A stretch of 64,000 nucleotides of DNA from positions 40,391 through 104,390 of the forward strand of contig NZ_LGCI01000003.1 of the NCBI RefSeq assembly GCF_001281525.1, in the 5' to 3' direction. Position numbers and translations under genes: made by a program. The notes under the pieces are model-generated. The model did not search any database and was not told the origin of the DNA. It saw only the letters and a list, made by a program, of their open reading frames with translations. The DNA comes from Lysinibacillus macroides. GTDB taxonomy: Bacteria > Bacillota > Bacilli > Bacillales_A > Planococcaceae. Shown piece after piece: positions 1 through 64,000 of the stretch (position 1 is its first letter; every line of letters begins with the position of its first letter).

Positions 1-2
1 CA

Positions 3-467
3 AAATATCAGGTGTGCCTTGTCCATGTGGCACGCAATATCATGCATAAAGTCCGAGTAGAAGATCGCAAGGAAGTGTGCGAGGATTTTAAAACGATTCA
101 CCAGGCAAAGAACGCTGAAGCAGCGAAAAAAGCGCTCGAGACGTTCTGCGAAAAATGGGGCAAATCGTATAAAAAAGTCGCACAAGGCTTACTCGAAAAC
201 CCGTATTTACTGACGTTTTACGGCTTTCCCAAGGCGATTTGGCGAAGCATCTACTCGACGAATTTAATCGAGTCGTTCAATAAGCAAATCAAAAAATATA
301 CAAAGCGCAAGGAACAGTTCCCGAACGAAGAATCGTTGGAGCGCTTTTTAGTGACGCAGTTCGAAGACTATAATCAACGTTTCGCCACACGCTGCCACAT
401 CGGCTTCAATCAGGCCCGTGCAAAGCTAGAAGAAATGTTTGAGCAGCTGCACGAACCGGCAAACTAG
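3..467 (+). CDS. IS256-family transposase, C-terminal part (5' end outside window)
   Basis: The reading frame is open from the first bases of the window, so the gene begins upstream and only about 155 C-terminal residues are seen. The end of the DDE transposase core of the Mutator/IS256 family is recognisable: CLVHVARN near the start of the visible part, and the family signature around IYSTNLIESFNKQIKKYTKR, which carries the conserved catalytic Glu. The protein ends EQLHEPAN and stops at 465-467. The element's probable right end lies about 150 bp further on. Whether the element is complete cannot be judged because its left end is outside the window. Family assignment is confident from the signature. 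Confidence 0.9.
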   Translation, partial: KYQVCLVHVARNIMHKVRVEDRKEVCEDFKTIHQAKNAEAAKKALETFCEKWGKSYKKVAQGLLENPYLLTFYGFPKAIWRSIYSTNLIESFNKQIKKYTKRKEQFPNEESLERFLVTQFEDYNQRFATRCHIGFNQARAKLEEMFEQLHEPAN

Positions 468-488
468 ACCGGGACGCGCCAGCGCGAA

Positions 489-534
489 ATTTGAGTGTGT
501 AGGAAAGGGCTAGCCCTTTCCTACACACTCAAAT
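489..534. repeat. 46-bp perfect palindrome behind the transposase
   Basis: Two 23-base arms are exact reverse complements and meet at AGGGCTAGCCCT, with the centre between 511 and 512. It lies 21 bp after the transposase stop and before the right inverted repeat, so it is inside the element. As RNA it would fold into a very stable hairpin. There is no T-run behind it, so it is not a classical intrinsic terminator. Confidence 0.9.
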
Positions 535-594
535 CAACACTTCGAACAAGTACAATTGAATACACAGGTGATGAGTTCCCTTGAACGGGTGAAT

Positions 595-625
595 CGTCAT
601 TTACACAAAAATATTGACAGTACCC
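595..625. mobile_element. Probable right end (IRR) of the IS256-family element
   Basis: The sequence TTTACACAAAAATATTGACA followed by GTACCC resembles IS256-family terminal repeats, which read inward with a GTGTAAA block. It is placed about 150 bp downstream of the transposase stop, as expected for a right end. The exact boundary and target duplication cannot be confirmed without the left end. Confidence 0.55.
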
Positions 626-889
626 TTTTTCATCCCTAACACCTCACTTTGCTATTAATCATAAAGGATGCCCGTTTATAGCACAATAAAATATTTATCG
701 AATACAGTAGAAAATTACATTATTATAGATAAATTTGCGGATATTATTGCAAGGATTTAGAAGGTATAAACAAGGACTTATGCCTTATTTAATTTTATAT
801 TTATAGTAAAACATGCGTCAACAATTCTATATTATAGAAGAATATGATATATTATCTATTAATTCGAAAAAAGATTGGAGTGACCACTA

Positions 890-2536
890 ATGAGAAATAA
901 AACGCTATCCATATTAATGTCTACGGCCATTACAGCCTCCTTAGTATTACCAGTATCTACTGCCAATGCTACTTCCTCTCTCAATCAGTCAAATTTATAT
1001 GAGGCCCAGATAGCAGCAAAAACAACGGTGAAAGGTGAATCTGTCACAATAAGAAGCGTTACAAAAGACACGGTTCTGACAACCAATGGCACATTTAGAG
1101 TTAAAGACTCATTGAAGCCTCTTTTCGATACTTCAAATAAAGCAGCCTTAACAAATGCTCGAGCTACACTTGTCGTAAAAAATGGTCAAATTACAGACGT
1201 TACAGCACTAACATTAAATAAAGCAGGTACAAATAAAAAATCTGTATACTTTGACGCTGGAGATGCACAAATCTCAGGTAACCTTACCGTCAATGCGGAC
1301 TATATGAAAATTCAAGAAGTCACTGTTGATGGTCAGCTTATTATTACAAATAAAGTGAAAAAGGCAATTACATTGGATGAGGTATCCGTTGGCGAAACAA
1401 TTACACTAAAGCCTCTTTTAACAAAAAAAGCAAATTGGCTCTATGTTACTTTAATAGATACAAAAGCTGCCCATATCGACTTGACACGTACTAAAGTCAG
1501 TGTATCTTCTAATCAAACGATTGCAAAGGTGGATATAACAGGTGACGTGCCATCCTTTGAAGTGATGGGAGATGTAGAAAAGCTCACAATAGATGTGGAC
1601 AGTAATTTCAGCCTCTACGGTGAAGGGAAAATTGAACAAGTTATTGTGGAAGGCGGTAAAAAAGTAGCCTTAGATTCAGACCACCATGTAAACAAGGTAC
1701 AGGTAGACAATCAAAATGTCTCTGTGACGCTACCTGTTGTTGATAAAAAAGAACTCAATACATTACTTGCCTCCCCACCATATGTCCACGTATCTATTAA
1801 CGGATATGATGTTTTAACAACAGAAAAGTGGACAATACAGGCAGATCGTACTGTATTTGAAACAGCAGTAGCAAGCGCAAGAGCTGTCGCTAACAATAGC
1901 AGTGCCTCACAAGAACAAGTGAAAAATGCTATTTCACACTACAAAAATGCACTAGCTGTCTATCAAGCTGTGCAAAAAAATGGCACAAAATATGGCTATG
2001 GCGATAAAGCCTCACTACAATCATTAATTTATTCAGTTCAATATGTATCGGTTTCTTGGTACAACGGCTCAGATGTTTATAATAATGCTCCTTGGACAAC
2101 ACAAGCTGAAAAAAATGCATTGGAATCCGCAGTTTCATCTGCACAAGCAGTTGTCAATAATTATAATGCAACGCAAAATGAAATCGTCAATGCTACTACG
2201 CAGTTAAACAATGCCATTTGGATCTATAAAAATGCTTATAAATATGGAACAAATGGCTATTATGTTGATAAAACTAATTTACAAACATTAATTAATTCAG
2301 CTAATGCTGCATCCTATGGTGTAATTATTTCTGCTTACGGAGACGGTAGTGATGTTTCTATTTACAACTACTGGACTACTCAATATGATTTGAATACGCT
2401 TAATTCTTATATTAACCAAGCCAATACAGTGTTTAACAATCCTTATTCCACTCAAAATGAAATTTCTACTGCCTATAATAATTTAAATAGCGCACTTAGT
2501 AACTTTAATCTAGCAAAAAGGTATAAATCCTACTAA
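890..2536 (+). CDS. Secreted surface protein with a beta-rich domain and three helical FIVAR-like repeats
   Basis: 548 residues. A signal peptide is clear, with basic RNK, a hydrophobic stretch and probable cleavage after ANA near residue 27. Residues about 50-282 form a beta-rich domain (FRVKDSLKPLF, LTLNKAGTNKK, VDITGDVPSFEV, LYGEGKIEQV) that also occurs in the SLH protein at 31622-35971. Three repeats follow (about 284-365, 374-450 and 460-545), each with a WTTQ(A)E...L...I..A..V.NN..(A/S)TQ.EI..A...LN.A pattern, typical of FIVAR-type helical bundles. There is no SLH, LPXTG or transmembrane anchor, so it is secreted or non-covalently held. The start has GGAG nine bases upstream. The specific function is unknown. 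Confidence 0.8.
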   Translation: MRNKTLSILMSTAITASLVLPVSTANATSSLNQSNLYEAQIAAKTTVKGESVTIRSVTKDTVLTTNGTFRVKDSLKPLFDTSNKAALTNARATLVVKNGQITDVTALTLNKAGTNKKSVYFDAGDAQISGNLTVNADYMKIQEVTVDGQLIITNKVKKAITLDEVSVGETITLKPLLTKKANWLYVTLIDTKAAHIDLTRTKVSVSSNQTIAKVDITGDVPSFEVMGDVEKLTIDVDSNFSLYGEGKIEQVIVEGGKKVALDSDHHVNKVQVDNQNVSVTLPVVDKKELNTLLASPPYVHVSINGYDVLTTEKWTIQADRTVFETAVASARAVANNSSASQEQVKNAISHYKNALAVYQAVQKNGTKYGYGDKASLQSLIYSVQYVSVSWYNGSDVYNNAPWTTQAEKNALESAVSSAQAVVNNYNATQNEIVNATTQLNNAIWIYKNAYKYGTNGYYVDKTNLQTLINSANAASYGVIISAYGDGSDVSIYNYWTTQYDLNTLNSYINQANTVFNNPYSTQNEISTAYNNLNSALSNFNLAKRYKSY

Positions 2537-2539
2537 TGA

Positions 2540-2572
2540 AAAAGGACTCTGCAACCCGCAGAGTCCCTTTCA
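2540..2572. terminator. Bidirectional intrinsic terminator
   Basis: A 9-bp stem GGACTCTGC / GCAGAGTCC (2544-2552 and 2558-2566) has an A-run on its left and TTT on its right. It sits between convergent genes (the surface protein and the response regulator) and can serve both. Confidence 0.85.
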
Positions 2573-2581
2573 TCTATTATG

Positions 2582-3742
2582 CTAACTAAAAGCATCCATT
2601 CGTGATAGCTCGTTAATCTGCTTCCAGCTTCGATACCAGCTTTCTACTTCCTCACACGGCTCCACTGCGAAATGCTCCCGAAGCATTTTCTTTAATAACA
2701 AATATTGCTCCTCCACAGCAGCCGCATTATTCAGCAAATCATATAGCTTCATCAAGGTGAAATAGTTTTCCTCCTCATCAGCGCAAAGTGCTTGAACCCT
2801 TTCCCGTACCTTCACAGCAGCAATGTAGTTTTGATTTATACTATAAAATTCACTTAATTGAGAGGCATGATGTAACCATAGTCGCCTCAAGCGCTCTCGC
2901 TCACCTTCAGCCCATAGATAATCGCAATCTCCTAAAAAATCACCCGTATACATTTGAAATACCTGTTCATGTTCTTCTAAGGTCGTTGCTTGGACGCGCG
3001 ATAATAATTTTAAGCGAGATAGCCATTGTTCTACATCAACGACCGCATTTTCAACTAATAATTTATAGCCGGAATTTAACAAAGGACTTGAAATTTGAAT
3101 GCTATCCAATCCATAGTGCTTTAATGTTTGACGTATTGTATAAATAGCTGTGTAAAGTTGCTTGGATGCTTTATCAATATCAGATTCTGGCCAAAATAAC
3201 TCTAAAATGGTATCACGATAGATGACTTCATTACGATGATTCAGCATATAGGCAAATAACTCCTTTGCCTTAGATGTCCGCCATTTCATAAGCTGTGTAT
3301 GACCGTCTGGTGACACAACATATAGCCCTCCAAAAAGCTTAAGCATTGTATGTTGTGCTGTAGCCTTTTTGTTTTTATTTGAGATTTTCCCAAGCCGTTC
3401 TAAGGTTTTTTCTAAACGCGGAATTTGTATAGGCTTCAATAAATAATCAATGGCATGTAGATTAAATGCATCAATTGCATATTGATCGAACCCTGTAGTA
3501 AATACAATCTCCACGTTAGGTAATAATTCTTGAATTTTTTCGCCTAATGCTAAGCCATCCATACCAGGCATCACTATATCTAAAAATACAACGTTTGGTT
3601 GTAGTTTTTCAATATGATTTAACACCGTTAGAGAATCGGTATATTCGCCAACGATTTCAATTCCAGGAACCTTACTTTTCTCAAGTAAAGTTCTTAGTCT
3701 CGTTAATGGTAAATGCTCATCATCTATTAGCACGATTCTCAT
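2582..3742 (-). CDS. Response regulator with SARP-like winged helix and BTAD domain
   Basis: 386 residues. An N-terminal receiver domain (1-115) has acidic DD at 7-8, phospho-acceptor Asp55 in VVFLDIVMPG and Lys in LLKPI. A winged-helix DNA-binding region (about 130-225, WRTSKAKELFAYMLNHR) and a bacterial transcriptional activation domain (about 235-375) follow. This REC-SARP architecture pairs with LytS-like kinases. The gene is divergent from the hybrid kinase at 3859, with 116 bp between starts, so the two very likely form one signalling pair. The start is well supported by AAGGAGGGG eight bases upstream. Target genes are unknown; the flanking surface protein and amidase are only candidates by position. 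Confidence 0.88.
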   Translation of the reverse strand: MRIVLIDDEHLPLTRLRTLLEKSKVPGIEIVGEYTDSLTVLNHIEKLQPNVVFLDIVMPGMDGLALGEKIQELLPNVEIVFTTGFDQYAIDAFNLHAIDYLLKPIQIPRLEKTLERLGKISNKNKKATAQHTMLKLFGGLYVVSPDGHTQLMKWRTSKAKELFAYMLNHRNEVIYRDTILELFWPESDIDKASKQLYTAIYTIRQTLKHYGLDSIQISSPLLNSGYKLLVENAVVDVEQWLSRLKLLSRVQATTLEEHEQVFQMYTGDFLGDCDYLWAEGERERLRRLWLHHASQLSEFYSINQNYIAAVKVRERVQALCADEEENYFTLMKLYDLLNNAAAVEEQYLLLKKMLREHFAVEPCEEVESWYRSWKQINELSRMDAFS

Positions 3743-3858
3743 GTGTACCCCTCCTTTTGGCTTATTCCTTATTATTATCGTTTACTTTTTATAAAGTTTG
3801 ATAGAGAACTTACTACTTTAGAAGGTGAATTGAAGCTGTTTGTCGAAAAATTATAGTT

Positions 3859-6800
3859 ATGATGAAAAAGAAAATATTATCCAAAAATTTCAAAATACTG
3901 TTGTTTTCTGGGCTGTTTTTTTGCTTTCTTACCCTTCTTCGCTTTACTTGGATGGATTTTACAAATATTTCAGAAGGAGTCGCTGCTAAACAAGGAGCGA
4001 TCGATTTAACAAGCATAGATACTAGTCATGATTTTAAAGTTAGGCTCCAAAAGGAATGGGAGCTTTATCCTAACACCCTTCTTTTTTCAGAAAACACCAA
4101 ATCAATGGGGTCACAAAAGGTTTATACAGATCAGCCCGAAGCTTGGGATCAGTATTTTCCACATAATGATGAAGTTCGTTATGGCTCTTATCGCTTAAAA
4201 ATTTTAAAGGAACATGCTTCTCCTCAGATGTATGGCATCACAATACCTGAGGGCTTAGCTCCTTATGAGCTTTATGTAAATGGTCAATTAATTGGAGGGC
4301 TTGGAAACCTGACCTTAGATAATAAATATAACGCTCCTATTGGCAGACCTATTACGCATTATTTTACGCTAAATACAAGCGAAAGCGAAATTATTATACA
4401 AGGTGTGCAAATAAATCATTATGTACCGGGTGGTTTTAGCCGAGAAATAATTTTTGGTGATTTGCACTCAATGGAACAAGCCACATTCTTTTCTATTACT
4501 ACTCAACTGGCAGTGTGCTTAATTTTTTCCTTTTATTTACTCTTTACAATTTTACTATGGATTATAGGTATTAGAGATAGATCGCTTTTTTACTTTGCAA
4601 TGATTCTTATTTTTACATGTATTACGGTACTCATTTCCAGCAATAAAGTTTTATATAACTATATACCGATTAACTGGATTTGGGCAAATAGGCTGTTTTA
4701 TTTTTCATACATCAATACCATGATGTTCTTTGTATTATTTCTACGTGAATTGATGAGGGAATATGCTAAGCCTAAAATATTGACGATTGTCCCATTGATC
4801 TGTGCTGCCTATCTATTATTTATTTTAACAGCACCTATTGAAAATATTCTTAAAACAAAAATTATATTTATCATACTTTTTATTCTCTCTCCTATCATTA
4901 TAACTATCTTCACCTTGAATATAGTTATTAAAGGCCAAAGAGGTGTAATCTTTTTATTATTAACTGGAACAGCTATCGTAACCAATTCATTATTTTACTC
5001 TTTAAAGCAAAATAAAATATTGCCATATAGTCATTATCCTTTTGATTTACTAATCGGTATTACTGCTTTATCAGCATTTTGGTTTGCACGTTACTTCCAA
5101 ACAACCATGCAAACGGAAGAGCTTTCTGTAAAATTACAAAAAGAAATTCATACAAAGGACGACTTTTTAGCAAATACCTCTCATGAACTACGCAATCCTC
5201 TGCATGGCATGCTGAGTATTGCTCAAACACTGTTGGCTAAGCAGGATCAAGCCTTCGCTAAACAAGATCAAGATGACTTACGGCTACTTGTAAGAATTGG
5301 TAATCATATGACCTCTATGCTGGATGATTTATTGGATTTAGTGAAATTAAAAGAAAAAACATTACGCCTACAGCCTAAACCATTAAATACGTATAATCTC
5401 GCTAGTGGGGTATGCAATATGTTTCGTTTTATGCTAAAGGGCAAGCCTATTGAGCTTATTGTGCGTATACCAAAAGATGCTCCTCTTGTCTTAGCAGATG
5501 AAACACGTCTCATTCAAATTTTTGCAAACTTAATCCACAATGCCATTAAATTTACTGAACAGGGCTCTATTACAATTGATGCTGAAGTAGTTAGTAAAAA
5601 GCTGTATATATCTGTTACAGACACAGGAGCTGGCATTGAAAAAGAGCTGCAAGAAAGAATTTTCGAGCCTTACGAGCAGGCTGATTCAACCATAACATCT
5701 GTTGGTGGGGGATTGGGATTAGGTTTAAGTATTTGTAAGGAGCTTGTGTCCTTGCATGGGGGAACACTATCAATGTCCTCCATTATCGGAAAAGGCTCAA
5801 CCTTTACTTTCTCATTGCCAGTTGCTAAAACACGCAATATCGAAAATGATGGATTAAATATTGACCAGGATACAACATTATTCAAATATGCTCCATTATT
5901 AGATGATTTATCAGTAGAGCCTAGCATTACAGCTACTATGGATAAGGATTCATTGGTAACAAGCCGTTCACGCGTGCTTATCGTTGATGATGATGCTGTA
6001 AACCTACAAATACTTGTGAATGCTTTTTCGACGGAGTCCTTTGAAATTGAAACGGCTTTAAGTGGAGCTGAGGCTCTCGAAAAACTGCAAGAAAATAGCT
6101 TTGATTTAGTTATTTCTGATATTATGATGCCGCATATGTCTGGCTATGAGCTGGCTGAGCATATTCGTGAAAAGTTTTCTATTTCAGAGCTACCAATACT
6201 ATTCTTAACAGCTCGACAGCAAAGTGAGGATATTCGACTTGCCTTTTTAAGTGGAGCCAATGACTATGTAAAAAAGCCAATGGAATACATGGAGCTAAAA
6301 TCACGCGTGCAGGCACTTATTCAAATGAGGCAGTCCAGTGAGGAACGCCTGCGTATCGAGGCTGCATGGCTTCAAGCACAAATACAGCCTCACTTTTTCT
6401 TCAATACACTAAACTCTATTATTTCGTTACATGGTGTAGATGATGAAAAAATGGAGGAATTATTGCTTGCCTTTAGTGATTATTTACAAATGAGCTTCGA
6501 TTTTAAAAATGCTGATTTAATCGTGCCAATCGATTACGAATTAAAGCTTGTGCGTGCCTATATTGCTATCGAGCAAATTCGCTTTGGCGATAAAATACAG
6601 GTAATGTGGGATATTCCTCAGCATATCGAGTTATTTGTGCCACCTCTAACTATACAAACCCTTGTTGAAAATGCTATTCAACATGGTATTTTACAACAGA
6701 GAGAAGGGGGTACTGTCACGATCTCTATTAAAGAGGATAAGAAGCATTTTACAATAGCTATCTCTGATAATGGAGTTGGCTTTGAGCATAAGGGTCCTAA

Positions 6801-6936
6801 AAAGAAATCAAGTGTTGGTCTTGTCAACACAGAACAACGTCTAAAGCAGTTATTTGGTGTCACATTAACAATAGACAGTGTAATCGGTCAGGGCACAAAG
6901 ATTTCCTTCTCTGTTCCTAAGACTGATAGAAAATAA
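3859..6936 (+). CDS. Hybrid sensor kinase: 7TMR-DISM, HisKA/HATPase, receiver, LytS-type kinase
   Basis: 1025 residues with an unusual double-kinase layout. TM1 is at about 8-26, an extracellular jelly-roll-like 7TMR-DISM sensor at about 50-200 and seven membrane segments at about 205-405. HisKA follows with SHELRNPLHG (His near 442), then HATPase (GGGLGLGLSICKELV) to about 655. A receiver domain spans about 690-805 (RVLIVDDDAVN, acceptor Asp near 753 in VISDIMMPHMSG). A second, LytS/YehU-type histidine-kinase region has QAQIQPHFFFNTLNSI (His near 844), and a second HATPase lies near 930-1020. It is divergent from the REC-SARP regulator, its likely partner. No strong Shine-Dalgarno precedes the start, so the exact start (3859 or 3862) is uncertain. 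Confidence 0.9.
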   Translation: MMKKKILSKNFKILLFSGLFFCFLTLLRFTWMDFTNISEGVAAKQGAIDLTSIDTSHDFKVRLQKEWELYPNTLLFSENTKSMGSQKVYTDQPEAWDQYFPHNDEVRYGSYRLKILKEHASPQMYGITIPEGLAPYELYVNGQLIGGLGNLTLDNKYNAPIGRPITHYFTLNTSESEIIIQGVQINHYVPGGFSREIIFGDLHSMEQATFFSITTQLAVCLIFSFYLLFTILLWIIGIRDRSLFYFAMILIFTCITVLISSNKVLYNYIPINWIWANRLFYFSYINTMMFFVLFLRELMREYAKPKILTIVPLICAAYLLFILTAPIENILKTKIIFIILFILSPIIITIFTLNIVIKGQRGVIFLLLTGTAIVTNSLFYSLKQNKILPYSHYPFDLLIGITALSAFWFARYFQTTMQTEELSVKLQKEIHTKDDFLANTSHELRNPLHGMLSIAQTLLAKQDQAFAKQDQDDLRLLVRIGNHMTSMLDDLLDLVKLKEKTLRLQPKPLNTYNLASGVCNMFRFMLKGKPIELIVRIPKDAPLVLADETRLIQIFANLIHNAIKFTEQGSITIDAEVVSKKLYISVTDTGAGIEKELQERIFEPYEQADSTITSVGGGLGLGLSICKELVSLHGGTLSMSSIIGKGSTFTFSLPVAKTRNIENDGLNIDQDTTLFKYAPLLDDLSVEPSITATMDKDSLVTSRSRVLIVDDDAVNLQILVNAFSTESFEIETALSGAEALEKLQENSFDLVISDIMMPHMSGYELAEHIREKFSISELPILFLTARQQSEDIRLAFLSGANDYVKKPMEYMELKSRVQALIQMRQSSEERLRIEAAWLQAQIQPHFFFNTLNSIISLHGVDDEKMEELLLAFSDYLQMSFDFKNADLIVPIDYELKLVRAYIAIEQIRFGDKIQVMWDIPQHIELFVPPLTIQTLVENAIQHGILQQREGGTVTISIKEDKKHFTIAISDNGVGFEHKGPKKKSSVGLVNTEQRLKQLFGVTLTIDSVIGQGTKISFSVPKTDRK

Positions 6937-6986
6937 AACCAAAAAAGACTAGGCTTACAATAAAGAAGCCCAGTCTTTTTTGGTTT
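6936..6986. terminator. Bidirectional terminator after hybrid kinase
   Basis: A long interrupted stem pairs AAACCAAAAAAGACT and GGCTT (6936-6955) with AAGCC and AGTCTTTTTTGGTTT (6965-6986). It ends in T-runs in both directions. A decayed copy of the GACTAGGC hairpin recurs at about 7950-7984. Confidence 0.8.
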
Positions 6987-7042
6987 GTTTAAGGTTTAAG
7001 ACATTGACAAGATTACATAGCATAGCTTACCATATGCTCCTA

Positions 7043-8059
7043 AACAAATTCTGAACAAAGTATTATTCAGCAATCACATCGGTAACTTCGGAAAGCTGGG
7101 CAGCCTTTATTTTCTTCTCAGCTGCCTTTGCTTCAGCTTTACTTGTAAAGTATGCTGTCTTAAGTCTCCATTTATCACTTATCTGCTCCATATATACACC
7201 CCAGCCAAAGCGATACTTCAATACATCATGGACATTTTCAGCGGCTTGTCGCGTTTCATATGTACCTGTTACAACATGATACTTCTCTATATCAGTCAGC
7301 ATTTTTCTTTTTCGTACAGTTCCTGTTGGTGTATTTTTTATATAGGAGAGAAATTGTAACCAATTGGCTTGTCCTTCTCGCATTTTTCGCGGACAATTTT
7401 TGCCACTAAAATAATAATGCTGAACGACATTCTCGATCGGAATGCTTTCATCCCTCATAATTCTAGCAACTACCTCAGCCGTATTATGGACAGCTTGCAA
7501 ATAATCTCCATCTGAATTTACACATATCGTAATTTGAATACCTTGTAAATTCCCCTTAGCTGACCCTGCCCCTCCACAGGCATAGTCAAATTCAAACGAC
7601 TGAACAGCCTCCCTATCATCCACCGTTAAATGCCAACTCGCCTCTCGATGCATACCATTAAACTGTAATCGTGCATAGGCATCTGCATCAGCCCCTGATT
7701 TTTCATTATCTGTTTCATGAATAACAATATATTTCTTTGTATTTTGTTTTCCATACGTTACTTTAGCTGCCTGTGCTTCGGGAACTAAATATTGACGCCA
7801 TACCACCATTCTATCCCATCCCTCAAATCATCATTGACATTTTTTACATTGAATACATTCGCAATTCTTTACTATTTCTAAACTAAAGAATAATACTTCT
7901 AGCTTACGCCAATGGACTCAACAAGTTCTGAACAATGCTCGATAAACAGAAAAAGACTAGGCACTAAAACACCCAGTCCATTTTGATATTTGTACGTTGT
8001 GATGTTCGTAATTATCACAGCTTTAACTTACCATATTCCTCTCAACAAGTTCTGAACAA
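7043..8059. repeat. Three copies of an AACAA(A/G)TTCTGAACAA motif
   Basis: The 16-base motif occurs at 7043-7058, 7920-7935 and 8044-8059. Copies 1 and 3 are preceded at similar distance by a CTTACCATAT block and by a GACTAGGC...CCAGTC hairpin (6945-6975 and 7953-7979). This indicates duplication of an intergenic module of about 110 bp on both sides of the amidase gene. Confidence 0.7.
7063..7809 (-). CDS. N-acetylmuramoyl-L-alanine amidase (Amidase_2) with C-terminal SPOR-like domain
   Basis: 248 residues. The N-terminal amidase_2 fold (about 20-165) has the zinc and catalytic signatures of the family: VIHETDN, the W-H-L-T segment near residue 60 and QHYYFSGKNCP. The C-terminal about 75 residues (YHVVTGTYETRQAAENV ... 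RLKTAYFTSKAEAKAAEKK) look like a SPOR repeat that binds denuded glycan. This resembles CwlC/CwlH-type sporulation autolysins and phage-derived lysins. No convincing signal peptide is seen, which fits either a mother-cell lytic enzyme or a phage-type lysin. It is convergent with the hybrid kinase. The start has only a weak GGGATGG upstream. Confidence 0.82.
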   Translation of the reverse strand: MVVWRQYLVPEAQAAKVTYGKQNTKKYIVIHETDNEKSGADADAYARLQFNGMHREASWHLTVDDREAVQSFEFDYACGGAGSAKGNLQGIQITICVNSDGDYLQAVHNTAEVVARIMRDESIPIENVVQHYYFSGKNCPRKMREGQANWLQFLSYIKNTPTGTVRKRKMLTDIEKYHVVTGTYETRQAAENVHDVLKYRFGWGVYMEQISDKWRLKTAYFTSKAEAKAAEKKIKAAQLSEVTDVIAE

Positions 8060-8300
8060 TGATAAAAAGCTAAAGTTACCTTGTATATTATGGTATGGAA
8101 AACCCGATATTATCTATATTTCTGTCTTCGTTTAATTCTTTACGCCCACACGCTGAATTACCTTCATCAACAATGAACTTTATGCGGGAACTAGCTCCTC
8201 TGTATTTTGGCTTAGCTCTTCTATACATTACATGATGTAAGCTTCTATCCTTTAATTCTTCGGAAAACAATGCAATGCTTTTGGCTTCTGTACAACCTAG
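7810..8300. other. About 490 bp without a convincing gene
   Basis: It holds two of the three AACAAGTTCTGAACAA copies and a decayed hairpin (7950-7984). A 60-codon minus-strand frame at 8088-8270 has no recognisable domain and was not called. It looks like degenerate duplicated sequence. Confidence 0.5.
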
Positions 8301-8338
8301 AAAAAACAGGCATAGAGCTACTCCCCATGCCTGTTTTT
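8301..8338 (-). terminator. Terminator of the giant SLH protein gene
   Basis: The stem AAAAACAGGCAT / ATGCCTGTTTTT (8302-8313 and 8327-8338) lies just beyond the SLH gene stop. On the minus strand it ends in a T-run. Confidence 0.85.
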
Positions 8339-8347
8339 CCTACTTGC

Positions 8348-11300
8348 TTATTCAGCTAGCTGTTCGTTACCATCCTTGTCTACATAATAAGCATGTGAAC
8401 TTGCTGCTTCTTCAATCTCTTTAAATGCCCAGTGCGTCATTTTGACATCTGGGAAGCTTGGTGTAGTGACACCATGTAATGGACCACGCTCAAACATACG
8501 ATTAATCATGACCACTGCCTGTGCACGTGTTAAGGCAGCGTTTGGTGCGAAGCGGTCATTGTCTAACCCATTGATAATGCCTGCTGCACGGTTTGCTTCA
8601 ATAATCCACTGTGCCCAGTGTCCTTTTGTATCCTTGAATGTTAAAGCTATATTTTCTTCCACAGCCAGTTCTTTGAAGTTCGACACGACCGTTGCCATTT
8701 CCGCACGTGTAATATTCGCGCCTGCATGGAAGTTGCCTTCATTATCACCGTTCATGATACCCTGTTCCTTGACAAACGCAATCGCGCCTGCTGCTGGATG
8801 ATTGGTTTGGACATCTTTAAATGGGGCTTGCTTCACTTGTTCCTCTGTATAGCCTAAAATACGTGCTAGCATGAACGCTACTTGCGCGCGTGTTACGTTT
8901 TTATCTGGACCAAATGTGCCATCTGGGAAGCCCTGGATATACGCGGCATGTGTGCCCTCTGCTTCCTTGGCTACCTGAATAATCGTAAAGGTACTGAATT
9001 TTTCTACTGTAAAGCGCAGACCTGGTTTGCCATCCTGCATCGTTACCACTTCTGGATGAACAACCTTTTTCTCCCCATCTGTATGCTCAATAAATACAGC
9101 TAAACTAGCTAAAAAGGCCTGACGCTCTGCTGCATTTGTTGGCAAAGTCACATCACGCAATGGTAATGTCACCACGACTGGACGAGACGATAAGTTGGTT
9201 TCAATCGTCATTGGACGTGCGACCACATGCACATCATTACTTGCCAATGTTTCACGTACCACACGCTCTGCACGGGCACGCTCCTCAATTGCCTGACGTT
9301 CGCTTTCTTTTTTCACAGGTACTAAGCGGAAATAGAAGTTATCGTCTACCCCATTCATCGAGCTATTTGGAATGGCAATATGGGCATTGTCTGTCGCAAT
9401 TTCTAAATCTAAACCATTGTCACGTAAAACTTGTAAGGCTTCCTTTGGTACTTCTACTGTTGCTTGATCGACAGCGTCCTGTACATCTGGAATAACGATA
9501 CGTGCAATGGTGTTGCCAATCTCTTTTGCCTTTGCCACTGCTTCTTGTGCTTGCTCAGCTGTTAAATTGACAAAGTCTGTCACACGCCCATCTGGATGGG
9601 TTGTACGCTCAATTTCTACCGTTGTTTTTTCCAGTGGATGTTCACCATCCACCTCTAAATCCACATGGATGATTGTTTTTGTCTCTTTTGGTGCTTCTGG
9701 TGTCGGGGTTGGTGCTGGCGTTGTTGTACCGCCACCGCCGCCCGTATTGCCACTGCTACCAGAACTCGCTTCACGGTATACCTTAATTGTATACTGTTTC
9801 ACATTGCCATTTGCATCCGTTACTGTCATAACCATCGTATTCCAGCCTACCTGAAGCGGGATTTGATTGAGTGTACCTGGCTGCCCATTCACAGTTGTTG
9901 TCACGGTTGCACCATTTTCGACTGGAATTGCTGTAAAGTCAATGCTGGCTGTTGGATAGCCAACATTCATTGTGTAATCCGTTGTATCCGTTTGGAAGCT
10001 TGGGCTTAACGAGCCACCTGTTGATAGTGTTAAAGCACTTAACCCCTGTCCAACGTTTACAAGGGCATTTTGTGCCGCTGTTAATTGGGCGAGTGCCTGA
10101 TTTACCTCTTCTTGTGTAGCTGTTGGATTATTAATGACCTTTTTCGCCGTTGCTAGCTTTGCCTGATATTCCTGCCAAGTTGCTGGCGTGTAGGGTCCCG
10201 CTGCTTCTACCTGTGGTTCCTCGCCCACTTTGGCAATCAGAGGTGCTTTATCTACTGTAGCTACTGTAAACGTATGTTGCTTGGTAACCGTTTGCTGACC
10301 ATTTGTTGCTGTCGCTGTGACGGTGTATGTGCCATTTGGTAAATCTACTGGCGGTGTATAGCTCCATTCACCCGTTACGGGGTCCACATCGACATTTACA
10401 TCTACTTCCACTACTTCACCATTTGGCTCTTTTGTGAGTGTAATCGTCACTGTCGATGGTGTCGTTGTCACATCTACTGTTCCACTGATTTCTGGTCGTG
10501 GATTCGTTGTGACTGTGTCTGGCTGTGTAATTTGGAATGCTGCGCTATATGGATTTTCTACTTCTTTATTAAAGGCTGCTACCTTCGCTCCATTTGTGCC
10601 TTCTAATGAGCCTGTACCATCATATTCTACCGTTACTGTTTTTCCAGTTACATCTGGTGTGTTCGGGAATGTTAACACAAGTTTACCGTCTACTACTTCA
10701 AAATTTGTTGGTGTTACTTTCACACCATCTACATCAATTGCAAAGCCTGTTAAATCCGTTAATGTAATGTCTTTATTGAAGTCCACTGTGATTTTATTGC
10801 CACTTGCTGTTTGCTCAAGCAAGGCTGTTGTTGGTTGTGGCACTACTTTTACTAACTTCCCACGTGCTTCTTGTAATTTTCCTAGTGCTACGTCTACCTG
10901 TTCCTGTGTTGCTGTTGGATTTGTTAAAATAAGTGTTGCTTCCTCTAACGCCTCCTCTAGCTCTTGCCAGCTTTCTGGTGTATATTCTTCCTCAACTAAC
11001 GCATCAACCTCATCTACTTCTTTGTGAAGGTCTGTTTTATCCACAAATACCACTTTTTTAGATGCGCTTAATATAAATGCTTCATCTCCTGGCATACCGC
11101 CATACTCGATAACATAGCCTCTAACAGTATTATTTGTTGGAGAATAGTCATTCCATTTTCCAGCTTTAGCTCCTGGACCAAAGATATGTGCTACATACTC
11201 TATATTGCCAGAATTATTTGGTTCAACAGTTCCATCCCAATTTGTATAAGCGTTATTTACTGGTCCTGGATTTAGATCTGCGGGAGTTCCTGCACGATAG

Positions 11301-13462
11301 CCATCATAGAAAGCTAAGCCTTTTCCATCATCAGCTAAACCTTCTGGACCTGTTACCCACCGCCAATCACCACGCATTGTTTTTTCAGGGCTTGCCTCTG
11401 TACGGTTAATATCTTTTGCACCAAGCCAACCAAGACCTTGTGTTTTATCCTTTACAAACGTATTTTCCTCCTCAGTTGTAATTGTTACTAAATAACCTTT
11501 ACGTCCAAAATAACTTTTTCCTTCTGCTTGTATCTTTGCCGCAAACCAGGAAATCGTTGCCTGAGTATCTATATAATCATAGAAATGCCCATTTGCACTG
11601 TAGGCTAAGGCGTTTCCTAAGGTAAAGATAATATTACGCTCACTACGATCAGTTGAGGTTGTCATAAATTGAACATTACGCAAAGCCTCTTGATATTCTG
11701 CAATAGACGCTGCACCGCTTAATTTTAAAATTCCTGTTGTACTATCATAATTACCTGTGATATTAGGTGTATTCGTAAATATAAGACTATCTCCTGATTT
11801 GAAATTCTCAATTGCTACGTTTGCACCGTTTAAATCATTCTCATAGCCTGCTAAAACAGTTGAATCAATTGTTACACCTGTGTCTATTATTATAGGAACA
11901 TTCTCAAGTACATTATTGATAACGACCGCTACTGTATCTCCAGGAGATGTTGTAATAGCAGCTCCAGTTATCGGTTGTTTCAAATTGTCCCTTGCTGCAT
12001 TTAAATTAGCTAATGCTGTTGCTACCTCATCAATTGTTTTACTAACATCTTCTAATACAACCTTTGCCTCTGCTAACGCTTGTTTAAAGACTGTCCATGT
12101 TGACACTGTATAGTCTGTCTCTTGTAAGTTTTCATCATTAATCTCATTAACACGTGTTTCTAAAGCTTTTTTATCCACATGTTTTACAAACGTAAAGAAT
12201 CCACCATTTACAAACTCACTATTTGGTAATGTGACTGTGCCTGTTGTTTGGTTAAGTGGATATGCTTTTGTTGTTGCTTTAGGGAAGTTATTATTAGATT
12301 CATGCACATAAAGATATAACTGATAGTCGGCTGATTTTGCTTCTTCTACTTGTAATGTAATTTCTTCGTTAGTCCATATTCCATTTTTCTCTACTTTAAA
12401 CACACGTGGCATAATCTTTGTTGTATTTGTGGTAGATTCAGTATGAGCAATTGTAGAAGGTAAATCCGTATTAGGAATTTCTATCGAGTAAAGACCTGAT
12501 TGGTCATTATCACTAAATGTAAAGAACGTTAAGTTATTGTCGATTTCATTGCTATTATCTTTATTCGATACTTCAACTGTATCACCAAGTGCAATCGTCA
12601 CAAACGCACCCTCTGCTTGTGATTTAGATTGCTTTTGATACAATGCACCATTATTATCTCGACCAATACCTGTGATACGGTGACCATAACCTGTGTTCTC
12701 ACTTGCTGTCCACATGTTTGTGCTACCATTACTCGCTACATAATCAGTCGCATTACCATTTTCATCTTTAATTGTTAAACCATATTTTAAGCCGAGATAG
12801 CTGTTGACTTTTTGACGTTCTAAAGGAGTAAGCTCTCTGTTATATAATAATACTTCGCCTAGTATACCGTCGTAGCGTTTGGAATGAGAAGAGCCTAGGT
12901 AATAAGCTCCTTCAGTAGCTGATGATGCATAGTTAATCGTATTAGTTGAATTTTCTTCTAAATTTATACCATTAACAGTGAGCTTCATTTTATCTCCACT
13001 ACTAATTACATTTAGAACATCGAGTTTTCCTAATTCAGGATTTTCATAACTAATACTTCCCGTACTACTAAAATACGTTCTAATATTTGATGACGTATAC
13101 TCCGTATTATTGGCTACATATGCACCACCGAATTCCCATGGTATCCCTTTGTCGCTATTGCCTGCGTTAGCGCCTACGGGTGTTTGCACAGAGAATATCT
13201 CTCTTGCGTTACTACTATCAAAGGTAGTCCACGGTGCAGAATATTGACCATCAAGTGCATTGCCATCTGCCCTAAAGCTTCTTAACCCGTAATTGAAATT
13301 AATGAGTGATTGAGGATCATTCTTTTTAATTTTTCTCCCACTATAATTATCCCATACTCTATCTATAGCTAAATCTTGCAGTTTTTCAACAGGAACTCCA
13401 TCACCTAACTCTGAATCTACACTTTTCTCTACGTCCACCCATGAAATTAGTCCATCACTCAC
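8348..13462 (-). CDS. Giant S-layer-homology surface protein (main body; signal peptide out of frame)
   Basis: About 1704 residues in this frame. Order of domains: concanavalin/LamG-like region (about 1-235, ending LERQKVNSYLGLKYGLTI); FIVAR-like helices (about 427-495, 810-870 and 1070-1134); a cadherin-like beta domain with FKSGDSLIFTNTPNITGNYD (about 497-622); a C-type-lectin-like domain (about 624-792); a SwmB-like domain (about 874-970); an Ig-like domain (about 972-1067); a cadherin-like sandwich (about 1140-1230); a Gly/Thr/Pro linker; and three C-terminal SLH motifs (about 1500-1675, e.g. IQGFPDGTFGPDKNVTRAQ). SLH motifs bind pyruvylated wall polymer, so it is an S-layer-associated adhesin-like protein. 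The GTG at 13462 is only the first start in frame. The true start is probably 13614, with a one-base indel near 13470-13473. Confidence 0.85.
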   Translation of the reverse strand: MSDGLISWVDVEKSVDSELGDGVPVEKLQDLAIDRVWDNYSGRKIKKNDPQSLINFNYGLRSFRADGNALDGQYSAPWTTFDSSNAREIFSVQTPVGANAGNSDKGIPWEFGGAYVANNTEYTSSNIRTYFSSTGSISYENPELGKLDVLNVISSGDKMKLTVNGINLEENSTNTINYASSATEGAYYLGSSHSKRYDGILGEVLLYNRELTPLERQKVNSYLGLKYGLTIKDENGNATDYVASNGSTNMWTASENTGYGHRITGIGRDNNGALYQKQSKSQAEGAFVTIALGDTVEVSNKDNSNEIDNNLTFFTFSDNDQSGLYSIEIPNTDLPSTIAHTESTTNTTKIMPRVFKVEKNGIWTNEEITLQVEEAKSADYQLYLYVHESNNNFPKATTKAYPLNQTTGTVTLPNSEFVNGGFFTFVKHVDKKALETRVNEINDENLQETDYTVSTWTVFKQALAEAKVVLEDVSKTIDEVATALANLNAARDNLKQPITGAAITTSPGDTVAVVINNVLENVPIIIDTGVTIDSTVLAGYENDLNGANVAIENFKSGDSLIFTNTPNITGNYDSTTGILKLSGAASIAEYQEALRNVQFMTTSTDRSERNIIFTLGNALAYSANGHFYDYIDTQATISWFAAKIQAEGKSYFGRKGYLVTITTEEENTFVKDKTQGLGWLGAKDINRTEASPEKTMRGDWRWVTGPEGLADDGKGLAFYDGYRAGTPADLNPGPVNNAYTNWDGTVEPNNSGNIEYVAHIFGPGAKAGKWNDYSPTNNTVRGYVIEYGGMPGDEAFILSASKKVVFVDKTDLHKEVDEVDALVEEEYTPESWQELEEALEEATLILTNPTATQEQVDVALGKLQEARGKLVKVVPQPTTALLEQTASGNKITVDFNKDITLTDLTGFAIDVDGVKVTPTNFEVVDGKLVLTFPNTPDVTGKTVTVEYDGTGSLEGTNGAKVAAFNKEVENPYSAAFQITQPDTVTTNPRPEISGTVDVTTTPSTVTITLTKEPNGEVVEVDVNVDVDPVTGEWSYTPPVDLPNGTYTVTATATNGQQTVTKQHTFTVATVDKAPLIAKVGEEPQVEAAGPYTPATWQEYQAKLATAKKVINNPTATQEEVNQALAQLTAAQNALVNVGQGLSALTLSTGGSLSPSFQTDTTDYTMNVGYPTASIDFTAIPVENGATVTTTVNGQPGTLNQIPLQVGWNTMVMTVTDANGNVKQYTIKVYREASSGSSGNTGGGGGTTTPAPTPTPEAPKETKTIIHVDLEVDGEHPLEKTTVEIERTTHPDGRVTDFVNLTAEQAQEAVAKAKEIGNTIARIVIPDVQDAVDQATVEVPKEALQVLRDNGLDLEIATDNAHIAIPNSSMNGVDDNFYFRLVPVKKESERQAIEERARAERVVRETLASNDVHVVARPMTIETNLSSRPVVVTLPLRDVTLPTNAAERQAFLASLAVFIEHTDGEKKVVHPEVVTMQDGKPGLRFTVEKFSTFTIIQVAKEAEGTHAAYIQGFPDGTFGPDKNVTRAQVAFMLARILGYTEEQVKQAPFKDVQTNHPAAGAIAFVKEQGIMNGDNEGNFHAGANITRAEMATVVSNFKELAVEENIALTFKDTKGHWAQWIIEANRAAGIINGLDNDRFAPNAALTRAQAVVMINRMFERGPLHGVTTPSFPDVKMTHWAFKEIEEAASSHAYYVDKDGNEQLAE

Positions 13463-13464
13463 TC

Positions 13465-13614
13465 CTACTCCCCAGGATAAACGCCTGCTGTGTATTCAGT
13501 ATCAGCCTTGGCTTGTGGAGCTCCTACAAAAGACAAACTGCTGGCGACTAATGTTGTTGCAAGAAAGGTGTTTAGTGAACACCTCCACCATTTTTGTTGC
13601 TTTGTTTTGTACAT
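13465..13614 (-). pseudogene. Signal-peptide segment of the giant SLH protein, separated by frameshift
   Basis: ATG at 13614 has a strong Shine-Dalgarno (AGGAGGG, 13621-13627). It encodes 49 residues: a basic MYKTKQQKWWR, a hydrophobic core and a cleavage motif QAKA, then TEYTAGVYPGE and TAG at 13465-13467. Adding one G to the GGGG run (minus strand, 13473-13470) would give ...YPGGVGVSDGLISW and join this leader to the 8348-13462 frame. The pattern is exactly what an SLH precursor start should look like. It may be a real inactivating mutation, a phase-variable tract or a sequencing error. Confidence 0.85.
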
Positions 13615-13995
13615 ACTATGCCCTCCTATCTATTCTTTATTTAGTTATAAAAAAGTTCATTAAGTATGTAATCTCCCCCTCTACATTAGATTTTTCTAAA
13701 AGAAATTAGAAACCTCCACCTTTAACTATATAAAACCGATATATACAAAAAATATACAAGGGCCCTACTAGGTATAAAACACTCATATGCGATTGCTGTT
13801 AACCCATACATGAAAAGTTTTTTTCACAGAAAAAACAGATAATGTCCTACCATCATCTGTTTGACATGCGAATATCATTTAGCCAAAAAGTTCATCCAAA
13901 ATTTCTAGGCTATGCTAAAATTAAGATAACACCATATATTGGGCAAATTTCCGTTTCATCGACTATTCATCATAAAATAGGGGGCATCTTATCAT
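13615..13995. other. Divergent intergenic region between two surface-protein genes
   Basis: AT-rich, with the Shine-Dalgarno of the SLH gene at its left edge (13621-13627) and AGGGGG for the gene at 13996 on its right. The sequence GTTTTTTTCACAGAAAAAAC near 13818 forms a short hairpin. Both promoters probably lie here; none was identified with certainty. Confidence 0.5.
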
Positions 13996-15285
13996 ATGAA
14001 AAATAAAAAAAAGTTGGCTTTATTGTCTATTGTGGCTGTTCCTTCGCTTCTTTACAGTACGCCAACATTAGCGGCTGAAGTGATAGAACACCCACAAACA
14101 GCCTATATCGCAAATAATTCTTACAATGCCAATGTAGCAAATACTGTACAGCTTATTAACAATATTAATAATACAACCGCTACCTTCCAAGCCAATTTAG
14201 AGGCTGCGCTGAAAGCCTATAATGCTTTAACAGAAGTGGAGAAGCAATATGTTACAAACCATGCTACGTTGTCAGCACATCAGCAAACAAGGCTGACTTA
14301 TCGTAAGCTTGCTACTCAAATTGAAGAAAAGCTGGCTTCTGTAGACGCTACATCTGCTAATTATTATACAAATGTGGTGGAGACAAGGGATTGGTATAAT
14401 ACATTAAATGCTGCACAAAAATCCTTTATTAGTGAGGCTGCGCGAAAAATATTAACATCCACTGTTACACCCAATACATCACTCAATACAGTTGTCGCTA
14501 AAATTCAATTACTCAATGCCTCTCGCTCCTCCTTCCATAAGGATGTAGCAGATGCTCGTGCAGAGCTGAATGCCTTGCGTAGGTTTTCAAATGTCTCTTT
14601 ACCTTCTGGCATTGAACAGCTATTGCTAGATGCTGAACAGCTTGTTGCCAATGACAAGACTGCTGCCAAGAAAGTAGAGGATGCTATTGCTGCTTTATCC
14701 TCTACAACCTCTACGGCTCATGATGTTCAGACCGTTAAAACAGCATTTGAAGCTTTAACGCCTGTACAGCAGCAGCTTGTGCCAAATGTTTGGACGTTAG
14801 TGGATTTTATACAGGGCGAATATACACTGCCGACAAAAGAAAATATACCTAAAAAACCTGACTCATCAGCTAGTGCAGCCATTCCTGGTGAAATCACAGC
14901 TATGACAAAAAGTAAAAAGACGTATAAAGCCAAAATTAACGTCGCCGCCTCCGAGGTTAACACAGAACGCTTTATTTTAACGACAAAGGACAAAATAACG
15001 ATTATTATTCCGCCACTTTATACACTAGTCAATGAAGATGAAGGAGTAATGGAGATTCAAGTAACCAAAAGAGGCAATCGTATTACACTTGCAGTCACAC
15101 TCAATAAAGAGCCTGTGGTATTTGATGCCAATATGGAAATCATAATTGAGGGTTTAACAGCAAATTCATCTATTATCCACTCTAATGAGTTAGGCAATCG
15201 AGTACCTGCCGATTTCATTATCAGTGGAAATCGACATATTGTCCAAACAACTATATCGGATACGTTCCAAATCGTATACAACTAA
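13996..15285 (+). CDS. Secreted helical protein of unknown function
   Basis: 429 residues. A signal peptide (MKNKKKLALLSIVAVPSLL ... TLAA) is cleaved near residue 27. Residues about 45-270 are rich in Ala/Gln/Thr helices with two 'YNALTEVEKQYV' / 'WYNTLNAAQKSFI'-type segments, a pattern shared by surface-associated helical repeats. Residues about 300-429 are beta-rich (KTYKAKINVAASEVNTERFI, ITIIIPPLYTLV). There is no SLH, sortase or membrane anchor. A hairpin terminator follows at 15390-15428. No family was recognised. Position next to the giant SLH gene suggests, but does not prove, a surface role. Confidence 0.75.
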   Translation: MKNKKKLALLSIVAVPSLLYSTPTLAAEVIEHPQTAYIANNSYNANVANTVQLINNINNTTATFQANLEAALKAYNALTEVEKQYVTNHATLSAHQQTRLTYRKLATQIEEKLASVDATSANYYTNVVETRDWYNTLNAAQKSFISEAARKILTSTVTPNTSLNTVVAKIQLLNASRSSFHKDVADARAELNALRRFSNVSLPSGIEQLLLDAEQLVANDKTAAKKVEDAIAALSSTTSTAHDVQTVKTAFEALTPVQQQLVPNVWTLVDFIQGEYTLPTKENIPKKPDSSASAAIPGEITAMTKSKKTYKAKINVAASEVNTERFILTTKDKITIIIPPLYTLVNEDEGVMEIQVTKRGNRITLAVTLNKEPVVFDANMEIIIEGLTANSSIIHSNELGNRVPADFIISGNRHIVQTTISDTFQIVYN

Positions 15286-15389
15286 ATTAAAAGTACTAAA
15301 GAAATATTAACGAGACCTATGTGGGTTTCCCCCCAATTAAAAATAGGTTTAAAAGAGAAGAACGTAAGCTTTCTATATATTAATAAAAA

Positions 15390-15428
15390 AGTAATAGACA
15401 AAGTCGATTTTTTACTTTGTCTATTACT
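15390..15428. terminator. Hairpin terminator between convergent genes
   Basis: A 15-bp perfect stem AGTAATAGACAAAGT / ACTTTGTCTATTACT (15390-15404 and 15414-15428) has a T-rich loop and lies between the convergent genes ending at 15285 and 15501. Confidence 0.75.
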
Positions 15429-15500
15429 AACTAAAAATATACGCTCCATAATGTTAGGCATCAATAAAGATTTATCAGGCGAATCATCAATTTTTTAAAA

Positions 15501-17423
15501 TTATTTTGTCTTAGCTACTAGTTGCTCCACAATGAAATCTAGCTGTTTCGATAATGAATAGATGTCGTTGTAGTAACAAAAACCAAAATCCATTTCAATA
15601 AGCCTTCCTTCTTGAATGGCAGGAATATTAGACCAAACTGGATGATCCGTTAAATCCACCATGCCTTCATAGGATGAACGGATCACGTAATCACCTGCAT
15701 AATCCGTTAATACTTCTAAAGAAACATCAATTGCCTCATCGGTGTTGTTTTTATTATCAATTTTCTGTTGAATAATGTCTGGTGCTTTCATTCCTAAGTA
15801 CTCATAAATAGCTTGGGAACCGCGTCCAAAGGTATAACTTGTCACAACTGACATTTTCCCTTTGCCGCCTTCCATAATACTAACCGTTTTATCTGAAATA
15901 CCTGCCTCTTTTAATTTCTCTTGACTATCCTCTACCTTTGTATAGAAATTAACTAAAAGCTCTTTTGCTTCTTTCTCTTTCCCTAGTACTTCACCAATCT
16001 TCGTTAAACGTTCATCTAGTGATATTGAGAAATCAATCATAACAGTAGGTGCAATTCTTTGCATTTGATCATAAAGCTCATCCTTACTTGGAATAATGAT
16101 GACATCAGGTTTTAATTGGATCACTGCCTCAACATTTGGTTCAAACCATTCACCTAAACTTTCAACTGTTTTTAATTCTTCCTCAAATGCTGCTCCCTCT
16201 TGTATTTTAGAGGAGCCCACTGGTGTCACATCAACTGCTAGTACATCACCTGTATAATACATCACCACAACTCGCTCAGGGTTAACGGGTATTTCTACGT
16301 CTCCTTTCATAGTAGAGACAATTTTTGTTTGTGATTCGCTGACTGCTTGAGTGGTAGAAGCTTGTTTTTCCCCGCCTCCTGCATTGGTTGATGCTCCACT
16401 ACTGCAAGCACTTAATAAAAGCGTCAGGCATAGAAAGAGTGTTGCAATAGCTGATAATCCTCTTTTATTCATCGGTTCATACTTCCTTTCATTATATTGA
16501 TAACCATTCTCAATATAATCTTGGAAGCTCCAATCAACAATGGAGTATCTTTCAGACATTGAAGGACTATCTTTTACTAGATGCCTTACTTGTTCCTTTT
16601 GACGGTATTTTGTGGGTGAAACGCCCACTCTCTTTTTGAAAAGTCTACTAAAATAATAAACATCGCTATAGCCGACACCCATAGCGATATCGCGTAAGCT
16701 AGCATTTGTCTTCTCAAGCAAAATTGAAGCTTTTTCAATACGTAACTGAATGAGATACTCGATTGGACTACATCCTATTTGTTGCTTGAATTGAATGGAT
16801 AAATGAGACGGACTATAGCGTAGCGCCCTCGCAATTGATTCTAAAGTCAATGGCTGTGCATAGTTTTCTTCTAAATAGGCTTTAATTTGACTAGGGACAT
16901 TCAGCTTTTGAATGTTACCACTGTCCTGATCTAATTGCATGAAAATGTCATTCAATAATTGATAGAATAGCGATTTAACGGTAAATTTGCTAAGGTTATT
17001 AGCATTTTCCCACTTCTTATACATATAATATATTTTTTCAAACATTGTAATAGGTGAGTTAGGAACAAGACTATATTGATAGTTGAAAGGATTATTTCTT
17101 TGCATGGCACTTGCTATCATTTTATTTGAGGTTAAAGGAACGGAAGCTCGATAAAATATTAAAAAATATTCAAAGCCTTTGTCTGTAGCCACTATTTGTA
17201 AAGTAGAGCCCTTTCCACCATGAATAAGATGAAAGCCTTCTAATGTGTAGTTTGTTAAATCGATCTGGACTTCCGCACCACCACCTGTGGCATAAAGAAA
17301 CATATTAGCAGGTATTTTAAATGTTTTTCCTATTTCCTCAGGTTTTAATAGCTCATATCTTATATCGAGCACTTTGATCGTTGCATGATTCCAAAGAAAT
17401 AGAAACTCCTCTTTTGGTAGCAT
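15501..17423 (-). CDS. AraC regulator fused in frame to a siderophore-binding lipoprotein (copy 1)
   Basis: 640 residues in one open frame. The N-terminal sensor-like part is about 1-170. The AraC double helix-turn-helix is about 184-283 (YSPSHLSIQFKQQIGCSP; DIAMGVGYSDVYYFSRLFKKRVGVSPTKYR). Instead of stopping, the frame continues through a linker that contains a Fur-like box (16498-16512, translated ENGYQ) and an AAAGGAAG ribosome-binding site. It then enters a complete lipoprotein starting at Met318 (ATG 16472) with a signal peptide and lipobox LLLSAC (Cys340). A Peripla_BP_2 ferric-siderophore-binding domain runs to the end (VVVMYYTGDVLAVDVTPVG). Either a membrane-spanning regulator-sensor or two products (full length plus an internal lipoprotein of 323 residues) can be made. 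Start: GGAAGG 12 bases upstream, with a separate Fur-like box at 17472-17486. Confidence 0.88.
   Translation of the reverse strand: MLPKEEFLFLWNHATIKVLDIRYELLKPEEIGKTFKIPANMFLYATGGGAEVQIDLTNYTLEGFHLIHGGKGSTLQIVATDKGFEYFLIFYRASVPLTSNKMIASAMQRNNPFNYQYSLVPNSPITMFEKIYYMYKKWENANNLSKFTVKSLFYQLLNDIFMQLDQDSGNIQKLNVPSQIKAYLEENYAQPLTLESIARALRYSPSHLSIQFKQQIGCSPIEYLIQLRIEKASILLEKTNASLRDIAMGVGYSDVYYFSRLFKKRVGVSPTKYRQKEQVRHLVKDSPSMSERYSIVDWSFQDYIENGYQYNERKYEPMNKRGLSAIATLFLCLTLLLSACSSGASTNAGGGEKQASTTQAVSESQTKIVSTMKGDVEIPVNPERVVVMYYTGDVLAVDVTPVGSSKIQEGAAFEEELKTVESLGEWFEPNVEAVIQLKPDVIIIPSKDELYDQMQRIAPTVMIDFSISLDERLTKIGEVLGKEKEAKELLVNFYTKVEDSQEKLKEAGISDKTVSIMEGGKGKMSVVTSYTFGRGSQAIYEYLGMKAPDIIQQKIDNKNNTDEAIDVSLEVLTDYAGDYVIRSSYEGMVDLTDHPVWSNIPAIQEGRLIEMDFGFCYYNDIYSLSKQLDFIVEQLVAKTK
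16498..16512 (-). promoter_or_regulatory. Fur-like box inside the AraC-lipoprotein coding frame (copy 1)
   Basis: The minus strand reads TGAGAATGGTTATCA, close to the Bacillus 7-1-7 Fur core TGATAATNATTATCA. It lies 26 bases before the internal lipoprotein ATG (16472), with AAAGGAAG between. The box is translated as part of the fused protein. Confidence 0.75.
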
Positions 17424-17471
17424 CCTACATCATTCCTTCCAATTCTTCACTACCTCCAAGTTTATTACAAT

Positions 17472-17486
17472 TGATAATCATTCTCA
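17472..17486 (-). promoter_or_regulatory. Fur-like box upstream of AraC-lipoprotein fusion copy 1
   Basis: TGATAATCATTCTCA on the given strand is a near-perfect 7-1-7 Fur core. It lies about 50 bp upstream of the start at 17423. Iron repression of this gene is inferred. Confidence 0.8.
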
Positions 17487-17559
17487 ATATAAATTCTGTA
17501 TAAAATATAGAAAAACCACTCAAACAATCCAATGCTTGAGTGATCTTATGGAATTTCAT

Positions 17560-19470
17560 TTATTTTTCCTTTGCATGCTGTACTAGCATTTCTGTCACTT
17601 CTTCGATCTGTCCTAGGATTGAAATAGGATCTGAAAACCAGAAGCTCCAGCCATCAATTTCAAAAATTTGTTCATTTTGTACAGCATCTAACGTTTTCCA
17701 AACTGGTTCGTTTTTATAATCATATGTTTCTGTCGCTTTATCAACAGCTATAAAAATATAATCACCCGCATAATTGGGAAGTAATTCAGGTGATAATTCC
17801 AGCCACGGCTTTTCAGGATCAATATCCTCTACTACTTTTGCGGGTAGAGTTAGCCCAAGCCCATCATAAAATGATCGCCCTGTATAACCATTACCATATA
17901 ATGTTATGTTATTTTTTGCGCCACCAGCAAAAATCGTCACTGTTTGATCCTTACCAATAATACCTTGAACGGTTTGTCTGGCTTTTTCTACTCGTTGATT
18001 ATAGTCATCCAACCAAGCTTTCACTTCTTCCTCTTTGTCTAAAATTTTACTAAACTCCTCCAATGTTACATCCATTTCTAAATTAAAGGGTATTAAGACT
18101 GTAGGCGCAATTTTGGCATATGCTTCGTATTTCTTATCGTCTCCAGTAATAATAAGGTCAGGGTTTAACTCAACTACTGCTTCAAGGGAATCCTCAAAAT
18201 AAGTAATTCCTTCATTATGCTCTTTCAGATAAGGGCTTTTCATATAAAGCTCCTGTGTTCCTACCGGTTTAATGCCCATAGTTAATAAAAAACCTGGATA
18301 ATAATCAGTTACGATACGCTTGGGATCAACAGGAATCTCTACATCCCCCTTCACAGTGGATACAATTTTTGTTGTCGACTGCACTTCCGTTGACTCATTA
18401 GCTGATGCTTTTGTTTCTCCATTAGTAGAAGTGGGAATAGCAGTACCAGAACATGCACTAAGCAATAAAGTGAAGCATAGCAATAAAGTCGCCATCATAG
18501 AGGACTTTGTTTTTTTAGTCATCGGTAAATCTCCTTTTAACTTATATTGATAATAATTATCATTATCAATATAAGGTCGTAGCCACTTTTTATCATTAGA
18601 CAAAGCAAGCCGATACATAGGACGATACGATTTTTGCTTAGCTGGCTGTTGTTTAAATTGCATTGGCGTTTGCCCGCTGTATTTTTTGAAGATACGAATA
18701 AAATAAGAAACATCTTCGTAGCCAACACTCGATGCTATCTCTTGTATACTTAAAGGTGTATGTAATAATAACTGTTGTGCTTTTTGAATTCTGGTATAGA
18801 TAAGATAATCAATGATACTTCTACCCGTTTTCTGCTTAAATTGCTTCGCTATATAGGGCACACTATAATTCAACATTTGGGCAAGCGATTCTCGTGTGAT
18901 CGGCTGATAATAGTATTCTTCTATATAATTTTGAATCTGCTCCACAAGGTCTGGTTGCCGAACAATCACCTGCTGTTGATATAACTGCTGCAAAAGTTCA
19001 TAAATGAATTGATAAAAAAGGGCTTTGACATGAAAATGCGCTAGCTTGCCCTGTTTGAGCCATTCCTGATACATACTTTCAGCTTTTTGCTGTAACGTAA
19101 GTGCATTGGAAACTTGAAAAACATATTGAAGCTGAAAAGGCTTTTCACGTTCCCACAACGGTAGCAAACCTTTTTTATGAGGAAGAGGTAGGGTTGCTTT
19201 ATAGAGAATTAAATAATACTCCACACTATCTTCTACAGCACTGATATGTAGGCAACTCCCTTTACCAATATGAGCTATATAAAAATTCTCTATCTTATAG
19301 GGTTTACTGTCTAGCAATATATTAGCTTTTCCTTTTATCGTGTACAAAAAACCGCTAGCTGGTAAACGATACGAGCTATGCTGTTCATCATATTGCATCC
19401 TTATAAAACGAATATCAAACACTTGAATGGAGGCAGCTTTCCACAGAAGGATATGATCATCTATATTCAC
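17560..19470 (-). CDS. AraC regulator fused in frame to a siderophore-binding lipoprotein (copy 2)
   Basis: 636 residues, paralogous to the gene at 15501 with the same architecture. The sensor part is about 1-170 and the AraC helix-turn-helix about 180-280 (YSVPYIAKQFKQKTGRS; IASSVGYEDVSYFIRIFKKYSGQTPMQFK). The linker is translated from a nearly ideal Fur box (18549-18567) and an AAAGGAG ribosome-binding site (KGD in the protein). Then comes an internal Met317 (ATG 18522), a signal peptide, lipobox LLLSAC (Cys340) and a Peripla_BP_2 siderophore-binding domain (IVTDYYPGFLLTMGIKPVG). The lipobox Cys is residue 340 in both copies. The start is GTG with AGAAAGGTG upstream. The two genes are tandem, 89 bp apart, each with its own upstream Fur-like box. 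Full-length and internal products are both possible. Confidence 0.88.
   Translation of the reverse strand: MNIDDHILLWKAASIQVFDIRFIRMQYDEQHSSYRLPASGFLYTIKGKANILLDSKPYKIENFYIAHIGKGSCLHISAVEDSVEYYLILYKATLPLPHKKGLLPLWEREKPFQLQYVFQVSNALTLQQKAESMYQEWLKQGKLAHFHVKALFYQFIYELLQQLYQQQVIVRQPDLVEQIQNYIEEYYYQPITRESLAQMLNYSVPYIAKQFKQKTGRSIIDYLIYTRIQKAQQLLLHTPLSIQEIASSVGYEDVSYFIRIFKKYSGQTPMQFKQQPAKQKSYRPMYRLALSNDKKWLRPYIDNDNYYQYKLKGDLPMTKKTKSSMMATLLLCFTLLLSACSGTAIPTSTNGETKASANESTEVQSTTKIVSTVKGDVEIPVDPKRIVTDYYPGFLLTMGIKPVGTQELYMKSPYLKEHNEGITYFEDSLEAVVELNPDLIITGDDKKYEAYAKIAPTVLIPFNLEMDVTLEEFSKILDKEEEVKAWLDDYNQRVEKARQTVQGIIGKDQTVTIFAGGAKNNITLYGNGYTGRSFYDGLGLTLPAKVVEDIDPEKPWLELSPELLPNYAGDYIFIAVDKATETYDYKNEPVWKTLDAVQNEQIFEIDGWSFWFSDPISILGQIEEVTEMLVQHAKEK
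18549..18567 (-). promoter_or_regulatory. Near-consensus Fur box inside the coding frame (copy 2)
   Basis: The minus strand reads GATAATGATAATTATTATC, 18 of 19 matches to the classical GATAATGATAATCATTATC box. It precedes AAAGGAG and the internal lipoprotein ATG at 18522, yet lies wholly within the open AraC frame (translated DNDNYYQ). Confidence 0.85.
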
Positions 19471-19530
19471 GATTTGCTTTCACACCTTTCTAGTCAAATC
19501 ATAGAATGGTTCCTCTATAACTATTATAAA

Positions 19531-19545
19531 TGATAAACATTCTCA
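19531..19545 (-). promoter_or_regulatory. Fur-like box upstream of AraC-lipoprotein fusion copy 2
   Basis: TGATAAACATTCTCA matches the 7-1-7 Fur core at 12 of 14 informative positions and lies about 60 bp upstream of the start at 19470. Confidence 0.7.
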
Positions 19546-19614
19546 ATAATATCTTAAAATAAAATAACAAAAAAGAAGCACCTTTATCACTAAAGATACT
19601 TCTAATTATTTAGC

Positions 19615-20559
19615 TTATTTTTTATTCGTTAGCCAGTTTGTTAATTCTTCTACCTGAGCCAACACGGCTGTTGGGTCATAATACCATGAACGCTCCTCAG
19701 GCCAAACATAAAGATGATCGTTTTTTACGGCTGGCAGGCTACCCCATATTGGATCCTTCTTAAAATCTTCAACTGTGCGATCATCTGAAGTCAAAATAAT
19801 GTAGTCTCCTGCATAATCTGCCAGTACCTCCTCGGAAATTTCAGCCCACTGCTTTTCCATAATTTCATCCGCTACTTTAGAAGGTGGTTTGCGACCAAGA
19901 GCCTGATAGACGGGTTGTCCACCACGTCCAAAATTATCACCATATGCATAATACGTTTTGCCTGCATCCTCTATAATAGAGAAGCTTGCATCCTTTGGAA
20001 TAATCGCATCTACCTGTACTTTGGCATCGGCAATCTTTTGATCATATTGCGCCAGCCAATCCTTAGCTTCTTGCTCTTTGCCAAGCAACTCACCGAAATA
20101 AGTAAGTTCTTCGTGTGCATCCTTCAATTCACCATAAGGTATGACAACTGTAGGAGCAATTTTACTTAAAGCATCATAATTTTCCCCATTGCCAGTAATA
20201 ATCAAGTCCGGTTTGAGCGCTATAATCTTCTCAATGGACGGTTTCCCATAATCACCTATTTCTTCTACATCCTTTAATGCATCCTTTAAATAATAGTTTT
20301 CAAGAGCCAATCCAGGCGCTCCCACAGGTTTCACATCTAATACAAGTAAACTAGCGATATACTCCTCTGCTACAATACGCTGTGGATTAGTCGGAATAAC
20401 AATTTCACCATTTGTTGTCTGAACCGTTTTTGTTTCTGCTTCTTTTATATCTTGTTCTGCAGTTGGACTAGCGACCTTTTCCTTTTCTCCACAAGCCGTT
20501 AACAATAGCAGTAATAATAGAAATAGTGGTGCTAAGAATTTTCTATTTTGCTTCAGCAA
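19615..20559 (-). CDS. Ferric-siderophore-binding lipoprotein
   Basis: 314 residues from the preferred TTG start at 20559, which has GGAGGG seven bases upstream. A longer in-frame ATG at 20604 lies inside the Fur-like box and is unlikely. The signal peptide is FLAPLF plus a poly-Leu core, with lipobox LLLTAC (Cys23). A Peripla_BP_2 domain follows (RIVAEEYIASLLVLDVKPVG; IALKPDLIITG; SKIAPTVVIPYGEL), as in FeuA/FhuD-like proteins that capture iron-siderophore outside the membrane. The upstream neighbour is a Btr-type regulator on the same strand. There is no permease or ATPase gene beside it, so it must dock on a transporter encoded elsewhere. Confidence 0.88.
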   Translation of the reverse strand: MLKQNRKFLAPLFLLLLLLLTACGEKEKVASPTAEQDIKEAETKTVQTTNGEIVIPTNPQRIVAEEYIASLLVLDVKPVGAPGLALENYYLKDALKDVEEIGDYGKPSIEKIIALKPDLIITGNGENYDALSKIAPTVVIPYGELKDAHEELTYFGELLGKEQEAKDWLAQYDQKIADAKVQVDAIIPKDASFSIIEDAGKTYYAYGDNFGRGGQPVYQALGRKPPSKVADEIMEKQWAEISEEVLADYAGDYIILTSDDRTVEDFKKDPIWGSLPAVKNDHLYVWPEERSWYYDPTAVLAQVEELTNWLTNKK

Positions 20560-20584
20560 TCTTTTTCCCTCCATACATATCAAT

Positions 20585-20599
20585 TGATAATTATTCTCA
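20585..20599 (-). promoter_or_regulatory. Fur-like box upstream of lipoprotein gene 19615-20559
   Basis: TGATAATTATTCTCA, a close 7-1-7 Fur core, lies about 25 bp before the preferred TTG start. Confidence 0.78.
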
Positions 20600-20661
20600 T
20601 TCATTGTAGAAGAGGGTGAAAAATTTGTCTATGCACAAGAATGATTTACCATCTTGCACTT

Positions 20662-22224
20662 TTATGATGTCAGTACCTTCATTAATTCCTTCAATTGAGC
20701 TGCTGTAGATAACGGATCATAGCCATAAAATAACTCGTACTGATTGATAAAATACACTCGCTGCTTTTGTACAGCCTCCATTGTCCGCCATTCTTCTGAA
20801 TGTAACAGCTTGATAAGGCGTTTTTTAGCTAGATCGTTAGTAGGAAGAGCTGTGATAAAAATATAATCAGCCGGATAATGAGCGATCTCTTCAAGCTCTA
20901 CTGTAAAAAACCCCGTATGCTCAATTTTTTCAGCAATAATTGCATCTGGACGCCGAAATCCTAAATCCTCATATAATATATGACTTCCCCTACCATAACT
21001 GCTGTCTATACAATAAGCTGCGGCATTATTGCCTAATTCCCAAACAATTGCTGTACCTCTTGAACCGATCTGTTGATCTAACAGAGAGTTACAGGCAAGG
21101 ATTTGCTCCTCATATTGCTGTAGCCAGCTACCAAATCGCTCTTGCCTATTGACAATATTAGAAATAAGACGAAATTGATCTCGCCAGCTTAATTGCTGAC
21201 AGGGTAGTTCGACTACTGGTGCTAATGCTAGTAAGGATTGTTTGTCATGCCCCTTGTTATAGTTAATAATGACATCTGGGCAGGCTGCTGTGATTTCCTG
21301 ATAATTGGAGACCACATTGTGCTCATAACCTATCAATTTATGCCGAGATGGTACTGTTTTTATATTTTCTATAAATGGAGAAAATACGCCTAATTCTGGA
21401 ATAATACCGAGAGCCAGTAAGCATGCTGTATGGTTTGTGTTAAGGGTAATAACACGTTTTGGCTTCTGATAATAGACCTTAGGCGATATACCAACCAGCT
21501 CTTTAAACTTTCGACTTAAATACGTCCCCTCCCTATAGCCTACATTCTGCGCAAGATCATCTAGTTTGGGCATATCATAAAGTAGTTTTTTCTGTGACGC
21601 TCGTATTCTCAGCATTGTTAAATATTTACTGAATGTATAGCCTGTATGTTTACGGAATACACGTGAAAAATGTTCTGGGCTTACTTGTGCTTTTGTAGCC
21701 ATTTGCTCCCTTGTTAAATCCTCATGGAAATGTATGGAAATATAGTCTACTACCTTTTGAACCCACATTCCCTCTTGTTGCTGCTTACTAGCCCATAGTT
21801 CGCTATAAACAGTTTCTAATAGTTCAGCGAATAATTTTTGTAAACGAAAAGGATGATTGTGCTCAAAAACTCTCGCTTCTTTTTCTAATGCTATTGCTAT
21901 ATCTATAAGCTTGGATGAACCTTTTGCAATCAAAGCTATATCATGGGCTATTTTTGCTCCGTATGGACGATATTGAAGAGCAAGCCCTGCAATTCGATTC
22001 GGTTCTAATAGCTGAAAATCATCAGGATGATTCCATAGTAAAACTGAGCGTGCATGAAGTTCTCTATACCTACCCTGAAAGCAATATTTTACATGGCCAT
22101 CATAAACAATGATGATCCAAGGCCATAAAGTGGATTCTTCATTGTGATGGAGCATTTCTTCTAATCGCATGATTCGAATAGGCTGATAAAAAGTATAGGG
22201 TAGTAAACGATCATCTCTAGTCAT
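20662..22224 (-). CDS. Btr-type AraC regulator with C-terminal siderophore-binding domain
   Basis: 520 residues from ATG 22224, with GGGAGA upstream; a GTG six codons earlier overlaps that site. The N-terminal sensor or cupin-like part is about 1-155. The AraC helix-turn-helix is about 165-265 (VSPEHFSRVFRKHTGYTFSKY; AQNVGYREGTYLSRKFKELVGISPKVYY). A Peripla_BP_2-like domain runs from about 270 to the end (RVITLNTNHTACLLALGIIPELG; SYGRGSHILYEDLGFRRPD; YPADYIFITALP). There is no signal peptide or lipobox, so the whole protein is cytosolic, as in B. subtilis Btr, which senses bacillibactin and activates feuABC. It is divergent from the lipoprotein gene at 22319, with a shared Fur-like box. Its targets are probably adjacent binding-protein genes. 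Confidence 0.88.
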   Translation of the reverse strand: MTRDDRLLPYTFYQPIRIMRLEEMLHHNEESTLWPWIIIVYDGHVKYCFQGRYRELHARSVLLWNHPDDFQLLEPNRIAGLALQYRPYGAKIAHDIALIAKGSSKLIDIAIALEKEARVFEHNHPFRLQKLFAELLETVYSELWASKQQQEGMWVQKVVDYISIHFHEDLTREQMATKAQVSPEHFSRVFRKHTGYTFSKYLTMLRIRASQKKLLYDMPKLDDLAQNVGYREGTYLSRKFKELVGISPKVYYQKPKRVITLNTNHTACLLALGIIPELGVFSPFIENIKTVPSRHKLIGYEHNVVSNYQEITAACPDVIINYNKGHDKQSLLALAPVVELPCQQLSWRDQFRLISNIVNRQERFGSWLQQYEEQILACNSLLDQQIGSRGTAIVWELGNNAAAYCIDSSYGRGSHILYEDLGFRRPDAIIAEKIEHTGFFTVELEEIAHYPADYIFITALPTNDLAKKRLIKLLHSEEWRTMEAVQKQRVYFINQYELFYGYDPLSTAAQLKELMKVLTS

Positions 22225-22248
22225 TTTTATTATATCTCCCACTCATTG

Positions 22249-22267
22249 ATATTGATTATCATTTTCA
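22249..22267. promoter_or_regulatory. Shared Fur-like box between divergent Btr-type regulator and lipoprotein
   Basis: GATATTGATTATCATTTTC matches the 19-base Fur consensus at 16 positions. It is centred between the starts at 22224 (minus) and 22319 (plus), so it can control both. Confidence 0.78.
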
Positions 22268-22318
22268 TTATAATGAAATAAATAAAGAGAAAGCAATATA
22301 TTTAGGAGGCTTATCACT

Positions 22319-23260
22319 TTGACTAAGAAGCATCTTATCTTGACTGTAATATTTATGTTTTCCATTGTATTAGCTGCCTGTGGAAATCAATCTTCTACAT
22401 CAGATAAAGACAGTCAAACAGAGCAAAATCGTATATTAACAGATTCATTAGGACATGAGGTCACAATTCCTGAAAAGCCCCAGCGTGTAATAGCACCTTA
22501 TTTAGAGGATCATCTTATAGCATTAGGCATTATGCCTGTTGCCCAATGGTCTGTCAAGGGTGGCTCCGTTCAAGGCTATCTTCAGGATTCTTTAAAGGAT
22601 ATTCCAACGATTGAATTTGATCTTCCTTTTGAGGCTGTGACGAGCTTTGATCCAGATTTAATTATTATTGGCTCACCTGATATTGCGGAGGGTGAAAAAT
22701 ATGAGCAATATAGCAAAATTGCCCCAACCTATGTAATGGGAACAGAGGATAGTAATTGGCGTAATAAGCTATTAAAAGTAGGCGAAATTTTTGGACAAAC
22801 AGAAAAAGCTAACGAAGTCCTAGCTGAATATGAGCAAGCTGCTAAAGAGGCTAAAGAAAAAATTGAAAGTCAGATTGATCATCCATCAGCAGCGGTCATC
22901 TGGAATATTAAAAATACAATTTATATGGTGAGTGACACAGCTTCTAGTGGTGTCGTACTATACAATGACCTTGGTTTGCAAGTACCGAACCTTGTAAAGG
23001 AAGTATCAGCCTCTGCAACAAGTGATTGGTCACAAGTATCTTTAGAAAAATTTGTACAAATCGATGCCGATTATCTGTTTGTTATCAATAGTGTTAGTGC
23101 GGGAAGCGCTGATTTGTTAAGCGATCCCCTTTTAGCCAATATCCCTGCGATTAAAAATGACCATGTCTATGAATTTGATCAAAGTTCAAGCTGGTTATAT
23201 TCAGGAGCTATTGCCAACCGTCAAATTATTCAAAATGTTGTAGATAGCATAGCAAAGTAA
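22319..23260 (+). CDS. Ferric-siderophore-binding lipoprotein
   Basis: 313 residues from TTG, with AGGAGG (22304-22309) upstream. The signal peptide has lipobox VLAAC (Cys21). A Peripla_BP_2 domain follows (RVIAPYLEDHLIALGIMPVAQWS; FDPDLIIIGSPD; YSKIAPTYVMG; VYEFDQSSSWLYSG). It is similar in layout to the lipoprotein at 29738 (APVMEDSLLALGIKPTMQWS), which suggests these two are closest paralogues. It is divergent from a Btr-type regulator and followed by a terminator. The substrate is presumably a catecholate or hydroxamate ferric siderophore; which one cannot be told from sequence alone. Confidence 0.88.
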   Translation: MTKKHLILTVIFMFSIVLAACGNQSSTSDKDSQTEQNRILTDSLGHEVTIPEKPQRVIAPYLEDHLIALGIMPVAQWSVKGGSVQGYLQDSLKDIPTIEFDLPFEAVTSFDPDLIIIGSPDIAEGEKYEQYSKIAPTYVMGTEDSNWRNKLLKVGEIFGQTEKANEVLAEYEQAAKEAKEKIESQIDHPSAAVIWNIKNTIYMVSDTASSGVVLYNDLGLQVPNLVKEVSASATSDWSQVSLEKFVQIDADYLFVINSVSAGSADLLSDPLLANIPAIKNDHVYEFDQSSSWLYSGAIANRQIIQNVVDSIAK

Positions 23261-23261
23261 A

Positions 23262-23298
23262 AAAATCCCTTCAGCGTCCTAAAGCTGAAGGGTTTTAT
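23262..23298 (+). terminator. Intrinsic terminator after lipoprotein gene
   Basis: A 9-bp stem CCCTTCAGC / GCTGAAGGG (23267-23275 and 23284-23292) is followed by TTTTATT. Confidence 0.9.
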
Positions 23299-23450
23299 TA
23301 TGCTCTATATCTTACAAATTCTCGTGAATTTATCCTTAAAAACTGTTACTTCGGAATAAAGTTTAATCAAAAACATCCAGCAACCTCATATTTTACGGTA
23401 AACTAAATATACAATTTTTATAAAAAAGTTTGGTCATTTTCACATATTAC

Positions 23451-23480
23451 TGTTTAACAATTGTACTCGATTGTTAAACA
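23451..23480. promoter_or_regulatory. Inverted repeat upstream of the ATPase-nuclease module
   Basis: TGTTTAACAAT / ATTGTTAAACA (23451-23461 and 23470-23480) is an 11-bp perfect inverted repeat with an 8-base spacer, about 130 bp upstream of the ATPase gene in AT-rich DNA. No poly-T follows, so an operator or structured leader is more likely than a terminator. Confidence 0.55.
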
Positions 23481-23609
23481 AATTTTGGCTGATTCTAAAG
23501 AATATTTCACTTAATTAGTTTAAAATGATAAAATTTGAACAAGATTAATAAGAGTAGTTTTTTCCATTTTCTAAATTTCTACTTCTGATAATTAATGGAG
23601 GTCTTAACT

Positions 23610-24668
23610 ATGACTAACGGTGTCATTGAAAAAATAGAATTAGAAAACTTCACAATTTTTAATTCTACCAAAGTAAACTTTTCAAAAAACATTAATGTTT
23701 TATGTGGAATGAATGGTGTAGGAAAAACTCATTTAATGAAAACTTTATATAGTGTATGTGCTACTAATAACGAATTAAATAATACAAAAAAGCATGAAGA
23801 ATACTTAGCCCAAAAGTTAATTGGTGTATTTAGACCAGATCAACTCGGCAGATTAGTGAAAAGAAAGCCTGGAAGGCATAGAGCTAATGTAAAAATTAAA
23901 TTAACTAATAATAGCACACTTGCATTTTCTTTTTCTACTAGTAGCTCCAAATCTGTCAGCACTGAACATGATGAAAATTTCAAACATATAAATAATGCTA
24001 TATTTATTCCGGTTAAGGAAATTATTTCAGCAACTGAAAATTTTTCTGCGCTCTACGAAGAATATCATATAGCTTTTGAAGAAACCTACTATGATTTAAA
24101 CAAACAATTATTACGTCCATTGAAAAAAGGACCAAGTAATTCTACACAAAAAAAACTATTAAAAACTCTAGAAGATGTAATAGACGGAAAAATAGTACAA
24201 GAGAATGGTCGTTTTTATTTTGTAAAGCCCAAACAGGGAAAATTAGAAATGGGACTTTTAGCAGAAGGATACAGAAAAATTGCAACTATTTTTTATTTAA
24301 TTGCCAATGGCACACTTGAAAAAGACTCTATTTTATTTTGGGATGAGCCAGAGTCAAATATGAACCCCAAAATGATTCCTATCATTACAGAACTTTTTAT
24401 TGAATTAGCAAAAATGGGCGTTCAATTATTTATTTCCACTCATAGTTACTTTTTATTAAAAAGATTAGGCATGTATGCCGAATATCAAAATGATAAAAGT
24501 AAATTAGATATTCGCTTTATTTCTATGTATAAAAATCCGGATGCTAAGGACACAGACGATATTCTTATAGAAAGTTGTTCACAAGTAGCAGATTTAAATT
24601 ATAACCCAATAGAAGATGAGTTTTTGAAGCTTTATAACGAGCAGCAGGAGTTGTTTTTCCGTGATTAA
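23610..24668 (+). CDS. AAA/ABC-type ATPase of a two-gene putative defence module
   Basis: 352 residues from ATG 23610, with GGAGG seven bases upstream; an earlier in-frame ATG at 23595 overlaps that site. Walker A is GMNGVGKTHL (about 33-42), a signature-like LLAEGYRKIA sits near 220, Walker B is SILFWDEPESNMNP near 243 and the H-loop is ISTHSYFLLKR. This is the AAA_15/AAA_21, OLD- and RecF-like group found in many phage-defence systems (Septu PtuA, PARIS AriA). It overlaps the next gene by 8 bp, so the two are translationally coupled. The pair interrupts the siderophore cluster and is more AT-rich than its neighbours, suggesting transfer. The defence role is inferred. Confidence 0.85.
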   Translation: MTNGVIEKIELENFTIFNSTKVNFSKNINVLCGMNGVGKTHLMKTLYSVCATNNELNNTKKHEEYLAQKLIGVFRPDQLGRLVKRKPGRHRANVKIKLTNNSTLAFSFSTSSSKSVSTEHDENFKHINNAIFIPVKEIISATENFSALYEEYHIAFEETYYDLNKQLLRPLKKGPSNSTQKKLLKTLEDVIDGKIVQENGRFYFVKPKQGKLEMGLLAEGYRKIATIFYLIANGTLEKDSILFWDEPESNMNPKMIPIITELFIELAKMGVQLFISTHSYFLLKRLGMYAEYQNDKSKLDIRFISMYKNPDAKDTDDILIESCSQVADLNYNPIEDEFLKLYNEQQELFFRD

Positions 24669-25206
24669 TTTAATCGAAAGTAATATGAACTTTGAATTTC
24701 CTGAAGATATCAAAGTTATTAAACTAGATGATACAACCTTTTATAGAGAACATTTTATGAAGCTTCCTTCTTCTAAAAGTATTGATTTTTTAATAGAGGA
24801 TAATAATAACTTTTTACTAATAGAAGTGAAGAATTTCAAACTAGCTCTTAAAAATAAAGATACTAAAAATAGGTTTCAAACAGGTAACAAGGATAGCCTT
24901 TCACTGGAAGTTGCACTGAAAGTCCGGGATTCTATCTCATGTATATTAGGAGCTACTCGTACATCTCAAGAAAGCGAAATAAGTTCTTATAAAAATATCT
25001 TAAAACATAATATCAATTTAAAAGTTATTTTATTATTAATTCCACCTCCATTTTATACAGAGCGTGAAAACATCGCAATCAAAATAGCTCTACAAGATGA
25101 TTTAAAAAAGAAATTAAAATGGTTAAATGCTAAGATTCATATTTTAGATGATAATGATTTTACGAAAATGAAACCAGATATAAAAATTACTAATACAGCT
25201 ATTTAG
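24661..25206 (+). CDS. PD-(D/E)XK nuclease-like partner of the ATPase
   Basis: 181 residues from GTG, overlapping the ATPase stop by 8 bp. Residues 41-60 show a PD-(D/E)XK active-site pattern: Asp42 at the start of a strand (IDFLIEDN) and Glu55-Val-Lys57 on the next strand (FLLIEVKNFK), 13 residues apart. The remainder is mixed helix and strand with no other motif. In this family the Asp, Glu and Lys bind metal and cut DNA or RNA. With its ATPase it forms a two-gene operon that resembles Septu or PARIS in logic, although those use HNH or TOPRIM nucleases. The nuclease call rests on this short motif only. A hairpin terminator follows. Confidence 0.7.
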   Translation: MINLIESNMNFEFPEDIKVIKLDDTTFYREHFMKLPSSKSIDFLIEDNNNFLLIEVKNFKLALKNKDTKNRFQTGNKDSLSLEVALKVRDSISCILGATRTSQESEISSYKNILKHNINLKVILLLIPPPFYTERENIAIKIALQDDLKKKLKWLNAKIHILDDNDFTKMKPDIKITNTAI

Positions 25207-25228
25207 CATTAAAGACATATTAGATTAA

Positions 25229-25266
25229 TAGTACAAACCAAGACCATGGTTTGTACTACTATTTTT
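25229..25266 (+). terminator. Terminator of the ATPase-nuclease operon
   Basis: A 10-bp stem GTACAAACCA / TGGTTTGTAC (25231-25240 and 25247-25256) is followed by ACTACTATTTTTATAG. Confidence 0.8.
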
Positions 25267-25379
25267 ATAGTAGAAAGGTAACTATAAGTAGTTTCTAATA
25301 GGATCTATATATCTCGCTTCATAGCAATATGAGTTAATTGCTATAGCTAGTAATGTCGTATAAACTTCAGCCCTGCAAA

Positions 25380-25668
25380 AAATAGAGCGATAGCAGCCTA
25401 CCAAAAGTTAGTGAAGAATACTAGACCCCTTAAGCCTAAAATGATACAGCCTCCTTACATATTTTGTACCAATGCGCATCGTGACTACACCTGAAAGCCT
25501 AACAGTTAGTAAATAGCCTAAAACTTAAGTAACCAGACTACGAGGTCGTAAAGCCCAATTCCTCCTGAATAAATGGTAAAGTAATTCCATAAGTTATACG
25601 ACCAAAACCCCCTAGTTGTAACAATTAATAGCATACCTGTTATGACAGACACTCAAAAGTTTCTCATC
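25380..25668 (-). pseudogene. Decayed N-terminal fragment of an MFS transporter (YbfB/YjiJ-like)
   Basis: The minus strand, read across frames, gives ITGMLLIVTT and then, after a one-base shift, GFGRITYGITLPFIQEELGF (25609 downward), a stop, and SGYLS. This is the conserved first-helix pattern of the YbfB/YjiJ-like MFS family (G-x-G-R-F-x-Y-x-x-x-L-P). Several stops and frameshifts follow and the rest of the transporter is absent. It fills most of the otherwise empty 560 bp between the defence module and the next lipoprotein gene. Confidence 0.55.
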
Positions 25669-25765
25669 TTTAAAAATGCAACTAGATTTTTGGACAAACC
25701 TCAATGTTCCCTCTTCAATTTGTCCATTGTCCTAGACCATGGACTCATTTATGCTAGCCTATATC

Positions 25766-25784
25766 GATAATGATTATCATTTAT
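25766..25784 (+). promoter_or_regulatory. Fur-like box upstream of lipoprotein gene 25797
   Basis: GATAATGATTATCATTTAT matches the 19-base Fur consensus at 16 positions and touches the Shine-Dalgarno GGAGG of the gene. Confidence 0.8.
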
Positions 25785-25796
25785 GGAGGAAAAGAC

Positions 25797-26753
25797 ATGA
25801 AAAAATTAAATCGACATATGCTTATTTGCAGCCTATTTCTATTAATAGGAATGCTACTGGCTGCTTGTAGCTCTAGCAATGATGAAACGAATGAGGAAGA
25901 GACAACAAAGACAGAAGCAACAACTCGTATGTATAAGGATTATTTAGATCATGAGGTTGAAATTCCAGTAAATCCGGAAAGAGTGGTTTATCACGGTGAA
26001 GGCTATGGTGATGTATTAGCCCTAGATGCCAAAACAGTTGGTGCTGGTTTTTCTTGGATTACAAATTATGCGTGGGAAAACCGTGTGAAAGATGTGGAGG
26101 ACGTAGGTTTTCCTATCAATGTTGAGAAAACACTAGAGCTAAAGCCAGACCTTATTATTATTGCCACGTCTGATGAAAAAACCTATGAACAGCTTTCAAA
26201 GATTGCACCAACTATTGTGCTGGATACCTTTGCCCCTATCGAAGAGCGCTTGGCTGAACTTGGGGAGATATTCAATAAAAAACAAGAAGCAGCGGATTGG
26301 CTAAATAATTATAAGGAAAAAGCAGATACAATGTGGAAGTCCTTAGTGGATGAAGGCGTTATAAAAGAAAATGAAACGGCTACTGTTTTAACCTATTATC
26401 CTGGCGATCGTCTGTTTGTAATGGCACGTACAGGGCTTTCACAGGTTCTTTATGACTCGAATATCTTGAAGCCTGGGGACAAAATACAACAAATCCTTGA
26501 TGAGGAAACAGGATTTGCGGAAATTTCTACAGAGCTTCTTCCTGACTATGCAGGGGATCATATTTTTGTCCTAACACCAGTGGTTGATGATGCAAAACAA
26601 TCGACTGAGGAAATGATGGAAAGCAGCATTTGGAAGAACCTACCTGCTGTGAAAAATGGGCATGTATATACGATCGATATTCAAAAAAGTGATAGCGATG
26701 CCTCAACTAGAGAATGGCTGTTAACACAAATACCTACTATGCTAAAAAAATAG
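25797..26753 (+). CDS. Ferric-siderophore-binding lipoprotein
   Basis: 318 residues from ATG 25797 (GGAGG seven bases upstream). An earlier in-frame ATG at 25770 lies in the Fur-like box and is rejected. The signal peptide has lipobox LLAAC (Cys24). The Peripla_BP_2 domain (RVVYHGEGYGDVLALDAKTVG; LELKPDLIIIATSDEKTYEQLSKIAPTIVLD; DYAGDHIFVLTP; WKNLPAVKNGHVYTID) is strikingly like the C-terminal domain of the Btr-type regulator directly downstream (RVIYHGETFGDMLIFDVQPIG). Sensor and binding protein probably recognise the same ligand. A terminator separates the two genes. Confidence 0.88.
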   Translation: MKKLNRHMLICSLFLLIGMLLAACSSSNDETNEEETTKTEATTRMYKDYLDHEVEIPVNPERVVYHGEGYGDVLALDAKTVGAGFSWITNYAWENRVKDVEDVGFPINVEKTLELKPDLIIIATSDEKTYEQLSKIAPTIVLDTFAPIEERLAELGEIFNKKQEAADWLNNYKEKADTMWKSLVDEGVIKENETATVLTYYPGDRLFVMARTGLSQVLYDSNILKPGDKIQQILDEETGFAEISTELLPDYAGDHIFVLTPVVDDAKQSTEEMMESSIWKNLPAVKNGHVYTIDIQKSDSDASTREWLLTQIPTMLKK

Positions 26754-26757
26754 ATAA

Positions 26758-26796
26758 CAAGAGACATTTCATCTTTGTTGAAATGTCTCTTTACTT
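26758..26796 (+). terminator. Terminator after lipoprotein gene 25797
   Basis: An 11-bp stem AGAGACATTTC / GAAATGTCTCT (26760-26770 and 26780-26790) is followed by TTACTTT. Confidence 0.8.
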
Positions 26797-26815
26797 TCTA
26801 TACAATACAGTTAAT

Positions 26816-26830
26816 TGATAATCATTTTCA
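26816..26830 (+). promoter_or_regulatory. Fur-like box upstream of Btr-type regulator 26851
   Basis: TGATAATCATTTTCA, a near-perfect 7-1-7 Fur core, ends 20 bp before the start codon. Confidence 0.8.
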
Positions 26831-26850
26831 TTTAGTAAGGAAGTGAACAA

Positions 26851-28473
26851 ATGGAAGACAAAAAATCAGCTTCTATTCACAATGATTTACTATTTCATTT
26901 AGAGGATATTGACTGTATTTCACAGAGCTATCCGTTTATCTCGACTTCTCATCATATGATGATACTTTTTATAGATGGCTGTGGGACATTAACGATTGAT
27001 GATAGTCCCTATTTGGTGACGAAGGGGAAAATTTTCCTCGTACAGCCTCAGTCTATGATTGATTTATCGGAGCTCAGTAAAGAATTCCGTTTCTATAAAA
27101 TAGCATTTACAGCTTTCCAGTTAAAACAAGGGGCCCCTTCACCCTATCTAGGTCCCATTTTTTCTGAGGAAGTAGAGTATACCCTTTACCCAAATACGCG
27201 CTTTATTCGTCTCATAGAAGATCTACCTAACTTAGATTATCTTAAGCAACAGGGGGCCTTGTATGAACTATTAAATTTACTATTCGAACATCAGCTTCAT
27301 ATGAACTACCAATTAACGATGACAAAGGCCGTTGAGGAGACCATCAACTATATACATAGCTATTATCAACAGCCCTTAACAGTGAAAAAGCTAGCGGAAC
27401 TTGCCCATATCGCTCACTGGCAATATAGTACAATCTTTCAAACTTTAACAGGAAAGAAACCGCTAGATTATATTACAGATTTACGTCTTACAAAGGCCAA
27501 GGAATTATTGCTACAAACAAATGAACCGTTAAAGGCTATTGCACAGCGGGTTGGATTTGATGATGAATATTACTTTAATCGCCGCTTCCGACAAGTGGTT
27601 GGGATTCCGCCAAAACAGTTTGCACGACAATCTAAACAAAAAACTGTTGTAAAAGATTGGACAGGACACGAGGTAGCCATTCCTCGCTCACCACATCGTG
27701 TTATTTATCATGGAGAAACGTTTGGGGATATGTTGATTTTTGATGTGCAACCAATAGGTGGTGACAAAAACTCTATTAGTAAATCCTTCTATAAAAACCA
27801 TGTTCCTTATATTCAAGATGTTGCCTTTCCAATCAATCTTGAAAAATCTTCGAAGCTGAACCCTGATTTAATTATCTTTACAAATAATGACGAGCAGCAA
27901 TATCAAGCACTATCTTCTATTGCACCAACGATTACCCTAAATTCCTGGGATTCATTAGAGGAACGGGTTCTTTTATTAGGACGGTGGCTTAGCCAACAAC
28001 AGCGTGCAGAAGATTGGCTAGAACACTTTAAAACCCAAGAAAAAACGATGTGGCAGCAGCTTCAAACAGTTGTAGAGCCTGGTGAATCGGCATCTGTTTT
28101 GACTTTTGATCATGGCAAACGCCTTTTTATTATGGGCTGTACAGGTCTATCCACTGCCCTTTTCCATCCAGATGGATTTCAGCCTCACCCACAAGTCAAA
28201 AAACTACTTCAAGCAGGCGAGGGGTATAGAGAAATACCAATAGATCACTTACCTCAGTATGCTGGTGACCGCATCTTTATGTTGTTATCTGATAAACCCG
28301 AATCGCAAATGGCTACGATTGAATTGATTAATAGCGATATTTGGAAAGGACTCCCTGCTGTACAAACTAACCATGCTTATTTAGTGGATGCAACAAAGTG
28401 GAATTACGGAGATGCCTTTACAAGAGAGAAGTTACTCGGTGCATTGCCAAAGCTATTGGTTACTGCCAGGTAA
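26851..28473 (+). CDS. Btr-type AraC regulator with C-terminal siderophore-binding domain
   Basis: 540 residues. The N-terminal cupin-like part is about 1-155 (ILFIDGCGTLTIDDSPYLVTKGKIFLVQP). The AraC helix-turn-helix is about 165-265 (IAHWQYSTIFQTLTGKKPLDY; AQRVGFDDEYYFNRRFRQVVGIPPKQF). A Peripla_BP_2-like domain extends from about 272 to the end (RVIYHGETFGDMLIFDVQPIG; YAGDRIFMLLSD; WKGLPAVQTNHAYLVD). There is no signal peptide, so it is a cytosolic ligand sensor like Btr. Its C-terminal domain resembles the exported binding protein just upstream. Translation starts at ATG with TAAGGAAGTG upstream. The next regulator (28508) has no Fur-like box of its own and is probably co-transcribed. Confidence 0.88.
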   Translation: MEDKKSASIHNDLLFHLEDIDCISQSYPFISTSHHMMILFIDGCGTLTIDDSPYLVTKGKIFLVQPQSMIDLSELSKEFRFYKIAFTAFQLKQGAPSPYLGPIFSEEVEYTLYPNTRFIRLIEDLPNLDYLKQQGALYELLNLLFEHQLHMNYQLTMTKAVEETINYIHSYYQQPLTVKKLAELAHIAHWQYSTIFQTLTGKKPLDYITDLRLTKAKELLLQTNEPLKAIAQRVGFDDEYYFNRRFRQVVGIPPKQFARQSKQKTVVKDWTGHEVAIPRSPHRVIYHGETFGDMLIFDVQPIGGDKNSISKSFYKNHVPYIQDVAFPINLEKSSKLNPDLIIFTNNDEQQYQALSSIAPTITLNSWDSLEERVLLLGRWLSQQQRAEDWLEHFKTQEKTMWQQLQTVVEPGESASVLTFDHGKRLFIMGCTGLSTALFHPDGFQPHPQVKKLLQAGEGYREIPIDHLPQYAGDRIFMLLSDKPESQMATIELINSDIWKGLPAVQTNHAYLVDATKWNYGDAFTREKLLGALPKLLVTAR

Positions 28474-28507
28474 TTCTCATACTTATAATAAGGGGTGACA
28501 TTCATAT

Positions 28508-29692
28508 ATGAAAACGGAAAGTAGAACAGATACGACAACTCAAATATCACTAAAGGATATTCGAGATTATATTGCTAAAAACCATCATCAACCTCTCACA
28601 ATTGAGCATCTAGCACTCATTTCTGGTCTGAGTTCCAGCTACTTTGGAGAGGCCTTTAAAAAGGCATTCGGTCAAAGTGCCACAGATTATTTAACGGCGC
28701 TACGCATTGGACATGCCAAGCAATTACTGCGTGAAACCGATTTATTACTTCGTGAGATTGCTAGAAAAGTTGGTTACAGTGACGAATTTTATTTTAGTCG
28801 AAAATTTAAAAAGGAAGTTGGGATTTCACCTTCTGCTTATAGTAAAATGGCTCGCCAGCGAATTTCTACTTTTTCGGTATCCGCTACTGGAAACTTATTA
28901 GCGCTTGGTATCATACCAGTAGCAGCTCCGCTGAATGCTAAATGGAGTCCTTATTATTACAATCATTACCAAGAGAAAATTCCAGTGCATGTTAATATAT
29001 TTGATGCAGAATCAGAGGACAACTTCAAAAAATTAGCCTCTGCTAAGCCAGACATTCATATTTTTCAAGAGGAACCCTCCCTCTCCATGCTTGATTGGCT
29101 TCAAACAATCGGCATCAAAAATGTCTATATACAAGCAAAGGATTGGCGAACACAACTGAGAGAAATAGCTGTAGCTGTCAAAAAGCAAAGCGTGGGTGAG
29201 CATTTCATTCAAACATATGAACAAAAGGTATTACAGGCAAGGTTAGAAATTAATCAAGTTACTGGAAACGATACGTTTGCCGTTCTTCGTTTATGCGGTG
29301 ATCAATTATTTTTATATTGTAATAAAGGGATTCAGGATGTACTGTTTACAGATTTGCAGCTGCGTCCTGTCAATGCGCAACAACAAACATATAACGAGCT
29401 TATTACACTTGATCGGCTAGTCAATTTAAACCCTGACCGTTTGCTATTTATCATTTGTCCAGATTCGCCAACTCGAAATTATTGGCTTACTTTACAATAC
29501 CTTGATCGATGGAAAGAGCTCCATGCCGTAAAAAATGGACATGTCTATGTTTTACCTTCGAATCCTTGGTTTGAATACTCAGCTATTGCTATAAACCGAA
29601 TGCTAGATGAAATGTTGCTTATGCTAACCGGAAAAAATCCAAATCCTTTTCCTGTCCCCGTCCATGGTAACGTATCTGACGGTGATTTATAA
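28508..29692 (+). CDS. Short Btr-type AraC regulator (helix-turn-helix first, then siderophore-binding domain)
   Basis: 394 residues. It lacks the N-terminal cupin-like part found in its paralogues: the AraC helix-turn-helix begins almost at once (about 15-115; SGLSSSYFGEAFKKAFGQSATDY; ARKVGYSDEFYFSRKFKKEVGISPSAY). The Peripla_BP_2-like domain follows directly (about 120-375; ISTFSVSATGNLLALGIIPVAAPLN; LNPDRLLFIICPDS; WKELHAVKNGHVYVLP). There is no signal peptide. It sits 34 bp behind the previous regulator with AAGGGG upstream of its ATG, and before the lipoprotein-esterase pair it probably controls. Loss of the N-terminal part could be ancestral or secondary. Confidence 0.85.
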   Translation: MKTESRTDTTTQISLKDIRDYIAKNHHQPLTIEHLALISGLSSSYFGEAFKKAFGQSATDYLTALRIGHAKQLLRETDLLLREIARKVGYSDEFYFSRKFKKEVGISPSAYSKMARQRISTFSVSATGNLLALGIIPVAAPLNAKWSPYYYNHYQEKIPVHVNIFDAESEDNFKKLASAKPDIHIFQEEPSLSMLDWLQTIGIKNVYIQAKDWRTQLREIAVAVKKQSVGEHFIQTYEQKVLQARLEINQVTGNDTFAVLRLCGDQLFLYCNKGIQDVLFTDLQLRPVNAQQQTYNELITLDRLVNLNPDRLLFIICPDSPTRNYWLTLQYLDRWKELHAVKNGHVYVLPSNPWFEYSAIAINRMLDEMLLMLTGKNPNPFPVPVHGNVSDGDL

Positions 29693-29699
29693 TTCTATT

Positions 29700-29714
29700 T
29701 GAGAATGATTATCA
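29700..29714 (+). promoter_or_regulatory. Fur-like box upstream of lipoprotein-esterase operon
   Basis: TGAGAATGATTATCA matches the 7-1-7 Fur core at 13 of 14 informative positions, just before GGAAGGAG. Confidence 0.82.
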
Positions 29715-29737
29715 CTGGAAGGAGACTTTGATGAACA

Positions 29738-30736
29738 ATGAAACAAAATTGTCGTAATCAATGTCATACAATTATAAAATCTGCCTATTTATTAGCGATG
29801 TTTTTGCTAACTATTGGCATATTAACGGCCTGCAATACCCAATCAAGCAATAAAGAGGAACAGGTAGAAACGCAGGCAACCTCCGAAAGTACAAAGGAGC
29901 AAAATGTTTATCCGTTAACACTAAAAGATGAGGTCGGTAATGAGGTAACACTATCAGCTAAGCCTACTAAAATTTTTGCACCTGTCATGGAGGATTCGTT
30001 ATTAGCTCTTGGTATCAAGCCTACTATGCAATGGTCCAACGGTGTTAAACCACAGCTCTATTTACAAGATCAGCTACAGGGTGTACCTGAAATTAGCTTT
30101 GCAAGTGGTCCCCCATCAGCCGAAGCAATTATGGCAGATAAACCAGACTTAATTATTTTGCACAATTCATTTTATATGGAAAATGGCACATATGAAAAAT
30201 ACGCAAAAATCGCACCAACCTACGTGTTCAATAATGCTGCAAGTGATTTAGAAAGCTCTATTAAAATTTTAGGACAACTATTTGATGAAACAGACAAAGC
30301 TGAGCAAGCTTTACAGGGTTATCAAGAAAAAGTAGATGCCGCAAAAACAAAGCTTTCCTCCATAACAGAGGGTAAAAAAGTTGCGTTAATTCGCTTTAAT
30401 GCAAAAGGTATGTTTTTTATGACGGATGAGTATTTCAGCGGGTATGTCCTAACACATGAATTAGGATTCGAACAAAGCAGCTACGTGAAAAACGGTGCCT
30501 TCGAAATATCATTAGAGATTCTACCTGAACTAGATGCAGATTATATTTTCTTAATTAATGATGGTAACCTTGGCGATGAATTTTTAAATGAGCTGAAGAA
30601 CAGTCAAATATGGCAAAGTACGGCAGCCTTCAAAAACAATCAAGTATTTGAAACATCCGAGGATTACTGGCTAAATGGTGGTATTCATGCACAAGGTAAA
30701 GTAATAGAGGATGTATTGGAGTTTCTAGCGCTATGA
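29738..30736 (+). CDS. Ferric-siderophore-binding lipoprotein
   Basis: 332 residues. A long signal peptide has lipobox ILTAC (Cys32). The Peripla_BP_2 domain (TKIFAPVMEDSLLALGIKPTMQWS; ADKPDLIILHNS; YAKIAPTYVFN; ELDADYIFLIND) is nearest in this window to the lipoprotein at 22319. The Shine-Dalgarno GGAAGGAG is better spaced for an overlapping ATG at 29731, which would make only an 8-residue leader stopping at 29757. The lipoprotein ATG lies seven bases further on. The gene overlaps the esterase by four bases (ATGA), so uptake and iron release are translationally coupled. Confidence 0.87.
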   Translation: MKQNCRNQCHTIIKSAYLLAMFLLTIGILTACNTQSSNKEEQVETQATSESTKEQNVYPLTLKDEVGNEVTLSAKPTKIFAPVMEDSLLALGIKPTMQWSNGVKPQLYLQDQLQGVPEISFASGPPSAEAIMADKPDLIILHNSFYMENGTYEKYAKIAPTYVFNNAASDLESSIKILGQLFDETDKAEQALQGYQEKVDAAKTKLSSITEGKKVALIRFNAKGMFFMTDEYFSGYVLTHELGFEQSSYVKNGAFEISLEILPELDADYIFLINDGNLGDEFLNELKNSQIWQSTAAFKNNQVFETSEDYWLNGGIHAQGKVIEDVLEFLAL

Positions 30737-31533
30737 CAATAATGACAAAGAAACCATATACATCCGAAAACTACTTTGAATTTGCCATGTCGTCTCACCA
30801 ACAGCTAGCCTATCGCATTTTAATTGCAGCCCCAACAGATGCGCCACCAGCAGATGGTTATACTGTTATCTACGTCTTAGATGGGGACGCTCTTTTTCCA
30901 ACGCTTGCTGAGGCAGTGAAATTACAAACACGTAAACCAAAAGGCTATGATCCCATTCTTGTTATTGGCATCGGCTATCCCTCAAAAGAACCCTTTGATA
31001 TGGAGCGACGCTGTCACGATTTTACACTACCTGTTAGTGAAGAACATCTGCCACCACGCCCAGATGGAACGCCTTGGCCTCCAAACGGCAAAGCCAATGA
31101 GTTCTTAGATTTTATTGAATACGAGCTTATGCCCACTGTCGAAAAGGAATGGCCTATCAATAAAAAGAAACAAGCAATTGTTGGTCATTCCTTAGGCGGT
31201 CTTTTCACATTGTATGCTCTATGTGCAAGTCCCCATTTATTTAGTCATGTAGTAGTCGGAAGTCCCTCTGTTTGGTGGGCTAACAATGCCGTACTAAAAG
31301 AAATAGACAGATTTGCTGAAGCTTGGAACAGTCAGTATACTATTCATCTTCTACTTACAATCGGTGCTAACGAGCTGTCAGATATGCTCGAAGGAGCTGA
31401 TCAAGCGGCTGAACAAATGAAGCGGCTAAGTGGCAAAAACATTCATACTACTTATGTGAAGTTTGATGAGGAGGACCATGTGAGTGTTCTTCCTAGCATG
31501 CTTGGTCGAATTCCTCGGTTTTTATATTTCTAA
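30733..31533 (+). CDS. Siderophore esterase (BesA/IroE-like alpha/beta hydrolase)
   Basis: 266 residues. Esterase_D/enterochelin-esterase-like alpha/beta hydrolase with nucleophile elbow GHSLGG (Ser near residue 152), TVIYVLDGDALFPTLAEA near the start and a C-terminal DEEDHVSVLP providing the likely catalytic His. BesA hydrolyses the tri-ester backbone of Fe-bacillibactin in the cytosol to free iron. The ATGA overlap with an iron-siderophore-binding lipoprotein and the Fur-like box of the operon support the same role here. No signal peptide is present, consistent with cytosolic action. The exact siderophore is not known from sequence. Confidence 0.88.
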   Translation: MTIMTKKPYTSENYFEFAMSSHQQLAYRILIAAPTDAPPADGYTVIYVLDGDALFPTLAEAVKLQTRKPKGYDPILVIGIGYPSKEPFDMERRCHDFTLPVSEEHLPPRPDGTPWPPNGKANEFLDFIEYELMPTVEKEWPINKKKQAIVGHSLGGLFTLYALCASPHLFSHVVVGSPSVWWANNAVLKEIDRFAEAWNSQYTIHLLLTIGANELSDMLEGADQAAEQMKRLSGKNIHTTYVKFDEEDHVSVLPSMLGRIPRFLYF

Positions 31534-31579
31534 TTAAAATATGGGTATATCCGCTCAGTCAGTGGAAGGAATAAAAATA

Positions 31580-31615
31580 AAAACCAAGTAGACCTGTAGG
31601 AGCCTACTTGGTTTT
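31580..31615. terminator. Bidirectional terminator
   Basis: A 12-bp stem AAAACCAAGTAG / CTACTTGGTTTT (31580-31591 and 31604-31615) lies between the convergent esterase and SLH genes. Confidence 0.88.
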
Positions 31616-31621
31616 CGATAT

Positions 31622-34600
31622 TTATGGAGTTGAAGTAGTAGAATCGTATCCTACTCTTGCATAAATCTTATTTAAATTACCATATTTATCTTCTATAACT
31701 ATCGTTATCCAATCGTTTTCAACAAATTGAATTGAATGTCTAGGTTTTGCCTGCGCACGTGCATTGCCGATCTGCATTGTCCCTGTGCCTGTCGCTAGTG
31801 CTTCAATTGTTTTGTCTTTAATTCCGTTAAGTACGTCTAATGGTTTTCGATCTCTAATTACTGCTTCATCTTTTAATCTTGATTCTGTCACAAAGTAATA
31901 CTTTAATGTTTCATTAGGCTCATAGTTTTGCTCGGTTGTGGAAGTTAAATCAAAGAGTATATTTAATTGTTGGTTATTTGTATTAGGTTCAAACTTAATA
32001 AACACAAATCCTGCATCTAAAGTTCGGTACTTATAAAGACCTGTATTTATGAAATTATGCCCTATATAATTTGGCAGAATCATAAAGTCTCTAGTACCAT
32101 CTTTCATTGTTACTGTTATTGTGCGATTTATATCTATTGGTGTTTTCGGTCTAATAATTAGCTGACTATCCTCCGTTGTATTTGTTCCTACCGTATAGCT
32201 AACAGGTTCATATTGATCTGTCACATCCGCACCAAGCCTATCTGTAATTGTAAGAACCTCTGCTAAATCCAGATTTACTGTATCTCCTGTACTTATAAGT
32301 TCCGATTTACCTTCTGCATTCTCACGCATAATCGTCTCGTTAAATGTGAGAGTCAGTGTATTATCGCTGTTGTTACGATAAATTAATCCTGGATAATCCT
32401 TATTATCCATTGGTGATTTCATACCGATTCTTGGTGGCGTACCATCCGAATAGAAATTTTGCTTCATTAAGCCTGTTGCTGTTCGATTATGGTCATTATA
32501 GTCACTATTTGCCTGATAAATTGTAAAGTTACCATATGTGTCCTCTGCTCCCACATAAACAACATAATCTGTATGAGGCTTTAATGTTACACCTCTTGCC
32601 TCTACTGTTCCAGAAAGACCACTTCCTATTTTTTCAACAGATGGTCTACCTTTTAACTCAGCTTCTAAACGTTGCTCATTTGCTGGAACACTTAAGTTCG
32701 CATCTGGATTGTCAATCCAATTCCCCTCTTCATCTTGAATTTTCTTTTCAACAAACCAATAATGCACCGTTGCTGTTTCATTCGTTTCAAAGCTAATTGT
32801 TGCTTTTGTATCATTATTTGCCATTGGCTTAATTTCCAAGCCTCGGATAAGCGGTGCTTTCACATCATTAAATACTTCTCTAGGACCCGCAATTCGCGAA
32901 AGCTCACCACCACGATCTCTTAATACCATATAAACGGAGTAATTATTAAATGGATTTAAGGCATTCTGTGCTACAGATACAGGGAATTTTTGTGTAGTTG
33001 CTTCTAAATCGGCTGTACCTGTACCGCTTGTCACATAAATATTATTTCCATTTATTTGGAACTTGTTCGATCTATTTGTACTGTTAAATTCATTAATAAA
33101 ATCACGCGCTGTAATTTCATGATCTGTTAAATATTGCTGTAATGTTTTTGTTACACCATTATCTATCACCACATTCGGTAAAATCATATAGTAGTATGTC
33201 CCGGCCTTATTTGGACTAAATTCAACTTCCGCTCGTCTAAATCCGTCCGATTCATCAGCTCTATTGATAACATTTTCAATCGTTATAACAGGCATTACTG
33301 TGTCTGCATGCTTATATTCTGCATAGTTACGAACTGGGTCACCCGGCTGTACGGTATTTATATTTTCAAATGCATTATCTGCTAAATCTTTTACACCAGG
33401 TAATACAGTTACACGCAATGTATCACCATTAACAAAACCTGTATCAGATGGAATCGTTAGCAATACTTTTCTACTGCCTGCTTCATATTTTACTGCTGAT
33501 GGTTTAATGCCCCGTTCTCCTGTAACATTAACGATAACAGTACCTGTTAATAAATAATTATCAATATTGTTGGCACTTTCTGGATCTAACGCCTCACTCA
33601 CCGTTAGCTCGAACTGATTATTATTTTTCCGTTCTAATTGTCCTAATCCCACATATGGATGAACAAGATCCAACTCCGATGTTGTAAATTCTCGTGCCAC
33701 AGGAGGGTCTACTGATAAATTACCCGAAGCATCTCGCATAACAACATAAAGCTGATAAACCGTTTCAGCCTCTAAACCTGTGAGCATTCCTTCAACACCT
33801 AGTTTACCAGCTACTGCTTTATCGCTACCTGTTGGATTCGCGATAATATCCTCTGTTGTTGGATCTGGGGCTGTTGTTTTTGGACGTACGTAATAGTAGT
33901 AATCCCCAGGCTCACTCGCTGTAAATGTAAACTCTGCACGTGTGCCCCCATGTAAAGGTGTAACTTGTAGTGATCTTACAACTGGCGGTGATGCATCCTT
34001 CATCTGGAACGATTCTGACACAATATCCGAGGCATTCTTCGCGCCATCCACAACTAGAATATAGATTACATATTCCTTTTTCTCCCCTAGATTGGAAACT
34101 CTAATGGTATTTGTACCATTGACTGCTGCAGCGGTGCCATGCGCTATATTTTGATTGGAAAGACGGTCAATCATTTCACGTCTTGTTGGTGCATCTGCAT
34201 CCGCTTCACGTACAATATAGTAGTATGTGCCCACTTCATTTGAATTGAATTTCACTTCAATCTCACTGCCATTTAATACCTGTAGATCGGTAATGCTGAC
34301 AGTAGGCTTTGTTTTATCATCAGGCTGCTGATTGTCAATATCATCTTTATCAATCGGCTTACCATCTGGGTCTGTAATACTACCTACATTGTCTTTATCC
34401 TCTAGGAAGTCGTCGAAGATATTATTTGGCGTTTCGCCCTTAGGAATAACTACTTTATCGATATATGTGTAGTCGCCAATATCAATCTTGCCGTATTTAT
34501 TTTCAACATATAATGTACCCACTCGCCCATCAATATATAGCTCAAGGTCTTTGTTACCCTTGTAATTAATCCAATCAATATTGCCTTCGCCATAAATGGT

Positions 34601-35971
34601 AAGCTTTGTTTCTGTATTGATATTTAATGTACCAATATCACCTTGAATTTCAAATTCTTGTACACTACCATTAATATCTACACGTGGTAGCTTTGTATTT
34701 GTTTCAATTTTTGTCCCTGATTGTGATACGACTAGGCGTGACACTGTACTGTTATAGAATATAAGATGCTTTTCAACATTCTTCATTTCCTGCTTTTCTT
34801 TTGTCCAGTTCACAAAAGGCTTCTCTTGTTCAGCATCTGGTTTAGTCCAATTTTGCAAATCATTTGTTGGATTATTAGTAGATGAAGCTTCTTCCTCGTT
34901 ATCTGGATTAGACCAATTGATAAAGGAAGTATTTAAGCTTGCCACGCGTCCCATTGTTAATGGCTGATTATAAGTAGTACCTAGACGTAAGGATGGACGC
35001 ACTGTTTCATTAACAAACACTGTACCTGTTAGTGTAATATTTGAAAACTCAATATAGTTACCATTCACAACGATGGACGCGCCAAGAGAACCATAATCCC
35101 CATCGAATTCAAGGAAGCTTGAACTTGTGCCACTTGCATTTAAAGTTAATTTTGACACAGAGAGGAGGCTTTTCCCTGAAAGGTTACCCTCAATCAGTGC
35201 GCCTTTTAAAACCTCTGCATTGTCCTCATTGAAAATATGCGCAAGGCTATCTGAAACTCTATAGGCTTCTCCGTTAATATAAATAGCATCCTCATCGACC
35301 TTTGTAATCTTAAAGGATGTTTCATTGCTCTTTTTCTCTTGTGCACCAACAACAAACGATGCAAATTGTCCCCGCGTTACAGGCTCAAATGGAGAAAATG
35401 TAACAGGTGTTGTTCCCTCTGTAATATTCAAATCAATTAATGTTTGAATATAAATAGCATTGCTCGATTTGCTATCAACATCCTTGAATATATGATTATA
35501 CGTAGGAGATACCTCTAAATGGAAAGCTAATACAATAATTTTAGCTAGCTCGCCACGAGTAATAGGCTCGTTTGGCATAAATGTACTATTTGAATAGCCA
35601 GACATAATGCCTGCATTTTGTAATGCCGCTACAGAGCGATAAAATTCACTACTTTTAGGCACATCTTTGTAATAAGGATCTTGCACATTTTTAGTATCTA
35701 GTTTTAAAGCAGTTGCCAGCATCTTGGCAGCCTGCCCTCGCGTTACACTTACATCTGGTCGGAATGTATTATCCAAAAAACCATCAATAACACCTTGCGA
35801 ATATAATTTTAATATATCATTATAATGATCTGAGTATTGGTCAATATCCTTGAAGGGTGATGTAGCCGCTGCCGCTTTTTGCGGTGGAGGCACAACAACA
35901 GCAATCCCACTTGTAGCAAATACCGTAGCAATCATGGCTTTGTTTACTTTTTGGATTTTAGTTTTATCCAT
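31622..35971 (-). CDS. SLH surface protein with beta-rich domain and Ig-like repeats
   Basis: 1449 residues from ATG 35971, preceded by AAAGGACG; an in-frame start 13 codons earlier lacks a site. Signal peptide is about 1-37. Three N-terminal SLH motifs are about 38-95, 100-155 and 160-212 (VIDGFLDNTFRPDVSVTRGQ; IMSGYSNSTFMPNEPITRGE). A beta-rich domain at about 219-510 is shared with the protein at 890-2536, but is interrupted at about 350-392 by three NW(S/T)-centred acidic repeats. Many Ig/fibronectin-like segments follow, each with YYYxV or YVxYxxxxD patterns (VGTYYYIVREADADAPT; PGDYYYYVRPKTTAPDPT), plus SwmB-like parts. It is anchored to the wall by its N-terminal SLH motifs and probably forms part of the cell-surface layer. 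The function of the repeats is unknown. Confidence 0.87.
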   Translation of the reverse strand: MDKTKIQKVNKAMIATVFATSGIAVVVPPPQKAAAATSPFKDIDQYSDHYNDILKLYSQGVIDGFLDNTFRPDVSVTRGQAAKMLATALKLDTKNVQDPYYKDVPKSSEFYRSVAALQNAGIMSGYSNSTFMPNEPITRGELAKIIVLAFHLEVSPTYNHIFKDVDSKSSNAIYIQTLIDLNITEGTTPVTFSPFEPVTRGQFASFVVGAQEKKSNETSFKITKVDEDAIYINGEAYRVSDSLAHIFNEDNAEVLKGALIEGNLSGKSLLSVSKLTLNASGTSSSFLEFDGDYGSLGASIVVNGNYIEFSNITLTGTVFVNETVRPSLRLGTTYNQPLTMGRVASLNTSFINWSNPDNEEEASSTNNPTNDLQNWTKPDAEQEKPFVNWTKEKQEMKNVEKHLIFYNSTVSRLVVSQSGTKIETNTKLPRVDINGSVQEFEIQGDIGTLNINTETKLTIYGEGNIDWINYKGNKDLELYIDGRVGTLYVENKYGKIDIGDYTYIDKVVIPKGETPNNIFDDFLEDKDNVGSITDPDGKPIDKDDIDNQQPDDKTKPTVSITDLQVLNGSEIEVKFNSNEVGTYYYIVREADADAPTRREMIDRLSNQNIAHGTAAAVNGTNTIRVSNLGEKKEYVIYILVVDGAKNASDIVSESFQMKDASPPVVRSLQVTPLHGGTRAEFTFTASEPGDYYYYVRPKTTAPDPTTEDIIANPTGSDKAVAGKLGVEGMLTGLEAETVYQLYVVMRDASGNLSVDPPVAREFTTSELDLVHPYVGLGQLERKNNNQFELTVSEALDPESANNIDNYLLTGTVIVNVTGERGIKPSAVKYEAGSRKVLLTIPSDTGFVNGDTLRVTVLPGVKDLADNAFENINTVQPGDPVRNYAEYKHADTVMPVITIENVINRADESDGFRRAEVEFSPNKAGTYYYMILPNVVIDNGVTKTLQQYLTDHEITARDFINEFNSTNRSNKFQINGNNIYVTSGTGTADLEATTQKFPVSVAQNALNPFNNYSVYMVLRDRGGELSRIAGPREVFNDVKAPLIRGLEIKPMANNDTKATISFETNETATVHYWFVEKKIQDEEGNWIDNPDANLSVPANEQRLEAELKGRPSVEKIGSGLSGTVEARGVTLKPHTDYVVYVGAEDTYGNFTIYQANSDYNDHNRTATGLMKQNFYSDGTPPRIGMKSPMDNKDYPGLIYRNNSDNTLTLTFNETIMRENAEGKSELISTGDTVNLDLAEVLTITDRLGADVTDQYEPVSYTVGTNTTEDSQLIIRPKTPIDINRTITVTMKDGTRDFMILPNYIGHNFINTGLYKYRTLDAGFVFIKFEPNTNNQQLNILFDLTSTTEQNYEPNETLKYYFVTESRLKDEAVIRDRKPLDVLNGIKDKTIEALATGTGTMQIGNARAQAKPRHSIQFVENDWITIVIEDKYGNLNKIYARVGYDSTTSTP

Positions 35972-36224
35972 CTCACTCGTCCTTTCATTTATGTAGGCTG
36001 ATACGTACAAATATCATTTTTCTCATATTCTTTATATCGACCAATAGCTAGCGAACCTTCATAGATAAATATAAGAAATTCAAATAAAATATAATTTCAA
36101 AGCTAAAATCCTTGATTACAGGCATTGATTGATGTCTTTTCTGTTTAATTACCTCTCACTAACCTTTTCTTTTTTGAGCGCCCTCAAGCGAAGCCGCCTC
36201 TTTCCCCAATCAAGTAAATATCCA

Positions 36225-36385
36225 ACACCACCATAAAAAAACCAAGAAGCATCGGTGCCTCTTGGTTTTCGCGATATATAGGCATACATCTACTCGTCCT
36301 TGCGATGTCATAAGGGAAAGGGGGACAACCTTATGTTTTATCAAGATGAGTAAAAGATGCAGCCCGAGTTACATATTCATTTGAA
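36225..36385 (-). ncRNA. Candidate structured leader with terminator, upstream of the SLH gene
   Basis: On the minus strand, ACTCATCTTG can pair with CAAGGACGAGT and an inner CATAAGG with CCTTATG (about 36290-36350). A strong terminator-like hairpin follows, AAAACCAAGA...TCTTGGTTTT plus T-run (about 36236-36270), ending about 260 bp before the SLH start. This could be an attenuator or riboswitch-like leader, a small RNA, or simply the terminator of the diguanylate cyclase gene at 36497. No known riboswitch consensus was recognised. Confidence 0.35.
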
Positions 36386-36496
36386 CATGGCTTAGAAGTC
36401 ATATGACGGATGACTCAAAAATAGCTTGCCCAAATGATGATTGCATTAATCATTTACCCTAAAAATTAAAGAAATAAGCGCGTTTTTAATAATTTT

Positions 36497-38047
36497 TTAC
36501 TTAGCCATCTTTACTTGATTACGTCCAGCCTGCTTTGCAAGATACAATGCACTGTCAGCAGCCTCTATTAGTGCCTCTGTCGTATCAGCCATTTCTGGAT
36601 AAACAGCAACGCCTGCAGATAATGTTACAGATCTGCCACATGGACTGTCTGCTTGGGCTAATCTTGTTCGTAATTGCTCTGCTATTTGTTCTGCCTCCTG
36701 TGCTGTTGCGTTTGGCAGAAGTATTATAAATTCTTCGCCCCCATATCGGCAGCAAACATCACCCTCACGTACTACAGCTTCCATATGTCTTGCTAAAAAC
36801 TGCAATACTTTATCACCTACTGCATGACCATATGTATCATTAACACTTTTAAAGTGGTCTAAATCCAGCAAAATAATAGCATGGGGCATCTTCTTTGCCA
36901 GCCACTCAGTAAGCAAGGCATCCATCGTACGCCGATTCGTAACGCCCGTCAGTGGATCAACGGTTGATTGATCCTTGAAAAATGTAATTTGTCCATGTAA
37001 AAAGGATAAACTTCGTATCAAGACACTCTTTAAGAAATTGGCTTCATAATACCAGCCACTAACTGTTTTTAAGTCATCTACATTTTTGCTATCTAGGCTT
37101 TCCTCTGTTAATGTCGCTAATTGCTGTAGTGGATTGGCAATACGTGCTGCTGCCCAAAGTACAATAATAATCGAAATCACCATAAGGGGTATCGATTTCA
37201 CAATAAATTCCTCTACACGATCAAATGAAGGAGCTAATGCTACCTGTAGAGGTTTTTGGGCAACAACACCCCAGCCTGCAGCGGTCACTGTGCTATAGCC
37301 AGCAAGCATTTCTATTCCTTTTGTATTCTCTACAAGTTGATCACCACTTTTTCCCGCCATTACAGCTTGCACGACTTTATTTTCTGTCACCACATCATTA
37401 ATACGTGCCGGATCTTGATGATAGATGATGCGCCCATCCGCATCCACTACATATACATAAGAGCCATCCTTGCTATAATGTTCTCCTAATAATGTTTTAA
37501 AAATATTTGGTTCCTTTAAATAAATGGAGCCTGCTACCATGCCTAAATACTCATTTGAAGCCGAGAAAATAGGATAGGACATAAAAATAATGAGACGTCC
37601 TGTGATCGCCTCATAGGGTTTAGAAATAGTTGGTGACTTTTTAGCTAACGCTTCTTTAGCACCCGCAGATGTTAAAACCTCTCCCTTAATATCAACTGAT
37701 GGTGGTGAGATCGCCAATACAAGACCCTCTGCATTGGTAATAACCACAGAATTGAACATCTGATTTTGCATTTTCAACCGATCTGTTTCCTGAAATAATA
37801 CTTGTTCATTATCCATCCTTGTACTTATTTGCTTAGCGCTATAACTGAGTATTTGAAAGGCCTCGTTGAGATAGTCATCTGCAGTTGATGCCAATTTCTG
37901 AGCATACACCCGATTTGTTTCAAGTGTATTTTCCTTTATCGAATCAACATTCATTCTATATCCGCTCCAAATACTCCCAATGCTTGTAAAGAAGAATGCT
38001 GCTAGCGCTACCCCCATAATTAAATGCTTTAATTTCACCCGATGCAT
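36497..38047 (-). CDS. Membrane-bound diguanylate cyclase with Cache sensor
   Basis: 516 residues. TM1 is at about 10-30, an extracellular double-Cache sensor at about 35-275 (GYSTVTAAGWGVVAQKP at its end) and TM2 at about 283-303. A HAMP-like linker follows, then a GGDEF domain at about 355-515. The active site is GGEEF, preceded five residues upstream by REGD, the RxxD inhibitory product-binding site. The enzyme should make cyclic di-GMP from GTP under control of an external ligand and be feedback-inhibited. AGGAGG is 12 bases before the ATG. It is monocistronic. The nearest downstream gene on the strand is the SLH protein, about 525 bp away. Confidence 0.9.
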   Translation of the reverse strand: MHRVKLKHLIMGVALAAFFFTSIGSIWSGYRMNVDSIKENTLETNRVYAQKLASTADDYLNEAFQILSYSAKQISTRMDNEQVLFQETDRLKMQNQMFNSVVITNAEGLVLAISPPSVDIKGEVLTSAGAKEALAKKSPTISKPYEAITGRLIIFMSYPIFSASNEYLGMVAGSIYLKEPNIFKTLLGEHYSKDGSYVYVVDADGRIIYHQDPARINDVVTENKVVQAVMAGKSGDQLVENTKGIEMLAGYSTVTAAGWGVVAQKPLQVALAPSFDRVEEFIVKSIPLMVISIIIVLWAAARIANPLQQLATLTEESLDSKNVDDLKTVSGWYYEANFLKSVLIRSLSFLHGQITFFKDQSTVDPLTGVTNRRTMDALLTEWLAKKMPHAIILLDLDHFKSVNDTYGHAVGDKVLQFLARHMEAVVREGDVCCRYGGEEFIILLPNATAQEAEQIAEQLRTRLAQADSPCGRSVTLSAGVAVYPEMADTTEALIEAADSALYLAKQAGRNQVKMAK

Positions 38048-38587
38048 ACTTACTAATTACCTCCTATATTATTTTTAGATGTATCTTCACAAATCGTCAT
38101 TTATTACAAATAAAGACCTATTATTAGAAAAGTATGAATTCTCCAACACATATAATAATTTACTACCAAGCAACCCGCAATATATCCTTAAGATTGTATC
38201 AACAAAGAGTTACAAATCATATGGATATTTACTAAATATTCATTAAAATGTTTATAAAAAAACTTTATAATATTTTTTCTATTTAAGAGCTATCATACGA
38301 TTGAATTTTCAAATAAATGATTTTTATTTATCTGAATTTTGCTAGGTAATCTAAATTCTAAATTTTTTTACTTTTTTTGCTATTCTGATATATAAAATTT
38401 AGATTGTTTATTTTATAATAAAAAATAACATAGGCAAGCCATGATTCATTCTGTTATAATACTGAATAAATTAAAATAAACTGTATTACTACAGAAATAG
38501 AAATACACTTTTTATAACAATACACATGATGGGAAAAGCGCTACTCTGTCATCCTATGGATGGTCATGTAGCCTACACAAAAAGGGG
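38048..38587. other. 540-bp AT-rich intergenic region
   Basis: No gene, RNA or repeat recognised. It separates the divergent diguanylate cyclase and CoA-transferase genes and must hold both promoters. A short AAATTTAGATT inverted motif occurs near 38350-38405. Confidence 0.5.
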
Positions 38588-38596
38588 TTGAAAGAT

Positions 38597-39781
38597 TTGG
38601 GTATTTTAAAGGGACTAAAAATTCTCGATTTTTCTGCATTACTACCAGGACCAATGGCAACAATGATATTTGCTGATTTGGGAGCAGATGTCATTCATGT
38701 TGAATCTTCAAAACGTGTTGATTTAATGCGTATTATGCCTCCCTATGATAATGATCATGAGGCATATATTCATCAACATTTAAATCGCTCTAAAAAATCA
38801 ATTACATTAAATTTAAAGTCGCCAGAAGCTGTAGAAATTGTGAAGTCGCTTGTACAAGAATATGACATTATTGTTGAAGGCTTTCGACCAGGAGTTATGC
38901 AACGGCTGGGGATTGGCTATGAAGCACTAAAGGAAGTCAATCCAAAAATTATTTATTGTGCGATTACTGGCTATGGACAAACTGGTCCGTACAGCCATCG
39001 TCCTGGACATGATAATAACTATCTATCATTATCAGGCTTGCTTGATTATTCACGTCACAAGGATAAAAAGCCTGTCTCTATGGGACTTCAACTAGCAGAT
39101 ATTGCAGGGGGTACGATGCATGCAGCCATTGGGGTGCTTGCTGCTGCACTGCATCGTGAAAAGACAGGTGAAGGTCAATTTATTGATATTAGTATGACGG
39201 ATGCTGTTTTTTCTCTCAATGCGATGTATGGCGCTGCTTTTATTGGCGGTGGTCGTGTACCACAGCCTGAGCAAGAAATTTTAAACGGTGGTAGCTATTA
39301 TGATTTTTACAAAACAAAGGATGGTCGCTTTTTCTCTGTTGGAAGCTTAGAGCCCCAATTTCGAAAGCTGCTCTGTGAAGCGCTTGATATTCCTGAGCTA
39401 ATTGATAATACCTTTAACGATTCCTACTACACACAAATTCGTTTTAAAGAGGCTGTACAGGATGCATTTTTGTCCAAAACGTACGATGAATGGCTGGAGG
39501 TTTTTAATGAGGACTTTGAGGGTTGTGTAGAGCCTGTACTGACATTCCCCGAAGCCTGTGAGCATCCACAGCTAAAAGCTAGAGAAATGATTGTAGATAT
39601 TCCAAAGCATGATGGAACGATACAAAAGCAAATTGCTTCTCCTTTTAAGTTTAGCGGTGCACATCCTGAATATAAACATGTTGGTGCTAAGCTTGGTGAA
39701 CATAATGAAGAGGTTTTACATTCATTAGGCTACGATGATGAACAAATTAGCGTTTTAACAGAAAAAGGAGTTTTAGAATAA
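38597..39781 (+). CDS. CaiB/BaiF-family CoA-transferase
   Basis: 394 residues from TTG 38597, which has AAGGGG eight bases upstream; another TTG three codons earlier is too close to that site. Family III CoA-transferase features are clear: LDFSALLPGPMATMIFADLGADVIHVE, LNRSKKSITLNLKSPE, VEGFRPGVMQRLG, ITGYGQTGPYSHRPGHDNNY and the ISMTDAVFSL segment holding the catalytic Asp. Such enzymes move CoA between acids or act as alpha-methylacyl-CoA racemases. The substrate is not indicated, and no acyl-CoA gene is adjacent. It is monocistronic, with a bidirectional terminator behind it. Confidence 0.88.
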   Translation: MGILKGLKILDFSALLPGPMATMIFADLGADVIHVESSKRVDLMRIMPPYDNDHEAYIHQHLNRSKKSITLNLKSPEAVEIVKSLVQEYDIIVEGFRPGVMQRLGIGYEALKEVNPKIIYCAITGYGQTGPYSHRPGHDNNYLSLSGLLDYSRHKDKKPVSMGLQLADIAGGTMHAAIGVLAAALHREKTGEGQFIDISMTDAVFSLNAMYGAAFIGGGRVPQPEQEILNGGSYYDFYKTKDGRFFSVGSLEPQFRKLLCEALDIPELIDNTFNDSYYTQIRFKEAVQDAFLSKTYDEWLEVFNEDFEGCVEPVLTFPEACEHPQLKAREMIVDIPKHDGTIQKQIASPFKFSGAHPEYKHVGAKLGEHNEEVLHSLGYDDEQISVLTEKGVLE

Positions 39782-39784
39782 CCT

Positions 39785-39828
39785 AAAAGGGTCATCGAGA
39801 AAATTTTTCTTTCTCGATGGCCCTTTTG
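39785..39828. terminator. Bidirectional terminator
   Basis: A long stem pairs AAAAGGGTCATCGAGAAA with TTTCTCGATGGCCCTTTT between the convergent CoA-transferase and helical-protein genes. Confidence 0.85.
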
Positions 39829-39831
39829 CCA

Positions 39832-41307
39832 TTAAACATAAGCACTAATGAATCGACGAAGATTTTCAAAATGTTCATCAATTAACAAATATTTTTTATA
39901 GATTTCCATTAATTTTTCAAAAAGCTCAAACTGCTCGGTGACAAATAATACACGTAAAATATTAAGCATATGCAAGGAAGCGCTTTGTGCGACAATATGA
40001 TACGGTGCTTCTGGTTGATAATAATGCCGTCGCCACTCCTCCACAGATAAACCGATATGCTGTAGTGAATTATTCACATGTAGAGCAATGTCCTGCTGAA
40101 CATATGCCTCAATTGTAATAAATTGTTCTTGGCTATAATTTTTTTGTACTAATGAGGTATGGATTTTTTTATTGGACGCTAATACATGCTCCTTTAACAA
40201 TGCTAGGCCATCTGTATAACGTTCCATTTTTACATAATGATCAAGTAACACTGCATATAAATTTTCTAAATAATTCAGCTGATAATTTTTAATAATGGCA
40301 GGTGGTGTTGGTTTACGGTTTGGCAGAAGCTCTCTATATTCCAATAAAATTTCTATCGCATAATTATTTAAGCGTTCATCCTCTAATAAATACTCACCAT
40401 AGCGTATAGCTGCCTCACTTTGTTGCTCCCTGTTGGCGATATGAAATAAGATATAGGCAATTAACACCTTCTCCTTTTCTGTTAATGCATACATCGAATA
40501 GCGCCATTCCGTTTCAAAGGACGTAATCAGCGCTTTCACCTTTTGAACATCCCCTTCTGCTAAACAATAATGGGTCACAATTTGATAGAGTCGCAATTGT
40601 TTTTTTGCTAGGCAAGAGGGATTATGCTTATCCACATAAGTTATACACTTATCCAGTATCGCTTTATAGTTATTCACAAAGTTATCCACATGTTCACAAT
40701 TTTCTCGAATAGATTGCTCAAAATGTCCCATTATTTCATAAAGAAATGTGAATTGTTCTAAAGGTCTGTGGATAAGCAGTGAATAAACCTTTTTTGCAAA
40801 CAGCCAATGCCAGAATGGAGCTTTCTCTTTATACATCATATGCATAAAATATTCATCTTGAAATTTATATAAAATAATCGTTTGCAGTTCATTCACAGGC
40901 ATCGGTATTTGCAGTCGTTTCCCAAAAACTAGCCAAATTACTCTCTCTAAATCCATGGTATGCTGGGCAAAAAGCTGCTCAAAAAATGTTTCTTTTCCTT
41001 TTTGTGTATAAAAAAACGCAGAGAGTCGTTCATTCACAAATTTTGCATCGAAGCCATATTGCTCAAACAACAATTGCATTTCTCCTGATACATGTCCCCA
41101 ATATTTACGTGCTGTGGAAAAGGCAATATTCTTAGCAGCTTCTTCATTTACTAGAAATAGTTGCGGTGAAAGTGAAGTACCTAATATTTGAGGGTCTTCC
41201 TGTAGGGTAGACGTTGCCTCCTCCCATGCAGCAAGTAACTTTTCTACACCCTCTTCACTATTTTGTTTATATGCCATGAATAATTGCTCATCACAATCCA
41301 ACAACAT
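39832..41307 (-). CDS. Uncharacterised helical protein
   Basis: About 491 residues from ATG 41307, which has GGGAGG ten bases upstream; an in-frame ATG six codons earlier overlaps that site. Almost entirely alpha-helical by composition, with leucine- and aromatic-rich paired helices (e.g. LAEGDVQKVKALITSFETEW; LLDHYVKMERYTDGLALL) that suggest TPR-like or other alpha-solenoid repeats. There is no signal peptide, membrane segment or catalytic motif. Convergent with the CoA-transferase gene and separate from the HPP-family gene. No family was recognised. A protein-protein interaction role is only a guess from the helical repeats. Confidence 0.7.
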   Translation of the reverse strand: MLLDCDEQLFMAYKQNSEEGVEKLLAAWEEATSTLQEDPQILGTSLSPQLFLVNEEAAKNIAFSTARKYWGHVSGEMQLLFEQYGFDAKFVNERLSAFFYTQKGKETFFEQLFAQHTMDLERVIWLVFGKRLQIPMPVNELQTIILYKFQDEYFMHMMYKEKAPFWHWLFAKKVYSLLIHRPLEQFTFLYEIMGHFEQSIRENCEHVDNFVNNYKAILDKCITYVDKHNPSCLAKKQLRLYQIVTHYCLAEGDVQKVKALITSFETEWRYSMYALTEKEKVLIAYILFHIANREQQSEAAIRYGEYLLEDERLNNYAIEILLEYRELLPNRKPTPPAIIKNYQLNYLENLYAVLLDHYVKMERYTDGLALLKEHVLASNKKIHTSLVQKNYSQEQFITIEAYVQQDIALHVNNSLQHIGLSVEEWRRHYYQPEAPYHIVAQSASLHMLNILRVLFVTEQFELFEKLMEIYKKYLLIDEHFENLRRFISAYV

Positions 41308-41433
41308 ACCATTGGAGCCTCCCATCCAATTTAACCACTATGCATCTTCCCTTACATTGTTTGTCTTTCTTCAATATAACAAATCTTCTCCAACATATGC
41401 TAAAAAAATTGTGATATACATAGCTGGCACACA

Positions 41434-41472
41434 GAAAAAATCCATCTATAAAATAAGCACTTTATAGATGGA
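41434..41472 (-). terminator. Terminator of the HPP-family gene
   Basis: A 12-bp stem TCCATCTATAAA / TTTATAGATGGA (41441-41452 and 41461-41472) is followed on the minus strand by TTTTTT. Confidence 0.85.
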
Positions 41473-41481
41473 CAAACACCG

Positions 41482-42036
41482 TCACCAAAAAACTGGATAT
41501 TTTCTTGTATCTCGTAAATTATTGATTAACAACCCGAATAAAACGATAATTAAAGCTCCTATAAACACAGGCATAATCAGATAGCTCCAGCTATAGCCTC
41601 CTAAAATAATAATAATTGGATTGGCCCCTGCTGGCGGATGAATGGTTCCTAAAAAAGCCATAAAAAATATCGTTAGTCCAACACCAAGACTGATGGACAG
41701 CATATTGGAGCCTAGTAGGGAATACATCGTTAAACCAATAAATGCAGAAATTAAATGACCGCCTATAATATTGCGAGGCTGGGACAATGGGGCATTCCAA
41801 ACAATAAAAACAAGCACACAGCTTCCGCCAAGTGATGCCATTAGCCAAGGAGCATTCGTATAATTCGTTAACCATAGTAAAACAAAAATACATATCAAAC
41901 CACCTAGTGCTCCTGTAAAGGCATCAGCGAAGTTTGTACGCGAAGGAGCCCGTCCTCCCCCTTTCATTTTTGCAATAAAGGGTTTTATCGTATTCTTTTT
42001 TTCTAGTTTATTTTGGACATGAATCGTTTCTTCCAT
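41482..42036 (-). CDS. HPP-family integral membrane protein
   Basis: 184 residues with four predicted membrane segments (about 43-62, 66-84, 100-145 as a helical pair, 152-172). It carries the family signature HPPAGANP in TIHPPAGANPIIIIL and the RAPSRTNFADAFTGALGG entry segment. HPP-family proteins are small membrane proteins; some plant and cyanobacterial members are linked to nitrite transport, but the role in Bacillales is not established. It stands alone, with its own terminator. Ribosome-binding site AAGGTTGGTGAC is weak but suitably placed. Confidence 0.85.
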   Translation of the reverse strand: MEETIHVQNKLEKKNTIKPFIAKMKGGGRAPSRTNFADAFTGALGGLICIFVLLWLTNYTNAPWLMASLGGSCVLVFIVWNAPLSQPRNIIGGHLISAFIGLTMYSLLGSNMLSISLGVGLTIFFMAFLGTIHPPAGANPIIIILGGYSWSYLIMPVFIGALIIVLFGLLINNLRDTRKYPVFW

Positions 42037-42217
42037 TTGTCACCAACCTTACTATAGACGTTTAATTTTTAAACTATTATATCAACACAACAAAAGAATT
42101 CAATTCAAATTTAAAAATTCAGATAAATATTTACAATTCCTCAAGAATTGACAATAATTGCGTTAACCATTTATATTATAAAATCAATAACGGTGACCCT
42201 TTCTGTAAAGCAACAAA

Positions 42218-42256
42218 AAGGCCAAGACAGCCACCGAGCTATCTTGGTCATTTATT
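42218..42256 (-). terminator. Terminator of the acetamidase-family gene
   Basis: CCAAGACAGC and GCTATCTTGG pair with one mismatch around CACCGA, and the minus strand continues into TTTTTGTTGC. Confidence 0.65.
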
Positions 42257-42268
42257 TCTCTCTTCGTA

Positions 42269-43627
42269 TTAATCGTACTGCCTCTTAATTGTCTTTAAAA
42301 GGCGCACTTTTTTCAAAATGCTTTTTGGAACTTGGAGGGTTGCTGTGACTACACCTGGATGACGTCCAATTTCAATGGAGCCTGTAATGGTTGCTCGATT
42401 TAATACTTCAGGCTCACTCATATCAAATAGCTTAGCAGCTCGTTGAATGGCATTATCCGTTGCCTCATTCAACGTCTTCCCTGAACCTACCACAGATACA
42501 GGGAATGCTTCTTCTACCTGCTTCACACCAAATTCCTCCGCTAGCTCGCGTGCACGGCGCTTTTCTTCCTTTGTAAAAGGTCTTGCTGTATATGGCAAAT
42601 CTTCTTCATTTGGTAATAAAATCGGTCCCTCCAACGCAACTTTTTTCAAGACACTCACTTGTAGCTGGACAATACCTGCTACATCTGTTGTATGTCCTGC
42701 AATCTCCCCATCTCCCTGCATCGCATGCATATCCCCAATATAGACACCGCCACCAGGAACTTTAACAGGGCAAATAATGGTTGCTCCTTCACGAACTCTA
42801 CTAATATCCATATGCCCATCTGTACGATGCTTGTCCAATTCTTCCTGTGTAAAGGCATACTCATGCGGTGCGCCAATTAAGAACGAACCAAAATCGCCCG
42901 CATTATGAGAATCTGGCATTGCCTTTGAGGGGGTTGTACCAAGCTGCCCTAAAAATGGACGCATTCTAGCCATCACCCCAATTAAATCACTTGGTGCTAA
43001 TGCAACAACAGGATTTTGTACTGAATTTTCAGGTGTTCTCATATAGTTTTTCGCATCGAGCGCGATACGACGTGCACCCTCCCGCCCAACGGTCACACCT
43101 ATATGCCCTTTGTGATCGAATGCCATTGTATAGCCATTCGTCATTTTAAATGGGGCTGTTTCTGTATCACATGTGGAACAGCGAATTGCTTGTCTGCCAA
43201 TGCCTTTAATAACTGTACTTGGATGTAGCTTGCCACAGCCTGGGCATTTTACAGACACAAACGGATCACCAATAAATCGATCTGTGATTGCCTCATCATG
43301 ACCAGATGAGGTTGCCAATGATGTCACCTGTATAGATTGAATGTTAATAACAATGGCATCTCCTACTTCAGCACCTTCTACAAAAACAGGCTTCGTGACC
43401 TCATGCCCTCCACGAATAGTTGGTGTTAGCATAGGTCCCCAGCATCCAGGCGTTGTATTGGCAATAATTGTTCCCCCATTTTTCACAGGTCCTAGCATTT
43501 GTTCTACTGGATCTAAAATTCCGTTTATAAACTCATTTACAAACAATGTCTCAACGGCTTGAGGTCGCTTGATAGAGTTGCTATTTTCCATTTCTTCTTT
43601 TTCTAGTACATGTAATTCATTGGCCAT
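42269..43627 (-). CDS. Acetamidase/formamidase-family amidohydrolase
   Basis: 452 residues from ATG 43627, with AGGAGC nine bases upstream; a GTG three codons earlier overlaps that site. FmdA_AmdA family features: PVKNGGTIIANTTPGCWGP, FVEGAEVGDAIVINI, VPGGGVYIGDMHAMQGDGEIAGHTTDVAG and HPGVVTATLQVPK. The family hydrolyses short amides such as formamide or acetamide to the acid and ammonia. An extra segment with two CxxC-type pairs (CPGC and CSTC, about 130-160) could bind zinc and is unusual relative to small amidases. It is monocistronic, with a terminator behind. The natural substrate is unknown. Confidence 0.85.
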   Translation of the reverse strand: MANELHVLEKEEMENSNSIKRPQAVETLFVNEFINGILDPVEQMLGPVKNGGTIIANTTPGCWGPMLTPTIRGGHEVTKPVFVEGAEVGDAIVINIQSIQVTSLATSSGHDEAITDRFIGDPFVSVKCPGCGKLHPSTVIKGIGRQAIRCSTCDTETAPFKMTNGYTMAFDHKGHIGVTVGREGARRIALDAKNYMRTPENSVQNPVVALAPSDLIGVMARMRPFLGQLGTTPSKAMPDSHNAGDFGSFLIGAPHEYAFTQEELDKHRTDGHMDISRVREGATIICPVKVPGGGVYIGDMHAMQGDGEIAGHTTDVAGIVQLQVSVLKKVALEGPILLPNEEDLPYTARPFTKEEKRRARELAEEFGVKQVEEAFPVSVVGSGKTLNEATDNAIQRAAKLFDMSEPEVLNRATITGSIEIGRHPGVVTATLQVPKSILKKVRLLKTIKRQYD

Positions 43628-43710
43628 ATTTGTCACGCTCCTAGTTCTAATTTTTATGTATAGAGTGCTATGTTAAAAATGCTCTCCACATGTGCAGAGA
43701 GCTATTTTCA

Positions 43711-44325
43711 TTAATTGTTTATATATAAATTAAAAATATGTGAGAAATCATCTTTGTTGTATTTGCTTTTGTGGTCAATCATCCAATCGTTTGCAAAGCG
43801 CGTAACTTCCTTGAATGATGATGCTGGCGTAATATTGTTATTACCAATTCGCCCAAGTGATGAAGATGCGATATTTAAGCTTCTTTCTGCTACCTCTAGC
43901 TTGTAGGCATTTTGTTTTTGTTCATAGCTAATCGCATGTAGTGCTTTATATAAATCTTTAATATCATCAATAAAGCGTTTATGGATGTCGATAGATAGTG
44001 GAGAATTATTGATTGTAAATTTAATTTCGACATCAAGGTCTATTGTTCCTGCTGTTTCGAGAAAAACATCTGTAATTGAATACATTGAATAATCGTATCG
44101 TCGCAGTAATCGCTTTTTACTCAGGGCACTTTCACCGTCTACATGAATAATGGCACGATTGGTAAAGCAGTACTCATCTGCCTTTGTTTTAATTAAAAAG
44201 TAAATTTTCTCGTCGATTTCATGCAAAATAAAATCATCTGCATCTGTTTTGTCATAATCCTCTCGTGGGACAACTACCCCAATATCTGAAAGTCCAAGTG
44301 CATCTGCTGCTATTCTTTTAAACAT
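43711..44325 (-). CDS. PH-domain-containing protein (YvbH-like)
   Basis: 204 residues. The first about 125 form a bacterial PH-like domain (FILHEIDEKIYFLIKTKADEYCFTNRAIIHVDGESALSKKR is its core). A helical C-terminal extension follows (about 130-200), the layout of B. subtilis YvbH and relatives. Function in the family is unknown; PH-like folds of this type may bind other proteins or membranes. No signal peptide. GAGGAATCAGG precedes the ATG. It is a single-gene unit between the amidase and a divergent two-component system. Confidence 0.72.
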   Translation of the reverse strand: MFKRIAADALGLSDIGVVVPREDYDKTDADDFILHEIDEKIYFLIKTKADEYCFTNRAIIHVDGESALSKKRLLRRYDYSMYSITDVFLETAGTIDLDVEIKFTINNSPLSIDIHKRFIDDIKDLYKALHAISYEQKQNAYKLEVAERSLNIASSSLGRIGNNNITPASSFKEVTRFANDWMIDHKSKYNKDDFSHIFNLYINN

Positions 44326-44582
44326 CCTGATTCCTCCTCATGTATGATTACTCTTTCTACGCTTGTGGCTCTCTAAAGGTTTCCTTTCGCAAATAAATTT
44401 TTTAGCCCATTCTTCCTTTTTGCAATACTATCCGTCACTTTCTCCGTTCTCTCCACCAGTTCTACTACCCTATCCGCTAATTTATCTGAATCCTTCAACA
44501 AATACCTCTATTCTCGCTTTCATGGATATTTCATTTATAATAATTGTCAGTGAAGGCTTTTAAAGAAAGGACGTGTAGGCAT

Positions 44583-45305
44583 ATGCAAGAGCCAACTATT
44601 TTAATTGTAGAGGATGAAGCTGATTTAGCCAATCTGTTAAAAATCAGTCTGCAAAAGGAGGGCTATCAGCAAATTACCATAGCAGGCACTATACAGGAGG
44701 CTTGGACAAGTTTTCAGCAAATAGCACCCAATATTGTGCTGCTCGATGTAATGCTCCCAGATGGTGAGGGCTATGATTTATGTAGACGAATTCGAGAGGT
44801 ATCACATGTACCTGTACTCTTTATGTCTGCGAAAACAGAAGAAATTGATAAAATTGTAGGACTAGCTATTGGCGGCGACGATTACATTACAAAGCCTTTT
44901 AGCCCTAAAGAAGTTGCCTACCGTGTTAAGGCACAATTACGAAGAGCGGGCTATCAAACACAGGATGCTCCACCAAGCAGCTCTGAAAAAGCTATACAGG
45001 TTGGACCATTTCAGCTTAATACCGATGAAACTGAGGTACAGAAGGACGGAGTTTTATTGGAGCTAACAGCGAAGGAAATTGGCTTAATGGCGTGCTTTAT
45101 GCGCAATCCGAATCGCATTTTAAGTAAAGAAACACTATTTGAGCGTGTGTGGGGCGAGGATTTTTTCGGCTCTGATAATACAGTAATGGTGCATATTCGA
45201 CGTTTGCGTGAAAAAATTGAGCAGGATGCTTCAAGGCCTATGTATATTACAACGGTTAAGGGGCTTGGCTATAAATTGGTTATACCGCAAGAGGCACAGC
45301 GATGA
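44583..45305 (+). CDS. OmpR-family response regulator
   Basis: 240 residues from ATG 44583, preceded by AGAAAGGACG further upstream; an earlier in-frame start lacks a site. The receiver domain (about 1-117) has EDEAD, acceptor Asp in IVLLDVMLPDGEG and Lys in YITKPFSPKE. The winged helix (about 135-235) has LTAKEIGLMACFMRNPNRILSKETLF and GSDNTVMVHIRRLREKIE. It overlaps the kinase gene by four bases (ATGA), so the pair is translationally coupled. The downstream gene of unknown function may be in the same operon. Confidence 0.92.
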   Translation: MQEPTILIVEDEADLANLLKISLQKEGYQQITIAGTIQEAWTSFQQIAPNIVLLDVMLPDGEGYDLCRRIREVSHVPVLFMSAKTEEIDKIVGLAIGGDDYITKPFSPKEVAYRVKAQLRRAGYQTQDAPPSSSEKAIQVGPFQLNTDETEVQKDGVLLELTAKEIGLMACFMRNPNRILSKETLFERVWGEDFFGSDNTVMVHIRRLREKIEQDASRPMYITTVKGLGYKLVIPQEAQR

Positions 45306-46681
45306 AATGGAAGCTCACCGCTCGCTTTCTTCTATCCGTGCTTTCCATTGTTTTTATTGTTATTGTCGTTAACTCCATTATCTTTATAGGCTTTTTTATG
45401 CTTCAACAGCTTCATAATTATGATGTATCCTCCTATTCAGAGGAACAATTTGTTCGTGATTTTCAGCAGTATATTGATAGTGATACAGCAACCATCCACC
45501 AAGAGGGTCTTCAGGAATTACATCAACGAAATGCATGGATTCAGGTACTTGATAAAAATGGGCAGGTGCTTGAAGACTATTTTGCACCAGATAATGCCCT
45601 TACACATTACGCGCCCATCGATATTATTCAAGTGTATAAATATAAAGAATTTGATATAGACACAACGGTTTATATGGGAATGAAGGATGAGCTTAGCTAT
45701 CTCATTGGCATTAAAGGCAGTGGCGTTTCGCGCTTAGTTATGCATATTTCTGGCTCATCCACCCTACAGTTTATTGGTAAATTTGGACTCGTTATTATCA
45801 TTGTGGATTTATTGATCGCGGCATTAGTAGGCTGGCTCTTTGGCCGCACATTAACAAAGCCACTCTATGCCATGATTGAACGTATTCATTACTTAAAAAA
45901 TCATAAATATACTCCTATTAAAACACCTGGTGGGGTCTATAAGCCGGTTTTTGATAATTTAGATGAGGTATCACAAGAATTAGCTGCCCATGAGCAGGAG
46001 AGAAAACAACTAGAATTGATGCGTGAGGAATGGATAAGTAATGTTTCACACGATATGAAAACACCGCTCGCTTCCATTCGAGGCTATGCAGAGCTTTTAA
46101 ATGATAGTCCACTCGCACCTAGTGAGCAAGCTGAGTATACAAAAATTATTGAAAGACAGGCATTGCATATGCAGGAGTTGCTGGATGATCTTAATTTAAC
46201 AATGCGTCTAAGGCATCAGCAGCTTCCCCTAACATTTAATAAGGTCAATCTCGTACCATTTGTTCGTGAGATTGTGATTGATACTTTAAATTCACCACAA
46301 TTTGAACTTGCAAACATTGACTTTGAGGCTACCTCTGACAATATCGAGTATTGTATTGACGAGCATTTTATGCGTCGAGCAATTATCAATTTTTTACACA
46401 ATGCACTGCTTCATAATCCACCAGATGTAGCTGTTGGAGTGATGGTTGACGAGGATTCCATTACAATTGCTGATACTGGCAAGGGAATGAATGTAGAAGA
46501 TTTAGAGCACATTTTTGAACGCTACTATCGAGGTACAAATACCGAGCAAACGGCTGGCACTGGCTTAGGCACAGCGATTGCTAGAGATATTATTGAAGCA
46601 CATGGTGGAACTGTCACCATCACCTCTGAGGTGCGAAAAGGGACAACTGTAAGCATTTATCTAAAAAAGGAGCAGTCATAG
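45302..46681 (+). CDS. Sensor histidine kinase, partner of the OmpR-type regulator
   Basis: 459 residues. TM1 is at about 12-34, an extracytoplasmic sensor loop of about 125 residues and TM2 at about 158-180, then HAMP. The HisKA H-box is VSHDMKTPLASIRGYAELL (His near residue 250) and HATPase motifs are NFLHNALLHNPPD, DTGKGM and TGLGTAIARDII. It phosphorylates the upstream regulator. The large external loop sets it apart from the loop-less BceS-type kinases, so it is not an obvious partner for the YxdLM-like transporter at 49492. The inducing signal is unknown. Confidence 0.92.
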   Translation: MKWKLTARFLLSVLSIVFIVIVVNSIIFIGFFMLQQLHNYDVSSYSEEQFVRDFQQYIDSDTATIHQEGLQELHQRNAWIQVLDKNGQVLEDYFAPDNALTHYAPIDIIQVYKYKEFDIDTTVYMGMKDELSYLIGIKGSGVSRLVMHISGSSTLQFIGKFGLVIIIVDLLIAALVGWLFGRTLTKPLYAMIERIHYLKNHKYTPIKTPGGVYKPVFDNLDEVSQELAAHEQERKQLELMREEWISNVSHDMKTPLASIRGYAELLNDSPLAPSEQAEYTKIIERQALHMQELLDDLNLTMRLRHQQLPLTFNKVNLVPFVREIVIDTLNSPQFELANIDFEATSDNIEYCIDEHFMRRAIINFLHNALLHNPPDVAVGVMVDEDSITIADTGKGMNVEDLEHIFERYYRGTNTEQTAGTGLGTAIARDIIEAHGGTVTITSEVRKGTTVSIYLKKEQS

Positions 46682-46708
46682 TAGAATTTATTGTATAGGG
46701 AGGCGCTT

Positions 46709-47542
46709 ATGATGCTTGAATGGACGAGCAATGTGTGGGGCAAGTTAATGGGGCCATATGGTTCTGGAACAGAGGTACCTGCATTCTTACAGCAGTTGAC
46801 GCAGGAATATCATCAAGAAAGGGCTGATGAGCTTTTTCAAGAATATTTATTTCATCAAAACACAATTTACACGGTTACTTATGCCGCTGTTCCTTATTTA
46901 GTACACATTGCTTGTTCAACAGAAGACCTTAAAGTGCAATGTGAGCTATTTATTACATGCGGTATTATCGAGGCAAGCCGGGATCACAATGAGGCAGCTC
47001 CATTCCCCGCAACATGGATGGAATTAGCCGAACATATCGGGGCATCAACCTGTACGGATATCTACAGTGAATACCTCAAGGCTATACGTAAGATAGCATT
47101 ACTAGGACCAGAAGTACTTGCTTATGCAACCCATGCTTTAGAGAACCCTGTGGAAAAGCGTTACATCCTTAGTGCTAATGCTGCTTATCAAGGGTTATAC
47201 ACATTGGCTAATATGCTACTGACATTTACAATGGGCGATGAATACGTTGTTACCTGCCCAAAATGTAAAGAGGAGATGTATTTATGGCCGAATGAAGACG
47301 ATACATGCATACAGGCATTTACGCAGGACCCTGTGTTTAATGAGGAGCAAAATGCTCACACCATTATTCCCGCAACAAAATTTTCAAATAGAGAACAAAA
47401 AATATTGCAAGAGCAAGCACAGGCGATTGGCGAAGATAAACTTATCCGCCATTTGCCCTATTTAGCAAGCAAGATTGACTGTCCTTCATGCCATATAACT
47501 ATCCAGATTTGGCCTTCATTACTCTCGTTATTTGAGTCATGA
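46709..47542 (+). CDS. Uncharacterised protein with a CxxC pair
   Basis: 277 residues from ATG 46709, with GGGAGG five bases upstream; an earlier in-frame TTG at 46691 overlaps that site and ATG 46712 is also possible. The N-terminal about 170 residues are helical (FHQNTIYTVTYAAVPYLVHIACS). Two Cys-pair segments, VTCPKCKEEMYLWPNEDD and IDCPSCHITIQIWP, flank a helical stretch and could together bind one zinc ion. Whole protein soluble. It follows the kinase gene by 27 bp and may be co-transcribed. No family was recognised. Confidence 0.72.
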   Translation: MMLEWTSNVWGKLMGPYGSGTEVPAFLQQLTQEYHQERADELFQEYLFHQNTIYTVTYAAVPYLVHIACSTEDLKVQCELFITCGIIEASRDHNEAAPFPATWMELAEHIGASTCTDIYSEYLKAIRKIALLGPEVLAYATHALENPVEKRYILSANAAYQGLYTLANMLLTFTMGDEYVVTCPKCKEEMYLWPNEDDTCIQAFTQDPVFNEEQNAHTIIPATKFSNREQKILQEQAQAIGEDKLIRHLPYLASKIDCPSCHITIQIWPSLLSLFES

Positions 47543-47950
47543 AGGTTGGTATCGTTCTAATTTATCATTTTCCGATAGAAGACGCCCACTTTAAGGAACG
47601 TGAAGGGGATAGTCCTTTGAGTAAGGGGAAGATGAATGTCGGTAGGCGTTCGCTTAAATCGTCGCACAATTAGAACGTATATGCTATAACGAACCTGTAC
47701 AGCTTGCTCTTTGAAAACTGAAGATATGAGGTTGTAACAGGAAAGTTCGTCTGTTATATAAAATCTTCAACGTTCTATCGCTCTGTCTAGCCGAAAAGCG
47801 AAAACTAAGCAGTACGCTAGCCAACGGAGTCCAACGTACAATCATTGCAAGTTTTTCACCGTAGGGACTACGGGTAGAGCCTGCTACTATAACTAGACAT
47901 TGGTCTGGTGTTCGCAGGAATCCCACACTTCTATAAGTGGGGTTAGTTCA
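47543..47950 (+). mobile_element. IS200/IS605-type right end, tnpB-less remnant with omega-RNA-like sequence
   Basis: The right side (about 47850-47950) reads CACCGTAGGGACTACGGGTA, then CTAGACATTGGTCTGGTG, a GGAATCCCAC hairpin (TCCCACACTT / AAGTGGGG) and ends TTAGTTCAA. I recognise this as the typical right end of IS605-family elements, which doubles as the omega-RNA scaffold of TnpB. No intact TnpA or TnpB frame exists in the 400 bp. A preceding block has an outer stem CGTTCTAATT / AATTAGAACG (47553-47562 and 47668-47677). The element end supplies the last codons and stop of the small gene at 47943. Confidence 0.65.
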
Positions 47951-48173
47951 AAGGTACATCTTTTTTAGTGATGCGGCTATAAAATTTAATGACTGGCACA
48001 ATCATAATAGTGATAATAGCCGCAGTTAAACTATACTTCACAATCCATGTAGGTTCATAAATATTCTCTGACCCTACTGGATTATACAGTATCGTTAAAA
48101 TAACTCCTTGAAGAAGATCTGATACTATTAATAGTATCGCTATTACCAGAAAAATCCCTATTATTTTTTTCAT
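47943..48173 (-). CDS. Small two-helix membrane protein, 3' end formed by IS605 right end
   Basis: 76 residues from ATG 48173, with AGGGGG upstream; an in-frame start ten codons earlier lacks a site. Two hydrophobic segments (IIGIFLVIAILLIVSDLLQG and YSLTAAIITIMIVPVIKF) flank a short outside loop. The terminal Leu-Asn and TAA come from the mobile-element end (TTGAACTAA on the minus strand), so the original protein was probably longer or ended differently. No family was recognised. Confidence 0.55.
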   Translation of the reverse strand: MKKIIGIFLVIAILLIVSDLLQGVILTILYNPVGSENIYEPTWIVKYSLTAAIITIMIVPVIKFYSRITKKDVPLN

Positions 48174-48225
48174 TCGTTTCCCCCTATATTTAGCTCTGTT
48201 CATTTAGACAGGAATCTCCCACAGT

Positions 48226-48584
48226 TTAACTATGCCTTTGTGCAATTTTATAGTCAATCGCAATACCCCGCTTTAAATGTATGTTTACGGTTAAATTGTT
48301 TAGCTGGAATTGTAATATCGCCTTGTTCTCCTGGAGCTAGCTTTTTTCTATGTTCTCATTGATTTTTATTATCACGTCTAGCTCCTCATTGTTTTTTCTA
48401 ATAAATATGTCCTTTGGAATCCTACCAAGCTCGTTAGTTTAGCAGAATCAATATCCATACCCTCTGGCATTCCTATATAGTAATTTTCTTGTAGCTCTGT
48501 TCTATCTAGCAAAAAAGCAGGAGCAGTACAAGAGTAGCTCCTATCGCAATTATCAATAGAATTACCTTGCCCATTTTTCTTCAT
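48226..48584 (-). pseudogene. Frameshifted paralogue of the small anchored protein at 48602
   Basis: Reading across frames on the minus strand gives MGKVILLIIAIGATLVLLLL (a signal anchor), then NEELDVIIKINENIEK, LAPGEQGDITIPAKQFNRK, HTFKAG and IAIDYKIAQRHS with TAA at 48226-48228. These align with KRNGEMLNFWIKN, IFQPGEQGHISTSVGFFAK, TYEFKAAP and NIRMEYGLSQR of the intact neighbour. At least three frame breaks make it non-functional. Confidence 0.65.
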
Positions 48585-48601
48585 TTCATCGCTATCCCCT
48601 A

Positions 48602-49015
48602 TTACCTTTGACTAAGTCCATATTCCATTCGGATATTTCCGCCATTGTGTAAAGGGGCAGCTTTAAACTCATAGGTTTTCGCAAAAAATCCAACAGAGGT
48701 AGAAATATGCCCCTGTTCCCCTGGTTGAAAAATCGCTCCACCCTTTTCATCTATCGTAATTTTAATATCCGTATTTCCTGTATTTTTAATCCAAAAGTTA
48801 AGCATTTCGCCATTCCTTTTGGATACTCTATATTTATCTATAAATTGACCACCAGAATATGTACCTCTTGCAATATCTATGCCATGTAGCGTGATAACCT
48901 GATGGCTATACTTAGATTGAGCCATAAAGTTTACAGAAACAGGAATGATCAGAACTGTGGCAATGCTTATCGTTAAAATCAATAGCAGTAGCTTGCTTTC
49001 CTTTTTCATCTCCAT
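48602..49015 (-). CDS. Small membrane-anchored extracellular protein
   Basis: 137 residues. An N-terminal signal anchor (LLLLILTISIATVLIIPVS) is followed by a beta-sandwich-like outer domain of about 100 residues (MLNFWIKNTGNTDIKITIDEK; IFQPGEQGHISTSVGFF). The start may be ATG 49015 or the ATG two codons later. A decayed paralogue lies directly downstream. No known family. Position next to a YxeA-like gene may be coincidental. Confidence 0.65.
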   Translation of the reverse strand: MEMKKESKLLLLILTISIATVLIIPVSVNFMAQSKYSHQVITLHGIDIARGTYSGGQFIDKYRVSKRNGEMLNFWIKNTGNTDIKITIDEKGGAIFQPGEQGHISTSVGFFAKTYEFKAAPLHNGGNIRMEYGLSQR

Positions 49016-49087
49016 CCCCCTATTTCGAAATTACATTATCATGTATATTATAACAATATTTCCATACATAAATCACCGAATTTTTCT

Positions 49088-49122
49088 ATAAAAAAAGGTA
49101 GAGACGATTATCTCTACCTTAA
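49088..49122 (-). terminator. Terminator of the YxdLM-YxeA-like operon
   Basis: A 10-bp stem AAGGTAGAGA / TCTCTACCTT (49095-49104 and 49111-49120) is followed on the minus strand by a T-run. Confidence 0.9.
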
Positions 49123-49130
49123 CCTGCTTG

Positions 49131-49490
49131 CTATTTTATTTGCTTCTGCACCTTTACAGGTAATTTATTGAACTGGATTTCATCATAGGAAGTGACCTCT
49201 GATTCCTTTTTTACATAGAGCTGTAAATAGGCATCCTGGCGTAAGTTTTTTTGCGCTGAAAACTTCAATATTTTTTCTTCTCCCTTGTCATTAAGGGCGG
49301 GCAGTTCGTACCAATATGTTGTAAAAATTTCGCCGTTATCTGCCTTGTGCTCCTCTGCTTCTCCATCTGCTGTAATTTGAACGTAGTATGCATCTTTATT
49401 TAAACGATTAAAATCTACCGTTATTAGTACAATTAAGCCGGCAATAAATAACATCAATAATGCGCCGATTCCTAAAAATGCTTGTTTCAT
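49131..49490 (-). CDS. yxeA: YxeA-family secreted/anchored protein
   Basis: 119 residues: a signal anchor (AFLGIGALLMLFIAGLIVLI) and a small beta-rich outer domain with the YxeA-family pattern AYYVQITADG ... YWYELPALNDKGEEKILKFSA ... LRQDAYLQLYVKK. In B. subtilis yxeA is the last gene of the yxdJKLM-yxeA antimicrobial-peptide-response operon. Here it follows the permease with only one base between, in the same operon order. Its molecular role is unknown in any organism to my knowledge. Confidence 0.85.
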   Translation of the reverse strand: MKQAFLGIGALLMLFIAGLIVLITVDFNRLNKDAYYVQITADGEAEEHKADNGEIFTTYWYELPALNDKGEEKILKFSAQKNLRQDAYLQLYVKKESEVTSYDEIQFNKLPVKVQKQIK

Positions 49491-49491
49491 A

Positions 49492-51360
49492 TTAATTCTC
49501 CCGTCTCACAATTTTGTAGAACGCACGTACTGTAAAGATATAGTAAATAAAGTAAATGGCTGAATATGCAACCATCCATAGAATTACGGGCTTTGTAATA
49601 TTCATATTAAATAATTGTGAAAATGCTAGTAAGGCAAAGACGCTATGCATGATGCCCACAATAAGCGGTGCACTAAAGATAACAGCTACCTGTCCTGCCA
49701 CTGTCTTTAGGATTTGCTTACTATTCACACCTATTTTATTTAAAATTGCATATTTCGCCTGATCTTCCTCAGCTTCCGTTAAAATTTTGAAATAAATAAT
49801 ACTTCCTGTTGCTGCTAGAAACACCAGACCTAAAAAGCTTCCGACAAACAATAATGCACCGACCGTAGCCAAACTATCCTCATAGCTTTGGGGAACACTA
49901 GAGAAGTTCTCTTGCTGCTCGTTAGACAATTGCTTATAAATAATCTGTGATATGTCCTGCTGCTTTAAATCCTTGTCCATGCCAACAACCTGCATTGTCA
50001 CAGCTTCGGCATCCGTAGCAGCAAATTCCTGATCGTTTACAACGAGTACTGTTCCTGCTGGTATAAAATTTAGGACGCTTTCTGTCAGCATTTTATCAAC
50101 ATAAAAGGAATCCCCATTCTCTAGCTTAAAGTCTTCACCCGTAAAATCATGTGAAAAACGTTCATCAAAGGCTGCATCCAGTAAGATGGTTGAGCCATTT
50201 GCAATATGCTGCTCTCCATCCTTGCCTTGTAATTGCGCTAAACGATTATAGTCCGTTTCTTTCAATAATGTGTATTCAAAAAATGCGAAGTCATTATCAA
50301 CACGTAAATTTTTCACAGCTAGTGATTCATGATATAAGACATCTTGCTGAGGAAATTCTACGGTATCACCTTTCCACATAAAGGTATTGGGTAGCATCTG
50401 ACGGACACTTGCTTCTGCATTGTAATACATACCAAAGACACCACCACCAGCAGTAATCGTTGTGGCACTTAAAATTGCAATGATTGACAACGATTTTGCA
50501 TTGGCTCGGATACGATATAATAATTGAGAGACACCGATTAAATTTAAGCCCTTCCATGACCATGATGTCGCTTTTTTCAAGGCTGTTAACACAAATACGC
50601 TAACGCTGTGGAATAATAGATAGGTGCCTGCGATTGTTACACCAATTACTAGCAGCGGCGTACCTAAGAACGTGAATAATTTCCAAATACTACTTGTAAA
50701 CATATCAGAGGCAGCCGTATAATAGCCAAATGCTATCAGTACAGTTCCCAATAATGCAGCGATCAACGATACACGTGGAATTTGCTCCCCCTGTTTGTCT
50801 GCATGAAATAAATCAATTAGCTTAAATTGATAAATCACACGATAGCCCTGTAAGGATGTGAATAAAAACATTAGTGTAAAAATGCCCGTTGTATTAATTA
50901 GTGCCTCCATTGAAAATGTCAGGCTACCAACCACTTCATAGCCCATTAAGCGTACTAGTATCATTAATAGCCCTTGGGACATAAAGAAACCTAGAATGAT
51001 ACCAAACACTAGAGAGACAAGCCCTATGACTAGGTTTTCAAAAAAGAGCATTAAGCCAATTTTTTGCTTACGTACACCTAGTAACGAGTAAAGGGCTACT
51101 TCTTTTTTCCGCTTCTTCATAAAAAATGAATTAGAATAGGCCATAAAGATAACAATAAAGAACAGAAGCACTACTGACGATGCACTCATTAATCCCTTAA
51201 TTTGCTGCGCGGATTGCTTTAAAGCTGCAAGGTCATCATTATATTTCAGTGTGACAAATGTAAAGTAAATAACGATACTAAATACCATCGAGGCAATATA
51301 TAAAAAGTAATTCGATAAATTGCGCTGAATATTTTTACGCGCTAAACTAAATAACGTCAT
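49492..51360 (-). CDS. yxdM: BceB/YxdM-type ABC permease (FtsX family)
   Basis: 622 residues with ten predicted membrane segments and the large extracellular domain (about 310-510, between TM7 and TM8) that defines BceB-type permeases of peptide-antibiotic resistance modules. FtsX-like motifs are at both ends ([46 protein letters not shown]). Such transporters remove or detect bacitracin-like peptides or lantibiotics at the membrane and normally signal to a paired two-component system. It overlaps the ATPase gene by 14 bp. No regulator or kinase is adjacent, in contrast to B. subtilis yxdJK. Confidence 0.87.
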   Translation of the reverse strand: MTLFSLARKNIQRNLSNYFLYIASMVFSIVIYFTFVTLKYNDDLAALKQSAQQIKGLMSASSVVLLFFIVIFMAYSNSFFMKKRKKEVALYSLLGVRKQKIGLMLFFENLVIGLVSLVFGIILGFFMSQGLLMILVRLMGYEVVGSLTFSMEALINTTGIFTLMFLFTSLQGYRVIYQFKLIDLFHADKQGEQIPRVSLIAALLGTVLIAFGYYTAASDMFTSSIWKLFTFLGTPLLVIGVTIAGTYLLFHSVSVFVLTALKKATSWSWKGLNLIGVSQLLYRIRANAKSLSIIAILSATTITAGGGVFGMYYNAEASVRQMLPNTFMWKGDTVEFPQQDVLYHESLAVKNLRVDNDFAFFEYTLLKETDYNRLAQLQGKDGEQHIANGSTILLDAAFDERFSHDFTGEDFKLENGDSFYVDKMLTESVLNFIPAGTVLVVNDQEFAATDAEAVTMQVVGMDKDLKQQDISQIIYKQLSNEQQENFSSVPQSYEDSLATVGALLFVGSFLGLVFLAATGSIIYFKILTEAEEDQAKYAILNKIGVNSKQILKTVAGQVAVIFSAPLIVGIMHSVFALLAFSQLFNMNITKPVILWMVAYSAIYFIYYIFTVRAFYKIVRREN

Positions 51361-52114
51361 TTACTCCACCCCCGATGCTGGACAGCACCTGCAAGATCTC
51401 TTGGAAAAACTGCTTTCTTGTTAAGGCTCCTCGATGAATTTCCTTCGATAACTGCCCATCCTGAATAAATAGTATGCGCTGACAGAAACTAGCCGCAAAG
51501 GCATCATGCGTGACCATCATAATAGTAGCTGCCTGGGATTGATTTAAATCACTTAGGCTTTCTAGTAAATCTGTTGCAGATTTTGAATCAAGCGCACCTG
51601 TCGGCTCATCAGCAAAGATTAGTTTTGGCTCAGTCACTAATGCTCGTGAGGAGGCTGTACGTTGCTTTTGTCCACCCGAAATTTGATAAGGATATTTATC
51701 AAGTAAATCACTTATGCTAAACAATGCAGCAATGCGGTCAACCCTTGCGTTAATAGCCTTTGTTGGCATCTTCGCAATCGCCAGTGGTAAAACAATATTT
51801 TCTCGCACTGTTAAAGAATCGAGCAAGTTATAATCCTGGAAGATAAACCCTAAATTCTCACGGCGGAAATCTGCTAATTCAGCGTCCTTCATACGTGCTA
51901 GGTTAGTATCTTCAATAATAATTTCACCAGTCGTTGGCGTATCAATCGTTGCTAATACATTAAGAAGCGTAGATTTACCAGCTCCAGAAGGACCCATTAC
52001 CCCAATAAACTCTCCCTTTGCTACTTCAAATGATATATCCGATAGCGCTGTAAAAGTATTTGCGCCTTTGCCGTAAGTTTTTCCAACGTTTTGTACCTTT
52101 AATATTGGCGTCAT
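51347..52114 (-). CDS. yxdL: BceA/YxdL-type ABC transporter ATPase
   Basis: 255 residues, complete ABC ATPase: Walker [12 protein letters not shown]-loop [11 protein letters not shown], signature [11 protein letters not shown], Walker [13 protein letters not shown] and H-loop MVTHD. It belongs to the LolD/BceA group that energises FtsX-type permeases. It is first gene of the operon with the permease and yxeA-like gene. GAGGTGAG lies upstream of the ATG. Two sets of phased direct repeats lie just upstream (52158-52276) and may be regulator-binding sites. Confidence 0.9.
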
Positions 52115-52157
52115 TTACGCTCACCTCTTCTTTCTGACTTTAGTATACGAGTCCAAA

Positions 52158-52276
52158 CTTACAGCAAATTTGTCGCAAGCTTACAGCAACCTTAAATCAT
52201 TTGTTATTGACCCATTTCTATGTTTTATTGACCAAACTTCGCATTTTATTGACCAATTTTTAAGGTTTATTAACCA
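52158..52276 (-). promoter_or_regulatory. Phased direct repeats upstream of the YxdL-like gene
   Basis: CTTACAGCAA occurs at 52158-52167 and 52180-52189, exactly 22 bp apart. TTATTGACC(A/C) or TTATTAACCA occurs four times (52204, 52225, 52247 and 52267), spaced 20-22 bp. Two-turn phasing is typical of OmpR-type regulator operators. A TATACT -10-like hexamer is at 52143-52148 (minus strand). The repeats lie between the ABC operon and the glutathione peroxidase terminator. Confidence 0.55.
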
Positions 52277-52318
52277 AAAAGGACTCATGCACAGCTTTGT
52301 GCATGAATCCTTCCAATT
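52275..52318 (-). terminator. Terminator of the VanZ-CoADR-GPx operon
   Basis: CATGCAC / GTGCATG (52286-52292 and 52299-52305), extended by the partly paired GGACT and AATCC flanks, is followed on the minus strand by TTTTT. Confidence 0.75.
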
Positions 52319-52795
52319 TTATGATTCTAAAACTTGCTTAATATCTTCCTCAATGCTACTTGGCTTATCTGCTGGGGCGTAGCGTCCAATAACCTCTCCA
52401 TTGCGGTTTACAAGGAATTTTGTAAAGTTCCATTTAACACTATTGCCTAAAAATCCTTTGGAGTGAGAAGTGAGATAATCGAAAATAGGATGTGCCTTCT
52501 TGCCATTTACATCAACAATGTCATGCATCGGGAAGGTCACGCCATATGTTAATCGACATTGGGAGGCCGCTTCCTCAGCAGTCGCTAGCTCCTGTTTAAA
52601 TTGATTGGATGGAAATCCTAGTACAACAAGACCTTCCTCCTGATATTTTTCATAGAGCCCTTCTAATTCTTCAAATTGTGGTGTAAAGCCACATTTGGAA
52701 GCTGTATTAACAATTAGCATAGGCTTTCCTTTATAACGTTCTAGGCTATAGACCGTACCATCCTCTAAGGTTACGTTAATATCATAAATGCTCAT
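52319..52795 (-). CDS. Glutathione peroxidase-like thiol peroxidase
   Basis: 158 residues from ATG 52795, with AGGAGG upstream; a longer frame reaches into the previous gene and is not the start. Gpx-family tetrad: Cys in NTASKCGFTPQF, Gln in GFPSNQF, Trp-Asn in VKWNFTKFLV. The peroxidatic residue is Cys, not selenocysteine. Such bacterial enzymes usually reduce peroxides with thioredoxin or another thiol. It follows the CoA-disulfide reductase-like gene by 14 bp, which suggests a joint thiol-redox operon. Confidence 0.92.
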   Translation of the reverse strand: MSIYDINVTLEDGTVYSLERYKGKPMLIVNTASKCGFTPQFEELEGLYEKYQEEGLVVLGFPSNQFKQELATAEEAASQCRLTYGVTFPMHDIVDVNGKKAHPIFDYLTSHSKGFLGNSVKWNFTKFLVNRNGEVIGRYAPADKPSSIEEDIKQVLES

Positions 52796-52809
52796 CGCTC
52801 TACCTCCTA

Positions 52810-54144
52810 TTATAAACGTCCATTCATTCTTGCCACCTGCTGCAAAGGGTCCCAAACACCGTTGAATGGTGGTGCATAGGCCAAATCTAAATCTAGCAAA
52901 TCAGGTAAGGTCATTTTACTATATAATGCCGTCGCAAACACATCGATACGCTTATCGACTCCCGCTGGTCCCACGATTTGCGCACCTAATAGCAATTGAT
53001 CACGCTTGCGAACGATCACTTTAATAAACATACGTTGTGCACCTGGATAATAGCCAGCTATATGGCGTGCAGATAATTTAAATGCCTCATAGTCAAAGCC
53101 AAGCTCTTTAGCATCGCGCTCATTAATACCTGTTGTAGCGATAGTTAAATTGAAAAATTTTAAAATAGAAGTGCCCACAATTCCTCTAAAAGGCGCAAAT
53201 TTCCCTGACATATTGAGACCAGCTAAACGACCTTGTTTATTGGCAGTCGTTCCTAAAGGTATATAATCTAAACGTTCTTTCACAATGTTGAAATGTGTTG
53301 CACAATCGCCAGCTGCATAAATATTTTCAATAGACGTCTCTAAATGACGATTTACAATGATCGCTCCATTTTTTGCAAATGCCATTCCAGTATCCTTTAA
53401 AAACTGTGTATTTGGTTTTATGCCTGAAGCAACAATCACTAAATCCGTCTCCAAAACGCCGTTATCTGTAATAACATGTTCCACTCGTTTATTTCCTTCA
53501 AATGCTTCAACGCTCGTATTTAATAACAGCTCTACATCGTTCTTTTTTGCTTCCTCATGAACATGTTGGGCAAGCTCCTCATCTAAAATACGTGCTACAT
53601 GACTTCCCCGTTGAATTAGTCTTACCTTTTTCCCACAGGCATGGATCGTTTCAGCCATTTCTAAACCAATATAGCCACCACCTATGATGGTTACCTGCTC
53701 AATATCTGGTGTTAAATCTGCCAATAAATCTTCTAGTTGAGGGATTGTTTTTACCGTATGGATACCTTCTAGCTCAATCCCCTTTTTCACAGGCATGACT
53801 GGACTAGCTCCCGTTGCAATAAGAAGTTTATCGTAGGTAATCTCAAAATGATCGCCACTTGCTTGTGTACCTGTAATAACCTTCTTCTCTATATCTACAT
53901 GCTCTACCTCATAGCCAACTCTTGCATCAATGCCATACTTATCTCGAAAAGTCTCGACATCTCTTGCAATTAAACGTTTGGTTGATGAAATACGACCATC
54001 TACAACATAAGGCAATCCACATTGCCCATATGAATAAATAAAACCACGTTCTAAAGTAGTTATTTCTGCTCCTGGAACATTCCGATAAATTTCCATTGCT
54101 GCAGACATACCTGCAGCATCTCCCCCAATGATGACGTATTTCAT
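52810..54144 (-). CDS. CoA-disulfide reductase-like FAD/NAD(P)H oxidoreductase
   Basis: 444 residues. FAD-binding IIGGDAAGMSAAMEI at the N-terminus, a single redox Cys in SYGQCGLPYVV (near residue 43), a second nucleotide-binding GGGYIGLEMAE near 165 and the FAD-contact AAGDCATHF near 275. The C-terminal dimer domain has LDLDLAYAPPFNGVWDPL, characteristic of CoA-disulfide reductases and NADH oxidases of this group. It reduces CoA disulfide or related low-molecular-weight disulfides, or oxygen, with NAD(P)H. It lies between the VanZ/RDD gene (13 bp upstream) and the peroxidase gene (14 bp downstream), in one operon. There is no rhodanese extension. Confidence 0.9.
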   Translation of the reverse strand: MKYVIIGGDAAGMSAAMEIYRNVPGAEITTLERGFIYSYGQCGLPYVVDGRISSTKRLIARDVETFRDKYGIDARVGYEVEHVDIEKKVITGTQASGDHFEITYDKLLIATGASPVMPVKKGIELEGIHTVKTIPQLEDLLADLTPDIEQVTIIGGGYIGLEMAETIHACGKKVRLIQRGSHVARILDEELAQHVHEEAKKNDVELLLNTSVEAFEGNKRVEHVITDNGVLETDLVIVASGIKPNTQFLKDTGMAFAKNGAIIVNRHLETSIENIYAAGDCATHFNIVKERLDYIPLGTTANKQGRLAGLNMSGKFAPFRGIVGTSILKFFNLTIATTGINERDAKELGFDYEAFKLSARHIAGYYPGAQRMFIKVIVRKRDQLLLGAQIVGPAGVDKRIDVFATALYSKMTLPDLLDLDLAYAPPFNGVWDPLQQVARMNGRL

Positions 54145-54157
54145 TCTACAAGCCCCC

Positions 54158-55303
54158 TTATTTTTTCCTTGTTGCCATTAAATCTGCATATTGATCGATA
54201 TACAAACGTCGTTTTCCACCACTTACGATGACGCGTACCATATGAATAGCTATGATCATTGTAAGTGCAAAACCTGCTATTGCGGTAAGCAGAGAAATGA
54301 CAATTTGCAGAACATAAAATGGTGAATCCATATCTAATTGGATGTCACCTAATGTTGTAATAGCCTCTGATAAACACAAGGTAGCGATAATAGCAATACA
54401 GCGACGCCATGATTGCTTTACGATACTTTTGCCATTCTTGTTGACCATTGTAAAACGCATCACCTTCATACCTAGCGTTGCTCCATTCATCATACTTGGC
54501 ATCAAACCAAAGAGTACCATGTACAGAGCCGTTTTCACTAAGAATTCAAAAGTACCGCTATACTCTGTCAGAACACCAATAATCATCCAAACTGATTGGA
54601 CGATAAATAAATCAATGACCAGAGCTAGTAAAATAGAAATTGGCTTAACAATATCGTTTTTTTCCATTTCAGCAGCTTTAGCCTCAACCTCTTCATGAGA
54701 GGGGAATAATGCCCAAACAATTGGTGCTAAGAAGAAGCCTAAGAGCGCACCTACACTGTTTAGTAATAAGTCATCGACATCAAAGATTCGGTATGCGCAA
54801 TTAAAGATGCCATAAATGCCTGTTCTTTGTGTGACCTCATAAAACAATGTTAGCAAAAAGCTAATTAAAAATGCACGTTTCCAGTACCTTCTTTCTTTAA
54901 GAAAATAGCGCAAGTAAACGCCGAATGGCATTAGTAGTAAAAAATTAAAGAAGGCTTGAAAAAATGCCTGCTGTTTTGTGATAGCAAGCCATGTAGATGG
55001 ATTTGTGACAACAACGCCACTATCCTTTAAAACATCATCAACAAATTGAAAAAGACGCAAATTAGTATGAACGGTGTCCGGGGATTGAAGTGAGCAAGTA
55101 TCTCTGGTAGATGGAAATGGTAATAATACTAAACAAAGCGCAGTTAAAAAGTAAAAAATAAATGAGAACATGATAATGGTTTTGGACATCGATAAATATC
55201 CATACTTGCGATACGTATAAATCAGCCATGGTATAAATAGTACAAAGGATAAAATAATGGTTATGAAAAATGCTATAAAAATGGATTGTGTGTACGTTGA
55301 CAT
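54158..55303 (-). CDS. VanZ-like / RDD-domain fusion membrane protein
   Basis: 381 residues. The N-terminal VanZ-like domain (about 1-195) has several membrane segments and FFNFLLLMPFGVYLRYFL, YEVTQRTGIYGI and DVDDLLLNSVGALLGF. The C-terminal RDD domain (about 220-355) has the Arg/Asp-type segments around GATLGMKVMRFTMVNKNGK. Fusions of VanZ with RDD are common in Firmicutes, although their role is unclear. VanZ of Tn1546 gives low-level teicoplanin resistance. It is the first gene of the operon with the reductase and peroxidase, a grouping whose meaning is unknown. AGAGAGGTG precedes the ATG. Confidence 0.87.
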   Translation of the reverse strand: MSTYTQSIFIAFFITIILSFVLFIPWLIYTYRKYGYLSMSKTIIMFSFIFYFLTALCLVLLPFPSTRDTCSLQSPDTVHTNLRLFQFVDDVLKDSGVVVTNPSTWLAITKQQAFFQAFFNFLLLMPFGVYLRYFLKERRYWKRAFLISFLLTLFYEVTQRTGIYGIFNCAYRIFDVDDLLLNSVGALLGFFLAPIVWALFPSHEEVEAKAAEMEKNDIVKPISILLALVIDLFIVQSVWMIIGVLTEYSGTFEFLVKTALYMVLFGLMPSMMNGATLGMKVMRFTMVNKNGKSIVKQSWRRCIAIIATLCLSEAITTLGDIQLDMDSPFYVLQIVISLLTAIAGFALTMIIAIHMVRVIVSGGKRRLYIDQYADLMATRKK

Positions 55304-55409
55304 AGAAACACCTCTCTCTTTAAATTGCCCTATTTTCTAAACACTAAAACTAAGTTTAATCCTTCCATACTACATGTATATTTCATCAAGCTTACATAAT
55401 CCTTAATTC

Positions 55410-55450
55410 AATAAAAAAACAGGTAAAGAATATATATTCTCTACCTGTTA
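55410..55450 (-). terminator. Terminator of the DUF6509-like gene
   Basis: AACAGGTA with AGAA pairs with TTCT and TACCTGTT (55419-55430 and 55437-55449) around TATATA, followed on the minus strand by a T-run. Confidence 0.85.
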
Positions 55451-55454
55451 CTTA

Positions 55455-55742
55455 CTATGCTTTCGCTATTTCTTCTTTGCAGAATGTCAAAATTTCTTCT
55501 AGTTCATCATCCTCTAATGCAAAGTCTAAATATTCACCTTCAGCCTTTTCCATGATGAAGTAATTTAATATAAATGGTTCTTCGTCTTTTTCACCAATAA
55601 GAACACGAATTTCAATGCCAGCTTCGTGGTAAAGCTCATCCTCTTCATCAATTTCTACATCCAGAATAAATTCATAACGCTTACCTTCAATAATATTGGT
55701 TGGGTCTAAAATTTCTTCCATTGAGAATTGTGTAATGTCCAT
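55455..55742 (-). CDS. Small acidic protein (DUF6509-like)
   Basis: 95 residues, very acidic. The order MDITQFSMEEILDPTNIIEG KRYEF, then VEIDEEDELYHEAGIEIRVL and LDFALEDDELEEILTFCKEEI, matches my recollection of the DUF6509 family found in Bacillales. No signal peptide or membrane segment. Function unknown. AAGGAG precedes the ATG. It is a single-gene unit. Confidence 0.8.
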   Translation of the reverse strand: MDITQFSMEEILDPTNIIEGKRYEFILDVEIDEEDELYHEAGIEIRVLIGEKDEEPFILNYFIMEKAEGEYLDFALEDDELEEILTFCKEEIAKA

Positions 55743-55884
55743 TCTTCTAACTCCTTTATCTTTAGCTGTTCTTTTCTATATTAAATCAATTTCAGCATGG
55801 GTCAACTAGAAAAGCCATATACACCTTTAAATAATTATGCCACAATTAAATGGCAGTTATTTCATATAATAAGGAGGCTTTTTC

Positions 55885-57063
55885 TTGAAGGAGCTATTAT
55901 ATTATCGAGATGTGATGCTACGTGAATTTGACGCAAGCATTGTTCGCAAAGAAAAGGATGAGGCTGGTCGTCCATATGTTGTGTTATCGAATACAGCCTT
56001 CTACCCAACTGGCGGAGGTCAGCCTCACGATACAGGTACTTTGAATAATGTGCCTGTGGTAGATGTTGAAAAAATAGACGATGAAATTCGCCACTATATT
56101 CAAGGTGAGTTATCTGCTTTAGATGGTGTTGTGCATGGAAAATTGGATTGGTCAAGACGCTTCGACCATATGCAGCAGCATGCAGGGCAGCATATTTTAA
56201 CAGCTGCATTTGTCGAGCTTTTTGATGCACAGACGGTAAGCTTTCATCTAGGAAAGGAGCAGGTGACCATTGATATTGCTGTAGATACACTGACAGAGCA
56301 ACAGCTTGCAGCAGCAGAGGCTAGAGCAAATGCTATTATTTTAGAAAACCGTCCAATTGAAACAATATGGGTTACAGAAAATGAACTTGTCGCCTATCAG
56401 CTTCGAAAGAAAGTAGCCGTATCAGGAGATATTCGCCTTGTGATTATACCTGATTTTGATTACAACGGCTGTGGAGGAACCCATCCAGCTTCTACAGGAC
56501 AGGTTAGTGCCATTAAAATTCTCGGCACTGAAAAAATAAAAGGCCATGTACGTGTCTCCTTTGTTTGTGGACAACGAGTGTTAGCTGAGCTGGCTATGCG
56601 AAAAAAAGTATTAGCTGATGTTGCGCGCCAATTAAGTGTGCCTGAAATTGAAGCGGCAACAGCACTTACAAAAATACTGAAAGCTCAAAAAAATACAGAA
56701 AAGGCACTGACAGCCGCAAAAGAGTCGCTATTAAAATATGAAGCGCAGGTACTTATGGCACAAAACACTAGGCTTGTGGCAGCAGTCTTTGATCAGCGAA
56801 CAATGCAGGAACTGCAAAAAATAGCTCGTATCATTGTGACGGAGCAAGCAGATATGATGGCTCTCCTAGTATCTCAAAATGAGGACAAGCTACAATTTGT
56901 TGCTGCGAAAGGGAAATATATAGAAAAAAGCATGAAGGATATCGCTGACAAGGTACTACCACTTATCAATGGTAAAGGTGGCGGAAGCGACCAAATGGTA
57001 CAAGGTGGCGGTGACTGTACAATGACTAAAGAAGAATTACTAAAAGCTATGCAAAATATTTAA
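55885..57063 (+). CDS. Alanyl-tRNA editing protein (AlaX-type with DHHA1 domain)
   Basis: 392 residues from TTG, with AAGGAGG eight bases upstream. The N-terminal editing module resembles the AlaRS C-terminal half: SNTAFYPTGGGQPHDTG, zinc ligands in HMQQHAGQHILTAAF and CGGTHPASTGQ. A coiled segment and a DHHA1 domain with GKGGGSDQMVQGGGD follow. Such free-standing proteins hydrolyse Ser- or Gly-tRNA(Ala) made in error by alanyl-tRNA synthetase. It is monocistronic, with a terminator behind. The substrate preference between Ser and Gly cannot be told here. Confidence 0.92.
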   Translation: MKELLYYRDVMLREFDASIVRKEKDEAGRPYVVLSNTAFYPTGGGQPHDTGTLNNVPVVDVEKIDDEIRHYIQGELSALDGVVHGKLDWSRRFDHMQQHAGQHILTAAFVELFDAQTVSFHLGKEQVTIDIAVDTLTEQQLAAAEARANAIILENRPIETIWVTENELVAYQLRKKVAVSGDIRLVIIPDFDYNGCGGTHPASTGQVSAIKILGTEKIKGHVRVSFVCGQRVLAELAMRKKVLADVARQLSVPEIEAATALTKILKAQKNTEKALTAAKESLLKYEAQVLMAQNTRLVAAVFDQRTMQELQKIARIIVTEQADMMALLVSQNEDKLQFVAAKGKYIEKSMKDIADKVLPLINGKGGGSDQMVQGGGDCTMTKEELLKAMQNI

Positions 57064-57068
57064 TTATC

Positions 57069-57105
57069 CTAAAGAGAAGCTGTTCATTGAACAACTTCTC
57101 TTTTT
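57069..57105 (+). terminator. Terminator of the alanyl-tRNA editing gene
   Basis: AAAGAGAAG and TGTT pair with AACA and CTTCTCTTT (57071-57103), followed by TTAT. Confidence 0.85.
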
Positions 57106-57307
57106 ATCTTGGTTCAGCAGATGTTTGTTGTACCAAAAGCGAAGCGGTAGGTCCTATTGCACCAAGGCGTAATCAATGGCAATACCTCGCCATTTTCTCT
57201 ATTAACTGAAATTAATACTTTTTCCAACAAAAATTGATTATAATTCACATTTTTTGCTGATGATTAAAGATAGAAAGGATTTCAAACATTTTGAGGGGAG
57301 GCTTTCT

Positions 57308-58057
57308 ATGAGCACAGATAAAAATAATGTTTCGCGCCGTGATTTTTTAAAGACAACTGGTATTGCAGCGGGGACATTAGTCGGCGGTGGATTAATAGGT
57401 GGCCTAGTAGGCTATAACATCAATGGTAAGGGAACTTCTACTATGGAGCATGGTGGGCATGGTGCTACAAATGAAGCGACTGCTTCACCAAAGGCTAAAA
57501 TGTTTTTTAGAAGGGATACAGATTTTAATATTTTGGCAAAAGCGACTGAACGAATTTTCCCAGAAGATGATTTAGGCCCAGGCGCGATAGGCTTGGATGT
57601 TCCCTACTTTATCGATCATCAACTGGCAGGACAATATGGCAGTAATTCTAAAGAATATATGCAAGGTCCCTTTGATGTGGGGGCTCCTACACAAGGGTAT
57701 CAAAGTCGCTTAACACGAGCGGAAATCTTTAGACAGGGCATTCAGAAATTAGAGGATGAAGCTCAAAAACGTTATCAAAAAAGCTTTAATGATTTAGAGG
57801 GCTCACAAATGGATGAAATTCTCACCGCCTTTCAAAAGGGGGAGGTAGAAATGGTTGGTGTAACATCCGCATTCTTCTTTACTTTGTTACGTGCAGCCAC
57901 ACTAGAGGGAGCCTATTCCGACCCGATGTATGGGGGCAATCGCAATATGGATGGCTGGCGTATGAAGAATTTCCCTGGTCATCAAATGGCTTATATTGCT
58001 CAAATTGAGGACCCAAAGTTTCAAAAAATTGAGCCTAATTCATTAGGCAATCACTAA
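57308..58057 (+). CDS. Gluconate-2-dehydrogenase-like subunit 3 with Tat signal
   Basis: 249 residues from ATG 57308, with GAGGGGAGG upstream; an earlier in-frame start adds 18 residues without reason. The twin-arginine signal SRRDFLKTTGIAAGTLVGGGLIGG is classical, so the protein is exported folded. The remainder (about 60-245) is the small-subunit fold with FRRDTDFNILAKATERIFPEDDLGPGAIGLDVPYFIDHQLAG. It carries the flavoprotein subunit out by piggyback, since that subunit has no signal. First gene of a four-gene operon ending in tatA and tatC. Confidence 0.9.
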   Translation: MSTDKNNVSRRDFLKTTGIAAGTLVGGGLIGGLVGYNINGKGTSTMEHGGHGATNEATASPKAKMFFRRDTDFNILAKATERIFPEDDLGPGAIGLDVPYFIDHQLAGQYGSNSKEYMQGPFDVGAPTQGYQSRLTRAEIFRQGIQKLEDEAQKRYQKSFNDLEGSQMDEILTAFQKGEVEMVGVTSAFFFTLLRAATLEGAYSDPMYGGNRNMDGWRMKNFPGHQMAYIAQIEDPKFQKIEPNSLGNH

Positions 58058-58069
58058 GGGGGTTAGAAG

Positions 58070-59782
58070 ATGGCTAAAACATTGCCAAGTGTAGATGTGG
58101 TAACAGTTGGTGTAGGTTGGACAGGCGGGATTGTCGCTGCTGAATGTGCCAAAGCAGGCTTAAAGGTTGTTGGTTTAGAGCGTGGGCAAAAACGTGGTAC
58201 TGAAGATTACTTAAATGTGCATGATGAATACCGTTATGCCATTCGCTATGATTTAATGCAAAATCTATCCAAGGAAACGGTCAGCTTTCGTAATGATCGC
58301 AATATGAAAGCTTTGCCAATGCGTCAGCTAGGCTCATTTTTACTTGGTGAAGGGCTAGGAGGCTCAGGAACCCACTGGAATGGGATGACCTATCGTTTTT
58401 TACCCTATGACTTTCAAATAAAAACCTTAACAGATAAACGTTATGGGCCTAATAAGCTTGGTCCTGATTATCTCCTTCAGGATTGGGCTTTAACATACGA
58501 TCAGCTTGAGCCTTATTTCGATAAATTTGAAAAAACGGCTGGTATTTCAGGAGATGATAAAAATTCATTTGCTGGAAAACGGTCGAATCCCTATCCAACA
58601 CCACCAATGAAAAAAACGCCGATGCTTGCACAATTTGAAACAGCTGCAAAAAACTTAAAGCTAACACCTTACATGGTGCCCTCAGCCAATGTTTCAGAGG
58701 TTTACAAAAATCCTGATGGCGAAACGATAAATGCTTGTCAATATTGCGGCTTCTGTGAGCGCTTTGGCTGTGAATATGGAGCAAAATCTTCTGCAGAAAT
58801 TACGGTTGTGCCAACTGCATTAAAGACAGGTAATTTTGATTTACGTTATAATTCCAATGTTGTTGAAATTTTGAAGCAAGGCAATAAAGTCATTGGTGTT
58901 CGATATATTGATACAGTATCAGGAGAGGAATTTATTCAACCTGCGAATGCTGTTGTTCTGACGAGCTATGTCTTTAATAATGCGAAGCTGTTAATGGTCT
59001 CAGATATCGGTGAAAGATATGACCCTACTACTGGCAAAGGCACACTTGGCAGAAATTATTGCTATCAAATCTTACCTGGTGCCGCTGGATTTTTCGATGA
59101 ACAATACAATACATTTATGGGCGCAGGTTCATTAGGGATGTGTATAGACGACTACAATGGTGATAATTTTGACCATAGCGATTTAGATTTTATTCATGGT
59201 GGAAATATTGCCCTGACACAAACCGGTACACGACCAATCGGCTCGAACCCAACACCTCCAGATACACCGACTTGGGGTCCCGAATTTAAAAAGCAGTCAA
59301 TTTATTACTATACACGCTCATTCGGGATTGGTGCGCAAGGTGCATGTATGCCTCATAAGGAAAACTATTTGTCACTGGACCCTGTTTACAAAGACGCTTA
59401 CGGGCTACCATTGATGCAGCTAACATACAATTTTACGGATCAGGATCGTGCACTTCATAAATATATTTCTGCACGAGCAGCGGAGATTATGAAGGAAATG
59501 GGTGCAAAAACAATTGTGCCAAACGCTGAAATCACGGATTACAATATTGTGCCCTATCAAACAACTCATAATACAGGAGGCACTGTGATGAGCTTAACGC
59601 CTGAGGAAGGCGTTGTAAATAATTACCTACAGCATTGGGATGTGGATAATCTTTTTGCGGTGAGTGCTGGGAATTTTCCACATAATAGCGGCTACAATCC
59701 AACAGGTACGTTAGGAGCGCTTGCTTATCGCTGTGCAGAGGGCATTATTAAATATAGTCAGTCAGGTGGTTCTTTAGTATAA
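58070..59782 (+). CDS. GMC-family flavoprotein subunit (gluconate-2-dehydrogenase-like)
   Basis: 570 residues. FAD-binding GVGWTGGIVAAECAKAGLKVVGLERGQ at the N-terminus, GEGLGGSGTHWNGMTYR, the GMC C-terminal segment NFPHNSGYNPTGTLGALAYRCAEGI with catalytic His/Asn. A Cys-rich segment CQYCGFCERFGCEYGAK (about 223-239) is reminiscent of cysteine clusters in FAD dehydrogenases of this group and could hold an iron-sulfur cluster. It oxidises an alcohol or sugar acid outside the membrane and passes electrons on. No cytochrome c subunit is adjacent, so the acceptor is unknown. There is no signal; export is with subunit 3 by the Tat system. Confidence 0.9.
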   Translation: MAKTLPSVDVVTVGVGWTGGIVAAECAKAGLKVVGLERGQKRGTEDYLNVHDEYRYAIRYDLMQNLSKETVSFRNDRNMKALPMRQLGSFLLGEGLGGSGTHWNGMTYRFLPYDFQIKTLTDKRYGPNKLGPDYLLQDWALTYDQLEPYFDKFEKTAGISGDDKNSFAGKRSNPYPTPPMKKTPMLAQFETAAKNLKLTPYMVPSANVSEVYKNPDGETINACQYCGFCERFGCEYGAKSSAEITVVPTALKTGNFDLRYNSNVVEILKQGNKVIGVRYIDTVSGEEFIQPANAVVLTSYVFNNAKLLMVSDIGERYDPTTGKGTLGRNYCYQILPGAAGFFDEQYNTFMGAGSLGMCIDDYNGDNFDHSDLDFIHGGNIALTQTGTRPIGSNPTPPDTPTWGPEFKKQSIYYYTRSFGIGAQGACMPHKENYLSLDPVYKDAYGLPLMQLTYNFTDQDRALHKYISARAAEIMKEMGAKTIVPNAEITDYNIVPYQTTHNTGGTVMSLTPEEGVVNNYLQHWDVDNLFAVSAGNFPHNSGYNPTGTLGALAYRCAEGIIKYSQSGGSLV

Positions 59783-59805
59783 AAATTGATAAGGAGGTAA
59801 GGTAA

Positions 59806-60012
59806 ATGGGCGGTCTTGGAGCAATTGGTGTACCTGGATTAATCATAATTTTAGTAATTGTTTTAATTGTATTTGGACCAAAAAAATTACCAGAAATCGG
59901 TGGCGCAGTTGGCAAAACCTTTGCAGAATTTAAGAAGTCTACGAAAGGGCTTATCGATGATGAGGATGATGATTCAGTGAAAAAGACTAACAAAAAATCG
60001 GATGTTTCGTAG
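59806..60012 (+). CDS. tatA: Sec-independent translocase subunit TatA
   Basis: 68 residues: one membrane helix ([19 protein letters not shown]), the hinge [23 protein letters not shown], a short amphipathic helix and an acidic-basic tail. AAGGAGG precedes ATG by five bases. Forms the pore component with TatC. It lies 24 bp behind the GMC subunit gene. Confidence 0.95.
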
Positions 60013-60023
60013 GAGGGTTTCCT

Positions 60024-60836
60024 ATGGATCCATATGAAGATGGAAAAAGAAAATATATAAGCCCTCTCGATAAGCCTTTCACATCTATGGAAGCTTCAAC
60101 AACCATTACACAGGAGGTAGAGGAGCCTCTTACCCCTGTTACCTCTTTGCTAGAACATCTTTCAGAGCTACGAAAGCAAATTATAAAAGGGCTAGCCGTT
60201 TTTATTGTATTTTTTATTGTGGTCTTTTCAACGATTAATATTTGGTTTCCGTTTATTACACGAGGCCATTCACTTATTATTTTAGGTCCGCTTGAGGTTG
60301 TGAAATTTTATATGACTATTTCAACGACCTTAGCATTTGGTTTTTCAATGCCTTTTCTCGTTCATTTTTTATGGAGCTTTGTAAAACCGGGCTTAAAGGA
60401 AGACGAGAGTCGCTTTTTAGGTCTCTATGCACCGATGATGCTAGTACTCTTTTTAGTAGGGGTCATTTTCGGCTATTTCGTTGTCAATCCACTTAGCTAT
60501 TCATTTTTAGTGAGCATAGGAGCTACCAATTTTGATGTTATGGTATCAGCTAGTGAATATATGCACTTTTTAATTATGACTACTGTGCCGCTTGGTTTAT
60601 TGTTCGAACTTCCAATTATCGCCTTATTTTTATCAGCAATCGGTGTACTCACTGCTGAATCCATGAAAAAAATACGAGGCTGGTCTTATATCACAATGGG
60701 TGTAGGGTCTGCCCTGATCACACCACCCGATTTTATAAGTCAACTACTTGTCTTAATACCGATGATTATTTTATATGAAATCAGTATTTATCTTGTGAAA
60801 CGAACAGAACGCAAACAAATGGAAAGCACCGCGTAA
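60024..60836 (+). CDS. tatC: Sec-independent translocase subunit TatC
   Basis: 270 residues. Six membrane segments with family motifs SLLEHLSELRKQIIKGLAVF, FVKPGLKEDESRFLGLYAPM, GYFVVNPLSYSFL, PDFISQLLVLIPMIILYEISIYL. TatC binds twin-arginine signals. An N-terminal extension of about 45 residues precedes the usual start of the family, and alternative in-frame starts are possible at the Met near residue 22. It is the last gene of the operon, encoded with its own substrate and TatA, the substrate-dedicated type of Tat system seen in Bacillales (PhoD-TatAdCd). Confidence 0.95.
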   Translation: MDPYEDGKRKYISPLDKPFTSMEASTTITQEVEEPLTPVTSLLEHLSELRKQIIKGLAVFIVFFIVVFSTINIWFPFITRGHSLIILGPLEVVKFYMTISTTLAFGFSMPFLVHFLWSFVKPGLKEDESRFLGLYAPMMLVLFLVGVIFGYFVVNPLSYSFLVSIGATNFDVMVSASEYMHFLIMTTVPLGLLFELPIIALFLSAIGVLTAESMKKIRGWSYITMGVGSALITPPDFISQLLVLIPMIILYEISIYLVKRTERKQMESTA

Positions 60837-60856
60837 AAGCTACGCAGTGCTTACTT
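60821..60856. terminator. Terminator between convergent tatC and phosphoesterase
   Basis: AGCAC, GCGTA and their complements TACGC, GTGCT pair around AAAGC (60825-60851), overlapping the tatC stop. Confidence 0.75.
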
Positions 60857-61666
60857 TTTCTTTAAATCCATCACAATAATCTCTGGTAAATTAAACATGC
60901 GATAAGGCACTGAGCTATTCCCTAGCCCTCGACTAACCACCATCTTTGTTGTGTTTTCTTCATAGACACCAGCCGTATATTTTGGAAATAGCCCCTGTCC
61001 TGGCGCAATAAGCCCACCAAGACCTGGAATACGAATCTGCCCACCATGTGCATGTCCAGAAAACACTAAATCTATGCCATCCTTTACATACGTACGAAAC
61101 ATTTCAGGTCGATGTGCTAGCAATAGCTTGAACATATCATCTGGTAAATTGGCTGTAGCTATATCCAGCATATCCTCTGTTGATGTTCCCATTAACGGAT
61201 CTTCAATGCCAACAATCGCCAAGCGCTCCCCGTCGCGCTTTAATACGGTCGATTCATTGGCCAGTATATGTACCCCTAACGATGACAGCGCCTCATAAAT
61301 TTCACTCACCTTATTCGTCGCTACTTCATGGTTGCCAAGTACATAATACACATCCGTGATATCCACTAGCCCCCTCACCGCCTGTAAACTTTGCTGTAAA
61401 TCATAGCGATTGCTATCTATCACATCACCTGTGATAAAAATATAATCAGGATTTGTGGCCTGGACCTTAGCAATCAGTTTCTGCTGATCGTCACCAAAGC
61501 GAGCATCATGTAGATCCGATACTTGTACAATGCGTAGCCCATCGAAGCTAGCTGGCACTTTTTCTGATTCGAATACATGCTTACTTACGACTAGCCAGTG
61601 ATTGTTTACGTACAAAAAAATGACGATAAAAACAACAAAGAAAACTACATATAATAATTTTTTCAA
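60851..61666 (-). CDS. Membrane-anchored metallophosphoesterase (YaeI/YkuE-like)
   Basis: 271 residues. One N-terminal membrane anchor (LLYVVFFVVFIVIFLYV), then calcineurin-like metal-binding motifs in order: DLHDA, GDVIDS, GNHEV, AHRPE and GHAHGGQ. The layout matches YkuE/YaeI-type phosphodiesterases that act outside the membrane, some on lipids such as UDP-diacylglucosamine. The start is TTG with a weak ribosome-binding site, so it may be elsewhere. It is a single-gene unit. Confidence 0.88.
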   Translation of the reverse strand: MKKLLYVVFFVVFIVIFLYVNNHWLVVSKHVFESEKVPASFDGLRIVQVSDLHDARFGDDQQKLIAKVQATNPDYIFITGDVIDSNRYDLQQSLQAVRGLVDITDVYYVLGNHEVATNKVSEIYEALSSLGVHILANESTVLKRDGERLAIVGIEDPLMGTSTEDMLDIATANLPDDMFKLLLAHRPEMFRTYVKDGIDLVFSGHAHGGQIRIPGLGGLIAPGQGLFPKYTAGVYEENTTKMVVSRGLGNSSVPYRMFNLPEIIVMDLKKK

Positions 61667-62023
61667 TCACAATCGCTCACTTTGTGGCTACTATTTCAGA
61701 AAAAATCTGACTCCCTTATTATAAGCATAAAAGAGAGTGATTGTAAGTATATGCACTTTAAATCCCTTAAATGCATAAAAAGACTATCTTCAAAAATGAT
61801 ACTCTATTGATTTCGTATTATGACCTCAGGCCCCTCTTTATTTGATATTCATACCATCTACATTATTTTTTTCATAGATAATTATACAATTTCACCTATT
61901 TATTACTTAACTTTTCACATGATATACTGGGAACATATTGGTCTTTTTAATCAGAATCGCTGTTGTATTAATAGGTATAAACGCTCAATATCTCTAAAAT
62001 ATAATTGAATTGAGAGAAAAAGA
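61667..62023. other. About 360-bp divergent intergenic region
   Basis: AT-rich; no gene or repeat recognised. A 62-codon frame at 61820-62008 lacks coding features. It must hold promoters for the phosphoesterase and the DISM kinase. Confidence 0.5.
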
Positions 62024-64000
62024 ATGAGAAAGTTATTACTATTATTTATCGTCATTATTAGTATTTTTATTATTGGAGGAGGCTCTCGCTTACTCAAACA
62101 GCCGAGCACTGATGCCCCTAAAGCTGTCGGAGGGGTTATCGATCTTCGACAACACGATTTTCACCATAATAATCCAGTTAAATTGGATGGAGAATGGGAT
62201 TTTGTACCTGATAAATTAGTGAATTATTCGGAATTCCATAGCAATGATACCTATTTAGTAAATGTTCCTTCGTTGTGGGCAAATTACGATCTTAATGGTG
62301 AAAGATACTCTGCATTTGGCAGCGGTACATATCGACTAAAAATTTTAATTAATAGTACAGAAGAGATATTAGGTATAAAAACAGGGAATATTCGTATGTC
62401 AAATGCAATTTATATAAATGAAAAACGCATTGGACACAGTGGTAAGCCTGCTGAAGATTCAACATATGTACAAGAAAATGTACCGTATGTTGCCTATTTT
62501 TTACCTGAATCACAAGAGATTGAGCTCATCATCCATGTAGCCAATTTTGATTATGCATCAGGTGGGGGAATTATTGGCTCTATTTTCATTGGCGATCAAG
62601 AAAGTATTGGAAAACTAAGGGAAAACTCTTTATTCTATGATTTAATAACTATTGCTGCATTTTTTACAATGTTTATCTATTTTGCTAGCTCTTATTTTTA
62701 TGCAAAGCTTGAAATTGAACAGCTCTATTTTTCCTTATTCTGTTTCATGATTTTTTTATACAGTGTCTCTCACGGTGAGAAGCTTTTAATGTCGTTTCTT
62801 CCTATCAGCTACGAGCTGCTTATAAGAATTCAAATTATCTCAAGTATCTCCACAGGCATCTTTATGCTGTTATATTTTTATCATGCCTTACAGCAATTTG
62901 CTTCTAAAAAAATTGTGCTGGGACTTTGTATGATCGGTTTTATATTATTAGCTACGGTTCCTCTCCCAATATCCGTTAGCTCTTATTTACAGGTTGTACA
63001 TTCTATTTATGTTTTTACCAATATCTTATATATCTTTTACATTCAAGTCATTGCTATATATAAACGCTCAGTAGGGACACGCTATTTATGGCTTAGCTCT
63101 ATGGCTATTCTTATTTATATGATTGTAGCTACTTTAAATCTCAATATAAATTTAGAGCTCTATTCTTTACCACCCTTGTTGCCATTTATTTGTTTAACGA
63201 CGATCTCTCTTTATATTTCCCATCGTTTTACAGATTCTTATTTAAAAAAGGGAAGATTAACAAATGCACTACTAAAAGTGGATAAATTGAAAGATGAGCT
63301 TCTCGCAAAAACTTCGCATGAATTTCGTACACCGTTACATGGTGTTATGGCTATTTCTCAGTCCATGTTAGAGCCAAATGAAAGTTCATCATTGACGGTA
63401 GCGCAAAAGGAAAAAATATCACTTATCTTTAACATCACAGAAAAGTTATCGCACCTTGTCCACGATATATTGGATTTTTCAAAATTAAAGGAGGGTGAAC
63501 TAAAGCTTCGTATTACCAATGTTGACTTATATTCTGTCACACATGTCATCGTGGAAATTTTATCGTACATTGGAAATAAGGATGTGAAAATTTATAATTA
63601 CATTGAACGGGGAAAGTTCGTTTTAGCTGATGAGGATAGACTCCGCCAAATTCTTTATAATTTAATCGAAAACGCTGTTAAATATACACCGCAGGGAAAA
63701 GTGGAAATATCGTGCCACGAAGAACAGGAATTTCTGGTTATAAAGGTAAGTGACACTGGACGAGGTATTGCTCCAGAACATTTAGAGATGATTTTTGAGC
63801 CATTTCACCAATTAGAGAAGATGAGTAGAGGTGCAGGGCTAGGTCTAAATGTTACAAAGGAGCTCGTCAAACTTCATGGGGGTGACATCACTGTTTATTC
63901 AGTTGTTGGGCGAGGAACGACCTTTCTTGTCAAATTACCTTTAAAACAATTAAAAAAGGAACAACTGGATAAACACAAGAAGAAAAATGCTATACGAGCA
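62024..64000 (+). CDS. 7TMR-DISM sensor kinase (3' end outside window)
   Basis: 659 residues visible, open to the window end. A signal anchor (about 3-22) is followed by a jelly-roll DISM sensor domain (about 40-205), seven membrane segments (about 210-400) and a HisKA domain with TSHEFRTPLHGVMAIS (His near residue 429). HATPase motifs are LYNLIENAVKYTPQGK, DTGRGI and RGAGLGLNVTKELVKLHGG. It is paralogous to the kinase at 3859 up to the first HATPase; further receiver domains may lie beyond the window. The start has only GAGAG upstream. The partner regulator is not visible. Confidence 0.88.
   Translation, partial: MRKLLLLFIVIISIFIIGGGSRLLKQPSTDAPKAVGGVIDLRQHDFHHNNPVKLDGEWDFVPDKLVNYSEFHSNDTYLVNVPSLWANYDLNGERYSAFGSGTYRLKILINSTEEILGIKTGNIRMSNAIYINEKRIGHSGKPAEDSTYVQENVPYVAYFLPESQEIELIIHVANFDYASGGGIIGSIFIGDQESIGKLRENSLFYDLITIAAFFTMFIYFASSYFYAKLEIEQLYFSLFCFMIFLYSVSHGEKLLMSFLPISYELLIRIQIISSISTGIFMLLYFYHALQQFASKKIVLGLCMIGFILLATVPLPISVSSYLQVVHSIYVFTNILYIFYIQVIAIYKRSVGTRYLWLSSMAILIYMIVATLNLNINLELYSLPPLLPFICLTTISLYISHRFTDSYLKKGRLTNALLKVDKLKDELLAKTSHEFRTPLHGVMAISQSMLEPNESSSLTVAQKEKISLIFNITEKLSHLVHDILDFSKLKEGELKLRITNVDLYSVTHVIVEILSYIGNKDVKIYNYIERGKFVLADEDRLRQILYNLIENAVKYTPQGKVEISCHEEQEFLVIKVSDTGRGIAPEHLEMIFEPFHQLEKMSRGAGLGLNVTKELVKLHGGDITVYSVVGRGTTFLVKLPLKQLKKEQLDKHKKKNAIRA

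Follow-up and report, generated by a model that had tools for sequence, protein, structure and literature searches.

An AraC regulator joined in one reading frame to a siderophore-binding lipoprotein, with a probable nested start, in Bacilli

Two joined genes in the Lysinibacillus window

The window, a 64,000-nucleotide stretch of Lysinibacillus macroides DNA, carries on its reverse strand a single frame (copy 1, 15501-17423) that is open from the ATG at 17423 for 640 codons and encodes a 640-residue protein composed of an AraC regulator, a signal peptide with lipobox and a siderophore-binding protein. The AraC half (16590-17423) comprises an N-terminal domain and a helix-turn-helix (HTH), with the best stretches of the Pfam models HTH_18 and HTH_AraC at residues 197-275 and 236-275. 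These models exceed their curated cut-offs in both copies of the gene in the window, which assigns them to the AraC/XylS class. The lipoprotein signal peptide (16404-16472) ends in the lipobox LSAC, whose cysteine, Cys340, is encoded at 16406-16404. C-terminal to this signal, as in siderophore-binding lipoproteins, lies the Peripla_BP_2 domain (residues 390-612), and the corresponding DNA (15501-16403, stop codon included) encodes a siderophore-binding domain of FhuD type with its N-terminal tail. In sequence the receptor half matches 3hxp (E 7.1e-33), and its fold resembles FhuD2 (4b8y) and YfiY (3tny), which by analogy only points to hydroxamate-like ligands. The first-pass annotation had described an AraC frame running without interruption through a Fur-type box and ribosome-binding site (RBS) into a lipoprotein. 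This is borne out over 640 codons without a stop, with the box at 16498-16512 and the lipobox cysteine at residue 340, and the window sequence has neither a stop codon nor a frameshift at 16472-16575, the defects it had named as fatal to that description.

Between the two halves, a series of signals is read as codons. A direct repeat with 22-bp spacing (16541-16570; ATAGTCCT at 16570-16563 and ATACTCCA at 16548-16541) is a probable AraC operator within coding sequence. It is followed by a weak -35-like element, TTGTTG (16535-16540, three of six positions), and, after 17 nt, by a -10-like TATATT (16512-16517) that supplies the codons for Tyr-Ile. The translated internal Fur-type box TGAGAATGGTTATCA (16498-16512), the RBS-like GAAAGGAAG (16482-16490) and an ATG (16470-16472), the start codon of a stand-alone lipoprotein, complete the series. 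A second Fur-type box, TGAGAATGATTATCA (17472-17486), lies 5' of copy 1 in the region of promoter 1. The Fur box consensus, TGANAATNATTNTCA, derives from work on B. subtilis. A generic promoter scan did not call the internal promoter of copy 1. Upstream, inside the AraC coding part and on the same strand, a 13-pair stem followed by TATTATTTTA resembles a terminator (16691-16659); shuffled versions of this region contain a mean of 0.1 such sites.

Copy 2 (17560-19470, reverse strand, 636 codons) is the adjacent gene, has the same architecture and is 37% identical to copy 1. Its direct repeat is weaker (18597-18626; ATCGTCCT at 18626-18619 and TTTGTCTA at 18604-18597), with a matrix score of 9.3 that is not above background. 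Its internal promoter reads ATGATA, 17 nt, TATATT (18568-18596), and its translated internal Fur-type box TGATAATTATTATCA (18548-18562) is a perfect consensus match. An internal RBS (18538-18531) and ATG (18522-18520) follow within 18520-18538, and a further Fur-type box, TGAGAATGTTTATCA (19531-19545), lies 5' of the gene.

Receptor domains are abundant in the remainder of the window, and no permease was found among the Pfam-scanned open reading frames, a subset of all of them. A third receptor gene (19615-20604, reverse strand) comes after a Btr-type regulator. Its first ATG precedes the Fur-type box AATGAGAATAATTATCAATTG, so its longest frame again translates a Fur box, and its true start is probably further downstream. 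Three frames combine AraC with a substrate-binding protein (AraC-SBP) and have the binding domain close after the HTH: 20662-22242 on the reverse strand, and 26851-28473 and 28508-29692 on the forward strand, the last without an N-terminal domain. The window also encodes a large surface protein of 1704 residues (8348-13462, reverse strand) with S-layer homology, FIVAR and cadherin-like domains.

Spread of the joined frame in Bacilli

The database search for AraC proteins with an internal lipobox, which the first-pass annotation had proposed, succeeded: the fetched loci contain 120 distinct open frames spanning the AraC and lipoprotein halves, in Bacilli. With the whole protein as query, matches were obtained in 19 of 32 genomes of the genus (E <= 1e-60), in 24 of 200 genomes at family level (E <= 1e-50; G150 has an unfused receptor only) and in 43 of 398 genomes at class level (E <= 1e-55), the last representing 11 of 145 genera and five families and including G495, where the match covers the receptor part only. 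Among named relatives, Lysinibacillus, Paenibacillus and a record labelled Bacillus sp. have full-length matches. Other members of the genus contain joined frames with 92-93% identity, Paenibacillus also has joined frames, and up to nine paralogous genes are found in one genome (G010). Among plasmids, matches were to the receptor half only, and none of six records reached 80% coverage.

As the collection of 120 frames had been picked for being open, the AraC half was also used alone as query. This search of the 398 class-level genomes, limited to six scored candidates in each, gave 121 matches at E <= 1e-38, and 116 of these fall in frames of 616 codons or more, which have room for both halves. 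In a search of six genomes, 35 matches were obtained at E <= 2e-35, of which 34 fall in frames of 609 codons or more, and beyond that threshold ordinary AraC proteins of other subfamilies emerge. The five exceptions at class level are broken or shortened rather than split. The frame changes within the receptor part in L177 and L213; in L214 it changes within the AraC part, and the receptor contains a stop; L211 combines a stop in AraC with a frame change between residues 276 and 338; and L212 is a 549-codon frame that aligns only to residue 506. Together with L037 and L174, all of these but L212 are counted as broken copies. The only clean split known is L165, in which the AraC gene ends before a separate lipoprotein gene. 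Its untranslated intergenic gap contains, as judged by eye, TTGCAA, 17 nt, TATATT, a Fur box, an RBS and an ATG. Ordinary two-gene AraC/receptor neighbours were seen at two loci of one genome, L106 (G000:C12:300200-303800) and L107 (G000:C9:81600-85200), and the AraC proteins there belong to another AraC subfamily.

Conserved DNA signals in the linker

Synonymous divergence was calculated for 276 non-independent pairs drawn from 94 of the 120 sequences. It falls from 0.85 in AraC to 0.30 in the linker ahead of the box and 0.011 within the box, then rises to 0.21 between box and internal Met, 0.69 across the signal and 0.79 across the receptor. We regard this test as strong evidence that the box is conserved as DNA. 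Synonymous profiles within several groups likewise have two troughs, one at the box and one about 10-15 codons upstream. The best linker box matches 10-12 of the 12 consensus positions in 120/120 frames, in an identical reading frame every time, although the box score taken alone is weak evidence, since means of 8.2 to 11.6 are already obtained when 33 representatives (at most 60% identical, drawn from frames collected as open) are shuffled synonymously. At single loci few shuffle tests reach p < 0.05 (box 4/33, RBS 3/33), because AT-rich codon use already favours such words. Combined, the box test gives p = 1.4e-4, and all 33 representatives lie above their shuffled mean. T is the last base of two-fold codons at 115 of 118 sites in the box, compared with 4032 of 5526 elsewhere; for representatives whose GC3 is at least 0.40, the counts are 32 of 34 and 1031 of 1641. 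Upstream of the gene, a box with at least 10 of 12 positions is present in 25/33, a count without a chance control. A Fur-type box at the promoter suggests candidate membership of the Fur regulon and a response to Fur. Conservation of the linker peptide for its own sake was considered and rejected: its motifs YIDNDNHYQY and SIV arise from translation of the Fur box, -10 and -35.

For alignment of the promoter, 26 representatives were anchored on the in-frame TAT before the box. The seven without a usable in-frame TAT were left out (L028, L021, L041, L105 and three L103 frames), while L100, which is anchored wrongly, and L030, a badly scoring member of the copy 2 group, were retained. The 26 have TATATT-like -10 words, and a TTG stands at exactly 17 nt in 19 of them, the next-best spacing accounting for seven. 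Just 5' of the -35, conservation peaks on two copies of ATnnTCCA with a spacing of 22 nt, at -53 and -31. At least five of six positions of a repeat half are matched in 18/26 at offset -53 and in 16/26 at -31, and in no more than four at the other offsets tested. One half encodes D-x-P and the other, in a different codon frame, S-I-V, so the halves are conserved as DNA and not on account of the protein.

A matrix built from the repeat in these 26 representatives gives the copy 1 linker by far the top score in the window, 25.7, with the second-best site at 15.8 (copy 1 was in the training set). Scores of at least 12 occur in 94 of 120 linkers, in contrast to 3/120 upstream regions and 5/120 remaining coding parts, and somewhere on the whole opposite strand, a much longer target, at 27/120 loci. 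Outside the training set, 53 of 65 linkers of the main type reach 12, most of them close homologues of training sequences, whereas the copy 2 group scores only 6.6-9.3. A pattern search of 21 genomes with one mismatch allowed returned 39 matches against nine in the reversed control. The majority, 24, lie outside joined genes and 15 within them, whereas four of the five perfect matches are in joined genes. The repeat is a probable AraC operator, from which AraC would activate the internal promoter.

A second clade (linker peptide NQLAQA) has a different arrangement, with a -35 that is mostly TTACAA or TTAATA, the Fur box in the spacer, a -10 of TACAAT or TATAAT at 17 nt and a start about 58 nt after the box. 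This clade lay outside matrix training, and its best repeat match falls in one register, directly before the -35, in 24/29 frames; 17/29 score at least 12, the 29 including three L028-group frames, which fail. Linkers of this clade (for example L086, L022, L024 and L103) also contain a block, AATCAGCTCGCGCAAGCA, after the Fur box, which encodes the peptide NQLAQA with low synonymous change and is perhaps part of the leader of the internal transcript.

At the internal start, a junction Met is found in 120/120 frames and lies 22-24 residues before the Cys in 106, its presence being due in part to the rule used, which accepts the first Met located 14 to 28 residues N-terminal to the Cys. The pairing energy of its RBS averages -9.0 kcal/mol in the 33 representatives compared with -3.0 kcal/mol for 456 other internal Mets, and -6 kcal/mol or lower is attained by 30/33 junction Mets but by 14% of the 456 controls. 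Twenty further joined frames were reduced to 17 by setting aside L204, which has no lipobox, and two above 80% identity. Among the 17, several of which are near-identical to one another and four of which have the Met only 14 residues before the Cys, the box, its frame and the Met are each present in 17/17 and the RBS in 16/17. The 11 that could be anchored have each repeat half in 9/11 and the TTG in 7/11.

Probable nested starts, alternatives and known systems

Our results point to one gene with two nested starts as the probable arrangement: AraC joined to the lipoprotein would be made from promoter 1, and the lipoprotein alone from the internal promoter, with that AraC as its probable activator and Fur as its probable repressor. 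Two proteins from one locus by nested starts had been offered by the first-pass annotation as its second possibility, and this is now strongly supported by conservation of the Fur box, RBS, ATG, -10 and -35 as DNA. That first reading did not include the probable AraC operator, the linker promoter with its 17-bp spacing, or the breadth of the family's distribution.

Promoter 1, with its own Fur box, would give the long protein, consisting of AraC activator, flexible linker, lipoprotein signal and siderophore-binding domain. With no stop between the halves, AraC is born only attached to a lipoprotein signal and receptor. Promoter 2, within the coding DNA of the linker, would give the lipoprotein alone. 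Its -35 is weak, it abuts the AraC-type 22-bp direct repeat and it overlaps the second Fur box. Activator-dependent promoters have weak -35 elements, and with operator-like repeats next to a poor -35 the simplest reading is that AraC activates the internal promoter and Fur acts as gate. The most likely course is that the AraC domain of the long protein binds the repeat and turns on promoter 2, so that a few regulator-receptors would lead to many plain receptors, while in plentiful iron Fur would close both promoters. Since its signal is that of an ordinary lipoprotein, the long protein, too, is probably lipidated and cleaved, after which AraC would either stay at the membrane on the signal stub or be freed later. 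More speculatively, the long transcript could be blocked by AraC bound within its own gene, or shortened by the terminator-like stem at 16691-16659. It is also conceivable, although we put this forward only tentatively, that a membrane-held AraC activator stays near its own gene, with the long regulator-receptors sampling ferric siderophore outside and switching on the nested promoter. If true, each of up to nine paralogues per genome might form a private cis-acting sensor-receptor loop, and release of AraC could be coupled to lipoprotein export through cleavage of the signal helix.

The fate of the long protein turns on its signal. The hydrophobic run before the Cys averages 15.8 residues in 33 fused proteins and 15.5 in 25 unfused receptors, and the fused signal is slightly less hydrophobic. 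A longer hydrophobic anchor adapted to a membrane sensor was looked for in this comparison of length and hydrophobicity and is not seen. The lipobox pattern stands between the halves in 117/120 frames and L011, with LNAC, keeps the Cys, which is therefore present in 118/120. On these features the signal of the joined proteins is an ordinary lipoprotein signal. Its length and the retained Cys favour lipidation and cleavage, so export followed by cleavage appears likelier than an uncleaved anchor, and for the same reasons a precursor or partly processed protein is favoured over an uncleaved sensor. In the latter, the whole long protein would persist in a ToxR-like layout with AraC inside and the receptor outside, and binding of ferric siderophore would alter AraC. 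We consider this rather unlikely, although it can coexist with a nested start and our confidence in the two overlaps. It would agree with the AraC half being almost always joined to a receptor frame, with the one hydrophobic helix (residues 323-338) that an AlphaFold2 model of copy 1 predicts between confident AraC and receptor domains, and with L094, L095 and the later locus L204, which keep the frame with the lipobox Cys gone. However, a signal as long as that of unfused lipoproteins, with hydrophobicity slightly lower rather than higher, and the Cys kept elsewhere argue against it, and the linker (283-323) and post-Cys tail (339-363) have pLDDT below 50, so that no rigid signal path is seen. 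The pTM of 0.47 means that the relative placing of the domains carries no meaning. In the 69-row alignment used for folding, from which L030, L088, L094 and L095 were omitted, Cys340 appears invariant because the Cys-lacking L094 and L095 had been left out. L204 (G320) is a 702-codon joined frame that lacks the usual internal Met as well as the Cys and retains, as judged by eye, a Fur-like box and a TTG-17-TATAGT promoter. Of the one-protein transmembrane siderophore sensor first proposed for this locus, the full-length product is supported by the frame kept open, and the uncleaved anchor appears the less likely part, given the ordinary signal and its Cys.

The joined frame could instead be a by-product: the products that count would be just the AraC domain and the stand-alone lipoprotein, and the absence of a stop would serve no purpose. 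The conserved DNA signals for a separate lipoprotein are consistent with this, as are the cleanly split relative L165 and a linker dN/dS in related pairs (0.48) that exceeds that of the AraC (0.14) and receptor (0.09) domains. We nevertheless judge it improbable. In the linker 5' of the box, in-frame stops are found in 0/33 of the diverged representatives, themselves from a set collected as open frames, but in 25/33 and 32/33 in the other two frames, with totals of 0, 47 and 101 in 876 codons; and in the AraC-only search the five matches outside the 116 long frames of 121 were damaged or shortened, not split. A linker frame kept open, with no stop that would let AraC be translated alone, supports a full-length product on sequence grounds.

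A cytosolic regulator of Btr type with a vestigial signal region is very improbable. The two Pfam domains are shared with Btr-type frames and Btr is the best NCBIfam model in 4/4 scanned proteins, but these score 75-126 bits against the Btr cut-off of 900, and lipobox, signal and internal start are conserved. A sequencing error, pseudogene or chance open frame can be dismissed for the window copies, for which no sign of one was found although broken copies exist elsewhere (the six listed above), since joined frames recur at 92-93% identity within the genus and again in Paenibacillus, and conservation in 120 frames refutes it.

Searches of the open-access PMC literature, PMC13293324 and PMC5467902 included, found no description of a joined AraC-lipoprotein layout. 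Of the genera compared in PMC13293324, Paenibacillus has the largest number of such receptor genes relative to siderophore clusters, and AraC is not mentioned in the available text of that study. If a gene caller reports a single long AraC protein, the receptor transcript, its control by Fur and the birth of the regulator at the membrane would all be overlooked. In our judgement it would be unusual in bacteria for one stretch of DNA to be conserved both as a protein linker and as operator, promoter, repressor site and RBS, and such double use recurs here across 120 collected genes in several families of Bacilli. The family is a clear test case for two questions: how a transcription factor can be coupled to a secreted lipoprotein, and how bacteria that scavenge siderophores operate many receptors without cross-talk.

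Btr (YbbB) of Bacillus subtilis, an AraC-SBP one-component activator of siderophore uptake, likewise unites AraC and Peripla_BP_2 in one protein in an iron context, and the joined family may work in a similar way, as a substrate-induced regulator with its receptor. Btr keeps its binding domain in the cytosol, with no signal between it and AraC, whereas the joined family has between its halves a lipoprotein signal, a lipobox with the junction Cys in 118/120, a promoter-like module, a Fur-type box and an internal start. Membership of the Btr equivalog (NF049932) is ruled out by this layout and by the scores of copies 1 and 2 (93.3 and 126.4 bits, below the cut-off of 900). The contrast with Btr-type frames drawn by the first-pass annotation holds within the window, where the binding domain of 20662-22242 begins six residues after the HTH (residues 258 and 264), which leaves no room for a signal.

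FhuD, FhuD2 and YfiY-type lipoproteins match the C-terminal half of copy 1 in sequence and fold and have an ordinary signal; in copy 1, by contrast, the receptor is encoded as the second half of a regulator gene. ToxR and CadC are membrane one-component regulators with a winged-helix DNA-binding domain. If uncleaved, the joined protein would have their layout of DNA-binding domain inside, one helix and sensor outside, but it has an AraC rather than a winged-helix domain, a lipobox at the end of the helix and an internal promoter, and the helix, although present, resembles an ordinary cleavable lipoprotein signal. AraC class II operators such as araI1-I2 are 21-bp repeats overlapping the -35. 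The repeat of copy 1, with a spacing of 22 bp, is likewise a direct repeat beside a weak -35, and differs from araI1-I2 in that this candidate operator lies inside the reading frame of the regulator itself.
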